The position numbers were made by a program, and so were the translations under genes. 64,000 nucleotides of DNA, from contig QJYK01000129.1 in NCBI GenBank assembly GCA_003248075.1, positions 1 through 64,000 of the forward strand. Reading direction: 5' to 3'. Shown piece by piece: positions 1-64,000 of the stretch (the stretch's first letter is position 1; each line of letters begins with the position of its first letter). The notes beneath the pieces are model-generated. The model searched no databases and had not been told where the DNA came from. It saw only the letters and a list, made by a program, of their open reading frames with translations. Origin of the DNA: Gemmatimonadota bacterium (GTDB lineage: Bacteria > Gemmatimonadota > Gemmatimonadetes > Longimicrobiales > Gaopeijiaceae).

Positions 1-1
1 C

Positions 2-1000
2 GTCGCCCTTGCCCGGTTGCTGGGGCCCGAGGCGCGCCTGGTCGCCTGCGAGCGCCTCGCGGCGGTGGTTCGGCGCCTGCGCTTCAAGACCGGAAGCTCC
101 CGTCGATCGCTGGTCGTCAAGCGCCTCGATCCGGTCGCGGCCCAGCGTAATCGCATGCTGACCGAGCGCTGGCTGCCGGCGGTCGGCCTGGAGGAGCTGG
201 GACCGGGCCTGCTGGCCTCGGCGGCCGATCCGGACGCACGCTTCTGCTGGCAGGTCTACCGGGACTGGGGGGAGACCGGTCTCGATGGCTACCCCGAGGA
301 TGCGCGGCACGCCCGCGCCGTGGCGCGCGCCATCGCCGAGCTCCACCTCCGCTTTGCCGATCACGCGCTGCTGGGCGAGTGCCGCCTCGGGGGCGGTGAC
401 CTCGGCATGGGCTTCTATTCGAGCTGCACCCGTGATGCGCTGCGCGCCCTCGAAGCCCTGACGCCTGTGTCATCCAGGCTTCCGGACCGGACCGAGGTCG
501 CGCGCAATCGGTTGCTGGAGCACCTCCAGCAGCAGCTCGACGAGGAGGGTGAGCGGGGACGCGCCCTCGAGGAGCTCGGTGGGCCGGAGACGCTGGTCCA
601 CGGCGACCTGTGGCCCAAGAACATCTTCGTGCTCGATGGCGCCGATCGGTTGCGCGTGCGCCTGATCGACTGGGACCGCGCGGGCGTGGCCCGCTTTCCG
701 TACGATCTGTCGACGCTGCTGATCCGACTCCCGGCCGAGCAGCGGCCCGGGATCGTCGAAGAGTACGGGGACGCCGTCGGCTCGGGCGGCTGGCGAGTGC
801 CGGGAAACGACGTCCTCAACGGGCTCTTCGACACGGCCGAGCGGGCGCGGCTCGCCAGCCTCGTCGCCTGGCCGGCGCTTTCGCTGCTGCGCGACGAGGC
901 GGGGCTGCGCTCCTGGGCGCTGTCGACCCTGGAGGACGCGAGCGGATGGTTCGACGCGCTGGAGCCAGTGCTGCCCTGTGAGCGGAGCGCCGTCGCGTGA
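2..1000 (+). CDS. Aminoglycoside phosphotransferase (APH)-family protein; frame open to window start, 5' end probably truncated
   Basis: LVHGDLWPKNIFVL...RLIDWDRAG matches the APH HGDxxxxN / IDWxxxG motifs; ORF track start at 17 is a TTG and the frame remains open to base 2. Confidence 0.7.
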   Translation, partial: VALARLLGPEARLVACERLAAVVRRLRFKTGSSRRSLVVKRLDPVAAQRNRMLTERWLPAVGLEELGPGLLASAADPDARFCWQVYRDWGETGLDGYPEDARHARAVARAIAELHLRFADHALLGECRLGGGDLGMGFYSSCTRDALRALEALTPVSSRLPDRTEVARNRLLEHLQQQLDEEGERGRALEELGGPETLVHGDLWPKNIFVLDGADRLRVRLIDWDRAGVARFPYDLSTLLIRLPAEQRPGIVEEYGDAVGSGGWRVPGNDVLNGLFDTAERARLASLVAWPALSLLRDEAGLRSWALSTLEDASGWFDALEPVLPCERSAVA

Positions 1001-1668
1001 GGACGTTGATCGTCAACGCCGACGACTTCGGGCTCAGCGCAGGCGTGACTCTGGGGATCCTGGAGGCCCACCGGGAGGGCGTCCTGACCAGCACGAGCCT
1101 GATGGTGGAGCGCCCGGCTGCGACCGAGGCGGCCCGCCTGGCACGCACGGCCCCGAAGCTGTGCGTGGGGCTCCACCTGGAGCTCGAAGGGCTCGAGGAC
1201 GCCGCCGCCGAAGCCGCGCTGCAGGGACAGCTGCGCCGATTCGAGGAGCTGCTGGGCCGACTCCCGACGCACCTCGATTCCCACCACGACGTGCATCGCG
1301 ACCCGAGGCTTTTCCCCCGCGTGCTGGAGACGGTGGGGCCGCTCGGCATCCCGGTACGAGGAGGCTCGGCCGCGCGCCCCCTGACCCGCTTCTATGGCCA
1401 GTGGGGTGGTGCGTACCACCCGGAGCAGGTCGGCGTGGAGAGCCTGCTCGGGATGCTGGACGAGCTCGAGGCCGGCTGGACGGAGCTCGTCTGTCATCCG
1501 GGTCATGCCGACGCGGAGCTCCAGTCATCTTACGTCGATGCGCGTGAGTGGGAGCTGCGAACGCTCTGTGACCCGCGGGTCCGCGAGGCGATCGAGCAGG
1601 CCGGGATCCGGCTGCTGGGCTTCGACCAGCTCCACGCAGCCCAACCGCAGAGCCCGTGGCAAGCGTAG
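997..1668 (+). CDS. ChbG/HpnK (YdjC)-family carbohydrate deacetylase
   Basis: N-terminal MRTLIVNADDFGLSAGVTLGILEAHREGVLTSTSLM is diagnostic of the family; GTGA overlap with upstream gene. Confidence 0.85.
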   Translation: MRTLIVNADDFGLSAGVTLGILEAHREGVLTSTSLMVERPAATEAARLARTAPKLCVGLHLELEGLEDAAAEAALQGQLRRFEELLGRLPTHLDSHHDVHRDPRLFPRVLETVGPLGIPVRGGSAARPLTRFYGQWGGAYHPEQVGVESLLGMLDELEAGWTELVCHPGHADAELQSSYVDAREWELRTLCDPRVREAIEQAGIRLLGFDQLHAAQPQSPWQA

Positions 1669-2819
1669 TCCTGTCGTCGTTCAGGGTCGCGAGCTTCTGG
1701 GAAGGGGGCGGACATTTCTGGGTCTACATGCAGTACCTCCAGGCCCTGCGCCGCGCGGGCTGCGACGTGTACTGGATGGAGCAGCTGCATCCGAGCGGGG
1801 ATCCGGTCCGGGATCGCCGGGCGGTGGAGGCCTTCCGTAGCCGGGCTCGTGACTTCGGCCTCGAAGGGAGGCTGCTCCTGTACACGGCGGGGACCGACGA
1901 TGAGCAGCGCGAATGGCTGGGCGTCGCGGCCTCCGAGGCCGAGGCACGGCTGCGGGGCGCAGATCTCCTGCTCAACTTCCACTACGCCATCCGACCGGAC
2001 CTGCTCGCTCTACCGCGGCGTACCGCGTTGATCGACATCGATCCGGGCCTGCTCCAGCACTGGGTAGGGACCGGGATGCTGCAGGTGCCTCCGCACGACG
2101 TGTACCTCACTACGGGAGAGACCGTCGGCTCGCCGGAAGCGCCCTTCCCCGACTGGGGCGTCGAGTGGACCCACTTCCACCCCCTGGTCTGCCTCGATCT
2201 GTGGCCGGCCCGTTACGATCCGGCCTGCGAGGCGTTCACGACCATCTCGGGCTGGTCCGAGGCCTCCTGGATCTACATGCCCGAGAACGGCCGATCGGTC
2301 CTCAAAGAGAACACCAAGCGGATCTCTTTTCTCGAGTTCGCGGACCTGCCGCGACGCACATCCCAGCCCCTGGAGCTGGCCTTGGACCTGAACCAGGATC
2401 CGAACGACTCCGATGCCCAGGACCGGAGCCTGCTCGAGAGCCAGGGCTGGCGCATCCGTCACTCCCGCAAGGTCGCCGGCAGCCCGGCGACGTACCGTCG
2501 GTACATCCAGGGCTCCCGCGGCGAGCTCAGCTGCGCCAAGCCTTCCTGCATGTGGTTCCAGAACGCCTGGGTGAGTGACCGCAGCGTCTGTTACCTGGCC
2601 AGCGGGAAGCCGGTGGTGGTGCAGCACACCGGGCCGAGCAGCTTCCTCCCCAGCGGCGAGGGGATGTTCCGCTTCCGCTCCGTCGATGAGGCCGTCGACG
2701 CCCTGGACCAGATCAACGCCAACTACGCCAAGCACTGTCGCGCAGCCCGTGAGCTGGCCGAGGCATGCTTCGACGGGGATCTCGGGATCCGGCGCATCCT
2801 CGACGCCGCTCTCATCTGA
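1656..2819 (+). CDS. Glycosyltransferase-like protein
   Basis: 387 aa; SFWEGGGHFWVYMQYLQALRRAGCDVYWME N-terminus and C-terminal GKPVVVQHTGPSSFLPSGEGMFRFRSVDEAVDAL resemble GT-B glycosyltransferases; overlaps the HpnK-like gene. Confidence 0.6.
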   Translation: MASVVLSSFRVASFWEGGGHFWVYMQYLQALRRAGCDVYWMEQLHPSGDPVRDRRAVEAFRSRARDFGLEGRLLLYTAGTDDEQREWLGVAASEAEARLRGADLLLNFHYAIRPDLLALPRRTALIDIDPGLLQHWVGTGMLQVPPHDVYLTTGETVGSPEAPFPDWGVEWTHFHPLVCLDLWPARYDPACEAFTTISGWSEASWIYMPENGRSVLKENTKRISFLEFADLPRRTSQPLELALDLNQDPNDSDAQDRSLLESQGWRIRHSRKVAGSPATYRRYIQGSRGELSCAKPSCMWFQNAWVSDRSVCYLASGKPVVVQHTGPSSFLPSGEGMFRFRSVDEAVDALDQINANYAKHCRAARELAEACFDGDLGIRRILDAALI

Positions 2820-2876
2820 GAGCGAGGGTCCGGCCAGTCACTCGAAAGGCCACGGTCCCCGTCCCGTATCTCAGAC

Positions 2877-4019
2877 ATGCTCGGTCTCAACGTTGTGCGG
2901 ATCGGAGAGCGACGCCGTCGAAGCGTCTTCCCGCTGGCGGCGTCCCTGGCGCTGACCGGGATCGCCACGGCGTGCGCGGGTGACCTGGCGGGACCGTCAC
3001 CGTGGGACGAGGTCGACCTCACCACTGCGTGGCGGACCGCCGAGCCGGCGGCCCTGGGCGTGGACGCCGCTGCGCTGGAGCGCGCCGCGGAAACGGCCGC
3101 TGCCCTCGGGCGGATGCGCAGCCTGGTCGTGGCGCGCGAGGGAAGGATCGTCCTGGAGCGGTACTTCCACGGCTTCGGCCCGGACTCCCTCGCGGACGTG
3201 CGCTCGGTGACCAAGAGCGTGGTCTCGGTCCTGACGGGGATCGCGTACGAGCAAGGCCATCTGTCCTCCCTCGATCTGACCCTGGGTGAGCTGCTCCCGG
3301 CCGAGCTCGGCGTTCCCACGGCCGAACAGGCCGCGATCCGCGTCCGGCATCTGCTCACGATGAGCGGGGGCTTCGAGTGGGACGAGTCGAACGTGAGCGA
3401 ATACAACGGCTGGCGGCTGTCGGGGGACTTCATCGGATACCTGCTGGATCGGCCGGTCGTGTCGCCGCCCGGCAGCGCCTTCAATTACAACAGCGCCGCC
3501 GTGCACCTTCTGAGCATCCTGGTGGAGCGATCCGTCGGCGCCCCCCTCGAGCTGTTCGCGGACGTCAGCCTGTTCGGGCCGCTCGGCATCGTCAGACGCC
3601 GGTGGGAACCGATGATCGACGGCACCGTCAACGGCGGGGCTGGACTGGACCTCAGGCCGCGCGACCTGGCTCGGCTGGGCCAGCTCCTGCTCCAGGGCGG
3701 ACGCTCTGGAGGTCGACAGATCCTCTCCGAGGCGTGGGTCGACCAGACCACGGCTCCTGCTTGGTCGTGGTCGACCCAGGTCGGCCGGGTGGGCTCCCTG
3801 ACGTACGGTCACCTCTGGTGGGTGGATCGCGACCGTGAAGCGTTCTTCGCCTGGGGGTACGGTGGACAGTTCGTCTACGTGGCCCCGCGGCGGGCTCTGG
3901 TCGTGGTCGCGACCACGGATTGGCGGCTACTGAGCCAGGAGGGTGGCCCGGGTCCGCTGGAGGCCGCCGTGCTCGACATCATCGTCAACGGCATCGTACC
4001 GGCCGCGCCCGCGCTCTGA
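2877..4019 (+). CDS. Serine hydrolase, beta-lactamase class C/AmpC-like family
   Basis: DVRSVTKSVVSVLTGIAYEQG (SxxK) and FNYNSAAVHLLS (YxN), RHLLTMSGGFEWDE. Confidence 0.85.
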   Translation: MLGLNVVRIGERRRRSVFPLAASLALTGIATACAGDLAGPSPWDEVDLTTAWRTAEPAALGVDAAALERAAETAAALGRMRSLVVAREGRIVLERYFHGFGPDSLADVRSVTKSVVSVLTGIAYEQGHLSSLDLTLGELLPAELGVPTAEQAAIRVRHLLTMSGGFEWDESNVSEYNGWRLSGDFIGYLLDRPVVSPPGSAFNYNSAAVHLLSILVERSVGAPLELFADVSLFGPLGIVRRRWEPMIDGTVNGGAGLDLRPRDLARLGQLLLQGGRSGGRQILSEAWVDQTTAPAWSWSTQVGRVGSLTYGHLWWVDRDREAFFAWGYGGQFVYVAPRRALVVVATTDWRLLSQEGGPGPLEAAVLDIIVNGIVPAAPAL

Positions 4020-4091
4020 CCGGGGTCAGTTCGGCGCGCCCCCCGGAACGGTGATTCGGGCGGCTGGCGTGATGGCTTCGGCCGCCCGCGG

Positions 4092-6833
4092 CTACCGCCC
4101 CAGCCTCCGCTCCACGTCCTGGAGCCAGTTCTTCACCAGGATCACCGGCGCCGGCTCGGGGTCGCCGGCCAGGAGCATGAGGAAGCGATCCCCGTCGGGG
4201 TGGACGTCGTACATGGGATGGCCGGCGCCGCTCAGGAACTGCTCCACCGGGAAGAGCGGCGTCCGCCCACCAACGCTGAAGGTGGGCCGCGTCTCCACGG
4301 AGACCGCCATGTAGCGCTCCGCCCCGCGGAAGAAGAGCTCGCGACCGTCCCGCGCCCAGACGGGCTCTGTGCCCCCATCGACCGACACCTGCCAGCGTCG
4401 TGACTGGGTGTCCGGGAAGGGGCGCACGTACACCTGGGAGCTACCCGACTCGGTGGACACGTAGGCCAGCCAGCGCCCGTCGGGCGACAGGGCCGGCTGC
4501 CAGTCCAGGAAGTCGCTGTCCACGATGGCGCGGGCCACCGTGTCGGGTGGAGGTCCCCACCGGAAGATGTCCGCGTCCGTGCCTCCCCCGGTGTTCGTCC
4601 CGGTGCGGAAGACGATGGAGCCGTCGGGTGCCGGAAAGGCTTCCTGGATGGCGATGTTCCTTCCCAGGACGAGCGTGGCCGGCCGGCTCCCGTCCGCCGG
4701 CTTGGCCCAGAGGTCCGGGGTGCTGTCCCTGTTGGACAGGAAATAGACCGTCTCGCCGTCGGCCGACCAGGTGGGCCTGCGGTTCGTACCTCCAGTCAGG
4801 GTGAACCGGGTGAGGGGGCCGTCGTCCAGCTCCTTGATCCAGAGGTCCCACGTCTCGTCCTGGATGGAGACAGCCATCCTGCTGCCGTCCGGAGAGAGTG
4901 CCAGGCTGCCATTGGTCGCGTTGCCGGGGAAGCGCCACACCGGATCGATGACGCGGGTGCCGCCGCGCCGGTCCACCCACACGGGCGTCACGCCACGGCT
5001 GGCCGCCCCCGGCCTGTACAGCAGCGTTCCGTCGGCGGCCAGCGTAGCATCGACACCGACCTTTCGGCCACCGCTCGCGACGCCCTCCACCAGGACGGTA
5101 GCGGCCCCGGTGAGCCGCCTGTCACGCAGGTCGATGGGTGCCCCCATGAGGGCTCCGTCCATCGTCCCGAAGACGAGGAGCTGGCTCTCCGTAAACTGCG
5201 CCGGCTGGGCGCCCTCAGTGAGGAACGTGCGTTCTCCGGACTCCAGGTCCGCGAGCCAGAGTGACGGCCCGAGGCCCTGCGGTGAAAAATGGCCCACGAG
5301 TAAGGTGGATCCGTCGGGGCCGAACCCGATAGGTGCCCAAACCGAGTCGGGCCGCTCTCCCGGTACGACCACCTCCCTGCCCCCGCCTGTCGCGGGAACC
5401 CGGCTGATGCCCCAGGTGGCGTCGATATAGTAGATCCGGGCCCCGGCGGGATCCCAGGGGCCACCGCCGTGCGCCGAATCTGCCAGCGTCCGCACCGCCC
5501 CTCCGAGGAGCGGCGCCACCCGGAGCGGGCCAGGGAAGCCTGCGGAGAACGAGACCTCCGATCCGTCTGGAGAGACGACCCACTCACGGAAGTCGGCCCC
5601 CTCCGTCCCCCGCACCGGAAGGGGGGACGCATCCTCCCAGTGCCGGATCCAGAGCTGCCCGGCATCGCCGCTCCCCCTGTGGAAGACCATCCCGGAGCCG
5701 TCCGGGAGCAAGACGCCTGCCTCGGTGACGGCTCCTCCGCCCTCGGTAGGAATGGCGAAGCGCTCCACGCGGGCGACGGGCTCCGGCCGGGTGGCCACGA
5801 CGGCCAACGCCAGGGCGAGGCCCCCGGCCACCGCCCATCCTGCCACTCCCACCCACCTCCGCCGCGCAGCGGCGACCGGATCCGGGGCACCCGGCGCTGT
5901 GCCGTGGCGGAAGCTCTCGTCCGCCAGCGCCCGGCCGAAGTCCTGAGCCGCGGCGAAGCGGTCGGCGGGGAGCTTCTCCAGGCCCTTCCGGACGGCGGCG
6001 TCTACGTGGGGCGGGATGGACTTCCGCACCGCGGTGGCCGAGACGGGCTGGCCTTGGATGATCTTGCCGAGCACGGCCTGCGCCGTGTTCCCCAGGTACG
6101 GGGGCTCGCCCACGAGCATCTCGTACAGGACGCACGCCAGCGAGTAGATGTCCGACGCCGGGCCCACCGTCTGATCGCCGGTGGCCTGCTCCGGGCTCAT
6201 GTAGTAGGGCGTCCCCACGCTGAGCCCCGTCTCGGTGAGGCGGCTGCCGCCTGCGGCGCCCACGGCGATGGCGATGCCGAAGTCGCTCACCAGGGGCTCG
6301 CCGTCCTGGAGCAGGATGTTGGCCGGCTTGATGTCCCGGTGCACCACGCCGCGCCGGTGGGCGTAGTCCAGGGCGTTCGCCACGGCCAGGGCGATGCGCA
6401 CGCCCTCGCCCACCGGGAGCTGCCGCTCCCGTGCCAGGCGGGTGGCCAGCGTCTCCCCCTCGACGTAGGGCATCACGTAGAAGAGGAAGCCGTCCGCCTC
6501 GCCGGAGTCGAAGAGCGGGAGGATGTGGGGGTGTTGGAGGTTGGCCGTAGTCTCGATCTCGGCGAGGAAGCGGTCGGCGCCCACCACCGCCGACAGCTCC
6601 CGCTTCAGCACCTTGAGCGCGACGTTGCGGTTGTGCTTCAGGTCCCGGGCGAGATAGACGGTGGCCATGCCGCCCTCGCCCAGCTCTCGCTCGACGGCAT
6701 ATCGGCCTTCGAGGGCCGCGTTCAGGCGATCCACCACGGAGTCGGTCACGGGCGGGCGCTCGAGTCTCGAGGACGGGTTCGGCGCGTCGGATCCATGGCG
6801 GGCAACTTGCGTTGCGACCGGCCGGCCCTGCAA
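4092..6833 (-). CDS. Hanks-type Ser/Thr protein kinase fused to TolB/WD40-like propeller
   Basis: GEGGMATVYLARD, VVHRDIKPANILL, SDFGIA kinase motifs; C-terminal repeated SPDGxxxxY/F segments. Confidence 0.93.
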   Translation of the reverse strand: MQGRPVATQVARHGSDAPNPSSRLERPPVTDSVVDRLNAALEGRYAVERELGEGGMATVYLARDLKHNRNVALKVLKRELSAVVGADRFLAEIETTANLQHPHILPLFDSGEADGFLFYVMPYVEGETLATRLARERQLPVGEGVRIALAVANALDYAHRRGVVHRDIKPANILLQDGEPLVSDFGIAIAVGAAGGSRLTETGLSVGTPYYMSPEQATGDQTVGPASDIYSLACVLYEMLVGEPPYLGNTAQAVLGKIIQGQPVSATAVRKSIPPHVDAAVRKGLEKLPADRFAAAQDFGRALADESFRHGTAPGAPDPVAAARRRWVGVAGWAVAGGLALALAVVATRPEPVARVERFAIPTEGGGAVTEAGVLLPDGSGMVFHRGSGDAGQLWIRHWEDASPLPVRGTEGADFREWVVSPDGSEVSFSAGFPGPLRVAPLLGGAVRTLADSAHGGGPWDPAGARIYYIDATWGISRVPATGGGREVVVPGERPDSVWAPIGFGPDGSTLLVGHFSPQGLGPSLWLADLESGERTFLTEGAQPAQFTESQLLVFGTMDGALMGAPIDLRDRRLTGAATVLVEGVASGGRKVGVDATLAADGTLLYRPGAASRGVTPVWVDRRGGTRVIDPVWRFPGNATNGSLALSPDGSRMAVSIQDETWDLWIKELDDGPLTRFTLTGGTNRRPTWSADGETVYFLSNRDSTPDLWAKPADGSRPATLVLGRNIAIQEAFPAPDGSIVFRTGTNTGGGTDADIFRWGPPPDTVARAIVDSDFLDWQPALSPDGRWLAYVSTESGSSQVYVRPFPDTQSRRWQVSVDGGTEPVWARDGRELFFRGAERYMAVSVETRPTFSVGGRTPLFPVEQFLSGAGHPMYDVHPDGDRFLMLLAGDPEPAPVILVKNWLQDVERRLGR

Positions 6834-6894
6834 CCGGAGCCATCCGGCCGGCTCAGCAGCTCACCGGGTCTGCCGCCCGCGGCGCCCCACGTCG

Positions 6895-9660
6895 TCAGCG
6901 CGGCCACACCCGACGGGCACGCTCGGCGCGCTCGGCCACGACCTCCACGGAGCGGGTGAGCGACGTCCCCGCGACCTCGAGCGTGATCCGGTAGGTACCT
7001 GGCGCCACACGACGTGCTCGCTGGTTCTCGGACGCGGTCCCGCCACCCGTCGCGGCGGCCTTGGCCTGGTCCGTCTCGAGATCCCACTGGACCCGCTGCA
7101 GACCGGCCGAGCCCGGCCCCGTCAACGACCGGACGACCCGGCCCGACGGATCGCTGATCGTGAGGCGTGCCGCCTCCCCGGCATCCTCGGCCAGGTAGTA
7201 GGTCACGACGACCCCGTACGGGGGGTTCTCGGCGCGGAAGAACAGATCGCCGTTCACCTCCTCGACGCCGCTCCCGTACGTGTAGCGAATGTTATGCGCG
7301 ACCGCGGGCTCCGGCTGGAAGAGGAAGGCCGGGCGGCCGAGGGCCTCCTCGAGCTGCCCGAGGACCGAGACGTCCACCACCCAGATCGCCCGCCCGAACG
7401 TGCCGACCACCAGGTCGAGGTCGCGCCGCTGGATCGCGAGGGAGCGCACCCCGGTGTGGGGGAGGTTCCCCTTCCACCGCACCCAGTGGCTCCCGGCGTC
7501 GATCGAGACGAACAGCCCGCTCTCCGTGCCGACATACAGGACCCGCGGGTTGGTGGGATCCTCCCGGACGACGTACGTCGACCCCCAGGCCGGGAGGTCG
7601 CTGGTGATGTCGGTCCAGGTCCTGCCGAAATCGCTCGTCTTGAACAGATAGGGACGGGGATCGTCACGGTAGTGCAGGTCGAACGCGACGTAGGCGGTGC
7701 CGGCTGCGGCGCGTGACGGCTCGATCTTCGACACGAACCCTTCGCTGTGGTCGCCGGGCGGCAGGCTCGTGCCCACGCGCGTCCACGTCCGGCCCGAGTC
7801 CCTCGAGACGTGGACGAGTCCGTCGTCCGATCCGGCCCAGAGCACGCGGTGATCGACCGGCGACTGGGCGAGGGAGAAGAGGGCTCCGTAGCTGTGGTAG
7901 CCCTCTCCGATCTCGGGGAACGGGCGATCCTGCTGCCTGGAGAGATCCGGACTGATCGCGTCGCACCGAGGGTCGGCGTAGCCGTCGGAGTCGACGGAGA
8001 GCATGCGGCAGCGGAAGACGTACTGGGACCCCAGGTAGATCACCTCGGGGTCATCGAGGTCGACGATCATGGGCGGCGACCAATCCCACCGGAGCGGCGC
8101 GAGCGCGAGCTCCCTAGCCCGTTGCTGGCTGGGCTGCAGCTCCGTCCGGGCCCACGTGCGCAGGTCGAGGCGCGACGTATTCCCGTTGTTCTCCACCATG
8201 TACATGACGTTGGGGTCCGTCGGATGGGGCTGGATCGCCATCCCGTCGCCGACCCATCGCACCTTGATCCAGTCGTAGTCCGTGATCCCCTCGTTGTCGT
8301 AGGTGCGGCTCGGACCGATCCACGAGCCGGTGTCCTGCATCCCGCCGTACACCCAGTACGGCTCCATGTCGTCGGTGGCGACCTCGTAGAACTGGGCGAG
8401 GGGAAGCACGCCCTGGACCCAGCTCGCCCCGCCGTCCACCGAGAAGTCCACCCCACCGTCACCCGCGAGCACGATCCGGTCCGAGTCCCCGGGGTCGATC
8501 CACAGCCCGTGCAGGTCGTCGTGCACGTGCTGCATGTTGTGCCGCACCCACGTCCGGCCGCCGTCGTCGGAGCGCCAGAGCAATAGATCTCGGACCCAGA
8601 GGCGCTGATCGTCGTTGGGATCGACGGAGAACTTCGTGTAGTAGGTGCGCGACGGCAGCTTGGGGCTCACCCTCCGCCAGGTGGCTCCTCCGTCGTCGGA
8701 CCGGAACATCCCGCCCGCGCGGCTTGTCCGCCGTGTCGGGCGCCCCGAGAAGTCCTCCATGGGCGCCCCCGCCGGCGCACCGATTTCCCCCGACATGACG
8801 AACGCGTAGACCAGGTCCGGCCTCTGCTGCGAGATGCCGAGCGTGATCTTGCTCAGCGGCTCGTCGGGGAGCCCCTCGGTCAGCCGGGTCCAGTGCTCTC
8901 CGCCGTCGACGCTCTTGTAGATGCCGCTGCCGGGACCGGCTTCGCGTGCCTCCGCACCGCCCGACCGCATCCGTTGCCAGGTGCTGGCGTAGAGCACGTC
9001 CGGGTCTCGAGGATCCATCTCCAGGTCGACGGCTCCGCTCATGTCGTCGACGTACAGAACCTTCCGCCACGTCCTCCCCCCATCGGTCGTCTTGAAGACC
9101 CCGCGCTCGGGGTTGCGTCCCCAGAGATGGCCGAGCGCGGCGACCCAGACCGTCTCCGGGTCGCGCGGATGGATGACGACATCGGCGATCTGCTCGGTCC
9201 TCTCGAGGCCCAGGTGCTCCCAGGTCTCACCCCCATCGGTCGACTTGAAGACCCCGTAGCCCGGCGCATTCGACTGCCGCTGGGCGGGCTCGCCGGTCCC
9301 GACCCAGATGTGGTCGGCGTCCGAGGGCGCCACCGCCACTGCGCCGCAGGACGCGCCGTTCTCCTCGTCGAAGATCGGCTCGATGGTGGCTCCGTAGTTC
9401 GTGGTCCGCCACACGCCGCCCTGACAGGTGCACAGGTACACGGTGTTCGGCTGCGAGGGGACACCCACCACCTGCCACACCCGACCGGACGGGCTGTTGG
9501 GCCCGATGAGCCTGAACGGGAGTGCGTCCAGGAGGGTGGGGTCGAGCGGTGGGGCGTCCTGTGCCGCGAGGCTGGCGCGGCCGGCGCCCGAGCCCGCAGC
9601 GACCCACCACGCGAGCCCGAGGGTCAGGAGAACGAGGGATCGCGATCGAGCGGATGCCAT
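6895..9660 (-). CDS. Sortilin/VPS10-like BNR-repeat exo-glycosidase-type propeller, secreted
   Basis: Repeated STDGGETWEHLG, TTDGGRTWRKV, SDDGGATWRRVSP (Asp-box) motifs; signal peptide. Confidence 0.85.
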   Translation of the reverse strand: MASARSRSLVLLTLGLAWWVAAGSGAGRASLAAQDAPPLDPTLLDALPFRLIGPNSPSGRVWQVVGVPSQPNTVYLCTCQGGVWRTTNYGATIEPIFDEENGASCGAVAVAPSDADHIWVGTGEPAQRQSNAPGYGVFKSTDGGETWEHLGLERTEQIADVVIHPRDPETVWVAALGHLWGRNPERGVFKTTDGGRTWRKVLYVDDMSGAVDLEMDPRDPDVLYASTWQRMRSGGAEAREAGPGSGIYKSVDGGEHWTRLTEGLPDEPLSKITLGISQQRPDLVYAFVMSGEIGAPAGAPMEDFSGRPTRRTSRAGGMFRSDDGGATWRRVSPKLPSRTYYTKFSVDPNDDQRLWVRDLLLWRSDDGGRTWVRHNMQHVHDDLHGLWIDPGDSDRIVLAGDGGVDFSVDGGASWVQGVLPLAQFYEVATDDMEPYWVYGGMQDTGSWIGPSRTYDNEGITDYDWIKVRWVGDGMAIQPHPTDPNVMYMVENNGNTSRLDLRTWARTELQPSQQRARELALAPLRWDWSPPMIVDLDDPEVIYLGSQYVFRCRMLSVDSDGYADPRCDAISPDLSRQQDRPFPEIGEGYHSYGALFSLAQSPVDHRVLWAGSDDGLVHVSRDSGRTWTRVGTSLPPGDHSEGFVSKIEPSRAAAGTAYVAFDLHYRDDPRPYLFKTSDFGRTWTDITSDLPAWGSTYVVREDPTNPRVLYVGTESGLFVSIDAGSHWVRWKGNLPHTGVRSLAIQRRDLDLVVGTFGRAIWVVDVSVLGQLEEALGRPAFLFQPEPAVAHNIRYTYGSGVEEVNGDLFFRAENPPYGVVVTYYLAEDAGEAARLTISDPSGRVVRSLTGPGSAGLQRVQWDLETDQAKAAATGGGTASENQRARRVAPGTYRITLEVAGTSLTRSVEVVAERAERARRVWPR

Positions 9661-9693
9661 CGTGAGTGCTCCGGAAAAAGGCTTCTTCGACGG

Positions 9694-10515
9694 TCACGGC
9701 AGCGCCAGGCGATAGCCCACCCAGGCGCGCCCGGCCGGCAACAGCATCACGGACAGCGGGGGTGGCCCCGCCTCGGCGGACCCCCCGGGATGCGCGCGGG
9801 CTACGACCGCCCGGCTGACGAGCATGCCCAGCGCCGCGCCCGCGACCACGTCGCTCGTCCAGTGCACGTCGCGGTAGATGCGGGCGAACGCCACGCCCGT
9901 GGCCATCCCGTACAGGGCGATGGACACGCGGCGGGCGTGCCCGGGCCAGTGGATGCCGGCCTCCTCGCTGGCTGCCGCGGCCAGACCGAAGGCCACGGCG
10001 GAGTGGCCCGACGGGAACGACTGCCGGCTCGATTTCGTGGGGAAGAGGGGACCCTCGAAGAACGTGCCGGGGTCGTCGGGCGCGTCGTAGGGGCGGGTGC
10101 GATGCACGGCCACCTTGAGCACGAACGCGATCGCCGATGCGGCCACGGTGCCCTCCCCCGTGTGCCACACGGCGTCGGCCAGCTTCGGGCGGTCGAGTGC
10201 TTCGGCCGCTCCCAGAAGACCGGCGCCGACGACGATGGGTGCCCACGACCCCCACGGCGTCAACAGGTCGGTCCCGCGCCGAAGCACCGTGCTTCCCTGC
10301 CTGGGATCGCCCTGGACCCACGACCGAATGGATTCGTCGAGCGGTAGGGAAACCGCAAAGACTGCCGCCGATACGCCTACGGCGGTCCAGCTCATCCCGC
10401 GGGACGGCTCGTTCGGCACGGTGGCGGTTTGCCCGCCGACCCCACCGGGTAGTGCCCACAGGGCAACGAGCCAGACAGCTCGGGTGACGAGCCCCCCGCG
10501 CACGCCGGCGCTCAC
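9694..10515 (-). CDS. PAP2-family phosphatase, membrane
   Basis: KVAVHRTRPYD ... FPSGHSAVAFG ... RIYRDVHWTSDVVAGAALG PAP2 signature motifs. Confidence 0.88.
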   Translation of the reverse strand: MSAGVRGGLVTRAVWLVALWALPGGVGGQTATVPNEPSRGMSWTAVGVSAAVFAVSLPLDESIRSWVQGDPRQGSTVLRRGTDLLTPWGSWAPIVVGAGLLGAAEALDRPKLADAVWHTGEGTVAASAIAFVLKVAVHRTRPYDAPDDPGTFFEGPLFPTKSSRQSFPSGHSAVAFGLAAAASEEAGIHWPGHARRVSIALYGMATGVAFARIYRDVHWTSDVVAGAALGMLVSRAVVARAHPGGSAEAGPPPLSVMLLPAGRAWVGYRLALP

Positions 10516-11354
10516 CGCATCGCTTGGGCGCGGGCCTGCACCGCACGGCTCGTCGGGAACCGAGTGGCGAGATCCTGCACGACCGCGCGCGCCGAGTCCG
10601 CCATGCCGAGCGCCTCGAACGCGTCTGCACGCAGCAGGCCCATCCGCGGAGCGATCTGCGGGTCATCTGCGGGCACGTCGAGACCCGCGACGAAATCGAG
10701 CGACGCCTGGGCCTCGCCGCGGTCCCGCAAGAGCGATTCGGCTGCCATGAGCCGCACCGACCAATCGTCTCCCGCCCGCAGGCGCATCTCCTCGATGAGC
10801 CGGGCCGCCGCCTCCGGCCTGCCCTGCGCGCGATCCTGCATGGCCTGGTGATAGAGCCCGGCGATGAGCAGATGAGTCACGTCCTCGGGCTCTCCCGAGC
10901 GGGTGCCGACTCCACCGGCGTACCCGTACACGAGGTGTCCGCCATGCTCGCCGGTCTCGTAGACGAAGAAGAGTCCCACGAGCCCGATCGCGGCCGAAGC
11001 CATACGGACACCGCGCGTGATCCTCTCACGCTGCGGCCTTCGCGCCATGCCGAGACCGACCAGCTCGATGATGCCGATGGCGAGGAACAGGTTGCGGGTG
11101 CGCTCGCCCCACTCCTCGTGTTCGACCACGGCTGGCCGCGCGCCCGGAACCCGCTCGGCGGGTCCATGCGCGTCCGTTCCCGACCGTACGGCGACGACCG
11201 AAGCCAGGGCACCGACCAGGAGCAGCGTGGCGGCGGCCGGTCCCGCCCAGGCGGGTCGGCCCAGAAGGGACAGGACGCGCAGGACGACACCCGCGACCAG
11301 GAAGGCGATGACGAAGTGTACGACCTGCGGGTGGAAGACACCGATGTCGGGCAT
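10512..11354 (-). CDS. DUF2231-type membrane protein with TPR-like C-terminus
   Basis: FHPQVVHFVIAFLVAGVVLR N-terminus and TM segments; 4-nt overlap with PAP2 gene. Confidence 0.6.
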   Translation of the reverse strand: MPDIGVFHPQVVHFVIAFLVAGVVLRVLSLLGRPAWAGPAAATLLLVGALASVVAVRSGTDAHGPAERVPGARPAVVEHEEWGERTRNLFLAIGIIELVGLGMARRPQRERITRGVRMASAAIGLVGLFFVYETGEHGGHLVYGYAGGVGTRSGEPEDVTHLLIAGLYHQAMQDRAQGRPEAAARLIEEMRLRAGDDWSVRLMAAESLLRDRGEAQASLDFVAGLDVPADDPQIAPRMGLLRADAFEALGMADSARAVVQDLATRFPTSRAVQARAQAMR

Positions 11355-11547
11355 TACGGCCTCCGAAGGCGAGGTGATGCCCGGGGAAGTAGCGCCGATC
11401 TCCCCGGAACGACAAGACTCGACCTCGACGAGTACTTCGGGCCCCCCACGCGCCCGGGGTGCCGCACGGCACCTGTCCCGGTGCAGCGTACGCAGCCATC
11501 TTCGTACAATCGAAGACCGTTCCCGCGGGCTTCGTATCCATGGACAG

Positions 11548-12201
11548 ATGATCGCGCTCTACATCTTCTCACTGGTTCTGGGCGGCGGCTTCCTCGGCCT
11601 GTCCCTCTTCGGCGACCTCTTCGGAGGCCACGGCGACGTCGATCTCGGCGGCCACGTGGGGGACCTGGACACCGACGTCGGGCACGCGGAGATGGATGCG
11701 CCGCTCGACGCCGGCCACTCCGTCGATTCTTCGGGCGACGCCGGGCACGCCGGGCTGTCGCATGCGGCCGCCAAGATCTTCTCGATCCGGACGATCACAT
11801 ACTCGCTCTTCGGGTTCGGGGCCGTGGGCACGGGGCTGACGCTCGTCCGCGCCGGCGCCGCGCCGAGCTCGACCGCTCTGCTCGCCGTGGGCACGGGGCT
11901 CGCGTCCGGAGCGCTCATCAACGGCCTTTTCTCATGGGTCAGGCGGGGCGACTCGGGCGCGCTGAGGGAGGAAGAGGGGTACTCCGGTCGCCTGGGCCGT
12001 GTCACGCTCCCCATCGAAGGGAGCGGCGGCAAGATCCTGGTGGAGGTCGCCGGCCGAGAAGTGGAGCTCGTGGCCCAGCCCCATGCTTCGGCGGTGGGGG
12101 CGGGTGATGCGTCCCGGTGGCGCCGCGTGCTCGTGGTGGAGATGGTCCGTGGCGTCGCGCTGGTGGCCCCGGCGGAAGACGACACCTACCTGATGCCTTG
12201 A
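11548..12201 (+). CDS. NfeD/YuaF-like membrane protein (flotillin partner)
   Basis: In-frame ATG at 11548 (MIALYIFSLVLGGGFLGLSLFGDLFGG) inside ORF 11017..12201; C-terminal OB-like region GRLGRVTLPIEGSGGKILVEVAGREVELVAQP; directly upstream of flotillin. Confidence 0.7.
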   Translation: MIALYIFSLVLGGGFLGLSLFGDLFGGHGDVDLGGHVGDLDTDVGHAEMDAPLDAGHSVDSSGDAGHAGLSHAAAKIFSIRTITYSLFGFGAVGTGLTLVRAGAAPSSTALLAVGTGLASGALINGLFSWVRRGDSGALREEEGYSGRLGRVTLPIEGSGGKILVEVAGREVELVAQPHASAVGAGDASRWRRVLVVEMVRGVALVAPAEDDTYLMP

Positions 12202-12213
12202 GGAGGAACGGCA

Positions 12214-13548
12214 ATGGACCTACAGGGGCTTCTGGGATCCGACCTGGTCGCGAGTGGCTTCTTCGTCGCGGTGGCCCTGTTGTTCGTGGCGGTGGTCGCC
12301 GTGATGACCGTTCGCTCTCTCATCGTCATCGTGCCCCCGAACCGTGCCGCCGTGCTCACGGGACGAACGCGCCAGCTGTCGAGCGGGGAGCGCATCGGGT
12401 ATCGGTCCGTCATCGGCGGGCGGACGCTGCGCATGCCGATCATCGAGTCCGTTCAGCATGTGTCGCTGGAGACGTTCTCCATCGAGATCTCGGTGGCCAA
12501 CGCCTTCTCCAAGGGGAACATTCCGTTGAACATCGAGGCGATCGCGGCGGTCAAGATCGCCTCGCAGCCCTCGACGGTCTTCAACAACGCGGTCGAGCGT
12601 CTTCTCGGAAAGACGGAGGCGGAGATCACGCACCTCGCCAAGGACACCTTGATGGGGAACCTGCGCGGCGTCTTGGCGACCCTCACGCCGGAAGAGGTGA
12701 ACGAAGACCGCCTGGGCTTCGCCAGGGCCCTGTCCGAGGATGCCGGCGAGGATCTGGCGGCTCTCGGATTCCACCTGGACGTCCTCAAGATCCAGAATGT
12801 CAGCGACGAGCGCGGCTATCTGGAGGCCATCGGCCGGAAGCGGGCCGCCGAGGCCGTGCGGGACGCCGAGATCGCGGAGGCCGATGCAACCTCGCAGACG
12901 CGCCAACGGCAGGCCGACGCCCGACAGGACGCCGAGGTCAAGGAGGCCGAGGCCAACGTGCGCATCGCCGAGGCCCAGAACCAGCTTCGGGTGCGTAGGG
13001 CCGAGCTCGACCGGGAGGCCCAGATCGTCGAGCGCACCGCCGTCGTGAAGGCTCAGGAGTCGGAGGTGGAGGCGCAGAAGGCTCTGGAAAGCCGCCGCGT
13101 GGAGCGTGAGAAGCTCCGCCTCCAGGCCGACGTGGTGGAGCCGGCCAACGCCGAGCGTCTCGCGGCCAAGGCCCGCGCCGAAGGTGAGGCCGCGCCGATC
13201 CTGGAGCAGGGTCGGGCGAGCGCCCAGGTGTTGGAGATGCTGTACGACCAGGTGAAGGCCGGGGGCGAGCAGGCCCTGGCCGTGTTCCTTGCGGAGAAGC
13301 TGCCGCAGCTGTTGGGAACCGCCGTCCAGGCCGTGCAGGGTGTGGACATCGATCGGGTGGTGGTGCTGGACGGTGGGAGCGGCTCAGGTGTCGGGAACGC
13401 GGTGAACCAGCGTGTGCAGGGGGCGTTGGGGACCGTCGAGGCCGTCTCTGCCGCGGTGGGGGTCGACATCCAGTCGGTGCTGCAGGCGGCGGCCAGGAAG
13501 GTGGGGGAGGGCGGGGAGATCAGATCAGCGCCCGTTACGGACTCCTGA
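12214..13548 (+). CDS. Flotillin/band-7 (SPFH) family protein
   Basis: VPPNRAAVLTGR...GYRSVIGGRTLRMPIIESVQHVSLETFSIEISVANAFSKGNIPLNIEAIAAVKI; EA-rich coiled coil. Confidence 0.9.
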   Translation: MDLQGLLGSDLVASGFFVAVALLFVAVVAVMTVRSLIVIVPPNRAAVLTGRTRQLSSGERIGYRSVIGGRTLRMPIIESVQHVSLETFSIEISVANAFSKGNIPLNIEAIAAVKIASQPSTVFNNAVERLLGKTEAEITHLAKDTLMGNLRGVLATLTPEEVNEDRLGFARALSEDAGEDLAALGFHLDVLKIQNVSDERGYLEAIGRKRAAEAVRDAEIAEADATSQTRQRQADARQDAEVKEAEANVRIAEAQNQLRVRRAELDREAQIVERTAVVKAQESEVEAQKALESRRVEREKLRLQADVVEPANAERLAAKARAEGEAAPILEQGRASAQVLEMLYDQVKAGGEQALAVFLAEKLPQLLGTAVQAVQGVDIDRVVVLDGGSGSGVGNAVNQRVQGALGTVEAVSAAVGVDIQSVLQAAARKVGEGGEIRSAPVTDS

Positions 13549-13564
13549 TCGCAGGCGACGGCCC

Positions 13565-14365
13565 ATGATCCGTGTCTGCGTGGCCGGCGCCACCGGCTGG
13601 GTGGGGTCGAGCCTGCTCCCGGCGGTCGATGCCGCGCCGGACCTCCAGCTCGTCGGCGCCGTGTCCCGTGGCGCGGCGGGCACTCCGCTCGGAAGCCTCC
13701 TGCCCGGCTTTGACGGAGACGTGGTGGTGTCCGGAACCGTGAGCCAGGCTCTGGAGCGGCGTCCCGACGTCCTGGTGGAGTACACCGCGCCCGAGTCGGC
13801 GAGGGCGCATGCCCTGGAAGCGCTGGCGGCCGGGGTCCACGTGGTGATCGGAACCTCCGGCCTGGACGATGAGGATTTCGAGGCCATCGACGACGCCGCG
13901 CGACGGCACGGAGTCGGAGCGATCGCGGCGGGCAACTTCGCCATCACCGCGGTCCTGCTGCAGCGCTTCGCGGAGGAAGCCGCCCGACACCTTCCGGCCT
14001 GGGAGGTGATCGACTACTCCAGCGACCTCAAGCCGGACGCGCCGAGCGGCACCGCGCGCGAGGTGGTGCGTCGCATCGCCGCGGTGGGCCGGCCGGAGCT
14101 CCGCGTGGCGGTCGAGGACACCCAGGGCGAGCCGGCGGCGCGCGGTCTGACGATGCACGGCACCCAGGTCCACTCGGTCCGAGTGCCGGGCTTCGTCATC
14201 GGGCTCGAGGTCGTCTTCGGCCGTGACAACGAGCGGCTCACCCTGCGCTACGACGGGGGCAGCGGAGCGGAGCCCTACGTGGCGGGCACCCTGCTGGCCG
14301 TGCGCAGGGTAGGCGGGATCGTGGGGTTGCGCACGGGGCTGGACGAGGTGCTGGAGGGGACGTAG
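13565..14365 (+). CDS. 4-hydroxy-tetrahydrodipicolinate reductase (DapB)-like protein, non-canonical active-site motif
   Basis: MIRVCVAGATGWVGSSL NAD-binding; KPDAPSGTAREV; start ATG 13565 in frame. Confidence 0.72.
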   Translation: MIRVCVAGATGWVGSSLLPAVDAAPDLQLVGAVSRGAAGTPLGSLLPGFDGDVVVSGTVSQALERRPDVLVEYTAPESARAHALEALAAGVHVVIGTSGLDDEDFEAIDDAARRHGVGAIAAGNFAITAVLLQRFAEEAARHLPAWEVIDYSSDLKPDAPSGTAREVVRRIAAVGRPELRVAVEDTQGEPAARGLTMHGTQVHSVRVPGFVIGLEVVFGRDNERLTLRYDGGSGAEPYVAGTLLAVRRVGGIVGLRTGLDEVLEGT

Positions 14366-14435
14366 GTCAGGTCCCGGATCGCTCGAGGGCCTCGAGGCCG
14401 ACACACGAGGAGACCGCCGCCACGCGAGCGCCAGG

Positions 14436-15245
14436 TCAGCGTCGGCCCAACCCGCCCCGGGTCCACAGCATGATGACCCCGCACGCGCTCAGGCCCCCGA
14501 TCTGGAACGGTGTCTCCGCGGGGCTCCGATAGACCTCCATGCCCCCGACGTCGTGAGCTGCGATGAGGTTGTCGAACGCCGTGGACGGGATCACCGATCC
14601 GCCCTGCTCCACGACGACCCCGTCGAGGTAGACGCGGGGGAAGCAAGGTGGCTGGTCGCTCCGCGTCCACGTCTGGCTCCGGAGGGCGTACGACATGATG
14701 GGGTATCCGCTCATGCCCGCGCTTCTTCCCTCGATGAACTGCACGCCGGGCACGGTCCGGATCAGGTCGCTGGTGCGTACCGGAGCCCTCTTGGCGATGG
14801 CCAGGTCGTCGAGAAAGAAGCCGGCGCTGAGCTGCTGGCGCTCGTAGAAGCCCGTGCGCTCCAGCCGCCTGGACCGGCCCTCCACTTCCACGTCCAGTCC
14901 CTCCAGCGCGATGGGACTGGGTTGGAGGTGGAAGGCCACCATCGTATTCGTGGTCGTGCTCAGGTCCAGAGGACCGTCCACCATCGACCACGCCGAAACG
15001 TGCTCGGCGTCCACCAGGTAGCTGCCGTCGGCGGGGACGGGGATGACGAACCGGCCGTCGATGTCCGTGAACGCGGTACCGATCACCCGACCCCCGAGAT
15101 CGACCAGGCGTACCGTGGCCATCACCACGGGAGCGTCGGAGTTCGTGTAGAGAACGATCCCGTGAACCGTCTGTGCGCCTCCGTGCCCTGCGATCGAGCA
15201 GCACGCCAGACCCACCAAGACCCCTCTGTACAGCCAGTCGGCCAC
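14436..15245 (-). CDS. Carboxypeptidase-regulatory-like domain plus TonB-receptor plug-like domain, without barrel
   Basis: Signal peptide, VHGIVLYTNSDAPVVMATVRLVDLGGRVIGTAFTDIDGRFVIPVP, then RTSDLIRTVPGVQFIEG...VYLDGVVV; ends at 269 aa. Confidence 0.65.
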   Translation of the reverse strand: MADWLYRGVLVGLACCSIAGHGGAQTVHGIVLYTNSDAPVVMATVRLVDLGGRVIGTAFTDIDGRFVIPVPADGSYLVDAEHVSAWSMVDGPLDLSTTTNTMVAFHLQPSPIALEGLDVEVEGRSRRLERTGFYERQQLSAGFFLDDLAIAKRAPVRTSDLIRTVPGVQFIEGRSAGMSGYPIMSYALRSQTWTRSDQPPCFPRVYLDGVVVEQGGSVIPSTAFDNLIAAHDVGGMEVYRSPAETPFQIGGLSACGVIMLWTRGGLGRR

Positions 15246-15344
15246 CCGTTCCTCCGCGGCGCGGGATCCGTCACCAGCACCTACCGCCCTTCGTACACCC
15301 GCGCCGCGGGGAATGTGGCACGCTCCCGGAGGTGAGGGTCAGGT

Positions 15345-15782
15345 CTACGGCGTACCGCTCAGCACTCCCTCCAGCAGCTCCACGATCGTCCCCCAACCGT
15401 CGGTGTGATTGGTGACCGACTCCTCGGACGGCAGCCCCTCGTGGACGAGCACGAGCTCCGTGCCGCCGTCGACCGCGTTGAAGTCGATGGTGACCTGGGT
15501 GGGCGTGTCGAAGTGGGCGGCCATCCAGGTGAACGCGAGGCGACGGGGGCGGTCGACCACCAGGTACTCCCCCGTGTGCTCGATGGCGTTCTCGCCGAAG
15601 ATCATGGCGATCAGGTACGAGCCGCCCACGCGCACGTCGAGGCGCGTGCGCACGTCGGTGGTCGGGCCCGGCCGCATCCAGGCGCGCATCCCCTCCGCGT
15701 CCGTCCAGGCGTCGAACACCCGCTCCGGCGGGTGTGCGTAGCGGTGGCGTACCTCGAGTCGTCCCTCGGTCGCGTTCGTCAT
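15345..15782 (-). CDS. SRPBCC/AHSA1-family protein
   Basis: LEVRHRYAHPPERVFDAWTDAEGMRAWMRPG...; internal ATG at 15782 gives ATGA overlap with ArsR gene. Confidence 0.88.
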   Translation of the reverse strand: MTNATEGRLEVRHRYAHPPERVFDAWTDAEGMRAWMRPGPTTDVRTRLDVRVGGSYLIAMIFGENAIEHTGEYLVVDRPRRLAFTWMAAHFDTPTQVTIDFNAVDGGTELVLVHEGLPSEESVTNHTDGWGTIVELLEGVLSGTP

Positions 15783-16135
15783 CCTGCCCCCTCCTCTGCG
15801 TTGCCCATGCCGTCGAGATAGCGCTCGAGTCCGGCCAACGAGTCGCGCCAGAGCGCCTCGTAGGCCTCGAGCCAGCTTCGTGCGCCCATCAGGGCGCGAA
15901 GGTCCACACTGCACCGGTGCTCCCGACCTTCTCGCCTGCGCACCAGGATGCCGGCGCGCTCCAGGATCTTCAGGTGCTTGGAGACCTGGTTGAGCGAGAC
16001 GTCGAATCCCTCCGCCAGCTCCGTGACCCGCTGCTCACCGCCCGAGGCCATGCGCTCGATGAGGGCGCGACGATCGGGGTGGGCGAGAGCGGTGAACACC
16101 GCGTCCAGCCGGTCGGGGGATATATTCAACTTCAT
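15779..16135 (-). CDS. ArsR/SmtB-family winged-helix repressor
   Basis: MKLNISPDRLDAVFTALAHPDRRALIERMASGGEQRVTELAEGFDVSLNQVSKHLKILERAGILVRRREGR. Confidence 0.9.
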   Translation of the reverse strand: MKLNISPDRLDAVFTALAHPDRRALIERMASGGEQRVTELAEGFDVSLNQVSKHLKILERAGILVRRREGREHRCSVDLRALMGARSWLEAYEALWRDSLAGLERYLDGMGNAEEGAG

Positions 16136-16147
16136 GGTTGAATATAT
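16120..16147. promoter_or_regulatory. Perfect 11-bp inverted repeat overlapping the arsR-like start codon, putative operator
   Basis: ATATATTCAAC-ttcatg-GTTGAATATAT; AT-rich in a GC-rich context. Confidence 0.65.
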
Positions 16148-16194
16148 ATCCGACAGCAAGCCAGTCAAGGGGGGCGGGCCGTGGCAATGGCGAT

Positions 16195-18273
16195 TCAGGA
16201 GATCGGAACGTCCACGCCGGCGGTGGTCGGCCGGTAGCTGAAGTTCATGACGGTGCCCCCTCCGAAGCTGCCATCGGTTCCGTGGCAACGGAGGTTGCAG
16301 GTACGCGTGCGGTTGCCCGTGTTGTAGCTCCAGCGAGGCTTGGCGAACCCGCCGGTTCCGGCGATGGAGGGGTGGAAGTTCACCAGCCGGGTCGGGAAGG
16401 ATGTGGGTGGGCTCCCATCGTACTGGATGCCGTCGATGACGTAGATGGTGTTCGGTGCCTCCTCGTTGGAGTGGATGTTGTAGTGGCAGCTCTTGCAGGC
16501 GGCGCGGGCCTTGTCCGAGCGGTCATCGAGGTGCACGAGGTGAAGGTTGTCGCGGCCGCCGATGTCGTCGTAGAAGTTGGTTCGTGAGCCGCGGTCCTGG
16601 CGGTCGTTGGTCACGAGCCCGTTCACGTCGTGGCACTGGAAGCAGAGCTTGAAGGTGTTCTGGTTCCATGCCGCTGGGCCGGGGATCGTGTTCCAGTACG
16701 GGGCGCGGAGGAGGCTCCCGTATGCGGAGCCGTGCGGGCCGACGGGCGCGGTCGGACCGGTACCGGTCGCGGAGACGCGCCCCGAGGTATTCTCGTACGC
16801 CTCGCTGTTGTGGCAGTCGGTGCACTCGATGACCGCGTCGATGCTCAAGCCGGCGCCGGTGAGCTGCGCGTTCAGGTTCGTCGAGCGATTGCGTCCGGGT
16901 CCGGCCACGGGATGGAACGACGAGTTCGCGGTGCGGAACTGGATCCGCTTGTTTCCCGGTTGAGCGCCGCTCGGCAGGGTGGCCGTTCCGAGGACGAGGT
17001 CGTACGTGTCCCCGTGGCAGCGCAAGCAGACCGGGTACATCTCGTCGTTCGCGACTCCGTCAGCGGGGGGGGCGATCGAGGTCACGACGTTGGTGACCTC
17101 GTTCCCGTCGAGGTCGATTCCCCTCATCCCCTCCGTCCGGTTCGTGGACGTCACCCGATGGGGGTTGTGGCAGTCCACGCACTCCACGTGCACGGCGTCC
17201 GTGAAGCGGGGGTCCTCCGCGGTCGATCCTGGACTGAGCTGGACGTTCTCGGGAAGACCCGCCGCCGGCCGGTTGATGAACATCGGCCTGTGCGCGGTCG
17301 GGTTGAGCGTCACCGGGTGGCGGTTGGCCTTCGAAAACTCGGTCTCGAGGTCCGGCGCGACACCCCCGTTCGCCGTCGTGGTGTGACAGGCGAAGCAGGC
17401 CTCCTCGATCGCCGACGTGCCACCTGTCGCTCCCCCGCGCAGCAGCCGCTCGGCTCCATCGTCGGTGTGCGGGTCGTGGCAGGAGAGGCACGAATGGTCG
17501 CGGACCGTGGTCCCGCTCTGGCCGGTGGGCCAGAAGTCGGTCGAGGACTCGTGGGTGCTGCCGACCCATCCGATCTTCGTGTGGCAGACCAAACACAGCC
17601 CCGCGGTCGGGTCGCGGGGCTCGACGCGCAGGAACATCGCGGGGGTCTCGAGGTGTGGATCGTGGCACGTCGTACACTGGATCTGCGTTCCGTCGCCTCT
17701 CGGGAAGAGGGGCAGGATCCCGCCCACGGATCCCCCGGCGGGGGTCGCCAGTTCCCCGTCGTCGGCGACCAGCGCCATGTCGAAGCCGAAGGAGACGGGG
17801 TGGTCGTTGAGCAGGCTGGTGCCCAGCTGCGTGGACCCCGCGGGCATCACTCCTCCGGGCCCGGTGTTCAGGACCGTGATCGGGTTATCGCTCCCGGGGT
17901 TCAGGACGGCCCCCAAGGCGATGGAGCCGTCGTGGCAGGAGAGGCAGAGCTTCGACGGTCCGGTCGGTTGACCGGGACCGGCCTGCAAGGAGGGAGAGTC
18001 GTAGGGGGTGTAACTCTGCTGGGAGAGGTCGCGGTTCCATAGCGGCCCCGGAAGATCCGTGTTGGAACCGTGTGGGGTGTGGCAGAAGATGCACACCCCC
18101 TGCTCTCCTCCGGACGGCGCCCGCACCGTGCCTGGACCTGATGCTGATAGGTTGTGCTTGGTGTTCGAGACCCCCGCCTGCTGGCCCTGGAGCCCCCGTG
18201 CTCCGGGCCACGTGAGAGTCGCCACCAGGAGCGCCGCCGTCCGGGAGGCGCTTCCTCGGAGGCCCTTCCACAT
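16195..18273 (-). CDS. Large secreted multiheme c-type cytochrome (11 CXXCH + 1 CX3CH)
   Basis: Internal ATG at 18273 followed by signal peptide; CIFCH, CLSCH, CTTCH, CLVCH, CLSCH, CFACH, CVDCH, CLRCH, CTDCH, CFQCH, CKSCH, CNLRCH. Confidence 0.92.
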   Translation of the reverse strand: MWKGLRGSASRTAALLVATLTWPGARGLQGQQAGVSNTKHNLSASGPGTVRAPSGGEQGVCIFCHTPHGSNTDLPGPLWNRDLSQQSYTPYDSPSLQAGPGQPTGPSKLCLSCHDGSIALGAVLNPGSDNPITVLNTGPGGVMPAGSTQLGTSLLNDHPVSFGFDMALVADDGELATPAGGSVGGILPLFPRGDGTQIQCTTCHDPHLETPAMFLRVEPRDPTAGLCLVCHTKIGWVGSTHESSTDFWPTGQSGTTVRDHSCLSCHDPHTDDGAERLLRGGATGGTSAIEEACFACHTTTANGGVAPDLETEFSKANRHPVTLNPTAHRPMFINRPAAGLPENVQLSPGSTAEDPRFTDAVHVECVDCHNPHRVTSTNRTEGMRGIDLDGNEVTNVVTSIAPPADGVANDEMYPVCLRCHGDTYDLVLGTATLPSGAQPGNKRIQFRTANSSFHPVAGPGRNRSTNLNAQLTGAGLSIDAVIECTDCHNSEAYENTSGRVSATGTGPTAPVGPHGSAYGSLLRAPYWNTIPGPAAWNQNTFKLCFQCHDVNGLVTNDRQDRGSRTNFYDDIGGRDNLHLVHLDDRSDKARAACKSCHYNIHSNEEAPNTIYVIDGIQYDGSPPTSFPTRLVNFHPSIAGTGGFAKPRWSYNTGNRTRTCNLRCHGTDGSFGGGTVMNFSYRPTTAGVDVPIS

Positions 18274-18281
18274 GCAGCCGC

Positions 18282-19418
18282 TCACGGATCCGCACCGTCC
18301 ATCAGCTGGAAGACCTGGATGCGGCCGTTGTAGCTGTCGGCCACGAAGATCCGGTTCCGCTGGTCGACCGCGAGCCCGCTGGCCAGCCAGAACGTTCCGA
18401 CCTCGGTGCCGGGGCCGCCGAAGGACATCAGCAGTCGCCCAGCCGCGTCGAAGACGTTCACCACGTCGTAGAGACCCTCGACCACGAACACGTGCCGGCG
18501 CCGGTCGAGTCCGATCCCCTTGGGGCGCGCGAACTGCCCGACGCCGTCTCCGTGGCTCCCGATCGTCATGACCGGGGCTCCGTCCGCGTCGAAGACCTGA
18601 ACGCGGAAGTTCATGGAGTCGCTGACGTAGATCCAACCCTCGCGGTCGACCGCGACGTTGGTCGGGTAGTTCAGGCTTCCGTCCGTTTCGCCCCGTCCGC
18701 CGATGGTGGCGACCACCGCCCCCGCGCTGTCGAAGGAAACGACGCTGTGGAGCTCGGTATCGACCACGTAGATTCGGTTCCGGTCCCCGTCGAATGCGAG
18801 CCCGGAAGGGCGGACCAACCCCTCCAGGCGACCGATCTCGTCCCCGTCCTCGTCCAGATGTAGCACGATCCCGGCGACGGGATCGGAGACGTAGACGGTG
18901 CCGAGCGGGGTCACCGCGACCCCGATGGGTTGCCTGAGCTCATCGTGCCGGAGCCACCGGTGGCGCCCCCGTAGAAGGTCGAAGACATGTACGCCGCGCT
19001 CCGATGAATCGACGACGTAGATCTTCTCGTCCGCGCCGACGGCGATGCCGTGCGGATGGCCGAGTCGGTTGTCGTCACCGCGACCCCGGACGAACGCTAG
19101 GAGGCGGCTCAGGAAGGAACGCCGGAACCCGAGGTCGCGGGGCCCGGAGAAGCTCGCGACGAAGCGGATGCGCGGCGGGTCGGGAGGCGTCGGCCACACC
19201 AGGCTCCGCCCGGGCGGCGTCGTGCTCTCAAGTCGAACGGCACCGGCTCCCGCGCACGCGTCGACGAGCGCCAGCGCGAGGAGGACGAGCGCCAAGCCGA
19301 CAGCTCTCCTGCGGGGTTGTCTGCGCCGGAAGCTCCTCACGGCGAGGCTCCGGAGCGCTTCGGACGGATGGCTCCTCCCCGGCATGGTTCTTGTTTGAAT
19401 GACTGACCGTGACCGCAA
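18282..19418 (-). CDS. NHL-repeat 6-bladed beta-propeller, putative lipoprotein (cassette A)
   Basis: Repeated HGIAVGADEKIYVVDSSERGVHVFD / NVAVDREGWIYVSDSMNFRVQVFD / GIGLDRRRHVFVVEGLYDVVNVFD; start may be internal. Confidence 0.85.
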   Translation of the reverse strand: MRSRSVIQTRTMPGRSHPSEALRSLAVRSFRRRQPRRRAVGLALVLLALALVDACAGAGAVRLESTTPPGRSLVWPTPPDPPRIRFVASFSGPRDLGFRRSFLSRLLAFVRGRGDDNRLGHPHGIAVGADEKIYVVDSSERGVHVFDLLRGRHRWLRHDELRQPIGVAVTPLGTVYVSDPVAGIVLHLDEDGDEIGRLEGLVRPSGLAFDGDRNRIYVVDTELHSVVSFDSAGAVVATIGGRGETDGSLNYPTNVAVDREGWIYVSDSMNFRVQVFDADGAPVMTIGSHGDGVGQFARPKGIGLDRRRHVFVVEGLYDVVNVFDAAGRLLMSFGGPGTEVGTFWLASGLAVDQRNRIFVADSYNGRIQVFQLMDGADP

Positions 19419-19477
19419 ATGATCCGACCTTCGACGCTCCGCTCACGGCCCTCGGGGAAGGGATGGGGTAGGAACGG

Positions 19478-20581
19478 ATGCAGCCGGGCGTACAAGCGCG
19501 CGACCATGCGCGCACCGCAGGCCTCATCGGTCTCGCGCTTTTGGCGTTGGCCGTGCAGGCGTGCAGCCGCAGGGCGCTCGGAGTGCTGATCGACCTGCCG
19601 CCGCCGCGTGAAGAGAGCGAGCCGGCAGCAACGGGGCCCCAGGGGGGCGCGCCGCAGGGGGACGGGGCCGGAGCGGGGGTGGCGGTAATCCCCGGGGGCA
19701 TGCTGGCGGAGAGCATGCTGACGGTGGAGGACACCGTCGTCCCGGAGATCGAGAAGACGCTGCGGCCGGACTCTGTGCTGAAGCTGCTTCCGAGGGACCG
19801 TGCGGGGAACGTGGACTGGGTGGCGGCGCTGCGCGACGAGGTGATCCGGCCCCGGGACGGGATCGGAGGGCGTCGGAGCCGACGGGCGGCCGCGTTCGAG
19901 TTCAAGTTCGATTTCTACTTCGCGGGCGCGAACGAGATGTTCGACGCGTACTTCCCGCACTCGACGCACACGGAGATGATGGACTGCGCTCAGTGTCACC
20001 CGCGGATCTTCAGGACGCGAGGGGCGGAGATCACGATGGCCGACGTGCTGCAGGGTCGATACTGCGGGGAGTGCCACGGGAAGGTGGCGTTCAACCCGAC
20101 GACGGCGTGCGAACGTTGCCACACGGGCATGGCGATGCCGCCGGACCGGGCGCAGGCGGAGCTGACGGGGACAGTGGAAATGCGTCGGGCGAGCGAGATC
20201 CGCGCGGAGCGCGGGGACACGACGGGTGTGGTGGAGGGGAACGCGACGGGGGTGCTGACGGCGTCGTTTCCGCGAGCGCGGTTCCCGCACTGGGTGCATC
20301 GCATCCGGTATCGGTGCACGACGTGCCACATGAAACTGTTCGAGCCGCGGGCGGGAACGAACGAGATCACGATGGTCGACATCGAGGAGGGGCGCTCCTG
20401 CGGGGAGTGCCACAACGGTCGTACGGCGTTCCAGGTCTCGATCACCAATTGCGGCCGCTGCCACATCCCTTCGGCCGAGCCGCGGGCCGGCGCGGCCCCG
20501 GGCGGGACCGACGACCCTGAGCGAGCGCTTCCTGCGAAGCATGAGCCGTGGGGTGGATGGGTTCTTTCGGGATTGCGGTAG
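19478..20581 (+). CDS. Six-heme c-type cytochrome (cytochrome c7-like triplets), putative lipoprotein (cassette A)
   Basis: CAQCH, CGECH, CERCH, CTTCH, CGECH, CGRCH; ALAVQACSRR lipobox-like. Confidence 0.9.
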   Translation: MQPGVQARDHARTAGLIGLALLALAVQACSRRALGVLIDLPPPREESEPAATGPQGGAPQGDGAGAGVAVIPGGMLAESMLTVEDTVVPEIEKTLRPDSVLKLLPRDRAGNVDWVAALRDEVIRPRDGIGGRRSRRAAAFEFKFDFYFAGANEMFDAYFPHSTHTEMMDCAQCHPRIFRTRGAEITMADVLQGRYCGECHGKVAFNPTTACERCHTGMAMPPDRAQAELTGTVEMRRASEIRAERGDTTGVVEGNATGVLTASFPRARFPHWVHRIRYRCTTCHMKLFEPRAGTNEITMVDIEEGRSCGECHNGRTAFQVSITNCGRCHIPSAEPRAGAAPGGTDDPERALPAKHEPWGGWVLSGLR

Positions 20582-20895
20582 CCGAAACGACTGCAGGAGC
20601 GGGGCCAGCGTAGGACCGCCGGGAGTGACGACCGGTGCAGGGTCCTTCAAGGCATTCCGACGAGCTCCGGCCAACGACGCGACGGGTCACACGGTCGAGT
20701 GTGGGGCCTCCTGTGTCCCGGTGTGACGGCGCGCGTCCCATATCGGGTGTTCCGAGTCTGCAGGGCCGCCTGTGGCTTCCGCGGGATTGAAGGGTTCGAG
20801 GAGGAAGGCGGATACGTTCCCCGGCGGCCCCTTCCTTGCCTCGCACGAAGATGTCCGGTGGACCTCGCGGACGAATCCGAACTGGAGGGCCCTCC

Positions 20896-21780
20896 ATGAC
20901 ATGTAGGCACTGCGGGTGGACACTCGCATGTGGGATCGTGATCGCGCTCACGACGCATCCCGTGCCCTCGCTCGGCCAGGGGGCCTCCGAGCGGGCCGAC
21001 TCCCCGCGGGTTCCCGCCCGCGGCACGGGAGGCGACGCCAGGACCGTGATTCAGGCGCGGAACCTGGTCGTCGACCGGGGGCCGGAGGGATGGGTCGTCA
21101 CCGACTTCATCCAAGCGCGACGGGCGGGAGGCGGAGCCGGACCGTCGGGGGCACACGCGCAAGGAGTCGCTTTCGTCTATCCTCTTCCGCGGGCCGCGGT
21201 CCGTCCGACCGTCCTCGCGGCTCGAGAGAACGCGCTACCCGCATTCATCGTGGGTGACCGGCTCCATGCCGCGGAGCCGCTGCCTCCGGGTGAGCATCTC
21301 TTCGTGGTGCGCTACGGCGTGGAGGGTCCTCACTTCGCAGTTCCGTTGCCGGGGACCACGGAGAGCGTGGACGTCCTCGTTCGGCAGCCGGCTCCCGCGA
21401 CGGAAGTCGAGGGACTCGACATGGCGGGCACGGTGCGGCTCGATGAGGGTGAGCCATTCCTCCACTTCGCTGGGGAGGGGCTCGGCGACGACCTGCTGCG
21501 GCTCCGTTCGGGCGCGGAGTCCGTGGCGCTCCCCGCCCACTCGTTGGCGCTGGTGCTGGCTATCGTGCTGCTCGGAGTCGGGACGTTGGCCTGGCGCCCA
21601 CGGCCGTTGGCCCGAGGCACCGGCTCGAGCAGGGAAGCCCTCATCCGTTCGGTGGCCGAGATTGATGAGGCGCTGGAGGGGATGACTTCACTCGGTGCGG
21701 AGGAGCGAGAGGTGCTCGGGGCCCGCAGACGGGACCTGATCCGCAGGTTGACTTCGTCCCGGAGCGGGTGCCCAACCTAG
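20896..21780 (+). CDS. Secreted/membrane-anchored protein of unknown function with C-terminal TM and CcmI-like coil
   Basis: Internal ATG at 20896; single TM SLALVLAIVLLGVGTLAW, then REALIRSVAEIDEALEGMTSLGAEEREVLGARRRDLIRRL. Confidence 0.6.
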   Translation: MTCRHCGWTLACGIVIALTTHPVPSLGQGASERADSPRVPARGTGGDARTVIQARNLVVDRGPEGWVVTDFIQARRAGGGAGPSGAHAQGVAFVYPLPRAAVRPTVLAARENALPAFIVGDRLHAAEPLPPGEHLFVVRYGVEGPHFAVPLPGTTESVDVLVRQPAPATEVEGLDMAGTVRLDEGEPFLHFAGEGLGDDLLRLRSGAESVALPAHSLALVLAIVLLGVGTLAWRPRPLARGTGSSREALIRSVAEIDEALEGMTSLGAEEREVLGARRRDLIRRLTSSRSGCPT

Positions 21781-22604
21781 TGAAGCGATCGCTGGGGTGG
21801 CTCACGGTGGGTCTGGCGCCGCTCGCGCCTGCGTGCGGCGTCGTGACCACGCGGGCCGCCCCGGGCGGCAACGAGGTCCCCTCCGTCTTCGAGAGGACCC
21901 TGGCGAGCGCTCGACGGGGGGACCCCGACAGCCAGAATCTTCTCGGGTTCATGCTCTTCAACGGCCAGGGAGCCATGCCGGATCCAACCGCCGCCCGCTT
22001 CTGGTTCGGCATGGCGGCGGAGGCGGGAAGCCCGATCGCGCAGCTGAACCTGGCGGTAATGCACGCCCTCGGCGCCGGAACGGACAGGGATCTCGGCACC
22101 GCGGAGAGATTCTTCCGGTTGGGGATGGCGAACCCGGCCAGGCCCGGCGACCTCGCGCCGGTCTCACTCACCAACCTCATCGATGCCTCCTGCGACGAGA
22201 CCTACGTCGAACCCACCCCCGGAAGTCAGATCTTCGGGACGTTCTGCGCTGGTTGCCACGGCGCGGTGGGGCTCGCCGAGTACCGGCCCGCACCGTCGTT
22301 CGCACTCGGCGAGCGGATGGAGAAGAGCGACCGCGAGCTGCTGACCTCGATCGAGTGGGGGCATCAACGGATGCCGGAGTGGTCGGAGAAGATCCCGCGT
22401 GAGTGGATCGCCCAGGCTCTGGGTCACGTCCGCGGGCTTTCGACGGAGCTTCGATTCGGCTTGTTGCACCGGCTCCGACCCCTGCCCGAGCGGGCCTTCC
22501 GTTTCGGTCCCATGGATCCCGAGCTGTCGACCCAGAGACGCGAGCCGCCCGTCGGGGTGGAGGGGCCGCTCCCCGCCTTCGCCGACTTCTGCGGAGGTCG
22601 CTGA
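21768..22604 (+). CDS. Sel1-repeat domain fused to monoheme cytochrome c domain
   Basis: DSQNLLGFMLFNGQGAMPDPTAARFWFGMAAEAGSPIAQLNLAVMHALGAGTDRD (Sel1) then IFGTFCAGCHGAVGLAEY. Confidence 0.75.
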   Translation: MPNLVKRSLGWLTVGLAPLAPACGVVTTRAAPGGNEVPSVFERTLASARRGDPDSQNLLGFMLFNGQGAMPDPTAARFWFGMAAEAGSPIAQLNLAVMHALGAGTDRDLGTAERFFRLGMANPARPGDLAPVSLTNLIDASCDETYVEPTPGSQIFGTFCAGCHGAVGLAEYRPAPSFALGERMEKSDRELLTSIEWGHQRMPEWSEKIPREWIAQALGHVRGLSTELRFGLLHRLRPLPERAFRFGPMDPELSTQRREPPVGVEGPLPAFADFCGGR

Positions 22605-22617
22605 ACGACCGTCGTGA

Positions 22618-23244
22618 TCAGCGCTGCACCCAGATCCGCTCCACGAAGAGGATGTTGTCGAACCTGAGGTCGAGCGTGGGGCTGTGGAACTCCCCCATCT
22701 CGTTGCCACCCTGCCACACGACCGTATCCCCCTCGCGCACGTCCGCCTGCGGCCCCGCGATCCAGGAGATCGTCTCGCTCACGTCCACCTCGACGTACGT
22801 GTACCCGTTTCCCTGCAGCACCCGCTTGGCGACGCCGCGTCGTCCGGAGGCCGGGGCCGCGTCCGCCACGAAGGTGCCCACGAAGTGGATCTGGTCGAAG
22901 GTGCGACCGAGCGAGGAGCTGGTGAACGAGCCCATGTCGGTGGCGCCGCCCAGAGTCAGCCGTTGACCTACCTCGATGGGTGTGACCGGACCGGCAACCC
23001 AGAGCTCTCCCTCCGCCGTGCCGAGTCGAACGTACGTGTATCCCCCGGAGTCCATGGTTTCCAGCACTTCTCCCGAGAGCGCGAGCGAGGTGCCGGCGTC
23101 CCGGGTGGGGCCTTCCGGAATCGCGGGATGTCCCGCCGGGAGGGAGGGCTGGGTCGCAGCGGGCCCGGGCGCCTGCTCCCGTTCTCCGCAGGCGAGAAGC
23201 GCGAGAAGGAAGGGGGCTCCGAGGGAGGTGAGTCGAGGTCGCAT
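22618..23244 (-). CDS. NrfJ-like/OB-fold lipoprotein with tandemly duplicated domain
   Basis: SGEVLETMDSGGYTYVRLGTAEGELWVAGP...FDQIHFVGTF and AKRVLQGNGYTYVEVDVSETISWIAGP...FDNILFVERI; lipobox LLALLACGE. Confidence 0.65.
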   Translation of the reverse strand: MRPRLTSLGAPFLLALLACGEREQAPGPAATQPSLPAGHPAIPEGPTRDAGTSLALSGEVLETMDSGGYTYVRLGTAEGELWVAGPVTPIEVGQRLTLGGATDMGSFTSSSLGRTFDQIHFVGTFVADAAPASGRRGVAKRVLQGNGYTYVEVDVSETISWIAGPQADVREGDTVVWQGGNEMGEFHSPTLDLRFDNILFVERIWVQR

Positions 23245-23257
23245 GGCTCGATAGCTC

Positions 23258-24031
23258 CTAGGAGATGGCACGATCACCGTGAGTTGGGATCTTGCGCGCG
23301 GGTATGAGCAGGAGGCCGTCCCCCCAGGGATTGGCCGTGAGGCGCTCGAAGACCAGCGTCGCGGTCGGAGACCGCTGCGCCGTGTTCTGCTCGTGGTGCG
23401 CAAGCTGCAGGCCCTGCACCGAGCGGAAGTCCCCGTACGTGGTCGTGAATTCCAACGTGGTCCCGCCCATCGGGATGAACGATCCCGTCCACGTCACGCG
23501 AAAGCTCACGGGGTCGAGCCGCACCCGGAGCGTGCGCCCCTCGCCGAGGTCGAGGCCGATCAGTGGGCCGGCGTCGGGATCGTCCTCGAGCAGGACCGCC
23601 TGGCCTCGGTACTGGTTGAGGATCCACGGCGCGAGCAGTCGGGCCGAGTGCATCTGCATCGCCATGAGGAGAGGGGCGTCCGCGGCGGTCAGCGCGTTGT
23701 GGCCTTCGCCGCGCCACCCCCGACCCTCAGCGAGGATCCGGATCTCGGCACGGTCTCCGTAGTCGATCAGGGATGCGAGGGTCCCGGGCCCTCGGATCAC
23801 ACGCACGACGCTGCCTACCTCTCCGCGCACGGTGGTCACGGTGCCCTCCATGCGCAGGGAGTGGACGCGGCCGAGCGCCGCTTGACCACCGTGGCCTTCG
23901 ACCATCCGGTCCAGGAGCGTCGTCAACCTGCCGGTGGGTTCGTCCGCACCGTGGCGCAAGGACAGGATGACGAGCGTGGGGACGACCAGAAGGCCGATCG
24001 ACCCCATCAGCCGGCGGCGCGCGCATGACAT
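23258..24031 (-). CDS. Secreted protein of unknown function (LolA/outer-membrane lipoprotein-sorting-like)
   Basis: 257 aa; VEGHGGQAALGRVHSLRMEGTVTTVRG...TLEFTTTYGDFRSVQGLQLAHHEQ pattern. Confidence 0.5.
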   Translation of the reverse strand: MSCARRRLMGSIGLLVVPTLVILSLRHGADEPTGRLTTLLDRMVEGHGGQAALGRVHSLRMEGTVTTVRGEVGSVVRVIRGPGTLASLIDYGDRAEIRILAEGRGWRGEGHNALTAADAPLLMAMQMHSARLLAPWILNQYRGQAVLLEDDPDAGPLIGLDLGEGRTLRVRLDPVSFRVTWTGSFIPMGGTTLEFTTTYGDFRSVQGLQLAHHEQNTAQRSPTATLVFERLTANPWGDGLLLIPARKIPTHGDRAIS

Positions 24032-24107
24032 GCGCGTCTACTCTGCCGGGCCGTGCCGAGAACGGAGTCGACGCGCCGGGAACAACGAGGCCGATCGGCG
24101 GCGCACA

Positions 24108-24731
24108 TCAGCCTCCGCGGAGCGTCGCGAGGAAGGCGGCCAGGTTCCTCGCCGCGGCTTCGTCGGCCACGGCGGCGACCAGCGGGACCATGAGGGGGCC
24201 GAAGGTATCGCCGGCTCCCGCGCCCCTGACGCCCTTCTTGAAGTTCATGATCTGGCGAACCACGTACCAATCCTGCTGAAGCGTCAGGTTAGGGGCGTTG
24301 GTGGACGCCATGCCCTTCCCGTCCGGACCGTGACATGCGGCGCACGGCGCATAGAGCGCCTGCCCGGCCGCAGCGTCGCCTCCGCCGTCGTGGCTGACTG
24401 CAGCGCGGGGGAGCCCGGATACGTACGCCGCGATCTTCTCGATGTCGGCGTCCGTGGCCAGCGTCTTAGCCATCGGCGCCATCTGCATGCCAAATGCGTC
24501 CTGAGCGTGGGTACCGCGGGCACCGGCTTTGAAGTTCTTGAGCTGCCGCACCAGGTACCAATGCTCCTGCCCCGCGATCGCGGGTGCGTTCAGATCCTTG
24601 TTCCCGCCTCCGGCAGGGCCGTGGCACGCTGCGCACGGTGCGTAAAGGGCCTCTCCGCCCGCGGCGCCCTGTGCGGCCACGGGGGCCGCGGAGGCTGCCA
24701 GCGCCAGAAGGACCTTGAATCCCGTTCTCAC
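24108..24731 (-). CDS. Diheme cytochrome c (c4-like)
   Basis: Two repeats YAPCAACHGPAGGG and YAPCAACHGPDGKG; signal peptide. Confidence 0.9.
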   Translation of the reverse strand: MRTGFKVLLALAASAAPVAAQGAAGGEALYAPCAACHGPAGGGNKDLNAPAIAGQEHWYLVRQLKNFKAGARGTHAQDAFGMQMAPMAKTLATDADIEKIAAYVSGLPRAAVSHDGGGDAAAGQALYAPCAACHGPDGKGMASTNAPNLTLQQDWYVVRQIMNFKKGVRGAGAGDTFGPLMVPLVAAVADEAAARNLAAFLATLRGG

Positions 24732-25216
24732 GATCGCCTCTCTCTCCGATCCCAGGGTTTTCTCCAGGGCCGAACGTTCGTCGTCCGACTACGCCGGCGA
24801 GCCGGCGCCGACGGGGCGGGGCAGCATCTGTGCCACCCGGAAGGCCCCGATTCACGGCCTTTTCGCCTCGGGGTGTGACATCACACGCCGCAGTAGGGCC
24901 CCGGAGCGTCACAGGCGGGCTGGTCGGGGAGCGAGCGCGTTGGTCCGGGAACGGAGGGATGCGTCCGAGACGTGTGCCACTCCGCGCCCCATCTGTGACG
25001 CGGGACGTCTCGGTGGTCGGTGGGCCAGGTCCTGGGCCATGGTCCCAACCGTATTCAATACAGTGGCTTACGGGCGTGGGGCCGGGTGCCCCACCGGGCA
25101 CGTGTCCTGCTGAGCCGGCGAACGGAGAGCGCATCAATCCCCGATTCGGGGACGTCGATGCGGCCCGATCGTTCCGTGCTCCGAACCCGGAGAGCTCGGG
25201 CTGAGGCAGAGGGCTG

Positions 25217-25873
25217 ATGACTGAGACGGGGAAGAGAGGTCCGTCGCCGATGGGCGCGCTCGCGATGCTCTGGTTCGCCGTCGCGCTGGTGACGGGCTTC
25301 ATGAGCCCGACCCGGGCCGCTTCGGAGGCGGCACGCATCCTCTACCTGATGGTCCCGATCGGTTGGGTTTCGGTCCTCGGCCTGGTAGCAGTCTTCCTGT
25401 GTTCGGCGGCCTACCTCGGGACCGGAACGGGGACCTGGGACCACGTGGCTCACGCCGCCGCGGAGGTCGCGCTTCTGTTCGCCATCATTGCGGGGATCCA
25501 GAACCTGCTGCTGGAATGGGCCACCTCGGGCGGCTGGGCCGGGCTTGAGGTCCGGGCGGTGAGCTACCTTGTCTTCGCGCTCGCGGCTCTGTCATACCTC
25601 GTCGCTCGTGGCGTGACCAGGGAGCGGAGGAGGGCCCAGCGACTCGCGGCCACGTTCGGCTGCGGAGGCTTCCTCGTGGCCGGGGTCGTATTGGCCTGGT
25701 ACGGCGGACTTCGCAGCCTCCGGCCAAGGGGAGAGACGGCCGCCCTCGAAGAGGTGCCTGCCCTGTCGGTTCTATGGCTGTGTGCGCTGGCCGTCGTGGC
25801 CGTCTTCGTCTGGCTGCTGGGAGAGAGGGTCAATTCCCTCGAGCGAGCCGACGGGGCGAGGCATGTCCGCTGA
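25217..25873 (+). CDS. CcmC/CcsA-like membrane protein lacking conserved His and the WWxWD motif
   Basis: SEAARILYLMVPIGWVSVLGLVAVFLCSAAYL...DHVAHAAAEVALLFAIIAGIQNLLLEW...EVRAVSYLVFALAALSYLVARG aligns by eye with CcmC topology. Confidence 0.65.
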   Translation: MTETGKRGPSPMGALAMLWFAVALVTGFMSPTRAASEAARILYLMVPIGWVSVLGLVAVFLCSAAYLGTGTGTWDHVAHAAAEVALLFAIIAGIQNLLLEWATSGGWAGLEVRAVSYLVFALAALSYLVARGVTRERRRAQRLAATFGCGGFLVAGVVLAWYGGLRSLRPRGETAALEEVPALSVLWLCALAVVAVFVWLLGERVNSLERADGARHVR

Positions 25874-25979
25874 CCCCACGCCGTGGGTGTTGGCGGCGTA
25901 CGCGGTGGCGCTCCTGGGCGTGCTGGCCTACATCACGATCCTCCGCGGGCGACCCCGCGATCGCGAGCCTCCTCGATGA
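25863..25979 (+). CDS. CcmD-like small membrane protein (38 aa)
   Basis: MSADPTPWVLAAYAVALLGVLAYITILRGRPRDREPPR; overlaps the end of the CcmC-like gene. Confidence 0.55.
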   Translation: MSADPTPWVLAAYAVALLGVLAYITILRGRPRDREPPR

Positions 25980-26034
25980 TGCTCCGGGGCGCACTCGGGG
26001 GTAGCTTGACGGATCGAGGAACCGGACCCGCATC

Positions 26035-28323
26035 GTGAATCTCAACAAGATCGTCCCCCGACTCCGCATTCGGTGGAAACTCGCCATCGCCTTCGTGGCG
26101 CTGGCGGGGATCCCCCTGCTCATCGTCGGAGCCGTGGGTACCTCTTCCGCTTTGTCGGAGTTGAGGCGTAACGCAAGGGGGGAGCTGCAGCAAGACCTCG
26201 ACCTGGCGGCCTCCCGCTCGGGCCGGTCGCTCGCCGAGGTGGGTGCGCACGTCTCCTTCCTCGAGCAGGTGGGGCTTGCACGACTGGCATCGGTGGAGGG
26301 GCCCGCGAGGGAGCGGCTTCTGGGTCTGGCGGGCACGTACCTCGACAGCGATTCGTCCGCGCTTCTCCGGGTCAAGGTTCTTGACGCGGACGGCTTCGTG
26401 ACGGCGGTCGCGGAGCGGGCACGCGGGGGCTCCCTCGGGAGCCGAGAGGGCGAGGGCCCGGCGCTCCTCTACCTGTGGACGGCCGAGCGGCTCGCTCCCG
26501 GAGAGGCGGCCTTTCTCCCGGTCGATCTCTCCAGGAGCGACCGTGGGGACTCGGTGCATGTCGTTCCCGCACTCGCAGTGGTGCGCCCGTTCTGGGAAGG
26601 AGGCAGGCTCGAAGGGGTTCTGGTCGGCGAGGCGGATGCGGCCGAGCTCTTCCGAGGGCTCGACGAGGGGCGTCCCGGCCTCGACGGCGTGACGGGGCTG
26701 GTGAACGAGTCGGGCGACTTCCTCTACCATTCCCGTCTCAAGTCCGACTGGAGGAGCCTGCTGAACACCGAGGCGGTGAACCTCGAGCGCGAGTTCACGC
26801 CAGACGTTGCGCGCAAGATCCTCGCAGGCGCGCGGTCCCTGGAGGCTCCTGGAGGGGTGGAGGTCGCAGCCAGACCCCTGTCGATACCCGGCCAGACGAG
26901 CATGCGGCTGATCCTCTACCGAACCGTACCTCTGCGCGTCCTTTACACAAGGGTGGCGGGGTTCCTGGGGGTGCTCTCCCTCATCGGCGTGCTTCTCGTC
27001 GTCACGGTCGCAGGCCTGTCGATGGTGGCAGCGGCCCAGATCACGCAGCCGGTGCTGCGGATCCAGAGGGCGGCGCACCGCATCGCGTCGGGCGGAAGCC
27101 CGGAGCCCGTGTTGGTGGAGACCAACGATGAACTGGAGGAGCTCGCCGACGACTTCAACCGCATGGCCGTCGCGCTCCAGAGGCACCGCACCGACCTCGA
27201 GACGTTGGTGAAGGAGAGGACGCAGGCACTCGAGCGAACTCGGCACGAGCTGGAGCAGTTCGTAGCGGCCTCCGCGGACGCGATCGTTGGGCTCGACGCG
27301 CATGGTCGCGTCCTTCTCTGGAACCGGGGCGCGCAGACCCTGTTCGGCTACACGGAGCAGGAGGTGGTCGGTCAGCCGCTCGAGCGCATGATCGGTCCTC
27401 CCGAGGCCCCCAACCCGGCAGAGGCGGCGTTCATCCGGTGCGCGATCGAAGCGACCGGCTCGGTGGTGAACTATCGGACCCGCCGCAGGGCGAAGGACGG
27501 GACAGACATTCCACTCACGCTCACCAAGACTGCCCTTCGCGACACCGAAGGCCAGGTGTATGGGTATTCGGTGATCCTCCGCGACGACCGCGCCCGGGAG
27601 CTTGCGGAGGAGCAGATGCGGCGCTCGGAGCGCCTGTCCGCGATCAGCGTCATGGCCGCCGGTCTCGCGCACGAGCTCAACAACCCGCTTTCGGTGGTCG
27701 GAAACCGGCTCGAGCTCATGCAGCGGGAGACCATGGTGAGGAACGGAGACCCCCGGCTGCTCAAGGACCTCGATGTCGTCCGCAAGCATGTCGACCGCAT
27801 CGGCGCGATCACGGGCGATCTACTCAGCTTCGCCCGCAACGACTCCGACACCATGGGCGACGTCGACCTACACACGGTGGTCGACCGGACCGTCCGCCTT
27901 CTGCAACGGGTCTTCGTGGCCTCGAACATCGGACTGGTCGTCGAGGAGGAGCCGTCTCTTCCTGCGGCCTTCGGCAACGAGAACATCGTCGAGACGATCC
28001 TCGTGAACCTGTTGCTCAATGCCAGGCAGGCGACGCCGGCTGGAGGGCGGGTCGAGCTCCATACCCGATCCGTGAGCGGCTCGCTTCTGGAGATCGAGGT
28101 TAGGGACACGGGACCCGGCGTCCCTGCGGAGTTGAGGCGCAGGATCTTCGAGCCGTTCTTCACCACGAAGTCCGAGGCCGGTGGCACCGGTCTCGGTCTC
28201 GCCGTCTGCCGCGCGCTGGCTGACCGCCTCGGCGGAAACCTGGAGGTCACCGACTGGGAGGGAGGCGGGGCCAGGTTCGTCCTCGGCCTGGCCCGGGATG
28301 CCCAAGCGAGGATCAGGGCGTGA
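26035..28323 (+). CDS. Membrane sensor histidine kinase (extracytoplasmic sensor-HAMP-PAS-HisKA-HATPase)
   Basis: AAGLAHELNNPLSVV H-box; NLLLNARQATPAGG N-box; DTGPGVPAELRRRIFEPFFTTKSEAGGTGLGLAVCRALA. Confidence 0.93.
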   Translation: MNLNKIVPRLRIRWKLAIAFVALAGIPLLIVGAVGTSSALSELRRNARGELQQDLDLAASRSGRSLAEVGAHVSFLEQVGLARLASVEGPARERLLGLAGTYLDSDSSALLRVKVLDADGFVTAVAERARGGSLGSREGEGPALLYLWTAERLAPGEAAFLPVDLSRSDRGDSVHVVPALAVVRPFWEGGRLEGVLVGEADAAELFRGLDEGRPGLDGVTGLVNESGDFLYHSRLKSDWRSLLNTEAVNLEREFTPDVARKILAGARSLEAPGGVEVAARPLSIPGQTSMRLILYRTVPLRVLYTRVAGFLGVLSLIGVLLVVTVAGLSMVAAAQITQPVLRIQRAAHRIASGGSPEPVLVETNDELEELADDFNRMAVALQRHRTDLETLVKERTQALERTRHELEQFVAASADAIVGLDAHGRVLLWNRGAQTLFGYTEQEVVGQPLERMIGPPEAPNPAEAAFIRCAIEATGSVVNYRTRRRAKDGTDIPLTLTKTALRDTEGQVYGYSVILRDDRARELAEEQMRRSERLSAISVMAAGLAHELNNPLSVVGNRLELMQRETMVRNGDPRLLKDLDVVRKHVDRIGAITGDLLSFARNDSDTMGDVDLHTVVDRTVRLLQRVFVASNIGLVVEEEPSLPAAFGNENIVETILVNLLLNARQATPAGGRVELHTRSVSGSLLEIEVRDTGPGVPAELRRRIFEPFFTTKSEAGGTGLGLAVCRALADRLGGNLEVTDWEGGGARFVLGLARDAQARIRA

Positions 28324-29714
28324 ACAAGAAAGCCAAGATCCTCATCATCGACGATGAGGCGGAGATACTGGACAACCTGGACCGACTCCTGAGCAGCGAG
28401 GGCTACCGGTGCACGACGCTCCAGGAGCCCGTCCGCTTCCGCGAGGTGCGCGCGGACGTCAGGCCGGATGTCCTGATCACGGACCTGCGTATGCCCGGCG
28501 CGGACGGGATGACGATCCTCGCGGCGGCCCGCGCCGATGACCCTGCGCTCCCCGTCATCCTCATCACGGGGTTCGCGACGATCTCGTCCGCCGTGGAGGC
28601 GGTGCAGGAAGGCGGCTTCGACTACCTGTCGAAGCCGTTCACGGCCGAGCAGCTCTTCGTGGCCGTCGATCGGGCCGCCCGGCACCGGAGTCTGTTGGTG
28701 GAGAACCAAACACTCCGTGAGCGCGTGGAGCGGCAGCCGGGCGGCGCGGATATCATCGGTAGCAGCCCCGCGTTCGCTCGGGTCCTCGACCAGGTGCGTC
28801 GCGTGGCCCCGACGGACGCCAACGTCCTGGTCACTGGGGAAAGCGGCACGGGCAAGGAGGTCGTGGCCCGCCTTGTCCACGAACGGAGCCGCCGGTCCGG
28901 CGGACCGTTCATGCCCATCGACTGCGCCTCGATGCCCGAGGGGCTCATGGAGAGCGAGCTGTTCGGGCATCAGAAGGGCGCCTTCACGGGAGCGGTCGCT
29001 CGACGTACGGGACTGCTGAAGGAGGCTCACGGAGGCACCGTGTTCCTGGACGAGATCGGTGACATGACGGTGGCGCTCCAGGTCAAGCTCCTCCGCACGC
29101 TGGAGCAGCGCCGGGTCAGGCCTCTGGGGGGATCGGACTTCGTGGACGTGGACGTCCGGGTCGTCGCCGCCACCAATGCGGACCTGGAGGGGGCGGTCGC
29201 CGCCGGTCGGTTCCGCGAGGACCTCTACTATCGGCTCAACGTGGTGCACCTGCGGCTCCCGAGCCTGAGGGAGCGCACCGACGACCTGCCCCTCCTGGCC
29301 GGGCACTTCCTCAAGGAGGCCGCCCGCGCCGCGGGACGCGACTCGCCGGTGATCTCCCCCGAGGCGTGGGACGCCCTGCAGCGGTTCGCCTGGCCGGGCA
29401 ACATCCGCCAGCTGCGGAACGTCATGCACCGCATGGTGGCGCTCGACGACGACGGTCGCGTGACCGCCGCGGATCTGCCCCAGGAGATCGCCTACGGGAC
29501 GACGCTGGTCAGGGCCAACGGCGAGACGTCCGGACCGATGCCGTTGGACTACCAGCTCGCCAAGGAGCTGGCCAACCAGGAGTTCATGGAAAGGTATCTG
29601 GATCTGCTGCTCGACTCCCACGAGGGCAACGTGTCCCAGGCGGCGAGAAGCGCGGGTGTGAGTCGGCGCACCCTCCACCGTTGGCTGGCCGAGTTCCGGA
29701 GGGGGGGGCAATGA
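28320..29714 (+). CDS. Sigma-54-dependent NtrC-family response regulator
   Basis: REC domain (IIDDEAEILDNLDRLL, LITDLRMPG); GESGTGKEVVA; ESELFGHQKGAFTGA; HTH NVSQAARSAGVSRRTLHRWL; GTGA overlap with kinase. Confidence 0.95.
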   Translation: MNKKAKILIIDDEAEILDNLDRLLSSEGYRCTTLQEPVRFREVRADVRPDVLITDLRMPGADGMTILAAARADDPALPVILITGFATISSAVEAVQEGGFDYLSKPFTAEQLFVAVDRAARHRSLLVENQTLRERVERQPGGADIIGSSPAFARVLDQVRRVAPTDANVLVTGESGTGKEVVARLVHERSRRSGGPFMPIDCASMPEGLMESELFGHQKGAFTGAVARRTGLLKEAHGGTVFLDEIGDMTVALQVKLLRTLEQRRVRPLGGSDFVDVDVRVVAATNADLEGAVAAGRFREDLYYRLNVVHLRLPSLRERTDDLPLLAGHFLKEAARAAGRDSPVISPEAWDALQRFAWPGNIRQLRNVMHRMVALDDDGRVTAADLPQEIAYGTTLVRANGETSGPMPLDYQLAKELANQEFMERYLDLLLDSHEGNVSQAARSAGVSRRTLHRWLAEFRRGGQ

Positions 29715-30349
29715 CGCGACGGGGTGTGCGAGTCGCCCCGCTGGTGGCGACCCTCCTGGCCGTACAGACGGAGCTCGGCGCGCAGACCGGCATCGTCTCG
29801 GGTAGGGTGGGCAACGGCGGCACGCCGCTACCGAGGGCCGCGGTATACCTGGAGCCGCTGGATCAGGAGATCCCGATCCAGCCCATGGGGGGAGAGATCG
29901 ACCAGTCGCATCTGCGCTTCCGGCCCAGCGTTCTGGTGGTGACCCCCGGAACGCCCGTCCGATTCCTGAACAGCGACCCGCTCATGCACAACGTGTTCGG
30001 ACCGGGGATCCGGGGGGGCGACGTGTTCGATCTGGGTACGTACCCGATGGGGGCGCTCGCCACCTGGACCTTCCAGAAGGAAGGGGTGCACGTGGTGCTG
30101 TGCCACATCCACCCGGAGATGGTCGCCTACGTCGTCGTGACCCGTGCGCCGTTCGGCACCGTGACCGGAAGTGACGGGACCTTCACCCTGGAAGCGGTCC
30201 CGCCGGGACGGTACCGCCTCTCCATCTGGCATCCGCGCCGGAGCAGGGACACGATGACGATAGAGGTCACGGTGCCGGAAGGGGGGCTGAGCGGACTGTT
30301 CCTCGTGCTGGAGGACGGCGGCGTGCGGCAGCGGGGGAGGGACTCGTGA
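29711..30349 (+). CDS. Secreted cupredoxin-fold protein with carboxypeptidase-regulatory-like segments
   Basis: PGTPVRFLNSDPLMHNVFGP ... VVLCHIHPEMVAYVVV type-1 Cu ligands; ATGA overlap upstream. Confidence 0.82.
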   Translation: MTRRGVRVAPLVATLLAVQTELGAQTGIVSGRVGNGGTPLPRAAVYLEPLDQEIPIQPMGGEIDQSHLRFRPSVLVVTPGTPVRFLNSDPLMHNVFGPGIRGGDVFDLGTYPMGALATWTFQKEGVHVVLCHIHPEMVAYVVVTRAPFGTVTGSDGTFTLEAVPPGRYRLSIWHPRRSRDTMTIEVTVPEGGLSGLFLVLEDGGVRQRGRDS

Positions 30350-31782
30350 GGGGGGGGCGCCGGAGGGCGGTCACGGCGGTGGCGATTTGGGCTGTCGCGA
30401 CGGGTGCGGCGACCCCGAGCGCGCTTCGGGCGGCTCGGCCCGGGGGCGCCGGCGTCGATGAGCATATCGGCACGCCCATTCCCGCGTTCGCGCGCATGTA
30501 CGGGACGGCGTGCTCCACCTGCCACACCGCGGCGCCCAAGCTCAATGTTCTCGGTGAGGCGTTTCGGCTGAACGGGTACGAGATGCCGGACACGCGGCTC
30601 CTGGAGCGCGCGGACCAGCCGGTGCCTCTCGGCGCCGAGCCGTGGAAGGACGCATGGCCCCGGTCCATCTGGCCCGGTGAGCTCCCCGGGGCCATCCCGA
30701 TGGCACTCCGCGTGCAGAGCGACGTGCTCCTGACCCGGGATGAGCGTGCGCCCTCTTCGGTGACGTACCGGTTTCCCCACGAGATCTATCTCCTCGCCGG
30801 GGGACCGTTGGGTGGGGGCGTCTCCACCTTCCTCGAGGTCGAGTGGAGCGAGGCCTCGGGGATCGAAGTCCAACAGGCCAAGATCGGCTTCCGGGATCTC
30901 GTACCGGAGCTCCCCCAGGAGGCTCTGGGCCTGAACCTGGGGCTCCTCAACCCCTTCCTGTTGACCTTCACGGACCGCCAGATCGACCGGGCTGGCCGGC
31001 AGAAGCTCGCCTGGCAGGACTTCGGGCTCGATCAGGTGGCGGTCCAGCCTGCCGGTGGGGGAGACCCTCTGCGAAGCGACAACGAGACGGTCCTGGGCAC
31101 GGGGGTCGCCGCCGTGGAGCTCCAGGGGCTCGTCGGGGGGCGATTCCACTGGGGAGCGGGGCTCGCCCAGGGGGTCGGTTCCGGCGTCGTGGACCGGAAT
31201 GGGCACAAGGACCCCTACTACCGCGTGCGGGTCAAGCTCGGCGGCCTTGACTACCGTGGCCGGTACGACAGGGATGGGGGGCCGGTTCCCGGCGCCGGGG
31301 GTCAACTCCTCGACCGGTCGGTCACTCTCGAGCACTTCGGCTACTTCGGAAACGAGTCGACGCCGGACGCCCCGACAGGCGGGCACCGCGCGCTGGGCTG
31401 GGCGGCACGAGTCCTGGAGGGACGGCTGGACGCGGGGGTGGGGCACGTGCGGCGGAGCTATCGGAGACCGTTCGGAACGGCCGCGGGCTCGCTCGATGTC
31501 CGCGCCTGGTTCGCGAAGGCCGAGTACCAGCTCTTTCCCTGGCTCATCGGTAGCCTGAAGTACGACAGGCTCCGCATCGACGAGGGAGCGGGGGCGCTCC
31601 CGGTCGGCCACGCACTGGCGCCTGCCGACCGGGACCTCGTGCTCCCAGGGGTGGTGATGCTCGTGCGGCAGAACGTCCGGCTCGTCGTGGAGGGGGAGTT
31701 GCTCCGCGCCGCCGACCGGGCGGTCGAACCGGGTGTGAGGCGGCCGCACGCACTCTGGCTGCGGCTGGACCTGACGTTCTGA
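30346..31782 (+). CDS. Outer-membrane porin-like protein with N-terminal single-heme cytochrome segment
   Basis: ARMYGTACSTCHTAAPKLNVLGEAFRLNGYEMP followed by amphipathic, beta-barrel-like sequence ending ...LWLRLDLTF. Confidence 0.75.
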   Translation: MRGGRRRAVTAVAIWAVATGAATPSALRAARPGGAGVDEHIGTPIPAFARMYGTACSTCHTAAPKLNVLGEAFRLNGYEMPDTRLLERADQPVPLGAEPWKDAWPRSIWPGELPGAIPMALRVQSDVLLTRDERAPSSVTYRFPHEIYLLAGGPLGGGVSTFLEVEWSEASGIEVQQAKIGFRDLVPELPQEALGLNLGLLNPFLLTFTDRQIDRAGRQKLAWQDFGLDQVAVQPAGGGDPLRSDNETVLGTGVAAVELQGLVGGRFHWGAGLAQGVGSGVVDRNGHKDPYYRVRVKLGGLDYRGRYDRDGGPVPGAGGQLLDRSVTLEHFGYFGNESTPDAPTGGHRALGWAARVLEGRLDAGVGHVRRSYRRPFGTAAGSLDVRAWFAKAEYQLFPWLIGSLKYDRLRIDEGAGALPVGHALAPADRDLVLPGVVMLVRQNVRLVVEGELLRAADRAVEPGVRRPHALWLRLDLTF

Positions 31783-34019
31783 CCCGTCGCGCAGTAGTCG
31801 CCACGGTCGCCGTCGCTCTGGCTGCTGCGGCGATCGCCAGGACGACGTCGATATCGAGCGTGTTCACCGAGCAGGGTATCCGCCTGTCCGGCAACGACGC
31901 GTACTACCATGCCCTTCGCGTAGAGCGGACCCTCGAGGGCTATCCGACCGTTCCGAAGAGGGACGCATGGCTCAGTTATCCCGACGGCGCCGACATCCCC
32001 TGGCCCCCTCTCTTCGATGGCGTGGTGGCCGCCATCGGACGAGCGCGGGGTGGCCCGGAGGGCGGGTCGGCAGCGGCGCTCCGCGCCGCGACCTGGATCC
32101 CGGTGTTCGTCGGGGTATCTACGGTCCTCATGGTCGCGGTGCTGGGCAAACTCCTGGCGGCACCTGCTGTGGGGGCGGTCGCCGCCGTGATGCTCGCGCT
32201 ACTGCCCGCGCACGTGACGTTCTCTGGCGTCGGCGATTTCGACCACCACGGGGCCGAGGTGCTGCTGCTCGTGGCGGCGCTGACGGGCCTCGCTGCGTTG
32301 CCGGGAGCCGGCCCGGCGTCGCGCCGCGCCCGAGCCTCCGAGGTCATGATGGCCGCGGCTCTCGCAGCGTCCTTCCTCGTGTGGCACGGGAGCGTGCTCC
32401 ATGTCGCGATCGTTGCCGGAGGCTTCGCCGCCTCGTGGATGACGATGTCCGGCGACCCGGAGGGTAGGACGCGGCTCGCCGCCTCGCTGGCCCGGGCTAG
32501 CCTCTTGGCGGCGGGCCTTCTCGCGCTCGGGGTCGGGCTTCTCGTGTCGCCGCTGGCGCTGACCCGGTTCTCGCTCGTCGGTGCCACCGGCTTCCACGTG
32601 GTCGGGCTCCTCCTGCTCGGTGGCTTCGCGGCCGCCCTCGCCGTTCCGATCCGGGGCGACTCCGGGGCGTGGGCCAGGCCCCTTTGGGCGGCCGCGGCCT
32701 GCCTCGCGCTCGGGTTGATGGTCCCGGCCTTCAGGGACCCGGTGGCGCACGGCCTAACCGCCCTGACCGCGGGCTCGCCATGGCATCGGAACATCCAGGA
32801 GTTCGATCCGCTCCTCTTCGCGGGTTATTCGCCCCTGCGCCGCGAGCTGCGCACCGCCCTGGATCTGACCGGGCTGGGGTTGCCGCTCGCGCCATTGTCG
32901 ATGTGGTGGATGATCCGTTGCTGGCCGGATGATCCGCGACAGCGGGCCGGCGCGGCCGGCATCCTGTGGTTGGGTTTGGCCCTGATCCCGCTCGCGGTCG
33001 CGCGCAAGCGGTTCCTGGTGTACGCGGCGGTGCCGCTGTCGCTTTGGGCGGCCGCCCTCGTGGTCGGTGCCGCGAGGAGGGTGGCTCGCCGGCACGGATC
33101 GATACTGGGTGGGGCCAGCGCTTTGGTCCTCACCCTCGTCGTCCTGTCCCCCACCTTGGGGTGGCACCGGCGAGAGCGCGGCGCTTCGGGCGGCTCGGCG
33201 GAGCGGGAGGCGCTGATCGAAGCGCTGGAGTGGCTCCGGGCGCGCGCACCCTCGCGCCCCGGGAGCCCTGCCGTGTTCGCGGAGTGGGACTTCGGACACC
33301 TCATACAGTACTTCGCGCGAAAGCCGGTTTTGGTCTCGCCGTTCGGAACCGATGTCGGCGACGGGCCGATGGCGGATTTCGCGAGGGCGTTCCTCGCGAC
33401 ACATGCCGACACGTTCGACGCCGTGCTCGAGCGGCGCCGGGTCGGCTTCGTGGTGCTCTCCAACCCCGTCACGGAGGCGCACTTCGCTCGGGGGTACCTC
33501 CCGCCCGAGGCGCCGGAGGTCGTGACGGCGACGCGTGACTGGCGGACCGGGCTGAGGGTGCGCGTGAACCCGCCCTTCTGGGAGATCGCATCGTCCCGGC
33601 TGTATTTCGATGACGGGACGGGGCGCGGGGGCGGGGAGGCAGCCATCCCGGGGCTCCGGCTCGTCTTCGAGTCCAGGCGAACCACGACATGGCAGGGGAG
33701 GTTGGCGTCGGCCTTCAAGGTCTTCGAGCGCGTGGCCGGGGCGCGGCTGGAGGTCCGCTCCGCCCCTGGCGAGCTCGTACGCGCGGAGACGCTCCTCTTG
33801 ACCGACTCGGGGCGCCGGGTCCGGTGGGCCACGGAGAGCCTGGCCGACCCCGAGGGTCGAGCCGAGCTGAGCCTGCCGTATGCCACGGGCGTGAACGGAA
33901 CCGTGTGGTCGGTCCCTTACCGCGTCACGGCCGGATCCCGGGCTGCGGAGCTACGGGTCACCGAGGCCGAGGTAACGGCCAGCCGGGCGCTTCGGGTAAT
34001 GCTCCCTCCGGGAGGATAG
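31779..34019 (+). CDS. STT3/AglB-like oligosaccharyltransferase catalytic subunit; probable CTG start at 31779 (ORF track starts at GTG 31860)
   Basis: IRLSGNDAYYHALRVERTLEGYPTVPKRDAWLSYPDGADIPWPPLFD; GDFDHHGAEVLLL; VFAEWDFGHLIQYFARKPVLVSPFGTD; extension to 31779 adds an N-terminal TM helix. Confidence 0.82.
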   Translation: MTRRAVVATVAVALAAAAIARTTSISSVFTEQGIRLSGNDAYYHALRVERTLEGYPTVPKRDAWLSYPDGADIPWPPLFDGVVAAIGRARGGPEGGSAAALRAATWIPVFVGVSTVLMVAVLGKLLAAPAVGAVAAVMLALLPAHVTFSGVGDFDHHGAEVLLLVAALTGLAALPGAGPASRRARASEVMMAAALAASFLVWHGSVLHVAIVAGGFAASWMTMSGDPEGRTRLAASLARASLLAAGLLALGVGLLVSPLALTRFSLVGATGFHVVGLLLLGGFAAALAVPIRGDSGAWARPLWAAAACLALGLMVPAFRDPVAHGLTALTAGSPWHRNIQEFDPLLFAGYSPLRRELRTALDLTGLGLPLAPLSMWWMIRCWPDDPRQRAGAAGILWLGLALIPLAVARKRFLVYAAVPLSLWAAALVVGAARRVARRHGSILGGASALVLTLVVLSPTLGWHRRERGASGGSAEREALIEALEWLRARAPSRPGSPAVFAEWDFGHLIQYFARKPVLVSPFGTDVGDGPMADFARAFLATHADTFDAVLERRRVGFVVLSNPVTEAHFARGYLPPEAPEVVTATRDWRTGLRVRVNPPFWEIASSRLYFDDGTGRGGGEAAIPGLRLVFESRRTTTWQGRLASAFKVFERVAGARLEVRSAPGELVRAETLLLTDSGRRVRWATESLADPEGRAELSLPYATGVNGTVWSVPYRVTAGSRAAELRVTEAEVTASRALRVMLPPGG

Positions 34020-34252
34020 GGTGTCGATCCAGCGGCGGGGCGAAAGGGAACGGATGTGACCCCCAGGGTCTCGGTGGGACGTATGGCATCACACTCGAGG
34101 GCACGGGACACGAGGGCGGAGGCTCCCCAACCCGTTGCCTGGTAGAGACCTGGAGCGCATGAACAGGCCCCTGGACGGCGCCGCCTGGTGGCACACGGGT
34201 TGCGGCTGCCGGGCGGGAAAGACCTGCATGGCTCGATGGGGAGGTTCGACCG

Positions 34253-35488
34253 ATGAGCGCTCGGCGGATGGCTCTCGCCCTGACTCTCGGCTGCGCGTGG
34301 CCTGCGGCGGCGGAGGCACAGCGCGCCGCCACGAGGGAGATCGTGTGGCCGGACCCGCCGGCGCCCACACGCATCCGCTACGTGGGGGAGCTGCGCAGCG
34401 AGGAGGACATCGGCCGGAAGGCCGGTTTCCTTTCGAGGATGAAAGGGAAGCTCGCCGGGACGGGAGGGGCGTCCTACCTGTCGGTCAGCCGCCCGCACGA
34501 CATTCACGTGGTGGACGGGAACCGCTTCTTCGTGTCCGACGGTGGCATTGGCAAGATCGTCCTCTTCGACGCCGAGGCGAAGTCGGCGAAGGTCATCGGA
34601 GAGTCCGGCGAGGGACGGCTGTACAAGCCGATGGGTGTGGGCGGGGACGGGTCGGGAACCGTGTACGTGGCCGACGCCACGGGTGATCGCGTGGTCGCCT
34701 TCGACCGGGAAGGGGAGTTCGTCCGCTTCTACGGAGGGAAGAGCATGCTCCTGAACCCCGTGGACGTGGCGGTCGACCCGGCGCGCGACCGGCTGTTTGT
34801 CGTGGACAGCTACCTGCACCAGGTCGTGGTCTTCTCGATCGCCACCGGCGAGATCGTCGGACGCCTGGGCCGTGACGAGGGTGACCTCGCGCGCAAACAG
34901 GCGCTCTACGCGGGGGTGTGGAGCGGGGGCGCGCACGGCGCGGGGGAGCCCGATGACAAGGACCCGAACCCTCCCCTTCCCGACTCGCTGAGCGAGGAAG
35001 TGTACCTTTCACGCGAGCCCAGGGACCTGGTGGCCAACCGGGGGGTTGAGGACGGCGAGTTCCGTTATCCGGCCTTCCTGGCGGTCGCGCCCGACGGGAC
35101 GCTGTATGTGTCGGACCAGATGAACTTCCGCATCCAGGCCTTCGACGCAGACCTCAACTTCCTCAGGAAGATCGGCGGGCAGGGGGTCGTTCCCGGCGCC
35201 TTCGCGCGCCCGAAGGGCGTGGCGGTGGACAGGCAGGGACACTTGTACGTGGCCGACTCGGCCTTCAACAACGTACAGATCTTCGACACCGACGGGCGGC
35301 TGCTCCTGCACTTCGCGGACGGCGGCACGGACGAAGGGGAGATCTTCCTCCCCCTCGGGATCGAGATCGACGAGGCAAACCGGATCTACATCGCCGACCG
35401 CTACAACAACCGCATCCAGATCTTCGACTTCATCCCCGTGCGCAACGGCGAATACGAGGTCGGGGAGAACCGCGCGTCAGGCTCCTGA
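34253..35488 (+). CDS. NHL-repeat 6-bladed beta-propeller, secreted (cassette B)
   Basis: REIVWPDPPAPTRIRYVGEL (cf. cassette A WPTPPDPPRIRFVASF); repeated GVAVDRQGHLYVADSAFNNVQIFD / GIEIDEANRIYIADRYNNRIQIFD. Confidence 0.9.
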   Translation: MSARRMALALTLGCAWPAAAEAQRAATREIVWPDPPAPTRIRYVGELRSEEDIGRKAGFLSRMKGKLAGTGGASYLSVSRPHDIHVVDGNRFFVSDGGIGKIVLFDAEAKSAKVIGESGEGRLYKPMGVGGDGSGTVYVADATGDRVVAFDREGEFVRFYGGKSMLLNPVDVAVDPARDRLFVVDSYLHQVVVFSIATGEIVGRLGRDEGDLARKQALYAGVWSGGAHGAGEPDDKDPNPPLPDSLSEEVYLSREPRDLVANRGVEDGEFRYPAFLAVAPDGTLYVSDQMNFRIQAFDADLNFLRKIGGQGVVPGAFARPKGVAVDRQGHLYVADSAFNNVQIFDTDGRLLLHFADGGTDEGEIFLPLGIEIDEANRIYIADRYNNRIQIFDFIPVRNGEYEVGENRASGS

Positions 35489-35763
35489 GCCCCGGAGCGC
35501 TCGGCGCGCCCGGGCCCACGAGCGGTGCGGGGCTCTTTCGACCTGTGACGCCCGCTGGCGCATCCGCGGCGTCCAGCGTCCCACGGAGGAAGTCAGCCGA
35601 CGTCCGACGCGTTCCGTGACACTGGTACGTAACATGTTCTGACACTGTGAGTTAGATGTGTCGGTGGGTAGATCTACGGAAGGGCATGGTCCGTGCATTA
35701 CCCGGCCTCCGGAGACCCGAAGCGACCACCGGGCTCACGAGAGCCCGTCAACCGGAGGCAATC

Positions 35764-36522
35764 ATGCCCAAGACGAGTAGGACGGTCCAGACCGCCGCCA
35801 CGGTGGGCCTGGCGCTCTTCCTGGCTGCGCCTGCGCTCAGTGCCCAGACGGGGGGTACCTTGGCGGAGCGGAACGAGGACATCACAAACACGCGGCACAA
35901 CTTCTCGATCAGCAGCGGCCGGCCAGGCACCGCCGCCACGCTTCCGGGAACCTTCGTCGATTACGGCGAAATCTGCGTGTATTGCCACACACCGCACGGC
36001 GGGAACTACGATCAGGGCCCGCTGTGGAACCGGAACGCGCCGGCTGCCTCGTACACGATGTACAACGACGTCACCAACACCGGGCAGTCCGACATCGATA
36101 TGTCTCCGTTCGCGACCACGCCCAACGGGGTTTCCGCGGCGTGCCTGTCCTGCCACGAGGGGACGGTGGGCGTCGATGTCGTCGTCAACGCGCCAAACAC
36201 ATGGGACCCGGCCAGCGGGACCCCCGGCAGCGGAACGAACCTGTCGGCGATGTTCACCACGTCGCCGGACAATCTGAAGGTCATCGGGGCGGACCTCCGC
36301 AACGACCATCCGATCTCGATGGTCTACGATCCGACGCTGGACGACCAGTTCAAGGACCTGGCCACCGTGACCAACGGCAACCGCCTGAAGCTGTTCGGCG
36401 GGGGCGTGGGAGTCGGCACCGTCGAGTGCGCGACCTGCCACAACCCGCACACGGCGAACGCGACGTTCCTGCGGATACCCAACGGAAGCAGCGCGCTCTG
36501 CCTGACCTGCCACACCAAGTAA
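35764..36522 (+). CDS. Secreted four-heme c-type cytochrome (cassette B)
   Basis: Internal ATG 35764 plus signal peptide; CVYCH, CLSCH, CATCH, CLTCH; ITNTRHNFSIS...CVYCHTPHGG...GPLWNR parallels the N-terminus of the 16195..18273 protein. Confidence 0.92.
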   Translation: MPKTSRTVQTAATVGLALFLAAPALSAQTGGTLAERNEDITNTRHNFSISSGRPGTAATLPGTFVDYGEICVYCHTPHGGNYDQGPLWNRNAPAASYTMYNDVTNTGQSDIDMSPFATTPNGVSAACLSCHEGTVGVDVVVNAPNTWDPASGTPGSGTNLSAMFTTSPDNLKVIGADLRNDHPISMVYDPTLDDQFKDLATVTNGNRLKLFGGGVGVGTVECATCHNPHTANATFLRIPNGSSALCLTCHTK

Positions 36523-36585
36523 GCAGGACCCGGGGACCGCTGGAGCCCGTGTCTCGCGGGTCCGGCGCCACCCGGGCCGGCACCC

Positions 36586-36910
36586 GTGAGACGGTCGCTT
36601 CTCCTCACCGCGGTGGCGGACGGTTGCCTGGCCGAAACGGAGTGCAACCGCCGCCTCGTCGGCGTCTTGCTGGACACGCCGCCCAGCCGGCCGCGCCGGA
36701 CAGGCGGCTGCTTCCCCGAGGGCGAGGGGGGTGCGCCACACGGGAGCGGGACCGGAGCGGGGGTGGGGGTGATCCCCGGGGGCGTGATGGCGGAGAAGGT
36801 GCTGACGGTGGAGGACGCGCTCGTCCCGGAGAATGAGACGACGCTGCGGCCGGTCGCACGGCATTTCGGGTCTCGATCACCGACTGCGCGCGCCGTCACG
36901 TGACCCCGAC
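36586..36910 (+). pseudogene. Internally deleted, frameshifted copy of the six-heme lipoprotein gene (cf. 19478..20581)
   Basis: CNRRLVGVLLDTPP...GGAPHGSGTGAGVGVIPGGVMAEKVLTVEDALVPENETTLRP matches CSRRALGVLIDLPP...GGAPQGDGAGAGVAVIPGGMLAESMLTVEDTVVPEIEKTLRP; then, in another frame, RTAFRVSITDCARRH matches C-terminal RTAFQVSITNCGRCH. Confidence 0.82.
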
Positions 36911-36946
36911 ACCGGTCGGCGCCATCGAGCCTCAGGGCGAACCGAG

Positions 36947-38887
36947 ATGATCCAGCGCCCCGTCCTGCGGGGGCGGCTCCTCGTGACGGCGCTCGTTGGC
37001 GCGACCGCGCTCTTCACCGGGGAGGCCCGAGGTCAGTACGTGGGGCTGGAGCTGGGTCGTGGCTTCATGACGCTCCAGGCGCGGGGGATGGAGGACGACA
37101 ACAGTCTTGTCGGGCGCCCACGCAGGGACCAAACCTGGAGCCAGAGCCTGCGCCTCGCCCTGCTCGGCTTTCTGGTAGATCCCAGGGTCTTGTTCTTCCA
37201 GTTCGCGGCCTCTCCCACGTTCATGCAGGGGAGGTCGGACTTCTCCGCAGGCCCCACCACGAGGCAGAACGTGGCCTATGACCTATCCGCCAACCTCTTC
37301 TCCCCGAGACAGCTCTCGATGACGTTCCGGGCCACCCGCGCTCGAGGGATGGGCCGGGGAACGCTCGGGCTGCACACGGACTCGGAGACCGAGTCGGTGG
37401 GCATGACGGTGCGGTTCCGGCACCGGTACTTCCCGGTCCTCGCCTCATACTCGGACTTCAGCGCGTTGAACGTGTGGAGCGGAAGCACGGTCGGGGCTCC
37501 GATCGCATCGCAGAGGAGGATCACGACCGCGCGCGCGGAGATGAGCAACACCAAGCTGCGGGCCACCGTGGAGCGTGTCTTCATCGACGACGAGGCGGAG
37601 CTACGGGACCAGCTCCGCACGAGCGCCAAGCTCGATCACCGACTCCGCTGGGGGCGCAGGAGCTCGTTGAACTCGATCGCGCACTTCGAGTCTCGGGAGG
37701 GGCTCAGGAACGCGTCCGTCTTCAGCTGGAGCGAGCGGGCACAGATCACCCACACCGAGAGCGCGACGAGCCAGCTCTCCTGGTCACGCCAGCGCTGGCA
37801 GAGCGACGCTGGAGACCTGTCCGTCTCGATGCTCGGTCTGGGCCACCGGATCCGGCCCACGGCTTGGCTGTCCGGCCAGCTGGGGCTCAGCAGGCGCTCC
37901 GTACGTTCCGAGATCGGCCCGAGCACGGCGAGCTTCCAGATCGCCCCCTCGCTCGACCTGTCCCGTCAGACCAGCTCCGGCTGGCGGGGGAGGCTGAGCG
38001 TCGCGGTCGGACTCCTCGATCAGTCGCTGGAGGGGGCCGCCGGGGGGAGCTGGATCGAGGTCCTCGCGGAGGAGCACCAGGTGAACGAGTCGCTCTCCTT
38101 CGAGCTCGATCGCGTCGACATCGACACGACGTCGGTGGAGGTCTGGTCCGACGACAACGCCGTGCGCTACCTGGCTGGGATCGACTACCTGCTCATCACC
38201 ACCGCGGGGCGGGTGGAGGTACGCGTGCTGCCGGGCGGGAGGATCGAGGAGGGGGACGTCCTCCTGGTCGGCTACCGCTTCCGGGCGGTCGGACGCGTGG
38301 AAGGGACGACAACCTCGTTCAGCGTCTCCGGCGCGATCGGCAACCAGACGGTTACCGTCAACTTCGGCCACCGCCAGGAGTCGGGCAACCCGATCACCGA
38401 GTCCGAGTTCCTGCCGCAGGCCGGGACTTCCGAGAAGTGGGTCGGCGTGAGCATCACGATGCCAAGGAGCTTCCTGGGCGACATCCGCGTCGACGCGGAC
38501 CGGAGGATCCGCGGGCTGGGCGACGTCGCGACGACGTCCGACGAGTTGCTCGCGGTCTGGGATCTCCCCTTCCGCGCCCGCTTCGCCTCCCGACTGCGCG
38601 GAGGAGTCGTCCGGCACGAGGACAACCTCGGCACCTCGGTGAACACTTCCGGATCGATGGACTTCGGTTGGACCGCGTCCCGGTCGGTGCGGCTCGACGG
38701 CGGGGCCGCGGTCTACCAGTGGAAGCGCGAGCGGGTGGACCCGGAGCGTTTCCTAGGCGCGAACGTGTCGGTCACGTGGGAGTGGGGGCTGTTCACGACG
38801 CGACTCCAGGGCCACAGGAACATCCGCCGTAATGGGATCCGCCTGGCGACGAACCGATGGGAGCTGGACGTGACCAGGGTGTTCTAG
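36947..38887 (+). CDS. Large outer-membrane beta-barrel-like protein (646 aa)
   Basis: Signal peptide GEARGQYVGLELGRGFMTL; alternating hydrophobic/polar strands; C-terminal Phe (ELDVTRVF). Confidence 0.65.
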   Translation: MIQRPVLRGRLLVTALVGATALFTGEARGQYVGLELGRGFMTLQARGMEDDNSLVGRPRRDQTWSQSLRLALLGFLVDPRVLFFQFAASPTFMQGRSDFSAGPTTRQNVAYDLSANLFSPRQLSMTFRATRARGMGRGTLGLHTDSETESVGMTVRFRHRYFPVLASYSDFSALNVWSGSTVGAPIASQRRITTARAEMSNTKLRATVERVFIDDEAELRDQLRTSAKLDHRLRWGRRSSLNSIAHFESREGLRNASVFSWSERAQITHTESATSQLSWSRQRWQSDAGDLSVSMLGLGHRIRPTAWLSGQLGLSRRSVRSEIGPSTASFQIAPSLDLSRQTSSGWRGRLSVAVGLLDQSLEGAAGGSWIEVLAEEHQVNESLSFELDRVDIDTTSVEVWSDDNAVRYLAGIDYLLITTAGRVEVRVLPGGRIEEGDVLLVGYRFRAVGRVEGTTTSFSVSGAIGNQTVTVNFGHRQESGNPITESEFLPQAGTSEKWVGVSITMPRSFLGDIRVDADRRIRGLGDVATTSDELLAVWDLPFRARFASRLRGGVVRHEDNLGTSVNTSGSMDFGWTASRSVRLDGGAAVYQWKRERVDPERFLGANVSVTWEWGLFTTRLQGHRNIRRNGIRLATNRWELDVTRVF

Positions 38888-38888
38888 G
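38883..38888. repeat. Putative IS target-site duplication copy 1, TCTAGG (NCTAGN)
   Basis: TCTAGG directly precedes TGTGAATGC; near-copy TCTCGG at 39368..39373. Confidence 0.55.
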
Positions 38889-39367
38889 TGTGAATGCTAG
38901 AGAGGTTGTTCACTGAGGGTCCCATCGAAAGGGCTGTTGGTGTCTAGACAACCACCAGTCCGATGGGAGGTCATCAGTGAACGTCCACGAGAATGCGAAG
39001 CTGACGCCCGCAGGTCGAGCGGGACTCGTGAAGCGTGTGCTGTTTGAAGGTCAACCGGTCGAGGGAGTCAGCCGTTCGCTGGGGGTAAGCCCGGCAGCGG
39101 TGCGGAAGTGGGTAAGGCGTTATCGCACAGGTGGGTGGAAGGCTTTGGAGGACCGATCGAGCCGTCCGAAGCGGAGCCCGCGGAGGCTGCCGAGCAGTAC
39201 GGTTCGGAGAATCGAGCAGTTGAGGCGGCGTCGGTGGGCGAGCCCGCCCTCGCCTTTCCCGCTTCCTCAACCGATACAACCGCCGGCAGCCTCATCGGGG
39301 CATCGGCAACACGACACCCCTCAGCCGCCTCGAGGAGCTCCTGTGAACAACGTCCTTGTCACCGACA
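38889..39367 (+). mobile_element. IS481-family element, internally deleted remnant (479 bp)
   Basis: Left end TGTGAATGCTAGAGAGGTTGTTCAC, right end GTGAACAACGTCCTTGTCACCGACA (17/25 matching as inverted repeats, inner 9 perfect); transposase N-terminus MNVHENAKLTPAGRAGLVKRVLFEG...VRKWVRRYRTGG and C-terminal fragment LSRFLNRYNRRQPHRGIGNTTPLSRL. Confidence 0.8.
38977..39344 (+). pseudogene. IS481-like transposase, N-terminal and C-terminal fragments in different frames
   Basis: HTH region intact to ...RIEQLRRRRWAS (about 39243); catalytic core missing; C-terminal YN..QPHRG fragment in another frame ends at TGA 39342-39344. Confidence 0.78.
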
Positions 39368-39373
39368 TCTCGG
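39368..39373. repeat. Putative target-site duplication copy 2, TCTCGG
   Basis: 5/6 match to TCTAGG at 38883..38888. Confidence 0.5.
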
Positions 39374-39414
39374 GCTGCAGCCTCGACGTCTCTCGATAGG
39401 CACCCCCATGGCTG

Positions 39415-41145
39415 TCACTCGGAGACCGGTCGGCTGCGCTTCGTCTGGGGCGCGAGCAGGACCCCTGGGAGTGCGTCGGTGGCCTCTTCTCCGTCCACGA
39501 CGAACTGTCCGTTCACGAGCACGGAGGTCATTCCCTCCTGATAGACGTACGGATTCAGGTACGTCGCATCGGAGCGCAGGCGCTCTGGATCGAAGACCAC
39601 GACATCCGCCTTCATCCCCGGCGCGATGCGCCCGCGGTCGCGGAGCCCGAGGATCTGTGCGGACAGCCCGGTCATGGAACGGATCGCGTGGGGAAGCGTG
39701 ATCGTCCCCCGCTCGAAGACGAACTCGCGCAGAAGCCTTCCGGACGTCCCGTACTCGCCGGGGTGGGTGGACTTCGACGAGCGGTTGCCGGTGTCGACTC
39801 CGCGGTCCAGGCTGACCGCGGTGTAGTCCTGACGCATCCACTCCTCGATGTCGATCATCCCGACGGCCTTGGCCATCCACAGCGCGCCACCGAGGATGTC
39901 CAGCCCGTTCTCCTGAAGCCAGATGGCGGTCTCCAGCTCGTCCTTGCCCAGCTCGAGCATTACGTCGGCGAGCGTCTTGCCGACGTACGAGGGATCCGAG
40001 AAGTCGACCATCAAGAGGTTCTCGGCGCCACCCTGACGGATGATCTCGTACTCGACGTCCTGCCGGATCATCTCGCGCCGCACCGGGTCGGCGAGGCGCT
40101 CGCGCAGGTTGTCGAGCATCCCGTCGTAGCTGACCGGCGGAAAGTCGTCCGCGGCGCTCTGACCCGGGACCTCGCCCTTGATCAGGGCCCACCGCGGGAT
40201 GAGGGTGACGTACGCCGAATAGCCCTCGTACGAGTGCATGTTGATGTAGACCGGATACCCCTCGGCCCACTGCCGGTCGATCAGCTGCGTGGTCGCTCGA
40301 CTGATGCCCCACTCGCGCGGTCCCTTCGGGTGGATGTGGTCGAGCATCACGGGAATGTTGGCGGCCTTGCCGACGTCGATGACCTCCATCACCGCGTCGA
40401 GCCAGTCGACGTGCCGCTGCGTCGGATGGTCCATGTGGCTCGGGACCTGCCACTTCGGGTAGCGCCCCTGGCTGCGCATGTGCGCCTGGAAGTGGCCCCC
40501 GTACTCGCCGACCACCTTGGCGAGCTCCTGCACCTCGTGCTCGGAGCTGTAGCGCATGGGGTTGTACTCGAGGCCCGTGGTGAGCCCGAAGGCGCCATCC
40601 TCCATGCCCTGGCGGACGAGCCCCCGCATGCGCTGGATCTCCTCCTCGGTGGCGTGGCGCATGACGTCTTCCGGGCGACTCCCCATCACCAGGCGACGCA
40701 CGACGCCGTGCGGGACCATCGGCACCAGGTTGAGCTGGTGCCCCAGCTTCGCGAGGGAGTCGCGTTGCGCCGAGAGCGGCCAGATCGAGTTGAGGGAGCC
40801 TCCGTCGGCGTTGATCACGGCGGTGGTGAAGCCCTGTGTGACGTAGTTGGGCACCCGGGTGTGGCCGCGCAGGATGTCCGAGTCGATGTGCTCGTGCAGC
40901 CCGATGAACCCGGGTGTCACATACTGTCCGCTCGCGTCGATCTCCCGCCGACCGCGCGCGCCCGACAGGTCGCCCACGGCGACGATCTGGTCACCGGCGA
41001 TCCCCACGTCCGCGTAGAAGTAGGGGTTTCCCGTGCCGTCCAGGACGCGGCCGTTGCGGATCAGGACGTCGTAGATCGCCTGCTGCGCCTCGAGCGGGGG
41101 GACCACGGTGACGAGCAGCGCGGCGAGCGAGGCGAGGGCCCTCAT
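39415..41145 (-). CDS. N-acyl-D-amino-acid deacylase / D-aminoacylase-family amidohydrolase, secreted
   Basis: YDVLIRNGRVLDGTGNPYFYADVGIAGDQIVAVGDL; TPGFIGLHEHIDSD; SMTGLSAQILGLRDRGRIAPGMKADVVVFDPERL. Confidence 0.9.
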   Translation of the reverse strand: MRALASLAALLVTVVPPLEAQQAIYDVLIRNGRVLDGTGNPYFYADVGIAGDQIVAVGDLSGARGRREIDASGQYVTPGFIGLHEHIDSDILRGHTRVPNYVTQGFTTAVINADGGSLNSIWPLSAQRDSLAKLGHQLNLVPMVPHGVVRRLVMGSRPEDVMRHATEEEIQRMRGLVRQGMEDGAFGLTTGLEYNPMRYSSEHEVQELAKVVGEYGGHFQAHMRSQGRYPKWQVPSHMDHPTQRHVDWLDAVMEVIDVGKAANIPVMLDHIHPKGPREWGISRATTQLIDRQWAEGYPVYINMHSYEGYSAYVTLIPRWALIKGEVPGQSAADDFPPVSYDGMLDNLRERLADPVRREMIRQDVEYEIIRQGGAENLLMVDFSDPSYVGKTLADVMLELGKDELETAIWLQENGLDILGGALWMAKAVGMIDIEEWMRQDYTAVSLDRGVDTGNRSSKSTHPGEYGTSGRLLREFVFERGTITLPHAIRSMTGLSAQILGLRDRGRIAPGMKADVVVFDPERLRSDATYLNPYVYQEGMTSVLVNGQFVVDGEEATDALPGVLLAPQTKRSRPVSE

Positions 41146-41231
41146 CGCGATCTCCTTGGGTTGATCGGGTAGCCGCAAGCTATCGGGGCGTCCGGTCGGT
41201 CGGACAGGGGATGTCACACCCCCTGGGGACG

Positions 41232-44200
41232 TCAGCGCACGACGACGAACAACCCCCGACCTGCCGGTACCGGCACGGCGGACAGATCCACGTCGAGCCC
41301 CGCCTGCAGGCCCTCGACCTCCGGCGCCACGGCCGCCGCTCCGTCGGCGAGACCGAGGCGTGCCCGGTCGACGTCGAGGTGGACGGTCTCGTCGCGATCG
41401 GACCAGGAAGCGAGCACGATCAGCACACCCTCGGGGCGAGCGTACGCCGTGGCGAGCACACCGGGGACGTCGGACCTCACCGGCGCGTCGTCGAGCCAGT
41501 AGCCGAGCATGCTCGAGGCCTCGATTCCGAAGTCCGACATCATCCGCCAGACCGGGCGCGGATCCGTGTCTCCGTACTTCCGCGCCGTCATCCCGTACAG
41601 CAGGCCGCGGTACGGGTGGCCGCCGTCCTGCAGCATCTCACCCATGAGGCCGAAGGGAAGGCCCGAGACCTCGGTCATCCAGTAGTCCATGTCGCGGTCG
41701 TACTCGAAGTACTCCCCGAACCACAGCCGTGTGATGAACGGAAAGTGCTCCATGTACAGCATGGCGCTGTTGGTGAAGCCGTCCCGCACGTTGAATTGGC
41801 TCGCGGAGTGCAGGTCGATGACGACCTCCGGCCGGGCCCGGCTCAGCACCGTGACGATTCGCTTCACCGTCTCCCGGCTGAAGGCGATGTCGTCCAGGTA
41901 AAGCCCGTCGATGTGCTGGTTCTCCGCGAGCCAGCCGAGCCCCTCGATGTAGTAATTCGTCCAGCGCGACGTGCCCTTGTCGAGGATGGCGGCGTCGTCC
42001 ACCCGCCAGGCGTGCCACGCCGAGTGGTAGCGGTCCTCCAGGTGCTCCTGTAGCCAGGAGTGACCACCCCCCTCGCCGTCGTTGAAGATCTCGTCGCCGA
42101 GGCTCCTCAGCGCGAACAGCTCCCAGGCGCGGTAGGTGAGCTCCCGGATCGTGTCGTAGAGCTTGACCTTGATCCCCTTGGCGTGGGCTTCCTCGATGTA
42201 GGCGGCCTGCCGCTCGAGGTTGAAGAAGGGGTAGTTGATGTACGGGTTGATCTCGTTCGCGTGGTGGATGTTCACCACGGTCCCTCCCCAGGCGCGCACG
42301 GAGTCCACCGGGACGTACTGGTGCACGAAGCGGGTCTCGAAGTGGCGCTTGGTATCGATGGTCTTGAAGGGGGTGATCAAGAAGCGGACGTTGAAGTGGA
42401 GGGTGTCCCCCGCGGCCAGCGTCCTGGGCCCCGAGTAGTTGTACGCCGTGACCGCATCCGGTCCCGTCTCGATGCGGATGCCGCCGCGCCCCCCGTTGAA
42501 CCAGGAGGGCGGCATCTCGAGCGGCTGGTTCCTGTAGAAGTTCGTGTTCAGCGGCCGCACGTAGTTCTCGTCGCGCAGCACCCATTGCAGGCCACGCTCG
42601 ATCCCTCCGAGCCAGACGCCCTCCTGATGGTTCTCGACCTTCCAGGTCCAGTCGACCCGATCGGGGCGCCGGCCGCCGCGGCGCCCGAGGCCGAGCATGA
42701 GCTCGGCCGCGCCGGGTTCCATCACGACAGGGAGCACGACATCGTCGAGCTCCAGGTCTCGCGTGGCGACCAGCTCGATCCGGTAGTCCAGCATCCCGTC
42801 GTACTCCAGGGCGCCGCGTACGGTCATGGACGCCCCGTCCGCCGACCGGCGCGCCTCCCACCGGGCCGGACCCCGGCCTTCCTGACGCACCTGGAACGGC
42901 TCCGCATCGAAGTGGAGCGGCGCCCGGCCGACCACCACCGAGAGGTCGAGGGGCCCGGCGAGCACCGGCGCCGGATCGTCGAGCAGGTGGGTCATCTCGG
43001 GTGAGAAGAAGCTCTCGATCCTGTCCGGAAGCCCGGCGGCGCCCAACACCACGCGACGGCCGAGAACCGAGAGCACGTGTCCCTGGACGTTCACCGGGTC
43101 GAACGGCTCCACCACGAATTGGGGGTCGTCGCCGACCGTGGAGTTCAGCCACGCGAGCCGGGTCATGAGCTCGGGCTCGTCGAACCCGTGGTTCCGCACC
43201 CGCGCGGCCTCGACCTCGAGGGAGACCCGCACGGACTTGGAGCCGGCGGACGTCCGCACGGACACCTCGCCCACATAGCGGCCGGGGCGCTGGTTCCCGG
43301 GCACCGTGAGCCCGATCCACAGGGGCTGGACCTCACCCGCCGGCACCACCAGTTCCTTATCGAAAGGATGCCCGTTCTCGTCCACCCCCCCGCAGTTGAA
43401 GCACGTGAGTCGATCCGCCCACGCGTCGGGGAAGCCCTCGAAGGCGACCGCCACGTGGCGCAGCGTATCGGCTCCCGCGATCACCGCCACCTGGAACGTG
43501 AACGACTCGTCGCGGAGCGCACGGCTCTCGAAGGCATCGGCGCGCCCGGCCGCGGCCCAGTGCCATGGGATGTAGCGCCGCATGCGCACGGGACGGTCCC
43601 GGTGCTCCGGCATCAGCGCCCACCCGTCCGGGGCGCCAGCCATGAACGAGGCGCGCTCCCCCGGCGTCGCGATGACCTCCATGGGCCAGAACGAGTGGAA
43701 GGCGTCGACCGATTCGATGCGCGTGACTCGGCCCTCGGGCAGGTCTCCGGAGTCGAGCGCCCGCACCCGGCGCTGCCACTCGGGATCGGGGTGTGTCACC
43801 TCCGCCGGATAGGTCACGGTCGGATAGTACCCACCGGTGGACGTCCAGGGCATGTAGTAGACGTGGTAGACCGACGCCCCCGGGACCGGCTGGAAGACCA
43901 CGTCCCCCGAAGCAGGGTCCACGCGCGCCGCGAGGGCGTTCTCGACGGTCCGGCCGGTGACCGCGTCCACGACCACCACGGCCTTCGCGACCGGGTCGGG
44001 ATCGTGGCGCCGCCAGGGGATCGTGACCCGTACGGCGTCCACGTCGACCGCGTCCACGGAGATCACCGCCCGGTGGTTTCCCCACGACAGCCCCTGGGAG
44101 CCGGCGGGAAGATGCGGCTCCCAATCACCCGGCCCGAACGCCACTCCGTCGATCACGGGCGTGATCGATGGGGCCCGGTAGAGCGCGCCTTCGCGGTCGG

Positions 44201-44279
44201 CGGCTCCGGTGCAGCCCGCCGCGACCACGAGGGCCACCAGCCCGAGGGCCGAAGCGCCCGACCGGGTCGCCGCCCTCAC
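41232..44279 (-). CDS. Glycoside hydrolase-like protein (DUF6067/GH123-like)
   Basis: WGGTVVNIHHANEINPYINYPFF..., HIDGLYLDDIAFSRETVKRI, SGLPFGLMGEMLQDGGHPYRGLLYGMT. Confidence 0.65.
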   Translation of the reverse strand: MRAATRSGASALGLVALVVAAGCTGAADREGALYRAPSITPVIDGVAFGPGDWEPHLPAGSQGLSWGNHRAVISVDAVDVDAVRVTIPWRRHDPDPVAKAVVVVDAVTGRTVENALAARVDPASGDVVFQPVPGASVYHVYYMPWTSTGGYYPTVTYPAEVTHPDPEWQRRVRALDSGDLPEGRVTRIESVDAFHSFWPMEVIATPGERASFMAGAPDGWALMPEHRDRPVRMRRYIPWHWAAAGRADAFESRALRDESFTFQVAVIAGADTLRHVAVAFEGFPDAWADRLTCFNCGGVDENGHPFDKELVVPAGEVQPLWIGLTVPGNQRPGRYVGEVSVRTSAGSKSVRVSLEVEAARVRNHGFDEPELMTRLAWLNSTVGDDPQFVVEPFDPVNVQGHVLSVLGRRVVLGAAGLPDRIESFFSPEMTHLLDDPAPVLAGPLDLSVVVGRAPLHFDAEPFQVRQEGRGPARWEARRSADGASMTVRGALEYDGMLDYRIELVATRDLELDDVVLPVVMEPGAAELMLGLGRRGGRRPDRVDWTWKVENHQEGVWLGGIERGLQWVLRDENYVRPLNTNFYRNQPLEMPPSWFNGGRGGIRIETGPDAVTAYNYSGPRTLAAGDTLHFNVRFLITPFKTIDTKRHFETRFVHQYVPVDSVRAWGGTVVNIHHANEINPYINYPFFNLERQAAYIEEAHAKGIKVKLYDTIRELTYRAWELFALRSLGDEIFNDGEGGGHSWLQEHLEDRYHSAWHAWRVDDAAILDKGTSRWTNYYIEGLGWLAENQHIDGLYLDDIAFSRETVKRIVTVLSRARPEVVIDLHSASQFNVRDGFTNSAMLYMEHFPFITRLWFGEYFEYDRDMDYWMTEVSGLPFGLMGEMLQDGGHPYRGLLYGMTARKYGDTDPRPVWRMMSDFGIEASSMLGYWLDDAPVRSDVPGVLATAYARPEGVLIVLASWSDRDETVHLDVDRARLGLADGAAAVAPEVEGLQAGLDVDLSAVPVPAGRGLFVVVR

Positions 44280-47200
44280 CGTCGACCTCCCAGCAGGAGG
44301 GCGCGCCGCACCATCGTGCCCTCGAAGTCCGCCGCGGTCGGGACCTCCGGTGGCGCGCCCCGACCGAGGGCCGCAAGCGCCGCGTTGGCCAGGACGGCCC
44401 GCCGGTCCGATGCGTCCGATGGCTCGGGCGTCGCCTCCACGACCGCTTCATACGCTGCCCGCGCCGCCGCGGGGTTACCGAGCCGCTCCTCCGTCCTTCC
44501 CAGCAGGTAGCGTTGGAGCCGCTCCTCGGGCTCGTACGGCCTTCCCTGGCCCAACGTCTCGGGCCACTCCATGGCCTGGAGCAGGTGGGCGCGGGCCTCG
44601 CCCGCGCGGTCCGACTCGAGGGCGTCCAGGGCCAGGAGCGTGTGCGCCTGCTCCCAGAGGAGGTGGCTCTCGCGCGCGCTCTCGGAGGGGAGCACCCTCG
44701 TCGCGGCCAGGATCGACGCCGCCTCACCGGCGCGACCCGCACGGATGAGCGAACGCGCGTGCAGCAGGTCCAGGTTGAAGTCGTCGGGGAAGCGAGCCCG
44801 GCCCTCTGCCGATGCGGTGAGCGCGCTCGTCCAGTCGCCGGCGTCCTGGAGGGTGCGGACGAGCTCGACCCGGAGGACCCTGCTGTCAGGATCGAGCCGG
44901 ACCGAACGGCGCAGGTCGGCCACCGGATCCCCCGCCGCGGATCCCTCGGCCAGCGCCGCCCGCGCGGCATAGAACGGCGCGAAGTCGGGCTCCTCACCGA
45001 GGGCGGCCATCACAGCGAGGGCTTCCGCGTCCCGATCCACCGCCCAGAGGTTCAGCGCCAGGAGGTAACGCCATGCCCACCCGCGGTTATGCTGTGTTGC
45101 CCACTCAAGCACCTCGAGCGTCTCGGAGCGGTAGGGGAAGGCGAACCCGAGGGCGCTTGGATCGTCGAGGAGCGAGGGGTCGTCGGTGAGCCACGCGCGC
45201 CACGCTCGAAGGACCGGACCCGGACGCGGGGTGAGGGACAGCACCCGCGCCGCGTCGCTCGGGAGCCCACGGTCGGAGTAGCGGACGGCCAGCTCGAGCA
45301 GCGTCTGCTCCGGGTACTCGGAGCGCATTCCCGCCAACAGCGCGCTGGCGGTCTCGTCCGAGGGCGCCGCGAGCCAACCTTCGGTACGAACGAACGCATG
45401 GAGCGGGTCGATGGCGACGAGCCGGGCCCGCGCCTCCCGGGCGAGAGCCGCGCCGCCGTCGCCGCCACGCAGGCGGCCGACGATCGCGAGCGCCTCCCAG
45501 GCCGACACGCCATCGCGATCGTAGTCCAGCGCCAGGCGGGCGTAGCGCTCCGCTTCGACCAGGTCCCCATGCACGATCATGAGGTCCGCGAGTCGGCTCC
45601 ATGCGGCGGCCCGGTAGCCCGTGGCGCGCGCTGCCCATCCGAATGCGTCTCGCGCGTCGGCCGGTCGCCCCAGGGCCTCGTAGAGTAGGCCGGCCAGGAA
45701 GTTGGCCTTAGCGTCGTACGCGTCCAGCTGCCGCGCCCGCTCGACGGCCGCGATGCCCGCGTCGAGCCGCCCGCTCCGATACTCGAGCTCCGCCAACCCC
45801 AGGAGCGCGTCGCGATGCCAACGCTCGAGCTCGAGCGTGCGTCCGAAGTGGCGCCGGGCCTGGGCATACCAGCGCCCCTTCAGGGCCTCCCTGCCCTCAA
45901 AGGCCTCCCGGTCCGCCTCCGGGATGGCCGGTCGTGCCGACGCATCGGTGGTGAAGGGCCGCGCCAGCCTGAGCGGCGACGGGTCCGACGACCAGTCGAG
46001 GTGGAGCGCGGGCAGCCGGACCCGGAGCGGCAACTCCGCCGGGGCCTCGAAGCTCGCCTCGAAGGGCTCCAGGGGTCCGAGCGACACCGGCGAGGCCGCC
46101 ACGCGATGCGCTCCGGCCCAGACCTCCAACGTGTCCCGGACGTCCGCGAATGCCTCCACGCCCACCGCCACCCGCCCGTCGGCGACGTCCACGTGCATGA
46201 CCCCCTCCGCCGACGCGTCGGTGATGCCGCCGATCCCCTCGACGGGGAACCAGCGCTCCGTCCATGAGCTCGACGACAGGGGATCGAAGCCCGCCTGGGT
46301 GATCGGGTTCACCGACCCGTCTGGGGAATACTGCACGAAAAGCCGCCCCGCCTGGAACTCGACGTACTGGCCATCGCTGTCGGTGAGGAGATCCTCCCAG
46401 ATTCCCCCCTCGCGGGAGAGCGCCCACAGCCAGAGCTTCTGGCCGGGCATGTCCTCGTATCGGGCCCAGTGCCCCCATCCGTAACCTGCGTCCAGGTAAT
46501 AGCCGCCGAAGAAGTCGTTCAGCTCGCCGACCACGTGGTAGGACTTGGCGCCGTCGAAGTCGTTGTTCCGGTAGAGCGGCAGGTATCGACCCCGAGCGTC
46601 CACGGGCCACGGCCGCTCCATGCCCGGGTGGGTCAGATACGCGTCGCCCGGGATGGCGAGCTCCAGGTCGTCGCGGGCGAACGCGGCGGCGGTCATCCAG
46701 TTGTAGTACGGCTGCTCGAGGGGCGTCGGGTTGTACCAGAGCGCGCGCGTCTCGAAGGTGGCGCGATCCGCCGGAAGACGGATCTCGACGCGCCATTGGG
46801 TGCGCGAGGGCAGATCCATCGCGCCCACGATGCAGCTCACGCTCCCGTCTTCGTTCTCGCGGAGGAGGTAGTCGACGGGCGTCGCGGTGGACGGCGTATG
46901 CCCGATGACGCCGAAATTGAACTCGATGCCCCCGGAGGTCCACGGACCTCTCAGCGCGATGTTCCTGAACTTCAGGACCTCGTTGCGATAGATGAACTCG
47001 TGGCCGGTCTTCTTGACCACGGCGCCCCACACCTTGCCCCCTACCTCCGGCAGGACGAAGAGCTCGATCAGGTCGTTCTCCAGCTTGACCACCTTCCACG
47101 CCCTCGGCTCCGAGCGGTGCGCGTACCCTTCGAAGGAGTGATACGGATACAGGCGCCGATCCCGAGCCAGGATGGGCACGGGGTTCGGCTCGGAGAACGG

Positions 47201-47323
47201 GTACGTCTCGATGATCCGTGTCTCTTCGGAGATACGGGCCTGCGCCGCGAGGGCGAGCGGGGTCGACGCGATGAGGGCGATCGCGCTGACGACGATCCGT
47301 GGGGTGGTGCGGGGTGCGACCAT
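44276..47323 (-). CDS. DUF5107-type protein with TPR repeats, secreted
   Basis: ENDLIELFVLPEVGGKVWGAVVKKTGHEFIYRNEVLKFRNIALRGPWTSGGIEFNFG; C-terminal TPR-like repeats. Confidence 0.82.
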   Translation of the reverse strand: MVAPRTTPRIVVSAIALIASTPLALAAQARISEETRIIETYPFSEPNPVPILARDRRLYPYHSFEGYAHRSEPRAWKVVKLENDLIELFVLPEVGGKVWGAVVKKTGHEFIYRNEVLKFRNIALRGPWTSGGIEFNFGVIGHTPSTATPVDYLLRENEDGSVSCIVGAMDLPSRTQWRVEIRLPADRATFETRALWYNPTPLEQPYYNWMTAAAFARDDLELAIPGDAYLTHPGMERPWPVDARGRYLPLYRNNDFDGAKSYHVVGELNDFFGGYYLDAGYGWGHWARYEDMPGQKLWLWALSREGGIWEDLLTDSDGQYVEFQAGRLFVQYSPDGSVNPITQAGFDPLSSSSWTERWFPVEGIGGITDASAEGVMHVDVADGRVAVGVEAFADVRDTLEVWAGAHRVAASPVSLGPLEPFEASFEAPAELPLRVRLPALHLDWSSDPSPLRLARPFTTDASARPAIPEADREAFEGREALKGRWYAQARRHFGRTLELERWHRDALLGLAELEYRSGRLDAGIAAVERARQLDAYDAKANFLAGLLYEALGRPADARDAFGWAARATGYRAAAWSRLADLMIVHGDLVEAERYARLALDYDRDGVSAWEALAIVGRLRGGDGGAALAREARARLVAIDPLHAFVRTEGWLAAPSDETASALLAGMRSEYPEQTLLELAVRYSDRGLPSDAARVLSLTPRPGPVLRAWRAWLTDDPSLLDDPSALGFAFPYRSETLEVLEWATQHNRGWAWRYLLALNLWAVDRDAEALAVMAALGEEPDFAPFYAARAALAEGSAAGDPVADLRRSVRLDPDSRVLRVELVRTLQDAGDWTSALTASAEGRARFPDDFNLDLLHARSLIRAGRAGEAASILAATRVLPSESARESHLLWEQAHTLLALDALESDRAGEARAHLLQAMEWPETLGQGRPYEPEERLQRYLLGRTEERLGNPAAARAAYEAVVEATPEPSDASDRRAVLANAALAALGRGAPPEVPTAADFEGTMVRRALLLGGRR

Positions 47324-47534
47324 GGGTGGCGAGGCGACGAGGCGGTACAGGTGGGGCACCCGACGCGCTCGGGGTGACGGGGCTCCTGGCGGCGAGCTGC
47401 GAGTATGTCCACAGCGGAGCGCGCTCACAAGCGAGGACGCGGCGAACGTGATCCCGCGGTGGGTTTCCCGGAGTCCGGCCAGCCTCTACACTCCCTCTCC
47501 CCTCCCTCGAACCACGACTGGGGTCCGGGCACCA

Positions 47535-48857
47535 ATGAGAAAGAGCAGCGTCGTTTCCAGCGTCGTCGTCCTCGGCACGTTCCTCACCTCGGGGTGCGGA
47601 CCCGCCGCACCGGGCTCCGGGACGGAATCCGAGCAGGATCTGGTCGCGCGTGCCAGGGGCATCCACGAGCGCGTCATCACCCTGGACACCCACGACGACA
47701 TCAGTCCGGTCAACTTCACGACCGAGCGCAACTACACCATGGACCTGCCCACGCAGGTCAACCTGCCCAAGATGGAAGAGGGTGGGCTGGACGTGTCCTG
47801 GATGGTCGTGTACGTCGGCCAGGGAGACCTGACCCCCGAGGGCTACGCCGACGCCACCGCACAGGCGCTGGCGAAGTTCGAGGCGATCCACCGGCTCACC
47901 GAGGAGATTGCACCCGATCGCATCGGGCTCGCGCTGACTTCGGACGACGTCCGCCGCATCGTCGCGTCGGGCAGGAAGGTCGCGATGATCGGCATCGAGA
48001 ACGGCTACCAGGTGGGCACCGACCTCTCGAACATCCAGCGGTTCCACGACCTCGGCGGCCGCTACATGTCGCTCGCCCACAATGGTCACAGCCAGCTCGC
48101 CGACTCGAACACGGGCGAGCGGGATGGTGTGTGGCTGCATGGCGGGCTGAGCGAGCTCGGCCGGCAGGCGGTCGCCGAGCTCAACCGGGTGGGCATCATG
48201 ATCGACGTTTCGCATCCGTCCAAGGACGCGATCATGCAGATGCTCGAGCTCACGCAGGCTCCGGTGATCGCGTCCCATTCCGCCGCACGGGCGCTCAACG
48301 ACGTGAGTCGGAACCTCGACGACGAGCAGCTCATGGCCATCAAGCAGAACGGAGGCGTGGTGCAGACCGTCGCCTTCGCGAGCTACGTGAACTCGGCGAA
48401 GAACTCGGCACACAGCGACGCCCTGAACGCCCTGCGTGAGAAGGTGGCCGACGAGATGGGCGTCGAGCTCGTCGACCGCCGTACCCAGTTCCGGATGAGC
48501 GACGCGGACCGCGCCGCGTACGAAGAACGCACACGTCCCGTCGAGGAGGCGGTGGCGCAGCGCATGGACGCCGAGGTGAACGCCATGGCACCGCCGGTCG
48601 ACGTGTCCGACTTCGTCGACCACGTGGACTACCTGGTGGACAAGCTCGGCATCGATCACGTCGGGATCAGCTCCGACTTCGACGGAGGTGGGGGCGTCGA
48701 TGGGTGGAACGACGCCTCGGAGACCTTCAACGTGACCCTCGAGCTCGTTCGGCGCGGCTACACCGAGGAGGAGATCGGGATGCTGTGGAGCGGGAACCTG
48801 CTCCGTGTCCTCGACGAGGTGCAGGCGGTGGCGGCGCGGCTCCAACACGGAGACTGA
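47535..48857 (+). CDS. Membrane dipeptidase (peptidase M19), lipoprotein
   Basis: VITLDTHDDISPVNF; MIDVSHPSKDAIMQMLELTQAPVIASHSAARALNDVSRNLDDEQL; DHVGISSDFDGGGG. Confidence 0.93.
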   Translation: MRKSSVVSSVVVLGTFLTSGCGPAAPGSGTESEQDLVARARGIHERVITLDTHDDISPVNFTTERNYTMDLPTQVNLPKMEEGGLDVSWMVVYVGQGDLTPEGYADATAQALAKFEAIHRLTEEIAPDRIGLALTSDDVRRIVASGRKVAMIGIENGYQVGTDLSNIQRFHDLGGRYMSLAHNGHSQLADSNTGERDGVWLHGGLSELGRQAVAELNRVGIMIDVSHPSKDAIMQMLELTQAPVIASHSAARALNDVSRNLDDEQLMAIKQNGGVVQTVAFASYVNSAKNSAHSDALNALREKVADEMGVELVDRRTQFRMSDADRAAYEERTRPVEEAVAQRMDAEVNAMAPPVDVSDFVDHVDYLVDKLGIDHVGISSDFDGGGGVDGWNDASETFNVTLELVRRGYTEEEIGMLWSGNLLRVLDEVQAVAARLQHGD

Positions 48858-48887
48858 CGCGGCGCTCGCCGCGCCGCCGGCAAAGCC

Positions 48888-50999
48888 ATGAAGGACGAGC
48901 ACGACCACCACGCGGGACACATGCACGGGCACCCGCACGGCGACGCCGGCGCTGGAGCGGACCCGGGACACCCGCGGCACCACGGGCACCACGAGGCCCA
49001 TGTTGGCCACGCGACCGCCGGCCATGACCGCCACGCCGGACACTCGGTCGCGATGTTCCGGGATCGGTTCTGGCTGAGCCTGATCCTCGCGGTCCCCACC
49101 CTGCTCTGGAGCCCGTCGCTCCAGGGCTGGCTCCGCTTCACGGCGCCGGAGGTCCCGGGCGCTCGCTGGATCCCACCGATCTTCGGGAGCGCGGTCTTCC
49201 TCTACGGCGGGCGTGCCTTCCTGGTCGGAGGCTGGCACGAGGTGAAGGACCGGGTTCCGGGGATGATGACCCTGATCTCCCTCGCGATCACGGTTGCGTT
49301 CGTGTACAGCGCGGCGGTGACGGTTGGATGGGAGGGGGACCCGCTGTGGTGGGAGCTGGCCACCCTCGTGGTCGTCATGCTGCTGGGGCATTGGATCGAG
49401 ATGCGCTCGATCTCCAACGCTCAGGGCGCGCTCAAGGAGCTGGCGAAGCTGCTTCCCGACATGGCGGTGCGGGTCGTCGACGGTGGCACTGAGGAGGTCG
49501 CGGCATCGGATCTGGTCCGGGGCGATCTCGTCCTCATCAGACCCGGTGCCTCGGTGCCCGCGGACGGGGTCGTACGCGACGGCGGCAGCGACGTGGACGA
49601 GTCGATGCTCACCGGCGAGTCGAGGCCGGTCGAAAAACGGCCGGGGGACGCGGTGGTCGCGGGCACCGTGAACGGGTCGGGGTCGCTGCGCGTGGAGGTG
49701 ACGGGCACCGGGGACGACACCGCGCTTGCCGGGATCATGCGCCTGGTGGCGGAGGCGCAGTCGTCCAGATCCCGGGCTCAGGCCCTCGCGGATCGCGCGG
49801 CTCGGGGGCTCACGCTCGTGGCCGTGGTCGCTGGGCTCGCCACGCTGATCTCCTGGACCGTCGTCGCCGGCGACCCCGCCTTCGCCATCCAGAGGATGGT
49901 CACGGTCCTCGTCATCGCGTGTCCCCACGCCCTGGGGTTGGCCGTCCCGCTCGTGGTGGCGATATCCACGTCCCTCGGGGCCCGGAGCGGTCTCCTCGTT
50001 CGCGATCGGCGAGGCCTGGAGGAGGCGAGGCTGCTGGATGCCGTGGTCTTCGACAAGACGGGCACGCTCACCATGGGAGACTTCGGTGTGGCGGCTGTGG
50101 CGACGGCGGACGGGCTGACCGAGGGCGAGGCCGTGAGGCTGGCCGCCGCCGTGGAGCAGGACTCCGAGCATACCATCGCCCGGGGAATCGTCGGTGCGGC
50201 CCGGGAGCGGGGCCTGGACGTTCCCCCCGCTCAGGACTTCACCTCCACGCCCGGACGAGGCGTGCAGGCGCGCGTGCATGGCCGACTCCTGCGCGTCGGT
50301 GGGCCCGCCCTGCTCGCGAGCGCCGAGATCGTCCTGGACGGCCGACTGCGGAGTAGCGCCAGGGACAACGAGACGAAGGGCCGGACCACGGTCTACCTGA
50401 TCGAGGAGGGGCGTGCGGTCGCCGTCTTCGGGCTGGCCGACCGGGTCCGCGCCGAGGCGCGTGCCGCCGTCGACGCGTTGCATCAGATGGGGATCGAGGT
50501 GGTGATGCTCACAGGCGACGCCCGCTCGGTGGCCGAGAGCGTGGCCGAGGAGCTGGGGATCGACACCGTATTCTCCGAGGTGCTGCCCGCGGAGAAGGCG
50601 GCGAAGATCCAGGCGCTGAAGGACGCGGGCAAGCGCGTCGCCATGGTGGGCGACGGTGTGAACGACGCACCGGCCCTGCTCGCGGCCGACGTGGGCGTGG
50701 CCATCGGCGCAGGCACCGACGTGGCGGTGGAATCCGGGGACGTGGTCCTGGTGCGCAGCGACCCACGGGACGTGGCGCGCATCGTGGCGCTCAGTCGGGC
50801 CACGTACCGCAAGATGGTCCAGAACCTGTGGTGGGCCGCGGGCTACAACATCGTGGCGATCCCGTTGGCCGCCGGTGTCGCCGCGGCGTGGGGCGTCCTC
50901 CTGGCACCGGCGGTGGGCGCGGTGCTCATGTCCGCCAGCACGGTGATCGTGGCCGCCAACGCGCAGCTCCTTCGGCGGGCAGACCTGGGGGCGCGCTGA
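48888..50999 (+). CDS. copB: CopB-type heavy-metal P1B ATPase
   Basis: [59 protein letters not shown]; His-rich N-terminus. Confidence 0.92.
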
Positions 51000-51008
51000 C
51001 CGGGATGT

Positions 51009-51968
51009 CTACCGCCCAGCCAGCCTCCGCCCCTTCTCCACCGTCTCGAATCCCCCCTCACCCCAGCCCATCACGAAGACGCTGAAGCCCTGCTTCATGC
51101 GCATCTCGATGTCGTTCGCGTTCGCGGGGTATCCGCAGGGAACGTCGAACTCCTTGCACGCGGCCAGCACCTGCTGGATCGCGGCCTCCCAGCCCTCTTC
51201 GTCGAAGATGCGCTCGCCGTCCGAGCCGGTGGAGGAGAAGACGCTGCGCAGGGTCCCCGCCCCGGGCCACAGCACTCCGATCCCCGGGACGGCGGCGATC
51301 TCGCGGACGTGCGCGAGCCCCTCGCGGCTCTCCACGATGGTCCAGTTGACCAGCTCCCCCTCGGGGTCCAGGGGCCACAGATCGGCCCTGTGCCGGTACT
51401 CGGACGGGGACAGCCCCCAGTACGCCGGCGCATCACCTCCATCGCCCGAGCGCGTCCCGCCGCGCTCGGGCCAGCGCATCGCCGCGAGTCCTCGCCGCAC
51501 CTCGTCGGCGCTCTCCACGCCGACGAACATGATCACGCTCGCGCCCGCGTCTAGCTCGCGTCCGATGTTGCGTGCCACACCCTCGGGATCCGGTGCGATC
51601 AGCTGCGTCTTCACCGCCAACGGGTGCGTACGCGTGGAGGCACCGGCCTCGCGAAGTGCGGTCACATAGCTCCGGAACGCCGTCAGGCCGGGTTCGAGGT
51701 CGTCTTCCATGCTCCCATCGAAGACGAAGTCGCTGTTCGGGTAGGCGAGGGTCTCGGAGGCCAGCTCGGCCGGCGTTTTCGGCGTGCCGTCGCTGGCGCC
51801 GGCGGGCCCCCGCGACACGGCCCGGGGCGCGTACAGCCCGAACATCGGAAGGTGCCGCTGATGCAGCCTGACCAGGGGATTGATCTGGTCCCGGCTCTGC
51901 CCCGCGGACGGCGCGGCGAGGCAGACCGACGCAAGCAGGGCGCTCGCCAGGAGGGGGAAGGGTCGCAT
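51009..51968 (-). CDS. HpcH/HpaI-like aldolase-family protein, secreted
   Basis: VIMFVGVESADEVRRGLAAMRWP...WTIVESREGLAHVREIAAVPGIGVLWPGAGTL; signal peptide. Confidence 0.65.
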   Translation of the reverse strand: MRPFPLLASALLASVCLAAPSAGQSRDQINPLVRLHQRHLPMFGLYAPRAVSRGPAGASDGTPKTPAELASETLAYPNSDFVFDGSMEDDLEPGLTAFRSYVTALREAGASTRTHPLAVKTQLIAPDPEGVARNIGRELDAGASVIMFVGVESADEVRRGLAAMRWPERGGTRSGDGGDAPAYWGLSPSEYRHRADLWPLDPEGELVNWTIVESREGLAHVREIAAVPGIGVLWPGAGTLRSVFSSTGSDGERIFDEEGWEAAIQQVLAACKEFDVPCGYPANANDIEMRMKQGFSVFVMGWGEGGFETVEKGRRLAGR

Positions 51969-52096
51969 GGCAGGCTCCGGTCCGCTGCTGAGGGCCACAG
52001 GATCGCCGAGGTTCGGAGGCTACCGTGGCCGCGAGGGGTCGGCAAGCGCGATCCGGGCCCGGGGGTCCTCCGCAACGACGGCCCGGTCGGACCGCC

Positions 52097-53113
52097 TCAG
52101 TTTCGTCGGCGCGGGAAGAGCACTTCGCCGTGGAAGGTCACGTACAGGTACGCGAAGGCGGGCACGAGGATCACGGAGCCGGTGGCCAGGATGCCGCCGA
52201 CCAGACGCAGGGTCGCATCCGGCGCCGCGGCCTGGTCGATGCGGACCGCGCCGGTGACCAGCCATGGGTGGAGGCCCCACCCCCAACCCCCGACGACCAG
52301 GACCGCGGTGAGCGCCGCGAAGGAGCGGGCCAGAAACCAGAGACGCCGCGCCATCGAGGTAGCCGCCGCCCCGAGGGCCGCGGCGCCGGCCAGGAGGACG
52401 AGGCGCCCCGGCGTCGAGCCCAGGAGCCGAGCGGCGAGGTGCGGGGCCGCGCCACCCACGAGCGACGCCGCCAGCGCTCCGGTTAGCGCCACGGCCGCGG
52501 CGGCCACGAGCGCACGGGCCCTGAAGTCTCGGCGCAACGTCTCGTCGTTTGCCTGGAGCGGCAGGTAGAAGGCCGCGAGGAAGGCGAACAGCGCCAGCGT
52601 GAAGGCGCCGACCGCCCATGGAAACGGCGCGGTCCACGGTCGGATGAACCCGCCGCTGACGACGCCGTCGGCATAGCCGAGCGCGGGCGTGGACACCGTG
52701 CCGGCGACGACGCCGATCATGAGCGGAGTCACGAGGCTGCTCACCGCGAAGACGGTCTGCCACCCCGACGGGCCACCCTCGCCAGCCGGGTCGACCTTCC
52801 GGAAGACGAACGAAGATCCGCGCAGCACGATGCCCACCAACATGAGCGAGACCGGGATGTGCAGGGCGGTCATGATCACCGCGAAGCCGGTGGGGAAGCA
52901 CGTGAACGTCAGGACGACCGCCACGATCATCCACACGTGATTCGCCTCCCAGATCGGGCCGATCGCGTGGGCGATCACCTCGCGGTGGCGCGCGGCTCGC
53001 GGCCCCCGGGCCAGGAGATCCCATACGCCCCCACCGAAGTCCGCGCCGGCCAGCAGGACATAGACGATGAGCACCATGAGGAGCAGGACCGCCATCACGT
53101 CCGCGAGCATCAT
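52097..53113 (-). CDS. cydB: Cytochrome bd oxidase subunit II
   Basis: VLLAGADFGGGVWDLLARG...AIGPIWEANHVWMIVAVVLTFTCFPTGFAVI; start at 53113 inside ORF 52097..53992. Confidence 0.93.
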   Translation of the reverse strand: MMLADVMAVLLLMVLIVYVLLAGADFGGGVWDLLARGPRAARHREVIAHAIGPIWEANHVWMIVAVVLTFTCFPTGFAVIMTALHIPVSLMLVGIVLRGSSFVFRKVDPAGEGGPSGWQTVFAVSSLVTPLMIGVVAGTVSTPALGYADGVVSGGFIRPWTAPFPWAVGAFTLALFAFLAAFYLPLQANDETLRRDFRARALVAAAAVALTGALAASLVGGAAPHLAARLLGSTPGRLVLLAGAAALGAAATSMARRLWFLARSFAALTAVLVVGGWGWGLHPWLVTGAVRIDQAAAPDATLRLVGGILATGSVILVPAFAYLYVTFHGEVLFPRRRN

Positions 53114-54432
53114 GATCCCGGTGCCTCGTCGATCGCCTCGTCCTCCTGCAGTGCGATGCGTCTCATGAGGACGACCACGACACCGGACAGGAAGACATAC
53201 AGGAGGGTGAAGCTGGTGAACGGCACGACGAGCCCGGGCATCGGCGTCACCGCCTCGGACGTGCGCATCACGCCCTGGATCACCCAGGGCTGGCGGCCCA
53301 CCTCGGTCACGACCCAGCCGGCCTGGATCGCCAGGAACGCCAACGGCCCTGCGGCCACCAGCAACCAGAGGTAGGCGCGTGAAACATCGAGCGGCCTGCC
53401 GCGCACGAGTCGCACCAGGCCGTAGAGCCCGGCCGTCGCGAGCAGGAGGCCGATTCCGACCATGACTTGGAACGCGAGATGGACGGGCAGCACCGGTGGC
53501 CACTCGTCCCTGGGGATGTCGTTCAACCCGGTGATCACGGTGCCGGGATCGCGCGCGACGAGCAGCGACAGGCCGCACGGCACCTCCAACGCGAACCGTA
53601 CCGAGCCGGTTCCCTCGTCGGGGATGCCACCGATGCGGAGCGGGGCGCACGGTCCGGTCTCGAAGTGCGCCTCCATGGCGGCGAGCTTGGCCGGCTGTCG
53701 CTCCGCGACCAGGCGCGCGGTGACGTCTCCGCTCAGGGGCTGGAGCAGCGCCGCGACACCACCGACACCCACGGTGAGGCGCAGCGCAGCCCGGTGAAGG
53801 GGATGACCGGGGTGTCGGAGCAGCCGCCAGGCGTGGATGGCGGCCGCACCGAAAGCCGTCGCCGTGTAGGCCGCCAGCAGCATGTGCGCGGTATTGGCGA
53901 TCCAGAAGGGGTTGACCATGGCCGCGAGGGGGTCGATGACGGGCGCCGACCCCGGCGCGCCCGGAACGTACCCCTCCGGCGCGTTCATCCATCCGTTGAC
54001 GCTGAGGACGAACAGCGCGGAGGCCGCGCCGCTGAGGGCGACGACGATTCCTGCCACCAGATGGGCGGCGCGCGGCACCCTACCCCATCCGTAGAGATAG
54101 ATGCCGAGGAAGATCGCCTCGGTGAAGAAGGCGAAGCCCTCGAGGGAGAACGGGATGCCGACGAGCGGGCCGGCGATCTCCATGAAGTGCGGCCAGAGCA
54201 GGCCGAGCTCGAAGGAGAGGACCGTGCCCGAGACCGCGCCCACCGCGAAGAAGATCGCCAGTCCCTTCGACCAGGCGTGCGTGAGCCGCAGCCAAACGTC
54301 CGCGCCGGTGCGCAGCCAGAGGCCGTGAGCCAGGACCATCAGGGCGGGCAGACCGATCCCGATGGCGGCAAAGACGATGTGGAAGGCCAGCGACACGGCC
54401 ATCTGGGACCGCGCGGCGAGCAGATCGCTCAT
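53110..54432 (-). CDS. cydA: Cytochrome bd oxidase subunit I
   Basis: LLAARSQMAVSLAFHIVFAAIGIGLPALMV; PFSLEGFAFFTEAIFLGIYLYGW; 4-nt overlap with cydB. Confidence 0.95.
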   Translation of the reverse strand: MSDLLAARSQMAVSLAFHIVFAAIGIGLPALMVLAHGLWLRTGADVWLRLTHAWSKGLAIFFAVGAVSGTVLSFELGLLWPHFMEIAGPLVGIPFSLEGFAFFTEAIFLGIYLYGWGRVPRAAHLVAGIVVALSGAASALFVLSVNGWMNAPEGYVPGAPGSAPVIDPLAAMVNPFWIANTAHMLLAAYTATAFGAAAIHAWRLLRHPGHPLHRAALRLTVGVGGVAALLQPLSGDVTARLVAERQPAKLAAMEAHFETGPCAPLRIGGIPDEGTGSVRFALEVPCGLSLLVARDPGTVITGLNDIPRDEWPPVLPVHLAFQVMVGIGLLLATAGLYGLVRLVRGRPLDVSRAYLWLLVAAGPLAFLAIQAGWVVTEVGRQPWVIQGVMRTSEAVTPMPGLVVPFTSFTLLYVFLSGVVVVLMRRIALQEDEAIDEAPGS

Positions 54433-54475
54433 GGTGTGACCCGGATACCCACGGCCGTTCCGCCTGTGCCGAGCG

Positions 54476-55330
54476 TCAGCGGGTGGGGTCCGCGTCGCGG
54501 ATGCGCCGGCTGAACTCAGCCCCACCCGCGGCCAGCGCGGCGCGGGCCCGCTCGTCCACCCGGAAGCGCCGGCGCGTGTCTGACAGGCTCTGATCGGTGT
54601 CCAGCAGCCCGTGATCCAGGGCGAGGCGATCCGAGTAGCCCGGCAGCACCACCCCCCACCCCCAAGGCAGGTCGGCCTCCGTCACCCGGTTCACGTGGTC
54701 CCTGAGGTTGGTGGTGCAGTTGTTCACGAGCGTGTTGTAGAACTCCGGTCGGACTTGCGTCGACTGCGCCCGCCGGAGCATGTCCACGAGGAGCGCGCGG
54801 GCCTGCTCGGGCGTCGCCACGGTGGGGTACAGATAGATCCGGTCCCCGCGCAGCGCCCGCAAGCCGATGAGGTCGCGTTCGGTTCCGATCACGTATGCCA
54901 GCTCGAAACCCTCGAGCAGGCCCCCGATCAGCGAGTAGCGCTCGTCGGCCTCGCGGCGGGCCTCGACCGAGATGGCCAGGAAACGCCCGTCCCCCAGCTC
55001 GAAGCTCAAGAAGGAGTGCGCGAGGCCACGGAACCGGCTCGCGAAGGGGGCGAGGGCGAGCCAGACGCGGCGGACGTCGGCGAGCTCGAAGGTCTCGTCG
55101 CGCCAGCGCGCCTCGGCGGTCCCGTCAGCGGTGTGGGAGAAGTCCCGGACACCCCCGAGCGTCACCCTGTCCCCCACGAGGGAGATCGACGGGAGCCGGG
55201 CCTGATCCTCGGCCCAGTCCCGGTCCGCGGACGGCGAGCGCGCGAGCACCGTCACGAGCGACGCCAGCGCGGCGACCGACACCACGAGGAGAGCCAGCCG
55301 GGCGGGGCGGGGCGCGAGCGCCGGAACCAT
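54476..55330 (-). CDS. DUF4105 (Lnb-type periplasmic) protein
   Basis: RRAQSTQVRPEFYNTLVNNCTTNLRDHVNRV. Confidence 0.8.
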   Translation of the reverse strand: MVPALAPRPARLALLVVSVAALASLVTVLARSPSADRDWAEDQARLPSISLVGDRVTLGGVRDFSHTADGTAEARWRDETFELADVRRVWLALAPFASRFRGLAHSFLSFELGDGRFLAISVEARREADERYSLIGGLLEGFELAYVIGTERDLIGLRALRGDRIYLYPTVATPEQARALLVDMLRRAQSTQVRPEFYNTLVNNCTTNLRDHVNRVTEADLPWGWGVVLPGYSDRLALDHGLLDTDQSLSDTRRRFRVDERARAALAAGGAEFSRRIRDADPTR

Positions 55331-55456
55331 GTGGATGAGTCCTGTTCTTCAGGGGTTCCGTTCGGCGGGGCGGATGCCCGCAGGACCAACGTAGGGTGCT
55401 TCCCCCCACCGTGCCGCCGGCGGATCGCCCGGCGGGCGCCAGGGTACCCCCAGACG

Positions 55457-55939
55457 ATGGTCCAGCCCATGAAGCTCATCCCGCTGCTCGCGCCCATCGC
55501 GGGAGGCACCGCCGTGCTGGTGTGGCGCTTTCGCGAGACACGGACGCCGGTCACGACGCCCAAGATCGTGATCCCGCCCCTGGGGATGGCGACCGGCTTC
55601 CTGATGTTCCTGAGCCCGAACATGTGGATTCCCTGGCCGCTGGCGCTGGGGGCGTTCCTCTTCGGGGCGCTGGTCTTGTCCGTGCCGCTCGCCCGCACCT
55701 CGTCGCTGGAGGCTCAGGGTAACGTCGTGATGATGCGGCGTTCGCACGGCTTTCTGGTGATCCTCCTCGGGCTGCTGGCGCTCCGCCTCCTGCTCCACGA
55801 GTGGGTAGGGAACCTGCTCCCCCCACGGCAGACCGCAGCGCTGTTCTTCGTGCTGGCCTTCGGGATGATCCTGCGCTGGAGGGTCGGGATGCTGATGCGC
55901 TACCGGGCCATGACGAGCGGCGCCCCCCGGCGCGCCTGA
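55457..55939 (+). CDS. CcdC-like (DUF1453) membrane protein
   Basis: Multi-TM; TPKIVIPPLGMATGFLMF and MMRRSHGFLVILLGLLALRLLLHEWVG resemble CcdC. Confidence 0.65.
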   Translation: MVQPMKLIPLLAPIAGGTAVLVWRFRETRTPVTTPKIVIPPLGMATGFLMFLSPNMWIPWPLALGAFLFGALVLSVPLARTSSLEAQGNVVMMRRSHGFLVILLGLLALRLLLHEWVGNLLPPRQTAALFFVLAFGMILRWRVGMLMRYRAMTSGAPRRA

Positions 55940-55997
55940 GCGACGCGGCACGGGGGGCGCGGACGGGCCCCGGGGCACCCGGCGACCGGGCCCGATC

Positions 55998-56693
55998 CTA
56001 CATCTTATGCAGGTTGCTTACGGACGCTTCGGTGTTGTGGCCGAAGCGGATCCCATACACGCCGTCCGTGGACGTCAACTTGCCCTCACCCAGGACCTCC
56101 GACTTCGGGTAGGACGCCACCACGGTGCCGTTGATCGAGCAGGACACCATGTCCGCCGTGACCGAGATCGCGATCTCCTGGGCCACGGGCTGGCCTTGCT
56201 CCGCGGCCTTGTGCACCGCGTCGCTCGCCTCGCCGCGGCGGCCGTTCATCTGGAAGGGCTCCGGGCCGAATCCCCGCACGATGAACGTGCCGTTGCCGTA
56301 GGCCGCGCAATAGAGGTAGGACTGGCGGTCCGTGCCCATCGCGTTCCCACCGATGAACACCCCGTAGGGGTGCGGGTGGTTGTTCCGGTTCATGTACTCG
56401 GCCTCGCGGAACGTGGCGCTCACGGTGTAGCTGCCGCTCGCGGTGTTCGCTGGATTCCAGTACGCCACCGCCGGTCCGGTGGCCACGTGGAGTGCGCCAC
56501 CCTCCATGCTCAGGCGCGCCTGGTCGAGGGTGCCGCCACGACCGGCTTCGGAGGCGTCGATCTGCCCCATCCAGCCGTCGACGTGGATTCCTCCGTTCTC
56601 GATGGCGCGGGACTCGTCCTGCGCCCGTACAGAGGTCGCGGTGGCGAGGACCAAGCCCGCGGCGGCGATCACAGCGAAGTACTTGCGTTGCAT
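55998..56693 (-). CDS. Secreted protein of unknown function (laminin-G/DUF1080-like)
   Basis: Signal peptide; GSYTVSATFREAEYMNRNNHPHPYGVFIGGNAMGTDRQSYLYCAAYGNGTFIVRGFG. Confidence 0.55.
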   Translation of the reverse strand: MQRKYFAVIAAAGLVLATATSVRAQDESRAIENGGIHVDGWMGQIDASEAGRGGTLDQARLSMEGGALHVATGPAVAYWNPANTASGSYTVSATFREAEYMNRNNHPHPYGVFIGGNAMGTDRQSYLYCAAYGNGTFIVRGFGPEPFQMNGRRGEASDAVHKAAEQGQPVAQEIAISVTADMVSCSINGTVVASYPKSEVLGEGKLTSTDGVYGIRFGHNTEASVSNLHKM

Positions 56694-56971
56694 TGTGTTA
56701 CCTCACGTCGGGAGGGGTGCGGTGCGCCGGGCGCACGTACTGAACACAGAACCTACAATACCCGGGGGCGGCACGGAGTTGCCACTCCGGGCCTGCCGGG
56801 TGGCGCCGGCGCGGCCGCCGCCGTGCATGGCCGTACGTCCGAGAGGCGGGGGGATTTCCGCCTGCGCGGACCCGGGAGGAGCGGCCGGAGCGCGACCTCT
56901 CCCGCATGGCGCAGGAGTTGCTGAAATCCCTGCCGCCCCCTTGTGCCGACCGTTCTCACCGGAGACCAACG

Positions 56972-57553
56972 ATGCCTTGGAAGCTCCCTCGCCCGCTGGC
57001 CCTCGCCCTCGTCGTCGCTCTCGCCGGCTGCGCCACCCTGCGGGGGATCGCGGCGCTCCGCAACGTGGACTTTCGGCTCACCGGCGCGGACGGCACGCGG
57101 GTGGCTGGTGTCGATGTGACACGGATCCGGGACTACGACGATGTCGGTGCCGCAGACGTCGTTCGCCTGGGAGCGGCGCTGAGCCAGGGACGCCTGCCCG
57201 TGCAGACCACGCTCCGCGTCCGGGCCGACAATCCGGCGGACAACGGTCCCGCGAGGCTCGTGCGCATGGATTGGACGCTGCTCCTGGATTCCAGGGAAAC
57301 CATCAGCGGGGTGATGGATCGGGAGGTCGCCCTCCCGGCCGGCGAGGGCGTGGACGTTCCGGTCCGGGTCGAAGTCGACCTGCTCGACTTCTTCGACGAG
57401 CAGCTCCCGGAGCTGGTCGATCTGGCCCTCGCCATCTCGGGTCAGGGCGACCGGGAGCGGGTCGAGCTGCAGGCGCTGCCCACCGTCGAGACGCGCTTCG
57501 GTCCGCTCCGTTACCCGGAGCCGATCCGCATCGCCTTCGAGGTCGGGCGCTGA
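56972..57553 (+). CDS. LEA14-like lipoprotein
   Basis: Lipobox VALAGCATL; VDFRLTGADGTRVAGVDV...TTLRVRADNPADNGPARLVRMDWTLLLD. Confidence 0.65.
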   Translation: MPWKLPRPLALALVVALAGCATLRGIAALRNVDFRLTGADGTRVAGVDVTRIRDYDDVGAADVVRLGAALSQGRLPVQTTLRVRADNPADNGPARLVRMDWTLLLDSRETISGVMDREVALPAGEGVDVPVRVEVDLLDFFDEQLPELVDLALAISGQGDRERVELQALPTVETRFGPLRYPEPIRIAFEVGR

Positions 57554-57591
57554 GAGCCTGCCCGGGTAATCGGCTGCGGCCGAAGTCCCCT

Positions 57592-57623
57592 GGGGGGCGC
57601 GCCTTCGGGCGCGCCCCCCTTTT
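57592..57623 (+). terminator. Intrinsic terminator, perfect 12-bp GC stem with TTCG tetraloop and T4 tract
   Basis: GGGGGGCGCGCC-TTCG-GGCGCGCCCCCC-TTTT about 40 bp after the stop at 57553. Confidence 0.85.
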
Positions 57624-57626
57624 GCG

Positions 57627-60230
57627 TCAGCGGCTGCTCCCCCGCGTGCTTCCCCCGCCACCGATCGGGTCGCCGGCCGGCATCTGCAACGTCGGACCGG
57701 GGACGGTGTTCTCGATGCGGGACTCCCACCGGCGGATGTCCGCCGCGACCAGCTTGGCGTGGGGCGTGGGCTGCGCGATCCCCTCGATGCGGTCGGCCAA
57801 CCGATCCAGCCGGTCCGACAGGATCGCGCGCACCTCCGCGGGATTCCCGGCCAGCGTCGCCTGGCGCATCATCTGGTCGACCACCACGCGCTGCACGATG
57901 TGCTGCACGCGCTGGTGGTACTCGTCACGCGGCACCGACGCGTCCCAGGTCGCCTGGATCAGTCGATCCGAGACCTCCTCGAGATCGGGATAGTCTCCCA
58001 TGCTTCCGAAGACGACGATCCGCGCCAGCCGCTGCGGGTGCAGGATCTCGCCCACCGAGAAGGATGCCGCGGCCTCGGCGGCGCCGAGCGGATCGAAGAT
58101 CAGCTCGGTGCGGCCGGGAAAGTCCTCGCCATCCTCGTAGCGGAAGGCCGGGGGTGGAATCATGCGCACGATGCGCTCGGGAAGCGCGAGGAAGTCGGGC
58201 GTGAGGGTCGACAGGATCGTCTCGAGCGCGTCGCGCTGCTCCTCGCCGGGGACGATCGTGAAGGGCGTCTGTCCGTCGCCCTTGAGTGCGTAACGGTAGT
58301 CCGCACCGCCCAGGCTCTCCGCCGCCGAGCGGAGCTGGAAGCGGTGGTGCATGTACAGCGGCAGGAGCACGAACTCCAGGTTGGAAAGCGGCTCGCCGGC
58401 CCGGATCGCGTCGAGTCCGAAGCTCGCCAGGCCGATCTCGCGCACGCGCAGCTCCACCTTGAGCTGATCCACGAGGTTGGCGCCGTTGTCCCATACGCCC
58501 GCGTACTGGTGGCCGGCCCCGATGAAGTTGTTGTTCGTGTGGCCCATGTAGATGAGGCCGTCCGCGACCCCCTGCTCGGCGATGTCGACCAGCGCCCGCG
58601 TCTCGTCCGTGCCGGCGGGGAACTGCCGGTACAGCCAGTTCACTGCCAGCTTGTCGTACGCGCCGATGCGCGCGAGGTACGCGTCGGACAGGTCGATGCG
58701 GCCGTCCGCGGTGACGCGGGCGAGCGGCGCCGGATAGTCCATCACGCTCTCACGGCCGTACGCGCTGGCCATGTAGTTGTGCGGAAAGCCCAGCGTGTGA
58801 CCCACCTCGTGGGCCGACAGCTGGCGCACCCGGGCCAACGCCATCTCCACGGCGTCCGAGTTGCCCGCGACCTGCGCGATGTACTCGAAGTCGGGTGCCC
58901 CCGCGAGGTCGCACGACTCGTAGTACCTGCTGCCTCCGACCGTGGGGGACGTGTTCCAGCCGTCGAACCAGCCGAGGCCGTCGTCCGAGGTGATGCCGCC
59001 GCTGAAGGGCGGGACCATGCCCTGCCCGTGCAGGTAGTCCTGGCGCAGGCGCAACGAGCCGAGGTTCACGACGCCACGGATGATCTCGCCGGTGCGCGGA
59101 TCCACCACCGTGTTGCCGTACGAGTACCCTCGCGTCCGGCGATGCGTCCAGTGGATGAGGTTGTAGCGGATGTCCTGCGGGTCGATGGTGTCCGGCAGCA
59201 CGCGCACCTGGAACCCGTTGATGAAGCCCGCGGCCTCGAAGGCCTGGTTCCACCAGCTCGCGCCCTCGACCAGCGCGCTCCGTATCGGCTCCGGCGTTCC
59301 GGGATCCACGTAGTAGACGATCGGCTCGACGGCCTCCGACCGCTCCGCGCCCGGATTGCGCATCTCCAGACGGTGACGGGCGACCCAGCGCACGTGCATG
59401 TCCTCGTCGATCGGGGTGGCGTAGTCCAGGATCGTCGGTCCGCCCACGCCCACGCGTGGGTCGGCCACGCGGGTGCGGTATCCGTCGTCGGGGAGCTTGA
59501 TGAACGAGTGATGCTCCCTGAGCGTGATGGCTTCTGGCGTCACGGCGACGCCGCGGACCAGGAAGCCGGGGTTGTCGCTGGTGAACGTCAGGATCGCTTC
59601 GACCTCGGTGTTCTCCGGGAACGACTTCGTGGCCTCCAGGTTGACCGCGGACCGGGAGCGGTCGAGCTGGAAGCGGCCCTGGTCGCCCCGCGCGATCTGG
59701 CCGACGACGTCGCGGGCGTCGCGGAGGAAGAACGTCGTCGCGTCGACCAGGACACGGTCTCCCGTCCTGGCCGCGATGTCGAAGCCCCAGAGCACCGAGG
59801 GCGCGAAGGCGTCACGGACGGCGTCGACCTCGGTCGGGTTGTCGCTGCGGGCACGGAAGCGGTAGTTCGGCTCCATGAGCAGGAGGCGTGGGCCGACGCG
59901 CCTCGCCTGGAGGAGATGGGTGTCTCCGAGCTGACCCCTGTCGATTCCGATGGGGTTGCTGCCCAGCCCGGAGGCCATGGAGATCTGGTAGAGGAACTCG
60001 ACCCCCACCGGGACCTCCCAGAACAACGTTCCCGCTGCATCGTCCCAGTAGAGATCGAAGAAGCCCTCGATCGCGGTCATGCCGCGCGTCTTGTCCTCGA
60101 TGCTCGGCGGGGGCGTCGGCTGTTGCTGGGCGAGGGCCGCCGAGGCCGGGGAAAGGAGCGTCCCGGCAAGCAGCGCAGCGAGCGTCGGGGCCCTGCGTGC
60201 GCGAGCGCGCCGCGGGAATGTCGTGGGCAT
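57627..60230 (-). CDS. Zinc-dependent metalloprotease (DUF5117/DUF5118-type), secreted
   Basis: QLSAHEVGHTLGFPHNYMAS HEXXH motif; signal peptide from internal ATG 60230. Confidence 0.88.
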   Translation of the reverse strand: MPTTFPRRARARRAPTLAALLAGTLLSPASAALAQQQPTPPPSIEDKTRGMTAIEGFFDLYWDDAAGTLFWEVPVGVEFLYQISMASGLGSNPIGIDRGQLGDTHLLQARRVGPRLLLMEPNYRFRARSDNPTEVDAVRDAFAPSVLWGFDIAARTGDRVLVDATTFFLRDARDVVGQIARGDQGRFQLDRSRSAVNLEATKSFPENTEVEAILTFTSDNPGFLVRGVAVTPEAITLREHHSFIKLPDDGYRTRVADPRVGVGGPTILDYATPIDEDMHVRWVARHRLEMRNPGAERSEAVEPIVYYVDPGTPEPIRSALVEGASWWNQAFEAAGFINGFQVRVLPDTIDPQDIRYNLIHWTHRRTRGYSYGNTVVDPRTGEIIRGVVNLGSLRLRQDYLHGQGMVPPFSGGITSDDGLGWFDGWNTSPTVGGSRYYESCDLAGAPDFEYIAQVAGNSDAVEMALARVRQLSAHEVGHTLGFPHNYMASAYGRESVMDYPAPLARVTADGRIDLSDAYLARIGAYDKLAVNWLYRQFPAGTDETRALVDIAEQGVADGLIYMGHTNNNFIGAGHQYAGVWDNGANLVDQLKVELRVREIGLASFGLDAIRAGEPLSNLEFVLLPLYMHHRFQLRSAAESLGGADYRYALKGDGQTPFTIVPGEEQRDALETILSTLTPDFLALPERIVRMIPPPAFRYEDGEDFPGRTELIFDPLGAAEAAASFSVGEILHPQRLARIVVFGSMGDYPDLEEVSDRLIQATWDASVPRDEYHQRVQHIVQRVVVDQMMRQATLAGNPAEVRAILSDRLDRLADRIEGIAQPTPHAKLVAADIRRWESRIENTVPGPTLQMPAGDPIGGGGSTRGSSR

Positions 60231-60410
60231 GGGTCCACCTCGTTGGGAGTCGTGGGGCGACCGGGCCTCCGGCCGCGCCGGGTCGAACCCGGCCATTCTG
60301 AGGGACGGACGCGCGCTTTTCAAACCGCCGGTGCCCCGCCCCTGCGGTGGCGTTGCCGGCGGAACGGCGCGGGCCGAGATTGCGGCCACGACCCTCACCA
60401 GGAGCGGAGA

Positions 60411-61265
60411 ATGTCCCCGACCCACCGCGCTGTCACCGTTCTCGCCGCGCTCTCGCTCTCGGCAGGTCCGCTCGCGGCGCAGGCGGTGTCCCCGGGCGCC
60501 GCCGGGGTCCGGACTCCGAATGTCGAGTTCGACATGATGACGTGGCCCGAGGTGAAGGCGGCCCTGGACGCCGGCAGGACGACCGCGCTCGTGTACAACG
60601 GCGGCACCGAGCAGCGGGGTCCGCAGAACGTGAACGGCGGACACACGCTGATGGCCCGGGAGATCGCGCGACGCGTCGCGGTGGAGCTCGGCGACGCGAT
60701 CGTGGCGCCGGTGCTCCCGTTCTCCCCGAACAACGCGAGCGCCGAGCTGCCGGGGACCATCGGGCTCACGAACGAGCTGTTCGCCGCGATCAACGAGCAG
60801 GTCGTCGAGCAGCTGATCATCACCGGGTTCAAGAACATCGTGCTCATGGGGGACCACGGCGGAGGGCAGCAGCAGCTCCGCGAGGTCGCCGAGAAGCTGG
60901 ACGCGAAGCACCGGGCCGAGGGGATCCGGGTCGTCTACTGCGACGACGTCTACCAGAAGGCCGGCGACGACTTCGACCAATGGATGGAGGAGAACGGCTA
61001 TCCGGCGAGCTCCCACGCCGGCATCCCCGACACCTCAGAGATGATGTACCTGGGTGGGGATCGGGGCTGGGTACGCCTGGACCTGGTGAAGAGCGCGGCT
61101 GGTGATCCGGTCCTGCCCCGCGGGCAGCGCCCGGACCCGAATGCCCCCCGCGTCAACAACGGAATCCGTGGCGACGCCCGCCGCTCTTCCGTCGAGCTGG
61201 GGAAGATGCTGATCGACATGAAGATCGAGTACGCCGTGCGCCAGATCCGGGAGCTGCTCGGATAG
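60411..61265 (+). CDS. Creatininase-family protein, secreted
   Basis: MMTWPEVKAALDAGRTTALVYNGGTEQRGPQNVNGGHTLMAREIARRVA; LPGTIGLTNELF; FKNIVLMGDHGGG. Confidence 0.88.
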   Translation: MSPTHRAVTVLAALSLSAGPLAAQAVSPGAAGVRTPNVEFDMMTWPEVKAALDAGRTTALVYNGGTEQRGPQNVNGGHTLMAREIARRVAVELGDAIVAPVLPFSPNNASAELPGTIGLTNELFAAINEQVVEQLIITGFKNIVLMGDHGGGQQQLREVAEKLDAKHRAEGIRVVYCDDVYQKAGDDFDQWMEENGYPASSHAGIPDTSEMMYLGGDRGWVRLDLVKSAAGDPVLPRGQRPDPNAPRVNNGIRGDARRSSVELGKMLIDMKIEYAVRQIRELLG

Positions 61266-61359
61266 CTCCCGGGGGAGGCGGGCCGCCGCCTTGTGCGGCG
61301 GATGGCGTGCACGATAGGCTCCACGTCCCGTTCCGGCGCCCGTGACCCCGGAGTGACCC

Positions 61360-62604
61360 GTGTCCAGGAAGAAGGTCGTTCTCGCATACAGCGGCGGGCT
61401 CGATACCGCCTGCATCCTGAAGTGGCTCCTGGAGAAGGGCCACGACGTCGTGGCGTACGTCGCGGACGTGGGCCAGCAGGAGGACTTCGAGGAGGTCGCG
61501 CAGCGCGCCCGGGCCACCGGCGCGAGCAAGGTCTGCGTGGAGGACCTCAAGAGGGAGTTCGTCACCGACTTCATCTTCCCGGCCATCGCCGGAAACGCCG
61601 TCTACGAGAACCGCTACCTGCTGGGAACGTCCCTCGCCCGACCGGTGATCGCGCGACGCCAGGTCGAGATCGCGCTGCGCGAGGATGCCCAGGCGGTCGC
61701 GCACGGAGCCACGGGCAAGGGGAACGACCAGGTTCGCTTCGAGCTGGCCTTCGCGGCGCTGGGGCCGCAGCTCGAGGTGATCGCGCCGTGGAAGAACCGT
61801 GAGTTCCTGAGCCGCTTCCAGGGCCGCAAGGATCTGCTGGCCTACGCCAAGGAGCACGGGATACCGGTCGAGGCCACCGCCGAGAAGCCGTATTCGAGCG
61901 ACGAGAACCTCATGCATCGCTCGTACGAGGCGGGGCTGCTCGAGGACCCGGGCGCGGTGCCCCCCAAGGACATGTTCAAGCTCACGCGAGCGGTCGAGGA
62001 TACCCCGGACGAACCGGCCGACCTGTCCATCCACTTCGAGGACGCGATGCCCGTACGGGTGGTGCACGCCTCGGCCGGCATGGACCTCACCGACCCCGTG
62101 GAGCTGTTCGAGTACCTGAACGACGTCGGCGGCATGCACGGCGTCGGCCGCATCGACATGGTCGAGAACCGGTTCGTGGGCATCAAGTCCCGCGGCGTGT
62201 ACGAGACCCCGGGCGGCACGGTGCTGCACGCCGCGCTCCGTGACCTGGAGGGGCTGGCCATGGACCGCGAGGTCCTCCGGCTGCGCGACATGCTGTCACC
62301 GCGCTTCGCCGAGATCATCTACAACGGCTTCTGGTTCTCACCGGAGATGGATTTCATCGAGGCCGCCTTCGAGCAGTCCGAGAAGCTCATCACCGGCGAG
62401 GTCCGCGTGCGTCTGTTCAAGGGTAACGTCGTCTCCATGGGACGGACCTCGACGAGCGCGCTGTACGATAAGGAGATGTCGTCCATGGACGTGGCGGGAG
62501 GCTACGACCAGGAGGACGCGCGCGGCTTCATCCGGATCAACGGCCTGCGCCTGCGCGCGCACAAGCTCATCCTCAGGAAGACCGGCGAAGACCCGATGGA
62601 GTGA
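61360..62604 (+). CDS. argG: Argininosuccinate synthase
   Basis: [55 protein letters not shown]. Confidence 0.95.
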
Positions 62605-62643
62605 CCCCGGCCGTCGACAGCACGGTCGCTTGCGGATCACCCG

Positions 62644-64000
62644 TCAGAGGATGACCCGTACCCCGCCCAGCTCGGCGAGCCGGTGCGGGAAACGGTCTCC
62701 GGGCGTGCCGATGAACATCAGGTTCTTCGGAACCCGGAGGCGTCGGGACAGGCTCTCGATGAGCGCGGGACCGAACGTCCCCTTCACGGCCAGGAAGTCG
62801 ATCCTCAGGCTCGGGTACAGATGGTCTATGATCGAGAGCTGTTCGGCCAGGCCCGCCGGGATGTCGCGCTCGCGCTCATACACGTGCACCACGCGCATGA
62901 GGTTGGTCTGCTCGTTGGTGAGCACGTAGAGCGCGGCGCGGTTGAGAACGGCGGGGTCGTCGCCCTTCGTGAAGTAGACGACGCCCATGCGGTTGATCTC
63001 CTCCAGCCGGCTGACGACCAGCGAACGGATGTGTTCGTTGGCCGCGCGCACGCGCTCGACGATCCGCCCCGAGACGACCAGCACGATGCGCAGGATCTCC
63101 CTGCGCAGGAACATGATCGCGACGGCCGTCCCCGCGACCAGGAAGTAGCTCGAGAAGACCTCCACGTTGCGCGGGTCGAGCAGGACGTTCCCCACGAGTC
63201 CGGCGAGCACGGCCAGGAGCGCGAGGATCACGCCGGGCCAGCTGGCGCGCTCGGTCCTGGGGAGGCGTGCGCGCCGCTGCTTGAGGAGCATGTTCCCGAT
63301 GGCGAACAGCGCCATCACGCTGAGGAACGAGAGCGTGTAGACGCCGGCGAGCGTGGAGATGTCGCCCCGGGTCACGAGCAGGATCGAGGTGGACAGCGCG
63401 AAGAAGCCCAGGATGATCCAGTGGTTGGTCCGGCGCCACCGATTCTCGCGAAGCAGGATCTGCGGCAGGCAGCGATCCAGGCTCATGCGGCGCACCAGCC
63501 CGGTCACGCCGACGAAGCTCGTCAGCACGGCGCCGGACAGGACCAGGACGGCGTCGAGGCTCACCCACCACCCCATCCAGGGGGCGATGGCGTGCGAGCC
63601 CATCTGGGCCAGCAGGTCCGGCGGAACGGTGCGGATCTCCTCGAGGGGAAGGAGGCCCAGCGAGAGCAGGCTGATGAGCGGATTGAACACGAAGATGGCG
63701 ATCCACATGTTCCGCAGCGTCTTCGGGAAGACCCCGACCTCCTGCTCCTCGATGAAGTTGGCCGAGCTCTCGAAGCCGCTGATGCCCAGCATCCCCGCAG
63801 CGAAGCCGAAGAAGAGCGCCGTCCCGAGACCCTCGGGATCGGGCATGCTCCAGTTGGTGAGAAGCAAGGACGGATCGCGGACCACGTGCACGCTGGAGAC
63901 CGCCGCGAGCACGGTGAGCGTCGCCATGTGCACCACGAAGATGGCCAGGGCGACCATCGCGGACTCGTTGACCCCCAGGATGTTGAGCAGGGCGAACGCG
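62644..64000 (-). CDS. APC-superfamily amino acid permease; 5' end probably beyond window edge
   Basis: Multi-TM; FGFAAGMLGISGFESSANFIEEQ; ORF listed to 63957 with no clear N-terminus. Confidence 0.8.
   Translation of the reverse strand, partial: AFALLNILGVNESAMVALAIFVVHMATLTVLAAVSSVHVVRDPSLLLTNWSMPDPEGLGTALFFGFAAGMLGISGFESSANFIEEQEVGVFPKTLRNMWIAIFVFNPLISLLSLGLLPLEEIRTVPPDLLAQMGSHAIAPWMGWWVSLDAVLVLSGAVLTSFVGVTGLVRRMSLDRCLPQILLRENRWRRTNHWIILGFFALSTSILLVTRGDISTLAGVYTLSFLSVMALFAIGNMLLKQRRARLPRTERASWPGVILALLAVLAGLVGNVLLDPRNVEVFSSYFLVAGTAVAIMFLRREILRIVLVVSGRIVERVRAANEHIRSLVVSRLEEINRMGVVYFTKGDDPAVLNRAALYVLTNEQTNLMRVVHVYERERDIPAGLAEQLSIIDHLYPSLRIDFLAVKGTFGPALIESLSRRLRVPKNLMFIGTPGDRFPHRLAELGGVRVIL

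Follow-up and report, generated by a model that had tools for sequence, protein, structure and literature searches.

Can a protein with the predicted fold of CcmC that has lost most of the residues with which CcmC handles haem still act as a CcmC, and if not, why is it kept? The question arises at a locus of a Gemmatimonadota bacterium (contig QJYK01000129.1, positions 1 to 64,000); the whole stretch of 64,000 nucleotides that was analyzed is called the window here. CcmC and CcmD form a membrane protein pair whose usual task is to deliver haem to cytochromes. A preliminary description, made from the sequence alone, had proposed a CcmC-like protein without heme-handling residues that is paired with a CcmD-like peptide in a cytochrome locus. 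The features of the locus are collected in Table 1.

Table 1. Coordinates of the ccmCD-like pair, its altered haem-site positions and the adjoining genes in the window
Feature	Position	Strand	Remarks
CcmC-like gene	25217..25873	+	218 aa; six-helix CcmC fold predicted; haem site lost
Met45	25349..25351	+	replaces P-His1 (E. coli CcmC H60); His invariant in 27 aligned relatives
SGGWAGLEVR, residues 104-113	25526..25555	+	replaces WWD motif WGTWWVWDAR; gapless alignment
Arg169	25721..25723	+	replaces P-His2 (E. coli CcmC H184); LRSLRP versus FRSLHP in relatives
CcmD-like gene	25863..25979	+	38 aa; ATG 25863, TGA 25977-25979; matched by profile of relatives' CcmD
HAMP-PAS histidine kinase	26035..28323	+	Pfam; 55 nt downstream of CcmD-like gene, same presumed operon
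Sigma-54-activating NtrC-type response regulator	28320..29714	+	Pfam; beside kinase in relatives too
Exported cupredoxin-like/carboxypeptidase-regulatory-domain protein	29711..30349	+	weak Pfam copper-binding and CarboxypepD_reg; order conserved in G131, G057, G039
CxxCH-containing, probably porin-like outer membrane protein	30346..31782	+	YGTACSTCH; after regulators in G131, G057

Frame, homology and predicted fold of the CcmC-like protein

The CcmC-like gene has an intact frame of 218 codons from the ATG at 25217 to the TGA at 25871-25873 and is preceded by a purine-rich GAGGCAGAGG stretch. Its GC content by codon position (0.69/0.54/0.83) is like that of the neighboring genes. An open frame of this length occurs in 1% of mononucleotide shuffles and in 5.6% of the shuffles that keep the codon-position composition.

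The sole meaningful family match is the NCBIfam ccmC model TIGR01191 at 2.7e-6 and 27.5 bits, far below the cut-off of 186 bits; Pfam, PF01578 included, gave no match. When 27 canonical CcmC proteins of related genomes are combined into a profile, it matches residues 6-206 with 89 bits and an E-value of 6.5e-26. The alignment with the CcmC of relatives is near-gapless, colinear, and in frame on both sides of the Trp motif, and the offset to the E. coli numbering is a constant 15 at every residue checked. The near-gapless alignment, the profile match, and the constant offset together identify the window protein as a CcmC homologue—a well-supported assignment and the one made in the preliminary description.

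The AlphaFold2 model features a pLDDT of 86.9 and a pTM of 0.85. Its PDB matches at E < 0.001 are the CcmC subunits of E. coli CcmABCD alone (8ce1_C and 7f02_C), with a TM of 0.78 and E = 7.8e-8 for 8ce1_C. The model indicates fold compatibility and is not independent proof, since its input alignment of 29 relatives consists mostly of canonical CcmC. In the tree, the branch of the CcmC-like protein amounts to 6.36 changes per column (median 0.28) and is too long for the protein to be placed.

Residues of the haem face

Relative to E. coli CcmC, the Trp positions read W114 to L99, W119 to S104, W122 to W107, W123 to A108, and W125 to L110, so that W122 (Trp107) is the only one of the five retained. 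The non-Trp positions read H60 to M45, G120 to G105, D126 to E111, R128 to R113, and H184 to R169. The His-to-Met change at P-His1 (H60, now Met45) had been recognized correctly, and so had the general absence of heme-handling residues, which extends to P-His2 (Arg169) and four of the five Trp. That the Trp-rich motif is gone was right for most of it: what remains of the WWD stretch is a Gly, one Trp, the acid, and the Arg only, and SGGWAGLEVR does not fit the pattern WGxWWxW(D/E)xR. The His residues of the protein are at positions 76, 79, and 216 only, none of them within the haem-face stretches. None of the other reading frames of the gene restores the Trp motif.

Conserved columns were defined as those shared by at least 90% of the canonical relatives (n = 40). 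The CcmC-like protein retains 19 of the 40 and every canonical member 35-40. The changes affect 18 of 26 columns in three haem-face stretches and 3 of the 14 columns outside them (Fisher p = 0.007, for stretches that are literature-based and were drawn after the alignment had been seen). The scaffold positions Y43, P47, W50, D75, A82, R113, Y127, R131, and R166 are retained. Among the mapped channel residues, the A97 and R152 positions are identical, and M68V, I143L, L145A, V163G, L170A, and L227D are altered.

In E. coli CcmC, the variants H60A and H184A yield no holoCcmE and no cytochrome c, and replacement of R128 by Ala, Asp, or Lys has graded effects, with 31% for R128A and 0% for R128D (PMC9616876). 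The WWD domain is highly conserved in all of 44 organisms compared (PMC12077264). CcmCD transports haem without requiring those candidate axial ligands in the transmembrane region that were tested (PMC13141917). Because H60A and H184A abolish holoCcmE in E. coli, the known reaction of CcmC should be impossible in the CcmC-like protein, and we strongly infer that its known chemistry, the formation of holoCcmE, would be lost.

The CcmD-like partner

The 38-residue CcmD-like peptide of the preliminary description is confirmed: its gene overlaps the 3' end of the CcmC-like gene by 11 nt. Against a profile built on 17 CcmD peptides of relatives, it ranks first of 408 short open reading frames of the window with E = 1.2e-4, the next being at 0.08, and its AAYA motif is aligned with the AAYA of these peptides. 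Pfam and NCBIfam give no match for the peptide, whereas the CcmD of relatives do match. The overlap resembles the ccmC-ccmD junction of relatives from one family (f2), which hints at a pair descended or acquired from an f2-like ccmCD. In the window's own family, unlike in the window, ccmD usually lies downstream of ccmC.

The standard ccm operon of the same genome

A canonical CcmC elsewhere in the genome, which the preliminary description had suggested looking for, is encoded on contig C151 in a standard operon of ccmE, ccmF, a short gene, ccmA, ccmB, and ccmC (ccmE-F-x-A-B-C). About the first 67 codons of this ccmC, with the canonical start YIHVPSAW, are present before the contig end interrupts it; the remainder was not found in the genome's assembly, and the gene is presumed to be complete. 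A genome of the same genus (G001) carries a complete canonical CcmC with WGTYWTWE. The genome has one CcmB above cut-off, on C151. The CcmC-like gene is not located with ccmA, ccmB, or ccmE; its neighbors are the kinase, the regulator, and cytochromes. With the standard operon elsewhere, the window pair is a divergent second ccmCD pair, and its reading as a spare copy rather than as a divergent sole CcmC is supported.

The CcmE of this genome (L004, 8235-8690, on C151) has a Cys at the position of the His that would bind haem, within CGSRY, a CxxxY motif. We take this Cys-type CcmE to be the variant type of archaea and some sulfate reducers.

Neighboring genes

The pair heads a tightly packed presumed operon in a multihaem-cytochrome locus, in which the kinase, regulator, cupredoxin-like, and porin-like genes follow with successive 4-nt overlaps. 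Pfam gives no match for the porin-like product. Genes of c7-type and diheme cytochromes lie upstream of the CcmC-like gene; an STT3/AglB-type glycosyltransferase, an NHL protein, and multihaem cytochromes are encoded after the porin-like gene. The cytochrome setting claimed earlier is supported. A sigma-54 promoter was not found upstream of 25217 at up to one mismatch.

Of 150 genomes of the order, six besides the window's own carry orthologues of the kinase. No ccmCD pair was found upstream of those in G057, G007, G102, and G039, nor in 305 bp of G131. An ABC-2 transporter upstream of the G007 kinase was considered as CcmAB and rejected by Pfam. The kinase–regulator–cupredoxin–porin module thus recurs in relatives without ccmCD ahead of it, where upstream sequence is available; the pair is therefore not essential to the module and is a lineage-specific addition heading a conserved one.

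Further genes of the window deserve mention. The STT3/AglB-type oligosaccharyltransferase-like gene (31860-34019; AglB_L1 1.3e-13) is situated within the multihaem cytochrome locus, and its product possibly glycosylates surface cytochromes. NHL-propeller genes (18282-19418 and 34253-35488) flank the locus beside multihaem cytochromes. The protein encoded at 19478-20581 features two c7-type triheme domains (TIGR04257 nanowire_3heme, 9.9e-40) and was found in 1 of 59 genomes searched, the window's own genome aside. Contig C648 of genome G003 has an arrangement similar to that of the window locus, with NHL, cytochromes, and a barrel.

Search for orthologues

CcmC was searched for in four overlapping samples: 59 relatives, and, with a threshold of E <= 1e-12 or 1e-13, 154 genomes from the order, 395 from the phylum, and 394 from the class. 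No motif-less orthologue was found in the order, phylum, and class samples; all CcmC-type matches examined for the motif in the four samples are canonical, the best having 32% identity. Two genomes of the order, G048 and G057 (loci L045 and L046), contain a second CcmC-like match; that of G048 is canonical, with WGAWWVWD. The related locus on the 7.8-kb contig C648 carries cytochrome and NHL genes and no ccmC-like gene. No close relatives of the pair were found in viral contigs and plasmids.

Distant orthologues may exist, since the whole-collection contig scans depend on exact short peptide matches. The sole match of the genome-contig scan, a 46-residue Hymenobacter match, was dropped, as BLAST against that locus found nothing. 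The pair is known from a single genome so far, which limits the weight of the finding; it could be an oddity of one lineage.

Possible roles of the pair

The explanation that we rank first, at about an even chance, is a diverged second ccmC-ccmD copy that survives as a non-catalytic membrane accessory and is made together with the adjacent kinase and regulator. Such a copy, strongly diverged and present besides the standard Ccm (System I) operon, retains the predicted six-helix scaffold and the CcmD partner; with both P-His and most of the WWD platform lost, it should be unable to load haem onto CcmE. It might regulate the adjacent signaling module or modulate the Ccm complex while multihaem cytochromes are made; we infer both the role and the partner. 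Selection for a non-haem role is favored by a frame that is open despite enormous divergence and by the preferential retention of scaffold columns. The preliminary description spoke of a repurposed CcmC/CcmD module. Its identity and the loss of the haem site stand, and the new function is deduced; "repurposed" is plausible because the frame is intact despite the extreme divergence, the haem face bears most of the losses, and an operon begins with the pair. A less likely possibility is that the pair is a pseudo-haem-transporter, that is, a membrane partner or sensor, without haem handling, for a kinase and regulator that control multihaem cytochrome and porin genes.

Against the accessory stands a ccmCD pair that arose by duplication or was acquired, is under relaxed selection and heading for loss, and has no present function. 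The missing orthologues in the order, phylum, and class samples, the extremely long branch, the loss of most haem-face residues, and the standard ccm copy would all fit such decay; the open frame with its coding-like GC pattern, the low share of open shuffles under both schemes, the preserved CcmD partner, overlap, and helices, and the preference for scaffold columns speak against it and make it somewhat unlikely. A variant that still handles haem or another porphyrin through the scaffold, with ligands such as Met45 and with Arg113 and Glu111 close to the edge of the haem, and that serves the local cytochromes without CcmE, is a weaker alternative to the membrane accessory and unlikely. Met is able to ligate haem, the R128 and D126 acid positions are retained (R128 matters in E. 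coli; PMC9616876), the transport by CcmCD does not depend on the transmembrane ligands tested (PMC13141917), and two channel positions are identical; however, both P-His and all but one of the five Trp are lost, the three remaining His lie elsewhere, and the other mapped channel positions are changed. A sequencing or frame artefact or an unrelated membrane family is extremely improbable. The silence of Pfam and the TIGR01191 score below cut-off would be expected of it, but the gapless in-frame alignment flanking the motif, the profile match, the fold match to CcmC alone, and the frame check refute it in practice. Neither another membrane family nor a frame correction that brings back the Trp motif, both raised in the preliminary description, was found.

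Comparison with known systems

A natural CcmC/CcmD pair with neither P-His and with one WWD-region Trp would be a test case for separating the haem-handling parts from those for assembly with CcmD, CcmB, and CcmE. It would also suggest that parts of Ccm can take on other roles in electron-transfer loci.

The CcmC-like protein shares with the System I CcmC (heme exporter protein C, TIGR01191/PF01578) the length, fold, colinearity, scaffold residues, and CcmD partner. It differs by the absence of P-His1, P-His2, and four of the five WWD-region Trp; its gene lies outside any ccm operon, is a second copy, and scores below the curated cut-offs. The CcmD-like peptide resembles CcmD and CcmD_alt (PF04995, TIGR03141, TIGR04391) in its single helix, its AAYA, and its overlap with the ccmC stop, as in family f2, at 38 aa; compared with the CcmD of relatives, it lacks the Trp after AAYA and much of the basic tail. 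CcsA/CcsBA and CcmF, the other members of the WWD/P-His family, have the WWD/P-His core region in common with CcmC generally. They are much larger, and the haem motif that they share is missing from the window protein; the CcmC-family profile matches CcsBA (7s9y) at E = 0.0015, far more weakly than CcmC at 2e-43.
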